Of a stretch of 41,998 nucleotides of DNA, positions 1 through 41,998 are shown piece after piece. The stretch covers positions 1 to 41,998 of the forward strand of contig VXMU01000113.1 in NCBI GenBank assembly GCA_009840945.1, given 5' to 3'. The notes beneath the pieces are model-generated. The model was not told the origin of the DNA. It did no database searches and was given only the letters and a program-made list of their open reading frames with translations. Both the position numbers and the translations under genes were made by a program. How positions within the stretch are numbered: position 1 is the first letter of the stretch; each line of letters opens with the position of its first letter. This DNA comes from Chloroflexota bacterium (GTDB lineage: Bacteria > Chloroflexota > Dehalococcoidia > UBA2979).

Positions 1-213
1 GGGGCTCGTCTTTGTTTAGGCGGCGCTGGGGCGGGGGGGGGGCGCGGCGGCCGCCGGCCCCCCCCCCCCCCACCCCTCCCCCCCCCGGGCGCGGGGGCCG
101 GCGCCCGGGGCCGGAGACGGAGGGTCAGCCGAGGTCGGCCGAGGGTCGTGCCCACACGACCTTCGGGGCAGGGTGGATGGGGTCGGGCAGACCGGGTCGA
201 GATCTTTGTGTTG
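1..213. other. Low-complexity contig end
   Basis: The first 120 bases are long runs of G and C with no codon structure that matches a protein. They mirror similar runs at the other end of the window. From about 120 to 213 the sequence looks like ordinary genomic DNA downstream of the first gene and includes a small GTCGTG/CACGAC hairpin near 145-160. I see no gene here; the homopolymer part is best treated as assembly or sequencing artefact. Confidence 0.6.
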
Positions 214-2433
214 TCACTCTTCCCAGGGTCGCCAGAAGGTCGGCCACTCCTGGTAGTCAGTGTCACCCCAGCACACCACCTCACCTGCCCCAGTCAGGGC
301 GCAAGCTCGCGCGTGGCCCGACGTGATCGCCTGATAGCGACCCGGAGGCGGGTCGACCGGCCCGTAGTCAAAAGCCCCGAGCTTCCCGCTGCTGAACGTC
401 CCCCGGCAATGCGCTTCGCCCGTCTCGGTCAGCGCGCAGTCGTGGTAAAGGCCCGTGGCTACGGCGACGTACGTCCCCGCCGGCACATACGGAGGCCAAA
501 CGCGCTCGTGGTCCCAGCAAGCAACTGTGTGTGCATCGGTCACACCGCAGGCGTGGAACCGGCCAACGCTGACCATGCGATACGGGCCGGGCGGCGGCGC
601 GTGGGTGGCCTCCTCCCGAGACGTTCTGAACCAGCAACCGGAGACCCTGGAGCCACCGCAGGCGCCGCTCCAGCGAGCCCAGTAACGGCTGAAGCAGACC
701 ACTTCGCGACTCTCCGAGAGAGCGCACCCGTGACCGCCCCAGCCCAGGCTGATGTTCTCAAGCAGACCCTGCGGGAGATCGGTCTCTTCGGGCCAGCAGA
801 CCACCACCCCCGATGCAGCGAGCGCGCACCCTCCATCGAAGTCGCCCGCACTGACCTCGACGTACGGTTCTGCTGCAGGAGGCGCTCGCCATGGAGGGGA
901 GTTTCCACCCCACCGGACCAACCCGCCTTCATCGGTGATGGCCCAGGTGCTGCCGTGGCCGGCGCTGATGGTGGTGTAGCGACCGCTGGGAACCTGGCTC
1001 TGCCCGAAGTTGTTCCAGCCCCAGCAGACGGCTTCCCGTTCGGCGGTGAGGGCGCAGGTGTGACCCAGACCATCGGTCACCGCAACGTACGGGCCTGAGG
1101 GTGGTGCGGGGCGATCGACCTTGTTCGGCACGCTCTCCCAGCAGACCGCAGTGCCGCTCTCCGCGAGTGCGCACGCGTAGGTGAGGGGCGGCTGGTCCCT
1201 CGAGATCCACAACCACTCCCCCGTGCTGACGGCCACATAGGGGCTGGGAGATGGCTCAGGCGGGGTCATCACCGACAGGGCCCCGCTTACATCTGACGAG
1301 ATAGATGAGCGATCCGCCTCGCAGATGACCGTCCCACTCCCGGTGATTGCGCACGTGTGAAACTCGCCCGGGCTGACCGCCACGTAAAGACCTGCGTCAT
1401 CGCCGGCAGACTGACGGCACCAGTCGTTCACCAGTGAGGAGGGCTCGCCTGCGCCGCTTCGATCGCAGAAGACATCGCCGACCAGCGCATAGTCGCCAGA
1501 TAGGCGGGAAGTTCCCGGGCCATAAGGGGTGAGGTGACCATGCCCGCTCCCCCAACAGATGAGGTCGCCTGCATCAGCGAGAGCGCAAGCCCTCAGAAAG
1601 TGGGCCCCCAGACCCGGGGAATCGTGCCTCATTCGGATTGCGGTGTACGAACCCGGAGGAGGGTCAGGGGGAAACAGCGCCTGGTCGAAGTCTGAGCCCT
1701 CCAGGCCCCAGCAGACGATGGCCCCTTCCTCGGTCAGCGCACACGTGTAGTGACCACTGGGGACGAGGCCACCGACATACCTCATATCCCACGCGATGGC
1801 GGTGTAGCGCGCCTGCGGCGCATCGCGGGAGGGGTCAGGTTCGTTGTCCGCAATCGGGCTTCCCCCCAGCGACCAACACGCGATCTCGCCGTCATCTGTG
1901 ATGGCGCAGGTAGTGTCGTGTTCGGCTTCGATGAACGTGTACGAGCCGGGCGGAGTGTCCCACGCCGCGGCGCTGACAATGTCCCAGCAGACCGCCTCGC
2001 CGTCCTCGGTCAGGGCGCAGGCGTGGGTCCAACCGACCGTGATGTCGGTGTAGACCCCCGCCGGCGCGTCGAGGATTGGAGACTGGGGGAAGCGGGATGT
2101 GCGCGAGTGGGGTTCGACAAGGTCCTTCGGCACCTCGGGTTGAGCAGGAGCTGGGGTCGGCGTGGGACTGGCTGTCGGGTCGGGCGTGGAGGTTGGGGCG
2201 GCGGTGGGTTCCGGTGTGGGCGTCGAGGTCGTCGGCGTGGGTCGACGAGGTGAGGAAGGCGCGGGCACAGCGGTGGCCGTCGGGGTGGCGGTAGGCAATG
2301 GCGCGATTCCCGACTCTGAGGGTTCAGCCGTCGTGGTGGGAGTGGGAGTGGGGGTCGGCGAACCGTCGTCGCAGGCGACAAGCGCCGCGGCAAGCGTCAC
2401 GACGATCAGGAGGCGGCCCGCTCTCGCTTGCAT
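214..2433 (-). CDS. RCC1-repeat surface lipoprotein
   Basis: A 739-residue exported protein. It begins with a hydrophobic signal ending in a lipobox (ALVAC, Cys at about residue 21), so it is probably lipid-anchored outside the membrane. Residues of about 25-100 are a Pro/Thr/Ser stalk. The rest is about 13 repeats of the type YxxIxxGxxHxCALTxxGxxxCWG, the pattern of RCC1/BLIP-II beta-propeller blades; most repeats carry two Cys that could form a disulfide in each blade. The family is diverse and the ligand cannot be read from sequence. The first ~105 codons are also present in a second copy near 5272 because they lie inside the tandem duplication. It follows the CoA-transferase gene but is separated from it by a strong hairpin. 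Confidence 0.8.
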   Translation of the reverse strand: MQARAGRLLIVVTLAAALVACDDGSPTPTPTPTTTAEPSESGIAPLPTATPTATAVPAPSSPRRPTPTTSTPTPEPTAAPTSTPDPTASPTPTPAPAQPEVPKDLVEPHSRTSRFPQSPILDAPAGVYTDITVGWTHACALTEDGEAVCWDIVSAAAWDTPPGSYTFIEAEHDTTCAITDDGEIACWSLGGSPIADNEPDPSRDAPQARYTAIAWDMRYVGGLVPSGHYTCALTEEGAIVCWGLEGSDFDQALFPPDPPPGSYTAIRMRHDSPGLGAHFLRACALADAGDLICWGSGHGHLTPYGPGTSRLSGDYALVGDVFCDRSGAGEPSSLVNDWCRQSAGDDAGLYVAVSPGEFHTCAITGSGTVICEADRSSISSDVSGALSVMTPPEPSPSPYVAVSTGEWLWISRDQPPLTYACALAESGTAVCWESVPNKVDRPAPPSGPYVAVTDGLGHTCALTAEREAVCWGWNNFGQSQVPSGRYTTISAGHGSTWAITDEGGLVRWGGNSPPWRAPPAAEPYVEVSAGDFDGGCALAASGVVVCWPEETDLPQGLLENISLGWGGHGCALSESREVVCFSRYWARWSGACGGSRVSGCWFRTSREEATHAPPPGPYRMVSVGRFHACGVTDAHTVACWDHERVWPPYVPAGTYVAVATGLYHDCALTETGEAHCRGTFSSGKLGAFDYGPVDPPPGRYQAITSGHARACALTGAGEVVCWGDTDYQEWPTFWRPWEE

Positions 2434-2485
2434 GCCAAAAGCGTACCTTGTCGTGGTCGAGCATTACGTCACCCGATGACAGCAA

Positions 2486-2526
2486 CCCTCTCCCCTCCGG
2501 GCGCGACAGGGCCGGAGGGGAGAGGG
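2486..2526 (-). terminator. Long GC-rich hairpin between genes
   Basis: Fifteen perfectly complementary bases (2486-2500 against 2512-2526, arms rich in CTCTCCCCTCCGG and its complement) enclose an 11-base loop. It lies 10 bases after the CoA-transferase stop and 52 bases before the RCC1-like start. There is no clear T run, so it is either a GC-type terminator or an intergenic palindromic repeat. Confidence 0.5.
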
Positions 2527-2536
2527 GCCCGGAGGG

Positions 2537-3775
2537 TCAGGCGAGGTCGACCGGGGGGCGTTCGTCCCATACGACCTGGGCGGCGACGAGGGCCTCCACC
2601 TCGTCGGCGTCGAGGCCGAGCCGCTCGGCGAGCACCTCGCGGGTGTGCTGGCCCATGTCGGGGGACGCGCCGCGGATGCCGCCGGGCGTGCGGGAGAGCT
2701 TCACCGGCGTGTTGACCAGCGGCAGCGTGCCGAGCTTCGGGTGCTCGACCGGCACCAGCATCTCGCGCGCCGCGACCTGCGGGTGCGCCGCCGCCTCGGC
2801 GATGTTGTTCACCGGCCCGCACGGGATCCCGTACGGCTCGAGGCGTTCCAGCCACTCGGCCGTCGGGCGCTTGCGGAACGCCTCGTTGAGCAGCGGCTCG
2901 AGCTCCGCGTGGTTCGCCGAGCGCTGGTGGCTCTCGGCGAATCGAGGGTCGTCGATGAGCTCGACGAGCCCGAGCTCGGAGCAGAGCAGCGCCCACTGGT
3001 TGGGCACTCCCCACGCGAGCGCGATCACGAGATGGCCGTCGGCAGTGGGGAACGCCTGGAACGGGACGGCCCAGGAATGCCTCGTGCCCATCGGCTCGGG
3101 CGTCTGACCGGTGAGGTGGTAGCGCAGGAACGCGTTCTCGAGGATGGCGAGCTGGCAGTCGAGCATCGAGACGTCGACGAACTGGCCGAGGCCGGACTGG
3201 TCGCGCTCGCGCAGCGCGGAGAGCACGCCCACCGCGCCGAAGAGCCCGCCCGCGATGTCACCGAGCGAGAGCCCGGGCCGCACGGGCCCGCCGCCGGGCT
3301 CGCCGGTGATCGACATCACGCCGCCCGCGCCCTGCACGACCACGTCGAGGGCAGGGCGGTCGCGCATCGGCCCCGACTGCCCGTAGCCGGAGATGGCGAG
3401 GTAGACGAGCTTCGGGTGCACCTCGGCGAGGGTCTCGTAGCCGAGGCCGAGTCGTTCGAGGGTGCCGGGTCGGAAGTTCTCGACGATCACGTCGAACTCG
3501 GGGACGAGCCGCAGGAACAGCTCGCGGCCCTCGTCGAGCTTGAGGTCGATGGCAATGCTGCGCTTGCCGCGGTTGATGCTGAAGAAGTAGCCCGACTCGC
3601 CGTCCACCAGCGGGCCGGTGGTGCGCGCCACGTCGCCGAAGGGCGGGCGCTCGCACTTCACCACGTCGGCGCCGAGGTCGGCGAGCACCATCGTGCAGTA
3701 GGGGCCGGCGAGCACCCAGCTGAGGTCCAGCACCCGCACGCCCGCGAGCGGGCCGCCGTTCGTGTCCCCGGTCAT
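2537..3775 (-). CDS. CaiB/BaiF-type CoA-transferase (first copy)
   Basis: A 412-residue class III CoA-transferase, which moves CoA between an acyl-CoA donor and a carboxylic acid through enzyme-bound anhydride intermediates. The N-terminal GVRVLDLSWVLAGPYC, the INRGKRSIAIDLK segment and the NFRPGTLERLGLGY motif are typical. Asp173 in LSLGDIAGG sits where the catalytic Asp of the family is expected. Length is normal. The start ATG overlaps the stop of the EamA gene by four bases (ATGA), so the two are translated together. The protein is identical to the copy at 5376-6614. The substrate is unknown; carnitine, oxalate and many other acids are used within the family. Confidence 0.9.
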   Translation of the reverse strand: MTGDTNGGPLAGVRVLDLSWVLAGPYCTMVLADLGADVVKCERPPFGDVARTTGPLVDGESGYFFSINRGKRSIAIDLKLDEGRELFLRLVPEFDVIVENFRPGTLERLGLGYETLAEVHPKLVYLAISGYGQSGPMRDRPALDVVVQGAGGVMSITGEPGGGPVRPGLSLGDIAGGLFGAVGVLSALRERDQSGLGQFVDVSMLDCQLAILENAFLRYHLTGQTPEPMGTRHSWAVPFQAFPTADGHLVIALAWGVPNQWALLCSELGLVELIDDPRFAESHQRSANHAELEPLLNEAFRKRPTAEWLERLEPYGIPCGPVNNIAEAAAHPQVAAREMLVPVEHPKLGTLPLVNTPVKLSRTPGGIRGASPDMGQHTREVLAERLGLDADEVEALVAAQVVWDERPPVDLA

Positions 3776-4710
3776 CGCGTCTCCTCGCTTCCGTGTCCCG
3801 TGGCCGCGCCGAGCGGGACGCCCGGCCCGCCACGCAGCGCCACGTAGACCCCCGAGAGCAGCACGGCTGCCCCGACCAGTTCGAGCAGTGTAGGGGGCTC
3901 ATCGAGCAGCGTGGCGCCGATCAGCGCCGCGCCCACGGGCTCGCCGAGCGCCGCCACGGTGACCATCACGGCGGGCAGCGAGCCCAGCGCCCACGTCAGC
4001 GAGCCGTGCCCGATGAGCTGCGGCACCAGCGCCAGCAGCACGATGAACCCGTACGCGTCCCCCGGATGCCCCGTGACGGAGCCGCCCGTGAGCGTGAGCG
4101 TCACGAGGAGCGCGCAGGCCCCGACGCTGTTCACGATCGCCGCGTAGCTCACGTTCGAGAGCTTCGCGCGCGCCCGCCGCCCGGCGAGGAAGTACCCGGC
4201 GACGAACGCCGCGCCGAGCAGCGCGAAGAAGTCGCCGCGCAGCGACGTGGCCTCGCCGAAGTCCTCGCCCGCGAGCATCAGCGCGCCCGACGTGGAGATG
4301 GCGATGCCGAGCATGAGCGGGCGCGTGAGGCGTTCGCCGAGCAGCAGCCAGCCGCCGACGCCGGCGAAGAGCGGCTGCGTCGCCACGATCGCCGTGCTCG
4401 CCACGAGCGAGGTGTCCTGCACCGATGCCACCCAGAAGCCGAAGTGCGCGCCGATGCACAGCCCCGCCAGCGCGATCACCGCGAGGTCGCCTCGGCCCAG
4501 CGAGCGCAGCTCGCCGCGCCGCAGCAGGACCGTGACGACGAGGAACGGGACGGCGGCGAACGTGAGCCGCAGCGCCGCGACCGTGAGCGCGGGCGCCTCG
4601 GCGAGCCGGATCAGCGGCGCCGCCCACGAAATCGCGGAGACGCCGACGAGCAGCGCGAGCCACTCGCGGACCTGCATGCGCGTGCGAGCCTGGGGGAGTG
4701 GTGTCGTCAC
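3772..4710 (-). CDS. EamA/DMT-family transporter (first copy)
   Basis: A 312-residue membrane protein with about ten hydrophobic segments arranged as two EamA repeats, typical of drug/metabolite transporters of the inner membrane. The motifs STAIVATQPLFAGVGGWLLLGERL and LGEPVGAALIGATLLDEPP are the usual repeat signature at the end of each half. It overlaps the CoA-transferase start by four bases. The exported or imported compound cannot be inferred; the coupling suggests a link to the organic acid or CoA ester handled by the transferase. Identical to the copy at 6611-7549. Confidence 0.9.
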   Translation of the reverse strand: MTTPLPQARTRMQVREWLALLVGVSAISWAAPLIRLAEAPALTVAALRLTFAAVPFLVVTVLLRRGELRSLGRGDLAVIALAGLCIGAHFGFWVASVQDTSLVASTAIVATQPLFAGVGGWLLLGERLTRPLMLGIAISTSGALMLAGEDFGEATSLRGDFFALLGAAFVAGYFLAGRRARAKLSNVSYAAIVNSVGACALLVTLTLTGGSVTGHPGDAYGFIVLLALVPQLIGHGSLTWALGSLPAVMVTVAALGEPVGAALIGATLLDEPPTLLELVGAAVLLSGVYVALRGGPGVPLGAATGHGSEETR

Positions 4711-4714
4711 GGCG

Positions 4715-5272
4715 TCACGCTAGCACCCCGCCCGGCCGAGGTGACGCCTCTGCGAGCGCTACGAGCCGCCGTACTCCTCGAGGATGTCCTCGATCATCTC
4801 CCGCAGCTCGCCGGGCCGCGGCGCTGTGTGGAGGCGCCTCTGCACGTCGTCCGAGTTCGGCGCGATGGTGGCAAAGTTGGGGTGATAGTCGAGCTCCAGA
4901 TCCCGAGCGAGCGCGCGATCCGCGCTCCTGGCGTAGTCGAGGATCACGAAGTTCGACAAGGTCCTTCGGCACCTCGGGTTGAGCAGGAGCTGGGGTCGGC
5001 GTGGGACTGGCTGTCGGGTCGGGCGTGGAGGTTGGGGCGGCGGTGGGTTCCGGTGTGGGCGTCGAGGTCGTCGGCGTGGGTCGACGAGGTGAGGAAGGCG
5101 CGGGCACAGCGGTGGCCGTCGGGGTGGCGGTAGGCAATGGCGCGATTCCCGACTCTGAGGGTTCAGCCGTCGTGGTGGGAGTGGGAGTGGGGGTCGGCGA
5201 ACCGTCGTCGCAGGCGACAAGCGCCGCGGCAAGCGTCACGACGATCAGGAGGCGGCCCGCTCTCGCTTGCAT
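4715..5272 (-). pseudogene. Chimeric truncated RCC1-lipoprotein gene at the duplication joint
   Basis: The first ~105 residues (signal peptide, lipobox and P/T stalk) are identical to those of the 214-2433 lipoprotein. At the joint the frame runs into the thioredoxin-like remnant in the wrong frame and ends after 185 residues at 4715, giving an Arg/Ala-rich tail with no recognisable fold. All RCC1 repeats are missing. If expressed it would be a lipid-anchored stalk with a nonsense tail. Confidence 0.8.
4759..4954 (-). pseudogene. 3' remnant of thioredoxin-like gene made by the duplication
   Basis: This repeats the last ~65 codons of the selenoprotein-like gene at 7598-8557, from the NFVILDY segment to the C-terminal EEYGGS. 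It lacks the signal sequence, stalk, the UGA codon and the active site. It is joined at 4951-4954 to the 5' part of an RCC1-like gene but in a different frame, so it is unlikely to be a functional protein. Confidence 0.85.
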
Positions 5273-5324
5273 GCCAAAAGCGTACCTTGTCGTGGTCGAG
5301 CATTACGTCACCCGATGACAGCAA

Positions 5325-5365
5325 CCCTCTCCCCTCCGGGCGCGACAGGGCCGGAGGGGAGAGGG
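5325..5365 (-). terminator. Duplicated GC-rich hairpin
   Basis: Exact second copy of the 15-bp stem and 11-base loop found at 2486-2526, lying after the second CoA-transferase gene and before the truncated RCC1-like gene. Confidence 0.5.
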
Positions 5366-5375
5366 GCCCGGAGGG

Positions 5376-6614
5376 TCAGGCGAGGTCGACCGGGGGGCGT
5401 TCGTCCCATACGACCTGGGCGGCGACGAGGGCCTCCACCTCGTCGGCGTCGAGGCCGAGCCGCTCGGCGAGCACCTCGCGGGTGTGCTGGCCCATGTCGG
5501 GGGACGCGCCGCGGATGCCGCCGGGCGTGCGGGAGAGCTTCACCGGCGTGTTGACCAGCGGCAGCGTGCCGAGCTTCGGGTGCTCGACCGGCACCAGCAT
5601 CTCGCGCGCCGCGACCTGCGGGTGCGCCGCCGCCTCGGCGATGTTGTTCACCGGCCCGCACGGGATCCCGTACGGCTCGAGGCGTTCCAGCCACTCGGCC
5701 GTCGGGCGCTTGCGGAACGCCTCGTTGAGCAGCGGCTCGAGCTCCGCGTGGTTCGCCGAGCGCTGGTGGCTCTCGGCGAATCGAGGGTCGTCGATGAGCT
5801 CGACGAGCCCGAGCTCGGAGCAGAGCAGCGCCCACTGGTTGGGCACTCCCCACGCGAGCGCGATCACGAGATGGCCGTCGGCAGTGGGGAACGCCTGGAA
5901 CGGGACGGCCCAGGAATGCCTCGTGCCCATCGGCTCGGGCGTCTGACCGGTGAGGTGGTAGCGCAGGAACGCGTTCTCGAGGATGGCGAGCTGGCAGTCG
6001 AGCATCGAGACGTCGACGAACTGGCCGAGGCCGGACTGGTCGCGCTCGCGCAGCGCGGAGAGCACGCCCACCGCGCCGAAGAGCCCGCCCGCGATGTCAC
6101 CGAGCGAGAGCCCGGGCCGCACGGGCCCGCCGCCGGGCTCGCCGGTGATCGACATCACGCCGCCCGCGCCCTGCACGACCACGTCGAGGGCAGGGCGGTC
6201 GCGCATCGGCCCCGACTGCCCGTAGCCGGAGATGGCGAGGTAGACGAGCTTCGGGTGCACCTCGGCGAGGGTCTCGTAGCCGAGGCCGAGTCGTTCGAGG
6301 GTGCCGGGTCGGAAGTTCTCGACGATCACGTCGAACTCGGGGACGAGCCGCAGGAACAGCTCGCGGCCCTCGTCGAGCTTGAGGTCGATGGCAATGCTGC
6401 GCTTGCCGCGGTTGATGCTGAAGAAGTAGCCCGACTCGCCGTCCACCAGCGGGCCGGTGGTGCGCGCCACGTCGCCGAAGGGCGGGCGCTCGCACTTCAC
6501 CACGTCGGCGCCGAGGTCGGCGAGCACCATCGTGCAGTAGGGGCCGGCGAGCACCCAGCTGAGGTCCAGCACCCGCACGCCCGCGAGCGGGCCGCCGTTC
6601 GTGTCCCCGGTCAT
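5376..6614 (-). CDS. CaiB/BaiF-type CoA-transferase (second copy)
   Basis: Identical 412-residue class III CoA-transferase, with the catalytic-position Asp173 in LSLGDIAGG. This is the copy directly downstream of the complete redox operon and its own EamA gene, so it keeps the original upstream context. The start overlaps the EamA stop by four bases. Confidence 0.9.
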   Translation of the reverse strand: MTGDTNGGPLAGVRVLDLSWVLAGPYCTMVLADLGADVVKCERPPFGDVARTTGPLVDGESGYFFSINRGKRSIAIDLKLDEGRELFLRLVPEFDVIVENFRPGTLERLGLGYETLAEVHPKLVYLAISGYGQSGPMRDRPALDVVVQGAGGVMSITGEPGGGPVRPGLSLGDIAGGLFGAVGVLSALRERDQSGLGQFVDVSMLDCQLAILENAFLRYHLTGQTPEPMGTRHSWAVPFQAFPTADGHLVIALAWGVPNQWALLCSELGLVELIDDPRFAESHQRSANHAELEPLLNEAFRKRPTAEWLERLEPYGIPCGPVNNIAEAAAHPQVAAREMLVPVEHPKLGTLPLVNTPVKLSRTPGGIRGASPDMGQHTREVLAERLGLDADEVEALVAAQVVWDERPPVDLA

Positions 6615-7549
6615 CGCGTCTCCTCGCTTCCGTGTCCCGTGGCCGCGCCGAGCGGGACGCCCGGCCCGCCACGCAGCGCCACGTAGACCCCCGAGAGCAG
6701 CACGGCTGCCCCGACCAGTTCGAGCAGTGTAGGGGGCTCATCGAGCAGCGTGGCGCCGATCAGCGCCGCGCCCACGGGCTCGCCGAGCGCCGCCACGGTG
6801 ACCATCACGGCGGGCAGCGAGCCCAGCGCCCACGTCAGCGAGCCGTGCCCGATGAGCTGCGGCACCAGCGCCAGCAGCACGATGAACCCGTACGCGTCCC
6901 CCGGATGCCCCGTGACGGAGCCGCCCGTGAGCGTGAGCGTCACGAGGAGCGCGCAGGCCCCGACGCTGTTCACGATCGCCGCGTAGCTCACGTTCGAGAG
7001 CTTCGCGCGCGCCCGCCGCCCGGCGAGGAAGTACCCGGCGACGAACGCCGCGCCGAGCAGCGCGAAGAAGTCGCCGCGCAGCGACGTGGCCTCGCCGAAG
7101 TCCTCGCCCGCGAGCATCAGCGCGCCCGACGTGGAGATGGCGATGCCGAGCATGAGCGGGCGCGTGAGGCGTTCGCCGAGCAGCAGCCAGCCGCCGACGC
7201 CGGCGAAGAGCGGCTGCGTCGCCACGATCGCCGTGCTCGCCACGAGCGAGGTGTCCTGCACCGATGCCACCCAGAAGCCGAAGTGCGCGCCGATGCACAG
7301 CCCCGCCAGCGCGATCACCGCGAGGTCGCCTCGGCCCAGCGAGCGCAGCTCGCCGCGCCGCAGCAGGACCGTGACGACGAGGAACGGGACGGCGGCGAAC
7401 GTGAGCCGCAGCGCCGCGACCGTGAGCGCGGGCGCCTCGGCGAGCCGGATCAGCGGCGCCGCCCACGAAATCGCGGAGACGCCGACGAGCAGCGCGAGCC
7501 ACTCGCGGACCTGCATGCGCGTGCGAGCCTGGGGGAGTGGTGTCGTCAC
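6611..7549 (-). CDS. EamA/DMT-family transporter (second copy)
   Basis: Identical to 3772-4710: 312 residues, about ten membrane segments, two EamA repeats. It starts 48 bases after the stop of the upstream selenoprotein-like gene on the same strand, so it may be read through from the redox operon. Confidence 0.9.
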   Translation of the reverse strand: MTTPLPQARTRMQVREWLALLVGVSAISWAAPLIRLAEAPALTVAALRLTFAAVPFLVVTVLLRRGELRSLGRGDLAVIALAGLCIGAHFGFWVASVQDTSLVASTAIVATQPLFAGVGGWLLLGERLTRPLMLGIAISTSGALMLAGEDFGEATSLRGDFFALLGAAFVAGYFLAGRRARAKLSNVSYAAIVNSVGACALLVTLTLTGGSVTGHPGDAYGFIVLLALVPQLIGHGSLTWALGSLPAVMVTVAALGEPVGAALIGATLLDEPPTLLELVGAAVLLSGVYVALRGGPGVPLGAATGHGSEETR

Positions 7550-7597
7550 GGCGTCACGCTAGCACCCCGCCCGGCCGAGGTGACGCCTCTGCGAGCG

Positions 7598-8557
7598 CTA
7601 CGAGCCGCCGTACTCCTCGAGGATGTCCTCGATCATCTCCCGCAGCTCGCCGGGCCGCGGCGCTGTGTGGAGGCGCCTCTGCACGTCGTCCGAGTTCGGC
7701 GCGATGGTGGCAAAGTTGGGGTGATAGTCGAGCTCCAGATCCCGAGCGAGCGCGCGATCCGCGCTCCTGGCGTAGTCGAGGATCACGAAGTTCACCCGGT
7801 CCTGGAACTCTAGTCGGAGCCCGTTCACGACAGGCCGTGCCCTGCGGCAGTGGGGTCAGGTTTCGGAGCTGACGACGACGAGCGTCGGCCTCCCGTTCAC
7901 GGGGAGCCACGCTCCCGTCGAATCGACACGGTCGTCTGACAGGTCGTCGGCGGTCACCGTGACTGCTGGGCCGGTCGGGAAGTCGTACTCGGGCTCGGGC
8001 GTCGGGCTCGCCGTCACGGTCGCCTCGGGTGTTGCCGTCGAGGTGGCCTCGGGGGTTGCGGTCGCCGTTGCGACGGCCGTCGAGGTGGCCTCGGGGGTCG
8101 CAGTCGCGGTCGCGACGGCTGTCGCGGTCGCCTCGGGAGTTGCCGTCGTCGTCGCCGCGGCCGTCGCGACTGCGGTCGCCGTTGCCGTGGCTGTCGAGGT
8201 CGGCGTCGGGTCGGGCGTGGCCGTCACGCGGATGGTTGGCGGCTGCGTGGCGGTCGGGCGGGGCGTCGGCGCTGCGGTGGGGGTAGGCGCGGCGGTTGCC
8301 GTCGCCGTCCGCGTGGCGGTCGCGGTAGCCGTCGCGGTCTGCGTGGCGGTGGCCGTAGCCGTCGCTGTCCCGGTCGTGGTCGCCGTCTCGGTCTCGGTCG
8401 CCGTCGCGGTCTGGGTCGCCAGCGCCGCCGTGGCGACGCTCTCCGGCTCGGCCGGCTCCTCGTCGTCGCCGGTGCAGGCGACCACGAGCGCCGCGGCGAG
8501 GGCGAGCGCGGCCACGGCGAGGAGCGAGCGTCTGGGTGGGCCCTCGGGCCTGCTCAT
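7598..8557 (-). CDS. Probable selenocysteine thioredoxin-like lipoprotein (UPHC)
   Basis: Read as one 319-residue protein with TGA at 7856-7858 decoded as Sec234. The start ATG follows a GGAGG site 24 bases after the upstream paralogue. The signal ends in a lipobox (LVVAC), then comes a very long Ala/Thr/Pro stalk (about residues 30-190) and a thioredoxin-like domain. The frame stays open and homologous on both sides of the TGA: GRPTLVVVSSET before it, PHC and RARPVVNGLRLEFQDRVNFV after it, closely matching the neighbour at 8582-9097. The TGA occupies the first Cys of a CxxC motif, giving U-P-H-C, like the CPHC of DsbA. A cis-Pro-like segment (YHPNFATI) follows. The expected role is thiol/disulfide or peroxide chemistry outside the membrane. 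If TGA were a stop, the product would be a stalk with no active site. Its 3' end was copied into the duplication. Confidence 0.8.
7819..7835 (-). promoter_or_regulatory. SECIS-like hairpin after UGA, second redoxin
   Basis: On the coding strand, bases 21-37 after the TGA form GCCTGT / ACGGGC, a six-pair stem with one U-G pair and the loop CGTGA. The equivalent hairpin in the neighbouring gene starts at exactly the same distance. Bacterial SECIS elements lie just inside the coding region after UGA and usually have a G in the first two loop positions, as here. The U-G pair in place of C-G keeps the stem despite the base change. Confidence 0.6.
8037..8162. repeat. 42-bp tandem repeats coding the Ala/Thr/Pro stalk
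   Basis: Three imperfect units of 42 bp begin at 8037, 8079 and 8121 (gtcgaggtggcctcgggggt and variants). Each encodes 14 residues of the TPEATxTAVATATA type in the stalk of the lipoprotein. Such repeats readily expand and contract, so stalk length probably varies between strains. Confidence 0.8.
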
Positions 8558-8581
8558 GGGACCTCCGCCCTCGCCCGCCCG

Positions 8582-9097
8582 CTAGCTACCGAGCGAGGCG
8601 ATGAGCTCGTCGAGGACCTCGCGCAGCTTTCGCTCCGGCGTCGGCCCGAAGAAGCGCGTCGCCACATCGTCCGCGCCGGGGCCGACCGTCGCGTAGGCGG
8701 GGTGCGCGGCGATGCCGAGCCGCTCGGCGAGCGCGCGGTCCTCGCGGATATCGTAGTCGAGGATCACGAAGTTCACGCGGTCCTGGTACTCGTTGCGGAG
8801 CCCGTGCACGACGGGCCGCGCCGGAGCGCAGAACGGTCACCAGATCGCATCGACGAAGACGAGCGTCGGCTGCCCGTTGTCCGGCAGCCACGCGCCCGTC
8901 GAGGGCACGTGGTCCTCGGGCGACGTGTACCCCGCGGCCACCGTGACGGCGGGCCCGTTCGGGAGGCCCTGCGAGGCGCCGACGCGGTCCGCCGTCTGCG
9001 AGTCCGACGCGCTGTCGCCGCACGCCACGGCGAGGAGCGCCCCGAGCGCGAGCAGCGCGGCGAGCGCACCGAGTGGGTTGGCGATGAGCCTGATCAC
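8582..9097 (-). CDS. Probable selenocysteine thioredoxin-like lipoprotein (UPFC)
   Basis: Read as a 171-residue protein with TGA at 8837-8839 decoded as Sec87. The GTG start overlaps the stop of the TlpA-like gene (GTGA), so translation is coupled. Signal peptide with lipobox LAVAC (Cys26), a short linker, then a thioredoxin-like domain: QPTLVFVDAIW, UGA, PFCAPARPVVHGL, NEYQDRVNFVILDYD, and a cis-Pro-like AHPAYATV. Trp followed by U-P-F-C is the thioredoxin WCxxC site with Sec for the first Cys. The frame is open on both sides for 86 and 84 codons and the whole domain aligns with the next gene, which has its own TGA at the same column. TGG encodes Trp and TGA ends many other genes here, so recoding of all TGA is unlikely. 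Expected to be a membrane-anchored redoxin outside the cell membrane, working with the adjacent TlpA-like protein. Confidence 0.82.
8800..8816 (-). promoter_or_regulatory. SECIS-like hairpin after UGA, first redoxin
   Basis: Bases 21-37 after the TGA form GCCCGT / ACGGGC, six perfect pairs around the five-base loop CGTGC; an outer GCG/CGC can add three pairs with a two-base bulge. The loop has G at its second position and begins 27 bases after the UGA, inside the range usually allowed for bacterial SECIS elements. The same hairpin at the same offset occurs in the paralogue. Confidence 0.62.
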
Positions 9098-9843
9098 TGG
9101 ACGACCGTGCCCCCCTCGGTGTCCGCGTCGGCGACGCCGGTCTCGAGCAGGTTGCCGACGACCGGCCCCAGCGCTGTGGTGCGCACGACGCCGTTGCGGT
9201 CGATGAAGAACGTGGCGGGGAGCCCTCGCACGCCGTAGCGCGCGGCGACGTCGCCGCGCGTGGTGTCGAATACCACGACGAACGTGAACTCGTTCGCCTC
9301 GATGAACTTGGTGGCCGCGCCCACGGTGTCGTCGCGGAGGAAGTTCACGGCGACCACCACGAGGTCGTCCGTGCCATCGGCGCCACGGTGGTCCCACAGC
9401 TCCTGGAACTCGGGCATCTCCTCGCGGCACGGCGGGCACCAGGTGGCCCAGAAGTTGAGCACCACGGTCTTCCCCCGGAAGTCGGAGAGCATGACGACGT
9501 TGCCGTCGAGATCGGTCAGCCGGAAGTCCGGCGCAAGCTCGTCGAGCTGGACCGAGCGGTCGTCCACGAGGCCGATCTGGACCATCGTGGTTTCGACTGC
9601 GTCGTCTCCGGACGCGTCGTCCCCGGCGGCCCCATCGTCCGTCGCGCCATCGTCGGTGGCGCTGACGTCCGTCGTGCCGTCCTCGGAGGCGTCGGCCGTC
9701 TGGGTGGCGGTGGGGACGGGGACAGCGACCATCACCTCGTCGTCGGTGAGGATCTCGCGCTGCACGTACATCGCGCCGAGGACGACGACGATCGCGACGA
9801 CGATGGTGTAGCGGATCAGCCTCCGCGTCAGCGACTCTTCCAT
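9094..9843 (-). CDS. TlpA/ResA-like membrane-anchored thioredoxin
   Basis: A 249-residue protein with one N-terminal membrane segment (residues about 11-26), an Asp/Ala/Thr-rich linker and a TlpA/AhpC-TSA type domain from about residue 100. The active site is FWATWCPPC (Cys136, Cys139), followed by REEMPEF and a cis-Pro at GVRGLPATFFID. This family reduces disulfides outside the membrane, for instance during cytochrome c maturation. It is the first gene of a likely operon: the following UGA-containing redoxin starts within its stop codon. It may pass electrons to, or receive them from, the two Sec redoxins; that is inference. Confidence 0.9.
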   Translation of the reverse strand: MEESLTRRLIRYTIVVAIVVVLGAMYVQREILTDDEVMVAVPVPTATQTADASEDGTTDVSATDDGATDDGAAGDDASGDDAVETTMVQIGLVDDRSVQLDELAPDFRLTDLDGNVVMLSDFRGKTVVLNFWATWCPPCREEMPEFQELWDHRGADGTDDLVVVAVNFLRDDTVGAATKFIEANEFTFVVVFDTTRGDVAARYGVRGLPATFFIDRNGVVRTTALGPVVGNLLETGVADADTEGGTVVQ

Positions 9844-9870
9844 GCCTCGTGCTCCCTCGCCACTACCATC

Positions 9871-9899
9871 ATTATCGGCTGCCGCGCCGAATCGGTCAG
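9871..9899 (-). promoter_or_regulatory. Candidate sigma70-type promoter of the redox operon
   Basis: On the minus strand CTGACC (9894-9899) and GATAAT (9871-9876) are separated by 17 bases, in the 63-base gap between the DUF3179 gene and the TlpA-like gene. The -10 matches five of six consensus bases and the -35 four of six. A GAGGGAG ribosome site lies before the ATG at 9843. Confidence 0.45.
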
Positions 9900-9906
9900 C
9901 GAAGCG

Positions 9907-11193
9907 TTAACCGCCGGCCAGGATCACGCGTGTCTCCGGCTTGAACACCGACCACGCGAACCAGAAGTGGCTGCCGGACACCACCGCCTCGAGCTGCGAG
10001 CCGGCCAGCGGCCCCTCGACCGCCTGGCCGAGCACGTTCCACGTGCTGCCCGTGCCGACATCGACGATCGCGCCGTCGCGCGCCTCGAACGCCAGGCGCT
10101 CGCCGTCGAGCACCGGGATGAAGGCGCCGGCCGAGCCGACGTTGCGGCTGCCGACGATGAACGCGTCGTCGAGCGCGGAGACCGCGCCCGACTGCCAGAA
10201 CGCCACCACTGCCTGGCCGCCGATCTCCGCCTCGATCACGACGTGCTCGCTGAGCGCCCTCCACGCGAACGCGGCGGCCTCCCCGTTGACCTCGACGGCC
10301 AGCACGCGCTCCTTGGCGTCCAGGCGGGCGTCCTCGAACTCCGGGACGTCCACGACCATGCGGGACTGGGTGTCGTAGAAGACGTACGGGTTCTCGCCGT
10401 AGGGGCGGATGGTCCCGGTGTCGCGGTTCAGCACCATGCCGCCGGGGTAGGCCGCGCCGAACTCCTCGAACGAGACGATCTGCGCTGGCAGGAAGTCGAG
10501 GAGCCTGCCGGCGTCGATGCCGACGATGGCCTCGCCGGAGAGCTGCTGCCACAGCGACTCGTTGGTGCGGTCGTACATGATGAGGTCGCTGCGGCGCAGC
10601 TTGCCGGAGACGCCGAACTCGCGGACCTCGCCGTCCACGGTGCGCGCGAAGACGATCGCCGAGTTGCAGAGCGGGCAGTACGTCACGATCACCGGCTCGC
10701 CACCGACCACGTCGTTCACGATCTCGTGCCACGTCAGGATGTGCAGCGGGTAGGCCCGCGCGTCACCCTCGTGTACGAACGAGATCACCGGCTCTTGCGG
10801 CGCCAGCCACGCGCTCGCGTCCTCGACGGTGTCGAACTGCGGCGCGTCGATCGAGGGGATCGCGTCGGGCGGCAGCAGGGCGATGATGTCGGCGAGGTCG
10901 ACCGTCGCCTTCGTCACGTCGAGCGAGGGGAAGTCCGTCTGCAGCCGCCGCGCCACGAACTCGCGCTGCGCCTCGCGCGCGGCCTCGGCGGAGGGGCTCG
11001 GCGTCGGTGTCGCGGTCGGCGTGGCCTCGGCCGTGGCCTCGGCGGCTGCCGTGGCGGTGGCGGTGGCCGTCGCCTCGGACGTCGCGGCGGGCCGGTCGTC
11101 GGCCATCATCGCGTCGTCGTCATCGCCCGTGCAGGCGGCGAGGAGCGCGGCGGCGGCCAGCCCGAGCGCGAGCAGGGTGCTCCGCAGGTACAT
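9907..11193 (-). CDS. DUF3179-domain lipoprotein
   Basis: A 428-residue protein. I chose the ATG at 11193 because AAGGAGG lies just upstream and it opens directly on a signal peptide with lipobox LLAAC (Cys21); an upstream in-frame ATG at 11232 would bury the signal. A short Ala/Thr/Pro stalk is followed by the DUF3179 domain, recognised by RAYPLHILTWHEIVND and by TYCPLCNSAIVFAR, which holds a CPLC pair. The function of DUF3179 is not known. It lies 63 bp before the TlpA-like gene on the same strand, placing another CxxC-bearing envelope protein beside the redox operon. Confidence 0.88.
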   Translation of the reverse strand: MYLRSTLLALGLAAAALLAACTGDDDDAMMADDRPAATSEATATATATAAAEATAEATPTATPTPSPSAEAAREAQREFVARRLQTDFPSLDVTKATVDLADIIALLPPDAIPSIDAPQFDTVEDASAWLAPQEPVISFVHEGDARAYPLHILTWHEIVNDVVGGEPVIVTYCPLCNSAIVFARTVDGEVREFGVSGKLRRSDLIMYDRTNESLWQQLSGEAIVGIDAGRLLDFLPAQIVSFEEFGAAYPGGMVLNRDTGTIRPYGENPYVFYDTQSRMVVDVPEFEDARLDAKERVLAVEVNGEAAAFAWRALSEHVVIEAEIGGQAVVAFWQSGAVSALDDAFIVGSRNVGSAGAFIPVLDGERLAFEARDGAIVDVGTGSTWNVLGQAVEGPLAGSQLEAVVSGSHFWFAWSVFKPETRVILAGG

Positions 11194-11277
11194 CGGTCCT
11201 CCTTCGATGTGTGGGAGCGCACGATCCAGCATAGGTCACGAGCGCCGCACGAACCCTCGACGCGCCGGGTCCCGGCG

Positions 11278-11306
11278 TTGTGAGTGCAATCGACGCCTAC
11301 TACGAT
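11278..11306 (+). promoter_or_regulatory. Candidate promoter of the sirtuin gene
   Basis: TTGTGA (11278-11283) and TACGAT (11301-11306) are 17 bases apart in the divergent gap between the DUF3179 and sirtuin genes. Each matches four of six consensus bases. The predicted start of transcription would leave a leader of about 20 bases containing an AGGGGG ribosome site. Confidence 0.4.
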
Positions 11307-11332
11307 GCACGCGAGCCAACAGGGGGCGGGCC

Positions 11333-12139
11333 GTGGCCGATCCAACGAACCTCGACCTGGAGCTTGAACGCGCTGCCGACCTGCTTGCCGGATGCACCCA
11401 TAACGTCGTGCTGACCGGCGCGGGCATCTCGAAGGAGTCCGGCATCCCCACCTTCCGCGGCCCGGACGGGCTGTGGACGAAGCTCGGCGTGCCCGCCATG
11501 GACGGCTACCAGAAGTTCATGGAGAACCCTCGTGGCTGGTGGGAGGACCGCCTCGCCCAGGACGCCAACCCCGACCCCGACATGGAGAACTTCCGCGTCC
11601 AGCTCGAGGCCGCCGAGCCCAACGACGGCCATCGCGCGCTCGCCGAGCTGGAGCGCATGGGCGTGGTCTCCCACGTCATCACGCAGAACGTCGACGACCT
11701 GCACCGCCAGGGCGGCACGGAGTCGCTCACCGAGATCCACGGCAACACGAGCTGGATGCGCTGCATGGCCTGTCACGCGCGCTGGCCCGAGGCCGAGATC
11801 ATCGTCGACCCCGAGGACCTGCCCCCGCGCTGCTCACAGTGCAACGGCGTCGTGAAGAGCGACGGCGTGATGTTCGGCGAGCCGATCCCGCCGTACGCGC
11901 TCCAGCGCTCGCAGCTCGAGGCGCTGCAGTGCGACCTGTTCATGATCATCGGCACCACGGCGCAGGTGTACCCGGCGGCGGAGTTCCCGCAGATCGCCGT
12001 GCGACGCGGCGTGCCGCTCATCGAGATCGACCCCGACCCGACCGCGCTCACGGCCATCGCGGCCGTGATCCTGCGCGGCCCGGCCGGTGAACTGCTCCCG
12101 CGGCTCGTCGAGGCCGTGCGCGAGCGGCAGGCGGTCTGA
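11333..12139 (+). CDS. Sir2-family NAD-dependent protein deacylase
   Basis: A 268-residue sirtuin starting at a GTG preceded by AGGGGG. Sirtuins remove acyl groups from lysines using NAD. Visible signature parts are GAGISKESGIPTFRG (residues about 29-43, NAD site), TQNVDDLH (117-124), the catalytic His in EIHGN (His136), a zinc site made of CMAC (144-147) and CSQC (167-170), and DGVMFGE. The C-terminal IGTTAQVYPAA and IEIDPDPT are the usual NAD-binding ends. The length is standard for the bacterial enzyme. The next gene begins 22 bases later on the same strand. Confidence 0.93.
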   Translation: MADPTNLDLELERAADLLAGCTHNVVLTGAGISKESGIPTFRGPDGLWTKLGVPAMDGYQKFMENPRGWWEDRLAQDANPDPDMENFRVQLEAAEPNDGHRALAELERMGVVSHVITQNVDDLHRQGGTESLTEIHGNTSWMRCMACHARWPEAEIIVDPEDLPPRCSQCNGVVKSDGVMFGEPIPPYALQRSQLEALQCDLFMIIGTTAQVYPAAEFPQIAVRRGVPLIEIDPDPTALTAIAAVILRGPAGELLPRLVEAVRERQAV

Positions 12140-12161
12140 CCGTGCGGCGAGCGGCGGTCAC

Positions 12162-13106
12162 GTGAGCCTCGGCATCCTGATCGGCACGGAACGCGGCCTG
12201 TACGGGTTCTTCCCCGGCGAACGCCCGCACCCCCTGCTCCCCGACATCCCCGTCGCCGGTGTCGACGCCCACGAGGGCGTCGCGGTCGTCGCCTCGCCCG
12301 GCAACGGTGTGTGGCTCCACGACGGCGGGCCGCCGTCGGACTGGCGGCAGGTGTGGGAGGGCGACGCGCGCTCGGCGCGCATCACCCCGGAGGGCGACCT
12401 CATGGTCGGGACCGCGCCCCCGAAACTGCTGCGCTCCAGCGACAGCGGCGAGACGTGGGAGCCCTCGACGACCCTTGAGAGCGTGGTGCGCTACCAGCGC
12501 ACCCGGAGCACGGTCACGGTGAGCAACGCCGAGTGGGCGCTGACGTCGATCGCGTTCCCGCCCGACGGCATCCTCGTCGGCGTCCACGGCGCGGGGGTGT
12601 GGCTCTCGATGGACGAGGGCCGCGGCTGGATGCCGCGCTCGGAGGGCATCGACCCGGCCGTGACGGGGCTCTACGAGCACCCCGAGCACAAGGACCGCGT
12701 CTACGCGACGACGCGCAGCGGCCTCTTCCGCTCCGACGACGGCGGGTACACGTGGCTGCAGTCGCTCACGGGCCTCGACCGCTCCATCGCGCGGAGCGTG
12801 TCGGTCATGCCGGAGTCCGTGGACACGCTGATCATGAGCGCGGCGCGGCGACAGTCCGGGCAGGGCGCGGTGTTCCGATCGATCGACGGCGGCGTGCGGT
12901 GGATGCGCATCCCCGTGGGCGACGAGGACGAGTGGGCCGTCGCGCCGATCGTGACGCGCCTCGCCGGGAGCCTGGACACGACGTTCGTGCTGGCCGGCGG
13001 GCGGCTGTGGGCCTCGCACAACCGCGGCATCAGCTGGCTCCCGCTCACCGACGACGGCGACACGGCCAGCCTGCCCCCCGCCAGCTCCCTCGCCGTCTCG
13101 CTGTAG
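12162..13106 (+). CDS. BNR/sialidase-like repeat protein
   Basis: A 314-residue protein, start chosen at GTG 12162 because a longer in-frame extension would overlap the sirtuin gene. It contains several Asp-box-type repeats such as SSDSGETWEPS, SMDEGRGWMP, SDDGGYTWLQS, SIDGGVRWMRI and SHNRGISWLPL, the pattern of BNR or VPS10-like beta-propellers. There is no signal peptide or membrane segment, so it is likely cytoplasmic. True sialidase catalytic residues are not evident, so I call it only a propeller protein of unknown role. Confidence 0.75.
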   Translation: MSLGILIGTERGLYGFFPGERPHPLLPDIPVAGVDAHEGVAVVASPGNGVWLHDGGPPSDWRQVWEGDARSARITPEGDLMVGTAPPKLLRSSDSGETWEPSTTLESVVRYQRTRSTVTVSNAEWALTSIAFPPDGILVGVHGAGVWLSMDEGRGWMPRSEGIDPAVTGLYEHPEHKDRVYATTRSGLFRSDDGGYTWLQSLTGLDRSIARSVSVMPESVDTLIMSAARRQSGQGAVFRSIDGGVRWMRIPVGDEDEWAVAPIVTRLAGSLDTTFVLAGGRLWASHNRGISWLPLTDDGDTASLPPASSLAVSL

Positions 13107-13193
13107 CGGGCGCCCGCACAGCGCGCAACGGCCCTCGATGCTAGGATTGAGTACCGCGGCACAATCACGTTGACCCCGAAAGAGGCGCACGCC

Positions 13194-14063
13194 TTGGCCA
13201 ACCGCAACACGGCCCAGACCGTCGAGGTCAACGGCCTCAACCTCCAGTACCACGAGTGGGGCGAGTCCCGCACCCGGCACGCCCTGATCCTGCTCCACGG
13301 CTACGGCGAGACCTCCGGCATCTGGCAGGAGTGCGCCGTCGAGCTGGCGCGCGAGTTCCGCGTCATCGCGCTCGACCAGCGCGGCCACGGCGGCAGCCAG
13401 CGCGCGACCGACCACAACTACTCGCGCACCAGCCAGGTCGAGGACCTCGAGGCGTTCGTGGACTCGCTCGGGCTGCGCACGGTCACGCTCATCGGCCACG
13501 GCATGGGCGGCGCGAACGCGCTCTGCTTCGCCGCCGAGCACCCCGACATCGTGACCGCGCTCGTGGTCATCGAGGCGGCGCCGGAAGTGCTGCGCACCGG
13601 CGTCGAGAACCTGCGCCGGCTCTTCGCCTCCGCCGACGAGTTCGGCTCGCTCGACGAGGCGGTCGAGACCTTCGCGGTGTTCTACCCCTACGCCACCGAG
13701 GAGCAGCTCCAGCGGCGCGTGCGCGCCACCGTGACCGCCACCGACGAGGGCGCGTTCGCGTGGGACTTCGACCCGATCTTCCGCGACGCCACCGCGCGCC
13801 CGCCGGAGCCCGACCCGGGCCAGCGGCGCATGGTGAACCTCTGGGACTGCGTCGAGCGCGTGCAGGCCCCGGTGATGATCGTGCGCGGCTCGGAGACCGA
13901 CATGCTCACGCCCGAGGCGATCCAGCGCCTCCACCGCCGGATCCCCGGTTCGCGCGTCTCCTTGATCGAGGAGGCGGGGCACGCTGTACCATCCGACCAA
14001 CCCGGCGCCCTCGGGCAGCACATCCGGGAGTTCCTCCAGAGTCTGACCACGGGACCATCCTGA
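13194..14063 (+). CDS. Alpha/beta-hydrolase fold protein lacking the nucleophile
   Basis: A 289-residue alpha/beta hydrolase; TTG at 13194 preceded by AGAGG is the preferred start (a TTG at 13170 is also in frame). The oxyanion region LLHGYGETSGIW, the ALDQRGHGGS loop, a catalytic-position Asp in VRGSETDMLTP and His in EEAGHAVP are all present. The nucleophile elbow reads LIGHGMGGAN: the residue after GH, normally Ser, Asp or Cys, is Gly (codon GGC). The protein is thus predicted not to act as an ordinary esterase. Its stop overlaps the start of fabF by one base, suggesting a joint role, perhaps binding an acyl group or substrate. Confidence 0.85.
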   Translation: MANRNTAQTVEVNGLNLQYHEWGESRTRHALILLHGYGETSGIWQECAVELAREFRVIALDQRGHGGSQRATDHNYSRTSQVEDLEAFVDSLGLRTVTLIGHGMGGANALCFAAEHPDIVTALVVIEAAPEVLRTGVENLRRLFASADEFGSLDEAVETFAVFYPYATEEQLQRRVRATVTATDEGAFAWDFDPIFRDATARPPEPDPGQRRMVNLWDCVERVQAPVMIVRGSETDMLTPEAIQRLHRRIPGSRVSLIEEAGHAVPSDQPGALGQHIREFLQSLTTGPS

Positions 14064-15310
14064 TGCCACGCGAATTCCACAAAGTCCTCGTCACCGGCCT
14101 CGGCGCCGTCACCCCGATCGGCAACGACCTGCCGAGCTACTGGGAGGGGCTGAGCACCGGCCGCAACGGCATCACGCCCGTCACGCTGGTCGACCCCACC
14201 GACCTCCCCGTCCAGATCGCCGGCGAGGTGAAGGGCTTCGAGCCCACCGACTACCTGGACCGCAAGACCGCGCGCCGCAGCGCGCGCTTCGTCCAGTTCT
14301 CCGTCGCCGCCGGCAAGGAGGCGCTGGTCGACGCCGGCGTGGACCTCGCGGACCCCGATCTGCGCGAGGCCATCGGCGTGGTCATGGCCACCTCGGGCGA
14401 CGCGTTCGACCTCGGCGCGCCGTACATGGAAATGGTGCAGAAGGGCCCGCAGCGCGCCGACCCGATGATCATCACGCGCTCCGGCCAGCACATGGGCGCC
14501 GCCCGCATCGCGCGCGAGCTGGGCCTGCGCGGCCCGAACACGACCATCAACACGGCCTGCGCCTCGGGCACCGACGCGCTCGGCCACGCGCTCAACCTGA
14601 TCCGCCTCGGCCACGCGCCGATGATCGTCTCCGGCGGCACCGAGGCCATCATCACGCGCCTCGCGCTCGCCTCGATGGGCCGCCTCGGCGCGCTGTCCCG
14701 CAACAACGAGGACCCCGAGCACGCCTGCCGCCCGTTCGACGCGAACCGCGACGGCTTCGTGCTGGGCGAGGGCGCCGGCGTGCTGCTTCTCGAGTCCGAG
14801 GAGTCCGCACGCGCGCGCGGCGCGACAGTCTACTGCGAGATCGCCGGCGCCGGCTGGTCCTTCGACGCCACCGACGACACCGCCCCCGACCCCGAGGGCG
14901 AGGCGCTCGCGATGAAGCGCGCGATGAACGACGGCGAGGTCGACCCGGCCGAGGTCGAGTACATCAACGCCCACGGCACCAGCACGCAGTACAACGACCG
15001 CAGCGAGACCCGCGCGGTGAAGCTGGCGCTCGGCTCGGAGAACGCGAAGAACATCGCGATCTCCTCGACCAAGTCGATGACGGGCCACCTCGCCGCGGGG
15101 GCAGGCGGCATCGAGGCGATCGCGGCGGTGCTGGCGATGCACCACGGCGTGCTCCCGCCGACGATCAACTACGAGGAGCCCGACCCGGACTGCGACCTCG
15201 ACATCGTCCCGAACGAGGCACGCGAAGCCGACCTCCGCGTCGTGCTCTCCAACTCGTTCGGCCTCGGCGGCCAGAACGCCTGCGTCGCGTTCCGCCGCTA
15301 CGAGGGGTAG
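14063..15310 (+). CDS. fabF: Beta-ketoacyl-ACP synthase II
   Basis: A 415-residue condensing enzyme of the FabF type, which elongates acyl-ACP with malonyl-ACP. The Cys-His-His triad is visible as NTACASGTD (Cys166), NAHGTSTQYND (His304) and TKSMTGHLAAGAG (His342). GLGAVTPIGND at the start and SNSFGLGGQNAC at the end are typical. The ATG at 14063 overlaps the hydrolase stop. No other fatty-acid genes are nearby, so it may be a stand-alone enzyme for housekeeping or a special acyl chain. Confidence 0.93.
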   Translation: MPREFHKVLVTGLGAVTPIGNDLPSYWEGLSTGRNGITPVTLVDPTDLPVQIAGEVKGFEPTDYLDRKTARRSARFVQFSVAAGKEALVDAGVDLADPDLREAIGVVMATSGDAFDLGAPYMEMVQKGPQRADPMIITRSGQHMGAARIARELGLRGPNTTINTACASGTDALGHALNLIRLGHAPMIVSGGTEAIITRLALASMGRLGALSRNNEDPEHACRPFDANRDGFVLGEGAGVLLLESEESARARGATVYCEIAGAGWSFDATDDTAPDPEGEALAMKRAMNDGEVDPAEVEYINAHGTSTQYNDRSETRAVKLALGSENAKNIAISSTKSMTGHLAAGAGGIEAIAAVLAMHHGVLPPTINYEEPDPDCDLDIVPNEAREADLRVVLSNSFGLGGQNACVAFRRYEG

Positions 15311-15331
15311 CTGCAAGCCGGGAGGCAGCCT

Positions 15332-15348
15332 GGGCGGCGCGTCCGCCC
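15332..15348. terminator. Hairpin between convergent genes
   Basis: GGGCGG and CCGCCC surround a five-base loop in the 40-base gap between the ends of fabF and the convergent SCO1664-like gene. It could stop transcription from both sides, but there is no T run on either strand. Confidence 0.35.
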
Positions 15349-15350
15349 CG

Positions 15351-16112
15351 CTAGATCATCGGCCAGGGCACGCAGCGCCACGGGTACATCTCGGGCAGCA
15401 CCGGGTGCGCGAGCAGCCCGGCCGCGCGTTCCACGAACGCCTCCACCTCGGCGTCCGAGAGGAAGGCACGGAGCGCCTCGCTCGAGGCGTCGCAGTCGCG
15501 CATGGCGTCGTGGGCGCGCTGCAGGTCGGCCTGCAGCGGTTGCGGTAGCCCCTCGCCGGCGAAGTCCCAGATCACCGTGCGCAGCTTCTCGTGCTCGTGG
15601 AAGCACAGCGCCTGATCGATGCCCCACACGCGGCCGTCGGCGGCGAGCAGGATGTGCCCGCCCTTGCGGTCCGCGTTGTTGGCGACGAGGTCGAACGCGG
15701 CCATGCGTACGAACTGGTCGCGGAGGTCATCGCGGCCGCGCAGCTCGAAGAAGTGCTCCGCCGGGTTGTGCTCGATGAAGAGCTGCATGGAGCCCAGCCC
15801 CTCCGGCCCCTCGCGCTCCACGGTCGGCGGCACCATCTCCCAGCCGAGCAGCCTCGACAGCTCGTACGTGGCGACCTCGCGGCGGTGGAGCGTGCCGTAG
15901 TCGAAGTCGTAGAGCGGACGCTCGCCGCGCTGCGGCTTGTAGACGCCGAGCCCCGCGCCGTGCTCGGGGTGCTCGAGGTCGGCGAGGAAGACGTAGTTCG
16001 AGGAGTCGTAGAGCAGCCGCAGCTGCGCCACCTCGGCCTCGCGGAGGGCGTCCACGGCGTGCGCATCGTGCGGCGACCACGCGTTGGTCAGCTCGGCGAT
16101 GCGCTCAGCCAC
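15351..16112 (-). CDS. SCO1664-like protein of the PI3/4-kinase fold
   Basis: A 253-residue protein with a GTG start. The segments GVYKPQRGERPLYDF, RREVATYELSRLLGWEMVPPTV, FDLVANNADRKGGHILL and VWGIDQALCFHEHEKLRTV match the pattern of the SCO1664 family, a set of actinobacterial and related proteins resembling PI3/PI4 kinases: a Lys for ATP, then NNxDRK and a metal-binding ID near WGID. The physiological substrate is unknown. It starts 18 bases after the DehI-like gene on the same strand. Confidence 0.75.
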   Translation of the reverse strand: MAERIAELTNAWSPHDAHAVDALREAEVAQLRLLYDSSNYVFLADLEHPEHGAGLGVYKPQRGERPLYDFDYGTLHRREVATYELSRLLGWEMVPPTVEREGPEGLGSMQLFIEHNPAEHFFELRGRDDLRDQFVRMAAFDLVANNADRKGGHILLAADGRVWGIDQALCFHEHEKLRTVIWDFAGEGLPQPLQADLQRAHDAMRDCDASSEALRAFLSDAEVEAFVERAAGLLAHPVLPEMYPWRCVPWPMI

Positions 16113-16130
16113 GGCCCGCCCTGCTCCGTC

Positions 16131-16964
16131 TCATGCGTCGCCGACGACCTCGCGCTCACGGAGCCCGAGGCCGACGCGCATCGCGGTGCAGTGCATCATC
16201 ATCGTCGCGACCGCCGGCAGCGCGCGGTCGACGGCGTCGCGCGCCTCGGCGATGGCGTAAGGGCGCATCCCCGACTCGCGGAGTGCGGCCTCGTCGGCGC
16301 GCAGCGGGACGGCGAGGAACCGCGACGAGGAGCGCGCATAGAAGTAGAGCGCGCGGCCGCGCTGGCGGAACAGCGGGTACGCGACCAGGTGCTGCAACTC
16401 GTCCCACACCGCGTCGAAGTAGCTCGGCCAGACCGCGATCGCGCGGTACAGGTCGGGCGGCGAGTCGAGCTGCAGCTCCGCGGGCACCTCGGGCAGCATT
16501 CCCGCGTCCGCCGGCGCCAGCTCCACGGTCGTGTCGATGTGCGCCTGCTCGCGTTCGGACGGCTCGCGCGGCTCCGGGCGCCCCTGCCCGCCGACCGAGG
16601 GCGCCTCGTGCGCCTCGGCCAGCGCGGCCAGCAGCAGCAGGAGCTGCGGCTGCAGCCAGTGGAAGACGTCGAGCACGGCGACGACCTGGTCGAGGTCGGC
16701 CTCGCTCATCGAGCCGGCGAGCAGCGACTCGCGCGACAGCGTCGGGTCGTCGTAGACGTCCTCGACGGCGTCGAGCGCCATGTCGGCCATGTAGAGCGCG
16801 CTGCCGAGGAAGCCGGCGGTGTCGACCGAGGGCGCGAGCTGCGGCCAGACGGCCTCGAGGAAGCCGTCGATGTCCGCGAGCTGGTGCACGACGGACGGGA
16901 CGAACGAGGTGCGCAGCCCCGCCGTCATCTCCGCCACCGGTGACTGGTCGTGTCCATTCGCCAT
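16131..16964 (-). CDS. DehI-like (halocarboxylate dehalogenase family) protein
   Basis: A 277-residue mostly helical protein without Cys-based motifs or membrane segments. The spread of conserved features, such as LEAVWPQLAPSVDTAGFLGSAL near the start and AIAVWPSYFDAVWDELQ in the second half, resembles two DehI-type repeats. DehI enzymes remove halogen from 2-haloacids without a covalent intermediate. I assign only family resemblance; the catalytic Asp could not be placed with certainty. It is divergent from ruvB and is followed by the SCO1664-like gene. Confidence 0.55.
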   Translation of the reverse strand: MANGHDQSPVAEMTAGLRTSFVPSVVHQLADIDGFLEAVWPQLAPSVDTAGFLGSALYMADMALDAVEDVYDDPTLSRESLLAGSMSEADLDQVVAVLDVFHWLQPQLLLLLAALAEAHEAPSVGGQGRPEPREPSEREQAHIDTTVELAPADAGMLPEVPAELQLDSPPDLYRAIAVWPSYFDAVWDELQHLVAYPLFRQRGRALYFYARSSSRFLAVPLRADEAALRESGMRPYAIAEARDAVDRALPAVATMMMHCTAMRVGLGLREREVVGDA

Positions 16965-17013
16965 GACCTGAGGATAGCGACCCGCGCACCAAACCGGGGA
17001 GAGGGTCGCGCTC

Positions 17014-17034
17014 CGAACGCACGTTCGCTATACT
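17014..17034 (+). promoter_or_regulatory. LexA-type SOS box overlapping the ruvB promoter
   Basis: CGAACGCACGTTCG at 17014-17027 exactly fits the CGAAC-N4-GTTCG palindrome bound by LexA in Gram-positive-type lineages. It is followed at once by TATACT (17029-17034), a good -10 element. Bound LexA would block the promoter of ruvB, whose start is 50 bases further on. DNA damage would release it. Confidence 0.7.
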
Positions 17035-17083
17035 AGCGACTCGGCGGGGACGCGCGGCAGCGAGCCGCGCTATCGAGGGTGGC

Positions 17084-18148
17084 GTGAACGACACGCAACG
17101 CGGTCCGCTGGCGCGGACCCAGACTCCCGGCGACGCGACAGTCGAACCCTCGCTGCGTCCGCGGCGGCTCGACGAGTACTTCGGCCAGGACACGGTCAAG
17201 GCGTCGCTGCAGATCGCCATCGAGGCCGCACGCGGTCGCGACGAGCCGCTGGACCACATCCTCATCCACGGCCCGCCCGGCCTCGGCAAGACGACGCTGG
17301 CGATGATCATCGCCTCGGAGATGGGCGTCTCGATCCGCATCACCTCCGGCCCCGCCATCGAGCGCGCCGGTGACCTCGCCTCGGTGCTCACGAGCCTGCA
17401 ACCCGGCGACGTGCTCTTCATCGACGAGGTGCACCGCCTCCCCCGGCCCGTCGAGGAGATCCTGTACCCGGCGATGGAGGACTGGGCGCTCGACATCATC
17501 CTCGGCTCCGGGCCGAAGGCGCGCGACGTGCGGCTCAAGCTCAACCGCTTCACGATGATCGGCGCCACCACCCGCTACGCCCTCGTCTCGCAGCCGCTGC
17601 GCGAGCGCTTCGGCGCGTCGTGGCGACTCGACTTCTACGACGAGGCGGCGCTCGCGCGCATCGTCGAGCGCTCGGCCGCCGTGCTCGGCTGCGCCATCGA
17701 CGACGGCGGCGTCGAGGGCATCGCGCGACGCTCGCGCGGGACTGCGCGGGTCGCCAACCGGCTGCTCCGGCGCGTGCGCGACTACGCCGAGGTGCGCGCC
17801 GACGGCGTCATCACCGCCGGGGTCGCGGACGAGGCGCTCGGCCAGCTCGAGATCGACGCGCTCGGCCTCGACGCGATGGACCGCGAGCTGCTGCGCGTGC
17901 TCATCGACCGCTTCGGGGGCGGGCCGGCCGGGCTGGAGACGCTGGCCGCCGCGGTGTCCGAGGAGTCCGACACGATCATGGACGTCTACGAGCCGTACCT
18001 GCTCAAGATCGGCTTCCTGCAGCGCACCCCGCGCGGCCGCGTCGCCTCGCGCCTGGCGTACGACCACCTCGGCCTCTCGTACCACGTGGCCGAGGAGGCG
18101 GAGGAGCGCTTGCAGCCCTCGCTGTTCGGGGACGGCGCGGCGCGCTAG
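17084..18148 (+). CDS. ruvB: Holliday junction branch migration helicase RuvB
   Basis: A 354-residue AAA+ ATPase that drives branch migration of Holliday junctions with RuvA. Walker [10 protein letters not shown] (residues 63-71), Walker [10 protein letters not shown] (111-119), sensor/arginine-finger region [19 protein letters not shown] and the winged-helix C-terminus ([17 protein letters not shown]) are all present. The start is a GTG. ruvA and ruvC are not adjacent. The gene ends nine bases from the convergent 68-residue phage-cluster gene. A LexA-type box precedes it, consistent with SOS control. Confidence 0.95.
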
Positions 18149-18157
18149 GTCCGCGCG

Positions 18158-18364
18158 TCAGTGGACGCCCACCACCATCGCGTCGAGGGGATGGCCCGGG
18201 TCGAAGAGGGCCACGGCCACCCGGCGACCCGTCACCAGCGCGCCCGCCGGAATCGCGCGGGACACCGGCACGCCCGTGACCACCGAGGTGAGTGAGTTCG
18301 CGAACCGCACCGTCGCGAGGTGCGTCGCGACGTCGAAGGCTTCGAGGGTGGCGCGTTCGATCAT
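18158..18364 (-). CDS. Small protein at end of phage-structural cluster
   Basis: A 68-residue protein with a TAGGAG ribosome site just before its ATG, nine bases after the baseplate-like gene. It is rich in Val and Ala and looks like a small beta-sheet domain (ATHLATVRFANSLTSVVTGVPV). I do not recognise a family; similar small proteins with a KOW- or OB-like look occur next to phage tail genes. Position and strand place it in the same operon. Confidence 0.7.
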   Translation of the reverse strand: MIERATLEAFDVATHLATVRFANSLTSVVTGVPVSRAIPAGALVTGRRVAVALFDPGHPLDAMVVGVH

Positions 18365-18373
18365 CGGGGGCTC

Positions 18374-20350
18374 CTACACGTCGCTGAGCGCGATGCGCTG
18401 CTCGTAGACCGCGCGGCGGCCGCCGCGGACGTAGCGCGTGTGCAACCCGGAGACGCGGAACCGCGCATCCACCAGGCCCGCGCGCTTCGAGGTGATGGCG
18501 ATGGGGTCGCCGACCTCGAGGCCGGGGTGCGGGCGCACCACCAGCTCGCCGCGGCCGAGCGCCAGCTTCGAGCGACGCAGCACGGCGTCCGCGCGGGCGT
18601 CGGCGCGGGCCTGCGCCTCGATGTTCTCGTCGACGACGATCGCCGTGCCGCCGCCCTCGGCGAGCGCGATCTCGTCGACGGCCTCGGCGAGCACGTTGGC
18701 GCCGAAGATGCGCGCCCAGCCGGCGGCGGGCGCGCCCGACTCGACGGCCAGGCGCATCACCGGCTCGTCGTCCCCGAAGCTCGCGAGGGGTTCGTCGTCG
18801 CGGTCGGGCCGCGACAGGAGCGCGACGTGCGTCCGCATGATCACCTCGTCCGGGAGCATCTCGAGGAGGCGTCGCACGGCCGTCGTCCCGCGCTCGCCGG
18901 CGCGCACGGTGAAGGCCGGCTGCAGCGTGCTCGACTCGGTGCTCACGCGGCCGCCGCCGAGGCGGATCCCGGCGTGCTGCATGACGCCCGTGAGCACCCT
19001 CGACGCGTTCGTCTCGCCCGCCGCCCACACGAACTGGCGGGGGGCCGTCCACGCGTCGAGGAGTCCCCAGCCGTCGACGCCATCGACCTCGACCGTGGAG
19101 CCGCCGAGGTCGTAGCGACGCCGGACCGCCGTGATCCAGAAGGCGCGGCCCTCCAGGCGCTCCCTGCCGGCGCTCGTGATGTAGCCCGGCGTGGGCCGCA
19201 GCTCCCCGCCGGCCGCGAGGGCGGCGGGCGCGGCATCCGGACCGTAGCGGCCGTCGTCGTTGCGCAGCAGCAGCCGCACCCGGCCGCCGCGCAGGCCCTC
19301 GATGAGCGTCGCTTCGAGGACGTCGTCGCTCAGGTCGGACGCCGGTTCGGGGTACGGCGCGTGCCAGACGGCGTTGGGCGAGGCGAGCCATGCGGCGCCG
19401 TTCCCGGCGGCGATGGCGAGCCCGTGCGGCGACTCGTGCCCGAACGGCCTCGGGTTCCGCCACAGCTGGTCGCTGTACGAGGTGCGGCCCACGCCCGGCG
19501 TGACGTGTACGCGGTCGTACGCCCCGCCACCGGCGTACGACTCCACGAACACGCTCTGCGGCGCATCGGCGTGCGCGGTCCCGCTGGCCCGGTACGTCGT
19601 GCGCGTGCCCGGGGCCGCCGAGACGACCTCGACCAGCGGACGCCAGCGGCCGGGCGGGTAGGCGTTGCCGGCGCCGTAGATCGTGGACCACACGCCCGCG
19701 TCGCCGGCCGCGTTCGTGCCGGAGATCAGGACGTTGTGGTCCACCGAGTACGACGCGGCAACCGCGTCCACCGTGGCCAGCGATCGCGACCACGTGGCGG
19801 CCGACCGCCACCGCGCCGTCCCGAACCGCCGGACCACGTACACCGTCCCGCCGACCGCGTAGAAGACGGCGGCCGTGCCGTCCGGCCCGAGCGAGCACGC
19901 CACCGCGGTCACCGCCCTCGCCGCGACCGCCAGCACGGTCGGCGTCCCGAACGTCGCCCCGCCGTCGCTGCTCTCGCGCACCTCGACGCGCACGCCGTCG
20001 GCGCCCACCAAGGCGATCAGGGCGCGGGTCCCGCTCGCGGCGAGGCCGACGCGAGGGGCGGCGGCGACGGTCGCCACCGCTGTCCACGCGCTGAAGTCGC
20101 TGTCGGGGCCCGGCGCGGCGATGCGCTGGCGCGTGAGCGCGCCCGTCGAGGGATCGATGCGCACGCGCAGCAGCGCGCCGTCGCCGGCAACCGCGACGGC
20201 GCACGGACCGTCGGGCTCCATCCCGGTGTAGACGCGCCGCCAGCGCAGCCGCAGCGAGCCGACGTCGCGGTCGTGCAGCAGCACGCGCAGGTACGGCTTC
20301 GCGCTCGGGGAACGGCGCGCGGCCTCGAGCGTGGGCGAGATGCCTCGCAT
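18374..20350 (-). CDS. Phage tail/baseplate-like structural protein
   Basis: A 658-residue protein; the ATG at 20350 sits eight bases after the preceding gene. Residues about 30-330 form repeated beta strands with patterns like VEVRESSDGGATFGTP, resembling a BNR-type propeller. The second half (ATLIEGLRGGRVRLLLRNDDGRYGP, VDGVDGWGLLDAW and VRPHPGLEVGDPIAITSKRAG) looks like the hub or tail-tip proteins of siphoviruses, which bind the tail end and mediate attachment. The assignment is by pattern and neighbourhood rather than a defined motif. No signal peptide. Confidence 0.6.
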   Translation of the reverse strand: MRGISPTLEAARRSPSAKPYLRVLLHDRDVGSLRLRWRRVYTGMEPDGPCAVAVAGDGALLRVRIDPSTGALTRQRIAAPGPDSDFSAWTAVATVAAAPRVGLAASGTRALIALVGADGVRVEVRESSDGGATFGTPTVLAVAARAVTAVACSLGPDGTAAVFYAVGGTVYVVRRFGTARWRSAATWSRSLATVDAVAASYSVDHNVLISGTNAAGDAGVWSTIYGAGNAYPPGRWRPLVEVVSAAPGTRTTYRASGTAHADAPQSVFVESYAGGGAYDRVHVTPGVGRTSYSDQLWRNPRPFGHESPHGLAIAAGNGAAWLASPNAVWHAPYPEPASDLSDDVLEATLIEGLRGGRVRLLLRNDDGRYGPDAAPAALAAGGELRPTPGYITSAGRERLEGRAFWITAVRRRYDLGGSTVEVDGVDGWGLLDAWTAPRQFVWAAGETNASRVLTGVMQHAGIRLGGGRVSTESSTLQPAFTVRAGERGTTAVRRLLEMLPDEVIMRTHVALLSRPDRDDEPLASFGDDEPVMRLAVESGAPAAGWARIFGANVLAEAVDEIALAEGGGTAIVVDENIEAQARADARADAVLRRSKLALGRGELVVRPHPGLEVGDPIAITSKRAGLVDARFRVSGLHTRYVRGGRRAVYEQRIALSDV

Positions 20351-20358
20351 GGTCGCGG

Positions 20359-20979
20359 CTACTCGCCCGGGGCCGGGGCGGCGACGGGGCGGTAGAGCTG
20401 GCGCGAGCGGACGCGACGCTCGCGCCCGTGCTTCGCCAGCGCCCGCGCGAACGCCGCGAGGCGCTCCTGCGCCCAGATGTGGTAGTGCCGCCAGGTGTCC
20501 GCGCCGCCCGCGTTGACGCGGTTGGTGGCGAACGAGGCCCACTCCAGCGCCGCGTAGCCGCCCGCCCCCGTGGCGACGATCTCCTCGAGCGCCGCGGGGA
20601 GCGTCGAGGTTTCGTCCGTCAGGGTGTGGAGCTTCGAGTAGGAGACGGTCGCGCGCTCGCCCGCGTGCGGCGCCCGGTCGACGACCAGCGTGAGCGTGTC
20701 GCCCCACGCGGAGAACGCGACGAACGACGGCGGGTACTGCCCCGCCGGGTACTCGACCGCCTCGACCGAGACGCGGTCGGCGAGTCCCGAGACGTCGAGG
20801 TCGCGGCTGCCGGCCGCGGTGGTGAGCGTCGTAACCGCTTCGAGCGGCGCGGCGAGCGAGAGCTCGCGCACCGCGCGCTCGATGTGGCGGTCCAGCTCCT
20901 CGTCGGACCAGCGTTGGTCCGTCTCGTCGGTGTCGCGCAGGTCACGGCGGACGCGCGTGCGCATCTCGGTCAGGTGCAT
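20359..20979 (-). CDS. Phage head-tail connector-like protein
   Basis: A 206-residue protein starting 39 bases after the capsid gene. The N-terminal MHLTEMRTRVRRDLRDTDE, with WSDEELDRHIERAVRELS, is the short helical pattern common in adaptor/connector proteins that lie after the major capsid gene; a beta-rich middle and a helical, Arg-rich C-terminus follow. Gene order supports the call. It ends eight bases before the baseplate-like gene. Confidence 0.6.
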   Translation of the reverse strand: MHLTEMRTRVRRDLRDTDETDQRWSDEELDRHIERAVRELSLAAPLEAVTTLTTAAGSRDLDVSGLADRVSVEAVEYPAGQYPPSFVAFSAWGDTLTLVVDRAPHAGERATVSYSKLHTLTDETSTLPAALEEIVATGAGGYAALEWASFATNRVNAGGADTWRHYHIWAQERLAAFARALAKHGRERRVRSRQLYRPVAAPAPGE

Positions 20980-21018
20980 GGTCGTCTCCCGGGCGCGTCG
21001 AGATGGGCGTGCGGGCCG

Positions 21019-21909
21019 CTAGGCCTGCACGCCGGTCAGCTTGGCGAGCTTGAGCTCGTTGAAGAGGGCCATGGAGACGTACCACTTCACGCGTACCCGC
21101 GTGGCGTCCTTCGTCTCCAACGCGCCGACGCGCTCGATGGTGACCCCGCCGGGCGCGGTCAGCCCCGCCACGGCGCCCTCGCCGAACTGCAGCGCGTAGA
21201 TCACCGAGGTGTCGCGCGCCGTCCCCTGCGTCTGGTCGTCCGCGATGTAGTCGCTGACGCCGATCGGGACGCCGTCGTAGTAGGCGACCATGCGGCCGAA
21301 CTCGTCGCGGTCGTGCTCCACCACGCCCGAGCCCGCGGCGCGCGCGAGGCTGTTCAGCGTGCGCCGCGAGCGACGCGACATGAGCAGCATCTCCGGCTTC
21401 CCGCCGCGCACGAGGTCCACGAGCTCGTCGAGCTTGTCGAGCGTCAGCTTCGCGCCGTTCACGCCCATCGACACGGTCTGGCCGGCGGCGCAGAGTTCGG
21501 CGAGGCCGTTGAAGGCCTTCGAGTCCGCGTCGGTGTCGCCGTTGATGAAGGTGTCGTCGAACTGCTGCTGCACGGCCTTGGCCTTGAGCTCGACGACGGC
21601 CGCCTCGATGTCCTGGACGTTGTTGCGGGTGCGGGCGATGTAGTTATCGATGTCCGCGTCGCCGCCGAGGATGGTGAGCGAGGCGGTCACCTGCGTGAAC
21701 GTCGGCGTGCTCTCGGCCCACGTGTCGCCCACGGAGTAGAAGGCGGCGGAAGCCGCGGCGTTCTCGCGGTTGTAGGTGAGCCCGTTGCCGACGATCTCGA
21801 TGAACGGGAGCCGCTGCAGGACGGGGCTGTCCTTGATCACGGTCTCGATGACGCCCTGCTGCAGGACGTCGTTGGAGAGCTTGGCCCCCTCGGTCAGTGT
21901 CAGCGCCAC
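21019..21909 (-). CDS. Phage major capsid-like protein
   Basis: A 296-residue protein with GTG start and AGGGAGGG ribosome site. Segments typical of HK97-fold capsids of this type are QGVIETVIKDSPVLQRLPF at the N-terminus, VTASLTILGGDADIDNYI, AKAVQQQFDDTFINGD, the long central helix LDKLDELVDLVRGG, then LMSRRSRRTLNSL and DGVPIGVSDYI, ending in the beta strands TRVRVKWYVSMAL. No encapsulin cargo-binding feature is evident. It stands between a connector-like gene downstream and a scaffold-like gene upstream, but an antisense gene intervenes on that side. Confidence 0.8.
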   Translation of the reverse strand: MALTLTEGAKLSNDVLQQGVIETVIKDSPVLQRLPFIEIVGNGLTYNRENAAASAAFYSVGDTWAESTPTFTQVTASLTILGGDADIDNYIARTRNNVQDIEAAVVELKAKAVQQQFDDTFINGDTDADSKAFNGLAELCAAGQTVSMGVNGAKLTLDKLDELVDLVRGGKPEMLLMSRRSRRTLNSLARAAGSGVVEHDRDEFGRMVAYYDGVPIGVSDYIADDQTQGTARDTSVIYALQFGEGAVAGLTAPGGVTIERVGALETKDATRVRVKWYVSMALFNELKLAKLTGVQA

Positions 21910-22044
21910 TTGGTCCCTCCCTGCGCGCAGCCTCCCGCCGCGCGCCAGCTTCGATGTGCGTTGTGGGAAGGGAGGCTAGGGGAACGTCCGTGCTACTCGA
22001 AGCGCCGTATGACACCGTGCGCCGACGCCGTGTAGATTTCGCCC

Positions 22045-22968
22045 ATGACGACGCCCGCCGAGACCAACCCCCTCGACGTCGAGGGCGCGTGGTCCATCGA
22101 CACCCGCTGCATCGGCTGCGACGTGGCGCGCCACTGGGCCCCCGACCTCGTAGGCCAGGACGACGACGGGCTGTCCTTCATCGCCCGGCAGCCCGAAACC
22201 GCCGAAGAGCAGGCGCAGCTGTGGCGAGCAGCGGTCGCGTGCCCGACGCAGTCGATCCGCAACCGCAACGCGCGACGGCCGGATGAGCCGCCCTTCCCGT
22301 TCGAGCTCGCGCCGGGTGTGCTCGCGCTGGGGCACAACTCCCGCAAGTCCTTCGGCGGGCACTCTTACCTCGCCGTGCGCGACGATGGGAACGTCCTCTT
22401 CGACTCGCCGCGGTTCGAGCGCGCGCTGGTGGAGCGCGTCGCCGAACTGGGTGGCGTCGCCCATATCCTGCTGAGCCATCGCGACGACGTGGCGGACTAT
22501 GCGCGCTGGGCGGACCGCTTCGGCGCGCGGGTCTGGATCCACGCCGCCGACGCCGACGCGGCGCCGAAGGCCACCGACATCATCGAGGGCAGCGACCCGA
22601 CGACCATCGCTCCGGGCGTCGTAGCGCTCCTCGCGCCCGGCCACACCGAGGGGCACCTGGTGTTCCACCTGGACGAACGCCTGCTCTTCACCGGCGACAC
22701 GCTGCACTGGAATCACCGACGCGGGGAGCTGGACGTGACGCCCATCCAGACCTGGTTCGGGTGGGAGGCCCTCGCCGAAACCATGGACATGCTCGCCGGC
22801 TTACGCGTCGAGTGGGTGTTCGCCGGACACGGAAGCTGGCGTCACATGGGCTTCGACGCCTACGCCGCCGAGATGCGCGAGCTGGGGCCGGCCATGCGCG
22901 AGGTCGGTCGGTACGCGTGGGCGGAGCGGCCGGGCACCTCGTTCGACTGGTACCCGTTCCCGGACTGA
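22045..22968 (+). CDS. Ferredoxin/metallo-beta-lactamase fusion
   Basis: A 307-residue protein with two parts. The first 70 residues carry DTRCIGC (Cys22, Cys25) and later VACPTQSI (Cys66), like a small ferredoxin domain with a reduced Cys set. The remainder is a metallo-beta-lactamase fold: LLSHRDDVADYARW in place of the usual HxHxDH, GHTEGHLVFH, FTGDTLHW and FAGHGSWRHM. This HRDDVADY variant is familiar from the ferredoxin-linked branch of the superfamily. Function unknown; hydrolase or electron-transfer roles are possible. It lies antisense between the scaffold-like and capsid genes. Confidence 0.85.
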   Translation: MTTPAETNPLDVEGAWSIDTRCIGCDVARHWAPDLVGQDDDGLSFIARQPETAEEQAQLWRAAVACPTQSIRNRNARRPDEPPFPFELAPGVLALGHNSRKSFGGHSYLAVRDDGNVLFDSPRFERALVERVAELGGVAHILLSHRDDVADYARWADRFGARVWIHAADADAAPKATDIIEGSDPTTIAPGVVALLAPGHTEGHLVFHLDERLLFTGDTLHWNHRRGELDVTPIQTWFGWEALAETMDMLAGLRVEWVFAGHGSWRHMGFDAYAAEMRELGPAMREVGRYAWAERPGTSFDWYPFPD

Positions 22969-23004
22969 CCGCCCGAGGCCCCACCCGCCCTCGCTCCCCC
23001 ACGG

Positions 23005-23463
23005 TCAGGCGCCCGCGCGGCGCTCCAGCCCGAGCGCGATCTTCTCCGCCGCCGACATCCCCTCCACGCTCGGTTCGAGACGACCCGGCGCGCCGACGGG
23101 GAAGCCCCGCGACGCCTCCTCGTCGGCCTCGGCGGCCAGCCGCTCGCGGATCTGCGCGACTGCGCGCCGCGCTGCCTCCACCGAGGCGTCGACCTCGGCC
23201 AAGCTCTCGCCCGCGACGAGGTCCGGCGGCAGCGAGGGCTCCGCGGTCAGCACCGCCTCGCGGTAGCGCGCGACCGCGGCGAGCCGCGCTTCGCGCTCGG
23301 CGTCGAGGTCCGCGCGCAGCCGGGCCAGCTCCTCGGAGGCCTCGGCGGCGGCGCTCTCGTCGCCGGGCTCCTCGCCCTCGATCGCGGCGAGCTCGGCCAG
23401 CGCCTCGTCGGGCAGGTCGTTGCCTTCGGCGTCGCTCATGGCGAGCTGATCGGTGTGGGTCAT
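23005..23463 (-). CDS. Phage scaffolding-like protein
   Basis: A 152-residue, very acidic, mostly helical protein with a GGAGG ribosome site. A Glu/Ala-rich coiled coil (SEELARLRADLDAEREARLAAVARYREA) occupies the middle, and a second helix follows (VEAARRAVAQIRERLAAEADEEA). The size, acidity, coiled coil and place just upstream of a capsid gene on the same strand fit phage scaffolding proteins, which shape the procapsid and are then removed. There is no enzyme motif. The convergent ferredoxin/lactamase gene separates it from the capsid gene. Confidence 0.6.
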   Translation of the reverse strand: MTHTDQLAMSDAEGNDLPDEALAELAAIEGEEPGDESAAAEASEELARLRADLDAEREARLAAVARYREAVLTAEPSLPPDLVAGESLAEVDASVEAARRAVAQIRERLAAEADEEASRGFPVGAPGRLEPSVEGMSAAEKIALGLERRAGA

Positions 23464-23576
23464 GGTTCGTCCTCCTCGATTGCTGTGGTTGTGCGGCGGA
23501 CGGTAGTGGCCCGACGCGCGAGGCCCGAGCAGGACATGGCGCGGTGTGTGACGGGGCCGCGCGCTACCATGCCCCC

Positions 23577-24218
23577 ATGTGCGCCCTCGCCCGTCCCGCG
23601 GCCGTCAACATCCGCCCCATGCGTCGCGCCGACGTGCGGGCCGCGGTGCGCATCGAGCGCGACGCGTACGGCTCGAGGAGCCCGCGCACGACCTTCCGAC
23701 GCGAGCTGCTCAACGGGCTCGCGCAGTACCTCGTCGCCGACGTGGGCGAGTCCGACCCGGCGCCGCCGCAGGTGCGCCACTGGTGGGGCCGCGCGGTGCA
23801 GTTCCTGCCCGACCGGCTGCCGTTCGGTCCGGCGGGCGCGCCCATCGCCGGCTACGCCGGGGCGTGGTTCACGCACGATCAGCTGCACCTCGTCACGCTC
23901 GCGGTCGCGCCCCAGTACCAGGGGCGGGGCATCGGCCAGGCGCTGCTGCTCGCCGTCTGCGACCTCGCCGTGGCCGCCGACCTCGACAGCGTCGCGCTCG
24001 AGGTGCGTTCGACGAACGCGCGGGCCGTCAGCCTCTACGCGCGCCACGGATTCCGCAGCAACGGGCGGCTGCGCAACTACTACTCCGACAACGGCGAGGA
24101 CGCGCTCGTGATGCTCCTCGACGGCCTCGACACGCCCGAGGGGCGCGCCGCGCTCGACGCACGCCGCGCCGAGCACGCCGAGCGCTACGGCGTCGGGTTC
24201 GTCACACGGGGCGACTGA
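23577..24218 (+). CDS. GNAT acetyltransferase, RimI-like
   Basis: A 213-residue GNAT protein beginning at ATG 23577. The acetyl-CoA site is HLVTLAVAPQYQGRGIGQALL, followed by LEVRSTNARAVSLYARHGF and NYYSDNGEDALVMLL, as in RimI-type N-alpha-acetyltransferases. It has an insertion before the core (DVGESDPAPPQVRHWWG) and a longer C-terminus than E. coli RimI. Protein N-termini or a similar amine are likely substrates. Convergent with the acyl-CoA ligase gene, 18 bases away. Confidence 0.88.
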   Translation: MCALARPAAVNIRPMRRADVRAAVRIERDAYGSRSPRTTFRRELLNGLAQYLVADVGESDPAPPQVRHWWGRAVQFLPDRLPFGPAGAPIAGYAGAWFTHDQLHLVTLAVAPQYQGRGIGQALLLAVCDLAVAADLDSVALEVRSTNARAVSLYARHGFRSNGRLRNYYSDNGEDALVMLLDGLDTPEGRAALDARRAEHAERYGVGFVTRGD

Positions 24219-24236
24219 CGAGGGTTCGAGGCCGCG

Positions 24237-25808
24237 CTACGCCGAGGCTTCCGCACTCAACCGGGCGAGGAGCGCGCTGCGCTGCAGCTTGCCGTTGCGC
24301 GTGCGCGGCAGCTCCGCGACGGGGACGTACTGGTGCGGCTGCTTGTATCCGGCGAGGCGCGCCTCGGCGTGGGCGCGCAACGCGGGCTCCTCGATGTCCG
24401 CGCCATCCTCGGCCACCACGCACGCGGTGACCAGCGTCTTGGTCGCGTCGATGGCGAGCCCCACGACGGCTACCTCGGCCACGCCGGGCGCGGACTCCAG
24501 CGCCGCCTCGATCTCGACCGGGGAGAGGCGGTAGCCGAACGACTTGATGACGTCGTCGGCGCGGCCGTGGAACCACACGTAGCCGTCCTCGTCGAGCGCG
24601 GCCAGGTCCCCGCCGGTAAACCACTCGCCGCGGAACACGGAGGCCGCCTCGTCGGGCCGTCGCCAGTACCCGAGCATCAGGCCGGGGTCGGAGCGGTGGA
24701 CGGCGAGCAGGCCCACCTCGCCGGGCGGCAGCGGCTTCCCACCGCCGTCTTCCGGCAGCACCGCCAGCCGACGACCGGGCTGCGGCCGGCCGGGCGAGCC
24801 CGCCCGCACCGGCGTCGCGGGCCCCGAGGAGACGTAGGTGCTCACCTCGGTCATCCCGAGCGCCTCGTACATCTCGACGCCGACCTGCTCGAGCCACTCC
24901 GCTCGCAGCGCCGGAAGCAGCGGCTCGCCCGCGCACAGGCAGTGCCGCAGCGACGAGAGATCGTGCTGCGCGGGCGCGCCGTACTTGAGCAGCTGGCGGT
25001 GCACGGTCGGCACGGCGGTGAAGACCGTGATGCCGTGGCGCTCGATAAGCGGCGCCCAGACCGCGGGGTCGGGCGGGCCTCCGTAGAGCATCGCGTGCCC
25101 GCCCGTGGCCCACACGTCCATCAACCCAACGCCGAGGGTGTACGACCAGTTGAGCGTGCCGGCGTGCAGCGCCACATCGTCCGGGCCGAAGCCCTGCCAC
25201 GCATCCCACATCAGCGCGCGCCCGTACAGCGTGCGCTGCGCGTGCAGCACCCCCTTGGGCCGCGCCTGCGTGCCCGAGGTGTAGATGAGGAACGCGGGAT
25301 CCTCGGCCGCCGTCTCGGGCAGCTCGCCACCACCGTCGAGGGTGTCGAGATCCTCGGCGTGGAGTTCGAGGCCGCCGAAGCCGGGCAGCGCCAGCTCGCG
25401 CGTGGTGAAGGCGGCGCGCGGCTCCGCGTCGTCGACGAGGAACGCCGCCTCCGCCTCGGTGAGCTGCGGCGACGCCGGGATCGGCACCAGGCCGGCCGCG
25501 TTCGCGCCGAAGAACGCGAACGCGTAGGCGGGCGAGTGCGGCAGCCGCACGAGTACGCGGTCGCCCGGCTCCAGCCCGCGCGCGAGGAGCCCTCGCGCGA
25601 CGCGCTGCACGCGCTCCCACACCTCGCCGTACGTCCACGACTCGGCGTCGCCGGGATCGCGGCCGTGCAGGAACGTGAAGGCGGTGCGGCGGGCGTGGTC
25701 GGGGTCGCCCGCCCAGCCCTCGAGGCAGGCGCGCGCGAGGTTGAGCGAGCCATCCACGGGGCTGCGCGTGACCGTGCCCGGCGCGATCGCCGGGCGCGCG
25801 CCGCTCAC
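24237..25808 (-). CDS. AMP-forming acyl-CoA ligase
   Basis: A 523-residue ANL-family enzyme that activates a carboxylic acid as acyl-AMP and then acyl-CoA. The P-loop is YTSGTQARPKG, followed by the motifs MYEALGMTEVS and FTGGDLAALDEDGYVWFHGRADD, the hinge FGYRLSPVEIE and the C-terminal Lys in RTRNGKLQRS. The GTG start overlaps the stop of the upstream ClpS-like gene (GTGA). The acid substrate is not evident; the overall look resembles benzoate- or medium-chain acyl-CoA ligases. Confidence 0.9.
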   Translation of the reverse strand: MSGARPAIAPGTVTRSPVDGSLNLARACLEGWAGDPDHARRTAFTFLHGRDPGDAESWTYGEVWERVQRVARGLLARGLEPGDRVLVRLPHSPAYAFAFFGANAAGLVPIPASPQLTEAEAAFLVDDAEPRAAFTTRELALPGFGGLELHAEDLDTLDGGGELPETAAEDPAFLIYTSGTQARPKGVLHAQRTLYGRALMWDAWQGFGPDDVALHAGTLNWSYTLGVGLMDVWATGGHAMLYGGPPDPAVWAPLIERHGITVFTAVPTVHRQLLKYGAPAQHDLSSLRHCLCAGEPLLPALRAEWLEQVGVEMYEALGMTEVSTYVSSGPATPVRAGSPGRPQPGRRLAVLPEDGGGKPLPPGEVGLLAVHRSDPGLMLGYWRRPDEAASVFRGEWFTGGDLAALDEDGYVWFHGRADDVIKSFGYRLSPVEIEAALESAPGVAEVAVVGLAIDATKTLVTACVVAEDGADIEEPALRAHAEARLAGYKQPHQYVPVAELPRTRNGKLQRSALLARLSAEASA

Positions 25809-26155
25809 GACCCGTCCGCCGCTTCGACGATCGCCGACATCGAGCCCTTGCTGGTGGGGATCCGCGGGTCGGCGCCGTAGCCGTGGATCTTGCCCTGGTC
25901 GAGCGTCACCTGATCGTGGTCAGCGGTCTCGACGACCACCTGGCCCGCCGTGTCGACGATGCGCGCGAGCGCGTACGACTTCTCGCGGCCGTAGCCGAAG
26001 ATCTTGCCGAGCATCTCGATGACGTACGCGTACGTGTGCTGGTCGTCGTCGAGCAGCACGAGGTGGTAGAGCGGCTCGAGCATCGACTCGGGCGCGTCGG
26101 CCTCGCTGGGCGCGTCGACGGGCGCGGGCGCGGATCCGGGTCCGATGGTGGTCAC
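25805..26155 (-). CDS. ClpS-like adaptor protein
   Basis: A 116-residue protein with the ClpS core: LYHLVLLDDDQHTYAYVIEMLGKIFGYGREKSYALARIVDTAGQVVV. ClpS binds proteins bearing certain N-terminal residues and hands them to ClpAP. In the usual family the binding pocket includes an Asn-Asp pair and a His in VHxxG; here the first is DDD and the second is IVDTAG, so Asp replaces His. The N-end rule specificity may differ or be lost. The downstream acyl-CoA ligase is translationally coupled to it. Confidence 0.85.
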   Translation of the reverse strand: MTTIGPGSAPAPVDAPSEADAPESMLEPLYHLVLLDDDQHTYAYVIEMLGKIFGYGREKSYALARIVDTAGQVVVETADHDQVTLDQGKIHGYGADPRIPTSKGSMSAIVEAADGS

Positions 26156-26226
26156 GGCCGTATTGTCGGCCCTGCGCTCCGCGCGTCAAACCTGGGAGGC
26201 CGGGCCCGTCGATCCTTCGGAGCGTG

Positions 26227-27285
26227 CTACGCCTCGGCGGGCTCGTGCGCGAAGACGCGCGGCTCGCGCCGCAGGCTCAGCGTGACGGCGCCGAGGCGCT
26301 CGTAGCGCTTGTCGGAGCCGACGCGCACGCTCAGGTCGTCGCCGGCCTGCGTGCGCACGCGCAGCATCTGGTCGTGGCCGTAGAAGGTGCGGCCGAGCAC
26401 CTCGCCCGGCACGCCCGGGTCGCCGGCCCCGCCGATACGCACGTCCTCCGGCCGGATCACGACGACGCATTCGGCGGCATCGGGCGGCGCGGCGTGCTCG
26501 CCGAACGGACTGCGCACGCGGCCGTTGCGCGCCCGGCACGGCAGCACGATCGCGTCGCCGATGCTCGTGGCGATATGCAGCGTCTCCGGCTCGCGGTAGA
26601 TGCGCTCCGGCGTCCCGCTCTGCTCGACGCGCCCCTGCCACATGAACGCGACGCGGTCGGCGAGCGAGAGCGCCTCCTCCTGCTCGTGCGTCACGAGGAT
26701 CGCCGTCGCGCCCGCGCGGCGGATGATCTCGCGCACCTCGACGCGCAGCCGCTGCCGCAGGCTCGCGTCGAGGTTGGAGAACGGCTCGTCCAGCAGCAGC
26801 ATGCGCGGGCCGGGCGCGAGCGCGCGCGCCAGCGCGGCGCGCTGCTGCTCGCCGCCGGAGAGCTCGTGCACGCTCCGCTCCGCGAGGTCGGTAAGGCCGC
26901 TCAGGTCCAGCACCTCGCGCACGCGGTGGCGGCGGTCGCGGCCGCTGCGGGTGCCGCCACGCAGGCCGTAGGCGACGTTCTCGGCGACGTTCATGTGCGG
27001 GAACAGCGCGTAGTCCTGGAACACCATCCCCACGTCGCGCCGGTCAGGCGGCACGAACCTCGACCCGCCCGCCGTGGGCTCGCCGAACAGCTCGAGCGTG
27101 CCGCCGTCAGGGCGCTCGAAGCCGGCGATGAGCCGCAGTGCGGTGGTCTTGCCGGACCCGCTCGGCCCGAGGATGGCGCAGAACTCGCCGGCCTCGACCT
27201 CGAGGCTGAAGTCCTCGACGGCCGTGACGCGCCCGTAGTGGCGCGAGAGCCCGGCGGCGCGGAGCGCGGGCGGGCCGTCAGGCAT
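26227..27285 (-). CDS. ABC transporter ATPase, iron(III) FbpC-like
   Basis: A 352-residue ATPase with Walker A GPSGSGKTT, Q-loop MVFQDYALFPHMNV, signature LSGGEQQR, Walker B MLLLDEPFSNLD and switch His in LVTHEQEEA. The C-terminal regulatory beta domain (VVIRPEDVRI) fits the FbpC/PotA group. Its start overlaps the end of the permease gene by eight bases. With the fused permease it would import ferric iron; no substrate-binding protein is encoded nearby. Confidence 0.9.
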   Translation of the reverse strand: MPDGPPALRAAGLSRHYGRVTAVEDFSLEVEAGEFCAILGPSGSGKTTALRLIAGFERPDGGTLELFGEPTAGGSRFVPPDRRDVGMVFQDYALFPHMNVAENVAYGLRGGTRSGRDRRHRVREVLDLSGLTDLAERSVHELSGGEQQRAALARALAPGPRMLLLDEPFSNLDASLRQRLRVEVREIIRRAGATAILVTHEQEEALSLADRVAFMWQGRVEQSGTPERIYREPETLHIATSIGDAIVLPCRARNGRVRSPFGEHAAPPDAAECVVVIRPEDVRIGGAGDPGVPGEVLGRTFYGHDQMLRVRTQAGDDLSVRVGSDKRYERLGAVTLSLRREPRVFAHEPAEA

Positions 27286-28903
27286 CGCGTCTCGTGAGGG
27301 CGAGGACCGCGAGCGGGAGGGCGGAGAGCGCGATCAGCACCAGCGCGGGTAGCGCCGCCTGCGCGAAAAACGCCTCGCTCGACGCGCTCCAGACGCGCGC
27401 GGCCAGCGTCTCGAACCCGATCGGGCTCAGCAGCAGCGTCGCGGGCAGCTCCTTCATCGCGGTGAGGAACACCAGCACCGCCCCGGCGATGATGCCGCGC
27501 GCGCTCAGCGGCAGCGTGATCGAGTGGAGCACCTCCCACGGCCTTCGCCCGAGCCCGCGCGCCGCCTCCTCCATCGAGGGCCGCAGCTGCAGCATCGAGA
27601 CGCGCGTGGCGCCGATCGCCTGCGGCAGGAACAGCAGCGCGTACGCGAAGACGAGGAGTGTGAGCGACTGGTAGAGCAGCCCCGTGCCGAGCGCGGCGAA
27701 GACCAGCGCCAGCGCCACGACGAGCCCCGGCAGCGCGAAACCGGTGTAGCTCAGCGCCTCGAGCGGTCGTGTCAGCGCGAAGCCGCGGTGCCGCGCGGCG
27801 AGCATGGCGATCGGGAACGCGGCCAGCGCCGCCGCTCCCGCGGCCAGCCCCGAAGCCAGCAGCGAGTCCAGCGCGGCGTCCACCACGCCTCGCACGGCCT
27901 CGCCCGCGGCGAGCCCTCGCACGAGCCAGTAGCCGAGCAGCGCGACGGGCGTCGCGAGCGCGAGCGCGAGCACGCCCGCGACGAACGCGAAGGCCGGCCA
28001 GCACCACCGCCCGAGCCGTGCGGGCGGCGCCGTCCGCGCTCCTCGCCCCGCACCGTGCGCGGCGTGGTAGCGCGTGCGCCCGCGCGTCCACAGCTCGAGC
28101 GCGACGAGGGTGAGCGCGAGGCTCACGAGCACCAGCGCGAGCGCCGCGGCGCCGCTCAGGTCGAAGCCGGCCTCGTAGCGCACGAACAGCGCGCGTGTGA
28201 GCGAGTCGTAGCGCAGCAGCGCGACCGCGCCGAAGTCGGAGATGGCGTAGAGCGCCACGAGCAGGCCGCCCGCCGCGAGCGCGGGCCGCAGCTGCGGCAG
28301 CACGACGTGCCGGAACGTATGCAGGCGTCCGTGGCCAAACCCCCGCGACAGCTCCTCGAGCCGCGGGTCGAGCCCGGCGACGGCGGGCCGGAGCGTGAGC
28401 AGCAGGTAGGGGTACGTGAACAGCGCGAGCACCAGCGTCGCCCCCCAGAAGCCGTAGATCGACGGCAGCCGCTCGACCCCGAGCGGCGCGAGCGCGTCCT
28501 GCAGCAGCCCGCGCGGCCCGAAGGCGGAGACCGCGAGCCACGCCGCGATGTACGAGGGGATGGCGAGCGGCAGCGCCGCGAGCACGGCCATCAGTCGCCT
28601 GGCCGGCATATCGGTGCGGACGGTGAGCCACGCGATGGGCAACGCCAGCGCGGCCGCGAGCGCGGTCGTCGCGACGGCCAGCGCGGCGGTGTTCCACACC
28701 AGCCGCAGCGTCGAGCCGGCGAGCAACGCCTCCCACGCAGCCTCGGGCGACTGTCCCGCGCGGACGAAGAGGTAGACCGGCGGGACAGCGCAGGCCATCC
28801 CCACGAGGAGGGCGGGGACCCACAACGCGGCCGAGGGGCCGCGCTCGCCGGGGAGCGCGCGCATGGCGCGCCGCAGCGGCAGCGCGGCTTCACGAACGGT
28901 CAT
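27278..28903 (-). CDS. Iron ABC transporter permease, FbpB-like
   Basis: A 541-residue membrane protein with about 12 transmembrane helices and two copies of the permease EAA loop, as in the fused FbpB type (LEELSRGFGHGRLHTFRHVVLPQL and MEEAARGLGRRPWEVLHSITLPL). The ATG at 28903 has a GAGGAG site; an earlier in-frame start at 28945 has none. The downstream ATPase gene overlaps it. A palindrome like a DtxR box precedes it, suggesting iron control. Confidence 0.9.
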   Translation of the reverse strand: MTVREAALPLRRAMRALPGERGPSAALWVPALLVGMACAVPPVYLFVRAGQSPEAAWEALLAGSTLRLVWNTAALAVATTALAAALALPIAWLTVRTDMPARRLMAVLAALPLAIPSYIAAWLAVSAFGPRGLLQDALAPLGVERLPSIYGFWGATLVLALFTYPYLLLTLRPAVAGLDPRLEELSRGFGHGRLHTFRHVVLPQLRPALAAGGLLVALYAISDFGAVALLRYDSLTRALFVRYEAGFDLSGAAALALVLVSLALTLVALELWTRGRTRYHAAHGAGRGARTAPPARLGRWCWPAFAFVAGVLALALATPVALLGYWLVRGLAAGEAVRGVVDAALDSLLASGLAAGAAALAAFPIAMLAARHRGFALTRPLEALSYTGFALPGLVVALALVFAALGTGLLYQSLTLLVFAYALLFLPQAIGATRVSMLQLRPSMEEAARGLGRRPWEVLHSITLPLSARGIIAGAVLVFLTAMKELPATLLLSPIGFETLAARVWSASSEAFFAQAALPALVLIALSALPLAVLALTRRDA

Positions 28904-28950
28904 CGACGCTCCTCGTTGGGTCTCGGGGCGCGTGGCGGCGTACACGGGAT

Positions 28951-28966
28951 GTTAGTCGAGGCTAAC
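28951..28966. promoter_or_regulatory. DtxR/IdeR-like palindrome before the iron transporter
   Basis: GTTAG and CTAAC surround TCGAGG, 48 bases upstream of the permease start and in the 241-base divergent gap with the LhgO-like gene. The TTAG-N6-CTAA arrangement resembles the core of DtxR/IdeR operators, although the centre differs. The rest of the gap shows no other gene. Confidence 0.4.
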
Positions 28967-29144
28967 GGTGACGTATCGTAACAGCATCCCGCGCAACGCG
29001 CCCCTGCCGTACGGCGCGTTCCCGCCAGAACTGGCGGTCCATCGACGCGCGCCCCGTCGCCCCCTCGATGCCGGTGCGTCGCACCCCGTCGCGACCGCGC
29101 CGACGCCACCGGCGGGGTCGTACACTCGGGATGCGAGGTGCCCG

Positions 29145-30284
29145 ATGGCCAGCCAGCCGGACCATGACGTTGAGGTCGCCGTGATCGGCGCGGGCGCGCT
29201 CGGGACAGCCGCCGCCGCCGCGCTCGCCCCCCGCCACTCGTTGCTCGTCGTCGAGCGCCACGAGGGCAGCGGGCGCGAGACCAGCTCACACAACAGTGGC
29301 GTCATCCACGCCGGGATCTACTACCCCACCGGCTCGCTCAAGCACCGCGCCTGCATCGAAGGCAACGCGCTGCTCTACGAGTGGTGCGAGGCGCGCAACG
29401 TCGTCCACCGCCGCTGCGGCAAGCTCATCGTCGCCCTCGCCGACGACGAGATAGACGGCCTCGACGCCGTGGTCGAGCAGGCACGGGCGAACGGCGTGCC
29501 GGGCATCTCCCGGCTCACCGGCGTGGAGGCGCGCGCGATCGAGCCGGCCGTGCCGGCCGCCGCGGCGCTGCTATCGGAGAGCAGCGGTGTGGTCGACCAA
29601 GCCGGGCTCGTGCGGTCGTTCGAGGGCGCGGCGGTCGAGGGCGGCGCGCTCTTCGCGTACCAGCACGAGGTCCTGACCGTCGAGCGCGATGGCGCCGGCT
29701 TCCGCCTCGAACTCCTCGACGCCGACGGACGGCGCTCCGAGCTCCGCTCCGCCGCGCTCGTCAACGCCGCGGGCCACGGCGCGCCGCGCATTGCCGCAGC
29801 GCTTGGCTACCCCCTCGACGGCGAGGGGGAGGTGCCGCGGCTGCGGCAGACGGCGAGCCGCGGACGCTACTACGACGTCGTCGGTCCCGGCCTCGCGCAG
29901 GCCGTGACGCGGCTCATCTACCCGCTGCCTGACCACGCCGGCGCGGCGCTGGGCGTGCACCTCACCATCGACACCGACGGCGCGCTGCACCTCGGCCCCG
30001 ACGCAACCTGGCTCGAAGACGATGCGGTGCTCGACTACCGCAACAGCGACGAGGGCCGCGCGGAGTTCCTGGCTGCGGGCCAGCGCCTGCTCCCCGCCCT
30101 CACGGACGATGACCTTGCGCCGGGTCAGGTCGGCTACCGCCCGAAGCTCCACAATGCGGGCGAGCCACAGGCCGACTTCCTCGTCTGGCACGACGGCGGG
30201 TACGTCCACCTCGGGGGCATCGAGTCGCCGGGCCTCACGGCCGCGTTGCCGCTCGCGGACCTCGTCGCGGACCTGCTGCGCTGA
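29145..30284 (+). CDS. L-2-hydroxyglutarate oxidase-like FAD enzyme
   Basis: A 379-residue FAD-dependent oxidoreductase with Rossmann motif VAVIGAGALGTAAAAALA. The sequence ETSSHNSGVIHAGIYYPTGSLKHRACIEGNALLYEWC is the hallmark of LhgO/L2HGDH proteins, which oxidise L-2-hydroxyglutarate to 2-oxoglutarate and pass electrons to the membrane quinone pool. GVHLTIDTDGALHLGPDATW and GIESPGLTAALPLADLV complete the pattern. Start ATG with GAGGTG upstream. The promoter probably lies in the gap shared with the iron transporter. Confidence 0.88.
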   Translation: MASQPDHDVEVAVIGAGALGTAAAAALAPRHSLLVVERHEGSGRETSSHNSGVIHAGIYYPTGSLKHRACIEGNALLYEWCEARNVVHRRCGKLIVALADDEIDGLDAVVEQARANGVPGISRLTGVEARAIEPAVPAAAALLSESSGVVDQAGLVRSFEGAAVEGGALFAYQHEVLTVERDGAGFRLELLDADGRRSELRSAALVNAAGHGAPRIAAALGYPLDGEGEVPRLRQTASRGRYYDVVGPGLAQAVTRLIYPLPDHAGAALGVHLTIDTDGALHLGPDATWLEDDAVLDYRNSDEGRAEFLAAGQRLLPALTDDDLAPGQVGYRPKLHNAGEPQADFLVWHDGGYVHLGGIESPGLTAALPLADLVADLLR

Positions 30285-30296
30285 GCACGCCTCCGG

Positions 30297-30740
30297 CTAC
30301 GCGACGGCCCAGTCCAGCACGAGGTCGTCGGCGGGCATGTTGAAGTCCATCCGCGCCTCGCTCAGCACGTCCCGCCCCAGCAGCGACGGCACCTCGATGG
30401 ACGACGGTGCGAGTTCGATGTTCACACGGGCCCCGACGACCCATGACGGTCCGTCTTCGGTACTGAACACGAGCACTGCGGGTTGACGCCCGTACTCCAC
30501 CGGCGTGCTCGCGATCCCCAGTGCTTGAGTGAACTCGGGGATCAGAACATCAGGACTCAGCCGGGAGCCGTCCTGGGTGGTCAGGAGACGACGATCCCCC
30601 CAATGGATGGTCGTAGTGTCCGCGCCCGTGTCGACCAGGAACGGGATAACTCCGGCGACGCCGAGTCCGGGCAGCAGCACGCGTACGCGGATGTACGGTC
30701 GCCGGCGACCGCCTCGAAAATAGCCACGCGCACGCGGCAC
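30297..30740 (-). CDS. Retropepsin-like aspartic protease
   Basis: A 147-residue protein with the active-site motif FLVDTGADTTTIH near residue 35 and a hydrophobic GRDVLSEARMDF near the end, the two landmarks of single-domain retropepsin folds, which act as dimers. The N-terminus is basic and has no signal. It starts six bases after the DUF5678-like gene stop, so the two form a translation unit. Confidence 0.75.
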   Translation of the reverse strand: MPRARGYFRGGRRRPYIRVRVLLPGLGVAGVIPFLVDTGADTTTIHWGDRRLLTTQDGSRLSPDVLIPEFTQALGIASTPVEYGRQPAVLVFSTEDGPSWVVGARVNIELAPSSIEVPSLLGRDVLSEARMDFNMPADDLVLDWAVA

Positions 30741-30746
30741 GGCTAG

Positions 30747-31043
30747 CTACAGCAGCCAGACTTGTTCGTCGGTCGTGAGATGTTCGAGGAACACGCTGTG
30801 AGGGTCGCCGCCTGCGTCGACGACGGCTTGCCGAACCTGCTCCGGGTCTGTTCCGTGTGCGACAACCCGCTGGTTCAGCATCCCAATCCACTCGTCCGCA
30901 TATTGCTGCTCGAGCTCCTCCCGGTGTGCCTCGAGGTACTGCCTGTTGGCCTCCACCGCCCGGAGGCCCTCGAGGGCAGCCTCAAGGCCGCCGAAGGGCG
31001 CGAGGAGCTCTTCCGCCTCTTCCTTCGAGATGATTGGAGCCAT
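30747..31043 (-). CDS. DUF5678-like small protein
   Basis: A 98-residue protein starting at the ATG of MAPIISKEEAEELL. The stretch RQYLEAHREELEQQYADEWIGMLNQRVVAHGTDPEQV fits the DUF5678 pattern: a helix, a short beta hairpin (WIGMLNQRVVAHG) and a second helix. The function is unknown. Tight pairing with an aspartic protease suggests a partner or substrate role. The 152 bases upstream hold no gene and are comparatively AT-rich around 31120-31160, a likely promoter region. Confidence 0.65.
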   Translation of the reverse strand: MAPIISKEEAEELLAPFGGLEAALEGLRAVEANRQYLEAHREELEQQYADEWIGMLNQRVVAHGTDPEQVRQAVVDAGGDPHSVFLEHLTTDEQVWLL

Positions 31044-31195
31044 CTCAGCGTCATCCCATCCACGGGCGCTGGGGGAGCGGAACCGGCAGCCCACGTGCGC
31101 CCACAGGGTACCCCGAAATCCCTATCCGCTACGTCGAAAATCAACCATATCCAGAACGTTATGGCACGCCCGTCGCCGGGCCTCGGAGGCCGCGC

Positions 31196-38519: not shown

Positions 38520-38552
38520 TACCACGCCGTGGCACTTTCGCATATAATCCCC
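38520..38552 (-). repeat. Right terminal inverted repeat
   Basis: Read on the minus strand it begins GGGGATTATATGCGAAAGTG and continues CCACGGCGTGGTA, pairing with the left end. Confidence 0.9.
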
Positions 38553-38560
38553 AAAGGAAT
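38553..38560. repeat. Target site duplication, right
   Basis: Second copy of AAAGGAAT, directly after the right end of the element and inside the antitoxin codons for Asp-Ser-Phe. Confidence 0.9.
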
Positions 38561-38609
38561 CGCGTATCCGCTTCGGAAGCGTTACTTGGCCGCGTCTATT
38601 GATGCGCAT
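38553..38609 (-). pseudogene. N-terminal part of AbrB/MazE-like antitoxin
   Basis: The first 19 codons, MRINRRGQVTLPKRIRDSF, with a GAGGACGAGG ribosome region. This is the DNA-binding start of an AbrB/SpoVT swapped-hairpin protein. It is broken at AAAGGAAT, the target site of the IS1595-type element. It lies 62 bases after the stop of the Rieske protein gene. Confidence 0.9.
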
Positions 38610-38671
38610 CCTCGTCCTCGTCCGCTGGGCGGGAGAGGGATCTACCGTAGCGCGCCAGCCAGCGTAGTGCG

Positions 38672-40423
38672 CTACTCGTAGATCACGTCGCCGCGGTGGA
38701 GGCGGTAGGCCGTGTCGTAGGTCTGCTCGGCGGAGCGGACCGTCGGCGAGTGCGCGGTCAGGAACCGCGCCGCGCCGATGAGTACGTGACCGCCCTCGGG
38801 CCGCTCCCCGAAGTGCTCCGCCAGCCGCACCGCCGCCTCGAAGATCTGGAACTCGTGGAACCCCGAGTCCTCGCGTAGCAGCGCCGTGCCGAGGCCCGCC
38901 ACCAGCTCGTCGCGGTGGCCCGCCGCCAGCAGGTCCGCTGCGTGGCTCGCCGTCTCGTCGACGCGCTGCTGGCGGTCGAACTCCGCGAGCAGCAGGCCGA
39001 GGTCTCCCGAGCCGTTGCCGTTCCTCGCGAGGTGCGGGATCGGCTGCTTCGGCACGTTGAGGAAGCGGTCCAGGTAGACGGCCGCCGCGCCGTGCAGGAC
39101 GCCGCGCGCCAGCTCGCGCGAGGGCGCCCGGCGCATCGCCTGGAACAGCGCGTGGGCGTACGTGAACGTGTGGTGCACCGTGTCCCAGTCGCCGAACTCG
39201 TTCGCGACGTGGAAGTGCACGGCGCGCCGCGCCGCCGCGTAGGCAACGGTGGCCGACAGCTCGACGAGTGACGCGCCCTCGCGCGCCGCCTCGACGACTC
39301 CGTGCAGCGAGACGCGCGGCTCGTCGTCGAGGATCGACTCGGCGAGTGCGAGGTGGCCGTCCCACGCCTCGTTGCGCTCGCCGCCTTCGGCGAGCGCGGC
39401 GTCGAGGGCCGCGTCGGCCTCGGCGATGAGACGGGGCAGGTCGACCGGATGCTGCCAGCTCGCGGCCTCCTCCATGCGCTCGGCGCCCGCGACGAGCGGG
39501 ATCATGCTCGGCAGGATCGCCTCGGCGTGCCGCCACCCGACGTGGTCGACGAGCTCGAACGCCTTGTTCGCGAAGTCGAGCGTGTGGCCCACGTCCATGA
39601 AGACGTGGTCCGTGCTCGCCGCGAACACCATGTCGGCCACCTGCTCGGGCGTCGCGCCGACAGCGACCGAGGTGCGCAGCGTGCGCTCCGCCGGGTCCTG
39701 CGAGCGCGTCTCCATGAAGCGCCGGAACCACGCGCGGAACATCTCCGGCCGCCGCTCCGAGGTGTCCAGCGGGTCGAGGTCGAAGTCCGGCGGCTCGCCC
39801 GCGGTCGAGCGCGCGACGTGCATGAGGCCCTGGTAGAGCGCGCGCGGGCGATCCTCCTCGGCCAGCACGGGCAGCGTGTTCGCCATCGCGGTGAGGATCG
39901 AGAGCCCGGTGCTCCAGCCATTCGCGCGGTTGCGCGTGCCGAAGAGCGCGGCGCGCTCCAGCAGCGGCCCGGTCGCTCCGAGCTCGTGCAGCCCGATGAC
40001 GGACTTGGCGAGGACGAGCCGGATGTTCTGCTCCAGTCCCTCGTCCAGCTTGCGCAGCCAGTGCGCCTCGCGGTCTGATTCGCGCGGCACGGGGTCCACC
40101 CAGACCTCGCCGTCGCGCACCTCGACATCGAACGAGGTGACATCGTCGGCGAACGGGTCGAACGTCGAGCCGCCCGCGAGGTCGAAGCGGGCGTGGTGCC
40201 AGTGGCAGGTGAGGATGCCGTCGCGGATCGTGCCCTGGCTGAGCGGGAAGCCCATGTGCGGGCAGCGGTTGTCCAGCGCGTAGACCTCGCCGTCCACGAC
40301 GAAGACGACGATGGTGCGGCCGCCGGCCGACACCACGCGCGGCGCGCCGCCGTCGATCTCCGCGAGGGGCCCGACGTGGACCGTCGCGCCGCCGGTCTCG
40401 CTGCGAGGTGTCGTGGTCGTCAT
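38672..40423 (-). CDS. Rieske [2Fe-2S] protein with large helical domain
   Basis: A 583-residue protein. Residues about 12-115 are a Rieske domain with both cluster motifs: CPHMGFPL (Cys54, His56) and CHWHHARF (Cys73, His76). The remaining ~460 residues are helical with several His-containing stretches (AASTDHVFMDVGHTLDF, RRAVHFHVANEFGDWDTVHHTF, AMRRAPSRELARGVLHGAAAVYL). The typical iron facial triad of ring-hydroxylating oxygenases was not found, so it is not an ordinary oxygenase. ATG has a GGGAGG site. The cut antitoxin gene follows 62 bases after its stop. Confidence 0.88.
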   Translation of the reverse strand: MTTTTPRSETGGATVHVGPLAEIDGGAPRVVSAGGRTIVVFVVDGEVYALDNRCPHMGFPLSQGTIRDGILTCHWHHARFDLAGGSTFDPFADDVTSFDVEVRDGEVWVDPVPRESDREAHWLRKLDEGLEQNIRLVLAKSVIGLHELGATGPLLERAALFGTRNRANGWSTGLSILTAMANTLPVLAEEDRPRALYQGLMHVARSTAGEPPDFDLDPLDTSERRPEMFRAWFRRFMETRSQDPAERTLRTSVAVGATPEQVADMVFAASTDHVFMDVGHTLDFANKAFELVDHVGWRHAEAILPSMIPLVAGAERMEEAASWQHPVDLPRLIAEADAALDAALAEGGERNEAWDGHLALAESILDDEPRVSLHGVVEAAREGASLVELSATVAYAAARRAVHFHVANEFGDWDTVHHTFTYAHALFQAMRRAPSRELARGVLHGAAAVYLDRFLNVPKQPIPHLARNGNGSGDLGLLLAEFDRQQRVDETASHAADLLAAGHRDELVAGLGTALLREDSGFHEFQIFEAAVRLAEHFGERPEGGHVLIGAARFLTAHSPTVRSAEQTYDTAYRLHRGDVIYE

Positions 40424-40563
40424 GCTGCGCCTCCCGGGGTCACTACGGTCGAGTATAGGAGCGCGGCCAACCCCTTACGCGCCTCGGGCCGCGAGCGTCG
40501 CGCGCCGTGCGATGATCGGCCGCGCGTGGCCCGCGCAACGGGGGCCGGGGAACGGAGTGAGCG

Positions 40564-41667
40564 ATGGCAGACCCCATCCGCGTCGGCATCGTCGGCGCGA
40601 CCGTGACCACCGGCGGGAGCGGCTGGGGCGCGAATGCCCACGTCCCGGCCCTCCACGCCCTGCCCGACTACGAGCTCGCGGCCGTCTGCACCGCGCACGA
40701 GGAGACGGCGCGGGCGTCCGCGCAGCGCTTCGGCGCGCCCCTCGCCTTCCACGACATCGACGCGATGGTGGCGCGCCCGGACATCGACCTCGTCGTCGTG
40801 TCCGTGCGCGTGCCGCTGCACCACGAGCTCGTGATGACGGCGCTGCGCGCGGGCAAGGACGTGTTCTGCGAGTGGCCGCTCGGCGCCACGCTCAGCGAGG
40901 CCGAGGAGATGGCGGACCTCGCGCGCGAGCGCGGGCTGCGCACGTCCGTGGGGCTCCAGGGACGCAGCGACCCCGCCATCCGCCACGCGCGCGACCTCGT
41001 GTCGCAGGGCTACGTCGGCGAGGTGCTGACCGCGAACCTCAGTGTCATGACGCAGGCGGTGCTCGAACGTGGTGCCGGCCGCATCTGGCAGGCTGTGCGC
41101 GCGAACGGCGCGAACCCGCTCACCATCGCCGGCGGGCACGCCATCGACGCGCTCTGCTCGATCCTCGGCGAGCTCACGGAGGTCTCCGCGCGCGTGACCA
41201 CGCGCATCACGACGTGGCGGGACGAGGAGACCGGCCTCGATGTCCCCGTCGACGCCCCCGACAGCGTCGCCGTCGCGGGACGGTTCGAGGGCGGCGCCGA
41301 GGCCGCGATCCAGGTTGCGAGCGTCCCGGCGCACGCGACCGGGACGCGCCTCGAGATCTTCGGCCGCGAGGGCGCGCTCTTCCTGACCGCTCCCTCGGCG
41401 AACATCGGCCCTAACCGCCTGCTCGGCGCACGCGCCGGCGAGGAGATGGACGAGCTACCGCCGCCCGACGCCTACCTCCTCACCCCGGAGGGGACGCCGT
41501 CCGGCCCGCCGCGCAACGTCGCCCACGCCTACGCCCGCATGGCCGACTCACTCGCCTCGCCCGAGGCGTTCATGCCCGGCTTCGACCTCGCCGTCACCCG
41601 CCACCGCCTCCTCGCAGCCATCGAGCGCTCCTCGGAGGCCGGCGAGGCGGTGACAGTGCCTGCGTAG
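40564..41667 (+). CDS. Gfo/Idh/MocA-family oxidoreductase
   Basis: A 367-residue NAD(P)-dependent enzyme. The Rossmann part begins IRVGIVGATVTTGGSGWGANAH and the second domain has GGHAIDALCSILGE. The catalytic EKP motif reads CEWPLG, so Trp replaces Lys, as in some divergent or non-enzymatic members. Sugar or inositol derivatives are typical substrates but none is suggested here. Divergent from the Rieske gene; the 140-base gap holds TATACT on the minus strand as a possible -10 for that gene. Confidence 0.88.
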   Translation: MADPIRVGIVGATVTTGGSGWGANAHVPALHALPDYELAAVCTAHEETARASAQRFGAPLAFHDIDAMVARPDIDLVVVSVRVPLHHELVMTALRAGKDVFCEWPLGATLSEAEEMADLARERGLRTSVGLQGRSDPAIRHARDLVSQGYVGEVLTANLSVMTQAVLERGAGRIWQAVRANGANPLTIAGGHAIDALCSILGELTEVSARVTTRITTWRDEETGLDVPVDAPDSVAVAGRFEGGAEAAIQVASVPAHATGTRLEIFGREGALFLTAPSANIGPNRLLGARAGEEMDELPPPDAYLLTPEGTPSGPPRNVAHAYARMADSLASPEAFMPGFDLAVTRHRLLAAIERSSEAGEAVTVPA

Positions 41668-41998
41668 CAGGGCGTCCTCGCTCCGACCCTCCCCGGCTCT
41701 GATCTCCTCTCCCCGCCCACGGGTATCCCCTCGGGCAGGAGAGGGCCGAATTCTGATCCCCTCGCCCCCGCCCGCGGGGTATCCCCGCGTCCGAGGAGCG
41801 CCGAGGGCTTCCCTCGGCTCTCCGACCCAGCCGGACAGCGGGGGAGAGGGTGAGGGTGAGGGGGTCTGCGCACGCCCGAGCCCCCGGGCCCCCCCCCCCC
41901 CCCCCCAACGCCCGGGGGGGGGGGGGGGCGGCGAGCCCCCCACCCCCCCCCCCGGGCCCACCGTCACGCCCAGACGGACCCACCCCAGGGAGGGAAAA
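41668..41998. other. Gene-free contig end with repeats and homopolymers
   Basis: No gene is supported. From about 41695 to 41805 two related ~55-base segments follow each other (ctgatc, then CTC/CCCCGCCC and GGGTATCCCC), each able to form short stems: an intergenic palindromic repeat type. From about 41880 the sequence becomes runs of C and G, like the other contig end, and is probably artefact. Confidence 0.6.

Follow-up and report, generated by a model that had tools for sequence, protein, structure and literature searches.

Two adjacent genes on the minus strand of a Chloroflexota contig each have an open frame interrupted by a single TGA, raising the question of whether these codons are ordinary nonsense or are read as selenocysteine (Sec) and, if the latter, what the products might do. 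The window, i.e. the whole stretch of DNA that was analysed (41,998 nucleotides), belongs to a genome of 136 contigs that is 92.5% complete (the source genome). A first-pass annotation had placed both TGAs at the first Cys of a CxxC motif, with the second Cys retained; re-translation with TGA read as U confirmed this arrangement (WUPFC and TUPHC), the span (7598-9097), the TGA positions and the presence of exactly one in-frame TGA in each gene. The features concerned are as follows.

8582..9097, minus strand: gene A (171 aa), predicted thioredoxin-domain selenoprotein with a lipid anchor and Sec87 in WUPFC
7598..8557, minus strand: gene B, a 319-aa paralogue of gene A whose long linker is rich in Thr, Ala and Pro; predicted Sec234 in TUPHC
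8837..8839, minus strand: in-frame TGA at the first CxxC Cys in gene A (IW-U-PF-C), predicted to encode Sec
7856..7858, minus strand: in-frame TGA at the first CxxC Cys in gene B (ET-U-PH-C), predicted to encode Sec
9094..9843, minus strand: TlpA/ResA-like thioredoxin gene, WCPPC (Cys form), directly upstream of gene A

Gene A runs from a GTG at 9097 to a TAG at 8582-8584, and gene B from an ATG at 8557 to a TAG at 7598-7600, its long linker being of low complexity. The GTG of gene A overlaps the TGA stop of the upstream TlpA-like gene (GTGA) and a GGAGG site precedes the ATG of gene B, an organisation that fits a single operon. The redoxin domains of A and B are 54% identical, with homology on either side of the TGA, as had been claimed. 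Our preferred reading, with a probability of about 0.9 that rests mainly on its selenoprotein, lipobox and fold parts, is that A and B are exported, paralogous UxxC lipoproteins on a thioredoxin scaffold, in which UGA is decoded as Sec and which would act as extracytoplasmic selenol/thiol oxidoreductases.

A search of 99 related genomes with A and B together as the query identified 29 strong relatives (orthologues and paralogues) in 26 genomes, all of the same family and all with a TGA in the matched frame. In 29/29 the codon occupies one and the same column, neither Cys nor stop variants occurring among them, in genes that span 35-76% GC. Purifying selection is evident in frame beyond the TGA: pN/pS, taken as the median of all pairs, is 0.54 in frame, compared with 1.24 and 1.48 when the frame is shifted, and dN/dS is 0.07-0.11 in the closest AT-rich pairs and 0.16 between gene A of the source genome and gene A of G002 (SB0666_bin_12); some GC-rich pairs, which are divergent and have few silent sites, give values near 0.5-1. 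The earlier argument that sequencing error or random nonsense mutation is unlikely is thus borne out by both conservation and selection. A scan of genome contigs returned only four loci, and a search covering 393 genomes of the class found close members confined to the same family and distant ones in the family f33. The A+B pair is a genus-level trait, most relatives being single-copy and some distant ones having three copies; in the tree, the gene B sequences from three species within the genus make up a clade of their own, and the second pair in G001 descends differently.

Bacterial SECIS elements are characterised by a hairpin shortly after the UGA with a G in its apical loop (PMC1088965), and an element of this type just downstream of the UGA is what Sec insertion, as first proposed, would need. 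A covarying SECIS-like hairpin follows each UGA.

8799..8817, minus strand: SECIS-like hairpin in gene A, identified by covariation; columns 23-41, numbered from the U of UGA; CGUGC loop
7818..7836, minus strand: SECIS-like hairpin in gene B, identified by covariation; CGUGA loop

The hairpin lies at nucleotides 23-41 from the U of UGA in 29 family sequences; its loop, which in genes A and B starts 26 nt after the UGA, contains an invariant GU. Since folding of the A and B hairpins as single sequences gave results no better than shuffles, covariation was used instead. Helix 2 is 93.7% paired in the 29 sequences; for helices 1 and 2 together, doubly changed cells number 18, compared with 5.1 in shuffles (none of 500 as high), and slid registers all score far lower than the true register. 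By way of example, a Gly-to-Arg change (G to A, column 37) is compensated by a silent C to U in a Pro codon (column 27). Independent evidence for helix 2 comes from 19 sequences unused in its definition, mostly from elsewhere in the phylum, in which it is 90.2% paired, with 17 doubly changed cells vs 5.9 (0/500 shuffles as high). In f33 the stem is displaced by about two bases. Rfam searches at gathering and relaxed thresholds gave no match to a SECIS family.

The genes selA, selB, selC and selD, to which the first-pass annotation had pointed, are all present in the source genome, encoding SelA, SelB, a tRNA-Sec with anticodon UCA and a SelD of the Sec type (its motif reads GGUAGK). Within the family, SelA was found in 24/26 genomes with the gene (one of these being a fragment) vs 11/18 members without it (Fisher p=0.02, or 0.06 when the fragment is left out); the two carriers that gave no SelA match, G024 and G030, are 83% and 73% complete.

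Beyond the family, homologues with Cys at the Sec column were sought and found, mostly in genomes without SelA, such that a UGA conserved among relatives is accompanied by Cys homologues at the same column, as is typical of selenoproteins. Cys forms are present at L155, L158, L160 and L162. In a phylum-wide tree, the WUGSC forms L166/L170 group with the WCGSC forms L158/L162, and L156/L161 (WUPNC/WUPSC) group with L160 (WCPKC); SelA is present in the genomes of the paired Sec forms, whereas those of L158, L160 and L162 gave no SelA above the family cut-off. Overall, SelA is found in 31/34 genomes with TGA forms vs 1/9 without (p=9e-6, uncorrected for shared ancestry, with 4/9 of the negatives being f33 genomes picked for having no hit); the three misses among the 34 are in genomes that are 72-81% complete. 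The Sec/Cys exchange can be compared naturally with SelA presence or absence in this set.

These results bear on two ways in which the TGAs might encode something other than Sec. A lone in-frame TGA would look the same if the genes were pseudogenes, contained sequencing errors or terminated there, and the assembly is indeed fragmented and contains a truncated copy of gene B (4762-4953) within an exact tandem duplication; the same TGA in all of the relatives, the selection past it, the covarying hairpin and the complete Sec machinery, however, make ordinary nonsense highly improbable. Reassignment of UGA to Trp, or general read-through, is more improbable still: a changed code would also leave the frame open through TGA, but the neighbouring TlpA gene, like several others in the window, ends at an ordinary TGA stop, so UGA is not reassigned and a global change of code was rejected. 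Furthermore, the UGA is at the catalytic Cys column, where homologues have Cys, and tRNA-Sec, SelA and SelB are present.

With respect to the protein itself, an AlphaFold model of gene A has a mean pLDDT of 83, with the redoxin domain mostly above 90; its element order is thioredoxin-like, and fold as well as profile comparisons with the PDB point to thioredoxins. The invariant Pro133 occupies the place of the cis-Pro which, together with UxxC, marks the thioredoxin superfamily. PF00085 and PF13098 are the Pfam models matched by family proteins, the latter in 29/29 members at E <= 0.01, with gene A scoring 23 vs 27 bits, i.e. under the gathering score. Thioredoxin_4 gave a weak match in 2/29 members only, the nearest relative being thioredoxin (PF00085, TIGR01068), although assignment of gene A to the TrxA equivalog TIGR01068 was rejected (26.6 bits against a cut-off of 96.8). 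No NCBIfam model passes its cut-off for family members, and automatic annotation therefore probably splits or truncates these proteins. Both N termini contain a candidate lipobox.

9020..9031, minus strand: lipobox AVAC of gene A, Cys26, predicted from sequence
8474..8485, minus strand: lipobox VVAC of gene B, Cys28, predicted from sequence

Almost every member whose N terminus can be read has a lipobox (none was found in G027), so the family proteins should be anchored outside the cytoplasmic membrane. Along with the Sec machinery, the hairpin and the Cys homologues, these predicted lipoboxes support the original interpretation of both proteins as lipid-anchored Sec redoxins.

We envisage that tRNA-Sec and SelB would decode the UGA, aided by the downstream hairpin, and that after export A and B would be tethered by a lipid to the cytoplasmic membrane on its outer side. 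There, the Sec selenolate may attack a disulfide, sulfoxide or peroxide, with the second Cys resolving the intermediate; conceivable substrates are disulfides of extracytoplasmic proteins, methionine sulfoxide and peroxides. Electron flow in the reductive direction is somewhat favoured. A tentative alternative is that A and B are real selenoproteins but function as a DsbA-like oxidase/isomerase or a metal(loid)-handling redoxin, rather than as general disulfide/peroxide reductases. DsbD/CcdA is the usual reductant of extracytoplasmic reductases, and its transmembrane domain (PF02683) was not found in the source genome at E <= 0.001, which counts in favour of this alternative; a thioredoxin fold is equally compatible with oxidase, isomerase and reductase activity, and one catalogued UxxU family is a metal-binding protein (PMC13188914). 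Against such roles, the sequences are nearest to thioredoxin, with few and weak Thioredoxin_4 matches, and the loci examined revealed no recognisable metal-resistance or Dsb genes next to them, the neighbours there being TlpA-like, DUF3179, EamA, CaiB-like and M20 peptidase genes. Such an oxidase, isomerase or metal-handling function is thus possible but the less likely outcome, and we retain the oxidoreductase reading given above.

The TlpA-like thioredoxin and a DUF3179 lipoprotein are encoded upstream within the genus (G000, i.e. the source genome, G001 and G002). In the rest of the family these two are mostly missing from around the gene, and EamA, CaiB-like CoA-transferase and M20 peptidase genes are often nearby.

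9907..11232, minus strand: DUF3179 lipoprotein gene, YCPLC (Cys form), near the Sec genes

DUF3179 is catalogued as a selenoprotein family with UxxC/T (PMC13188914); the DUF3179 lipoprotein beside A and B (9907-11232) carries Cys, not Sec. Several extracytoplasmic thioredoxin-like proteins are encoded in the source genome despite the lack of a PF02683 match at the above threshold. The tandem duplication in the window is exact (100%), comprising 2112-4954 and 4951-7793 with a 2839-bp period and a 4-bp GTTC overlap at the junction, and is either recent or an assembly artefact. It copies the EamA and CaiB-like genes together with the last part of gene B, the copied end of which is joined, out of frame, to the start of another lipoprotein.

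In the f33 genus g94, tandem arrays of three genes (UxxC, UxxC, UxxU) are present in six genomes, with a seventh having two array genes near a contig end. UxxU was also found in G145, G293 and G316 (f33), in G727 (another family of the phylum) and in G012 (the family of the source genome), and the gene B orthologue of G002 reads UPHU, both of its active-site Cys codons being TGA.

L115, L116, L124-L153 (G225, G260, G268, G276, G252, G339): triple arrays of predicted seleno-lipoproteins, third gene reading TGA GGA CCG TGA
L057/L053, VXTU01000148.1, 184-195: UPHU motif of the gene B orthologue, at a contig end

The UxxU count refers to 13 inspected sequences, two more double-TGA places (G659:C35 and G534) being listed only. 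In a tree of these short proteins, which has several long branches, the g94 UxxU sequences form one supported clade, those of G145, G293, G727 and G012 fall in another, and the UxxU orthologue of gene B lies apart from both, implying that UxxU probably arose more than once. In the UxxU genes the loop begins 15-17 nt from the second UGA and 24-26 nt from the first, spacings at which a single hairpin could serve both codons. It is likely that the Chloroflexota possess an old and expanding family of lipid-anchored Sec-thioredoxins, which formed pairs and triples by duplication and in which the second Cys was then replaced as well in several lineages; the outcome would be natural UxxU (diselenide) thioredoxins whose two UGAs, nine bases apart, share a hairpin. 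The UxxU members offer a test of whether one SECIS directs two Sec insertions at this spacing and of what a diselenide does in a thioredoxin, and the family as a whole allows natural CxxC, UxxC and UxxU forms to be compared on a shared thioredoxin scaffold.

UxxC selenoproteins with a thioredoxin fold are well established (PMC13188914 Table 1; PMC9312934). The Sec-containing thioredoxin (PF00085, PMC13188914) resembles A and B in its fold, in having Sec for the N-terminal Cys of CxxC and in its SECIS-like hairpin; A and B differ in having a lipobox, tandem paralogy and a score far below the equivalog cut-off, and in that some of their relatives are UxxU. The thiol:disulfide interchange selenoprotein (PF13098) has UxxC in common with the family, but the lipid-anchored clade is not named there. 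UxxU is known as a natural diselenide motif from SelL and Prx-like proteins (cited in PMC2398784), in which both redox residues are Sec, as in the G002 orthologue of gene B and the third genes of the f33 arrays; those proteins are peroxiredoxin-like, whereas the UxxU proteins here combine a thioredoxin-type domain with a lipobox, a type absent from the three mentions of UxxU in PMC13188914.

The suggestion that a lipoprotein pair of this kind is undescribed stands in part. We found no description of lipid-anchored thioredoxin-type tandem selenoproteins, or of UxxU proteins of this type, in the open-access literature, a scope that makes this weak evidence of novelty; the kind as such is not new, given that NF041057, the Rcas_1661 family thioredoxin-like (seleno)lipoprotein (DsbG-like in PMC13188914), is already catalogued. 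That family shares with A and B a Chloroflexota name-giver, a lipoprotein nature, a thioredoxin-like domain and UxxC. As a parent for A and B it was rejected, because its model misses the A/B locus (C125) and matches other loci of the same genome that have no TGA; it gave no match among the family members (alignment A4) at E <= 0.01. The open-access literature yielded nothing on Rcas_1661 or SAR202 selenoproteins. The A/B clade belongs to a large, apparently unnamed family, adding a large membrane-anchored set of predicted selenoproteins outside the cytoplasmic membrane, from a phylum scarcely covered in the selenoprotein papers searched. Separately, three adjacent NF041057-like genes at L076 (G062:C4:375454-377769) each have an in-frame TGA, and tandem seleno-lipoproteins thus occur in the NF041057 subfamily too.
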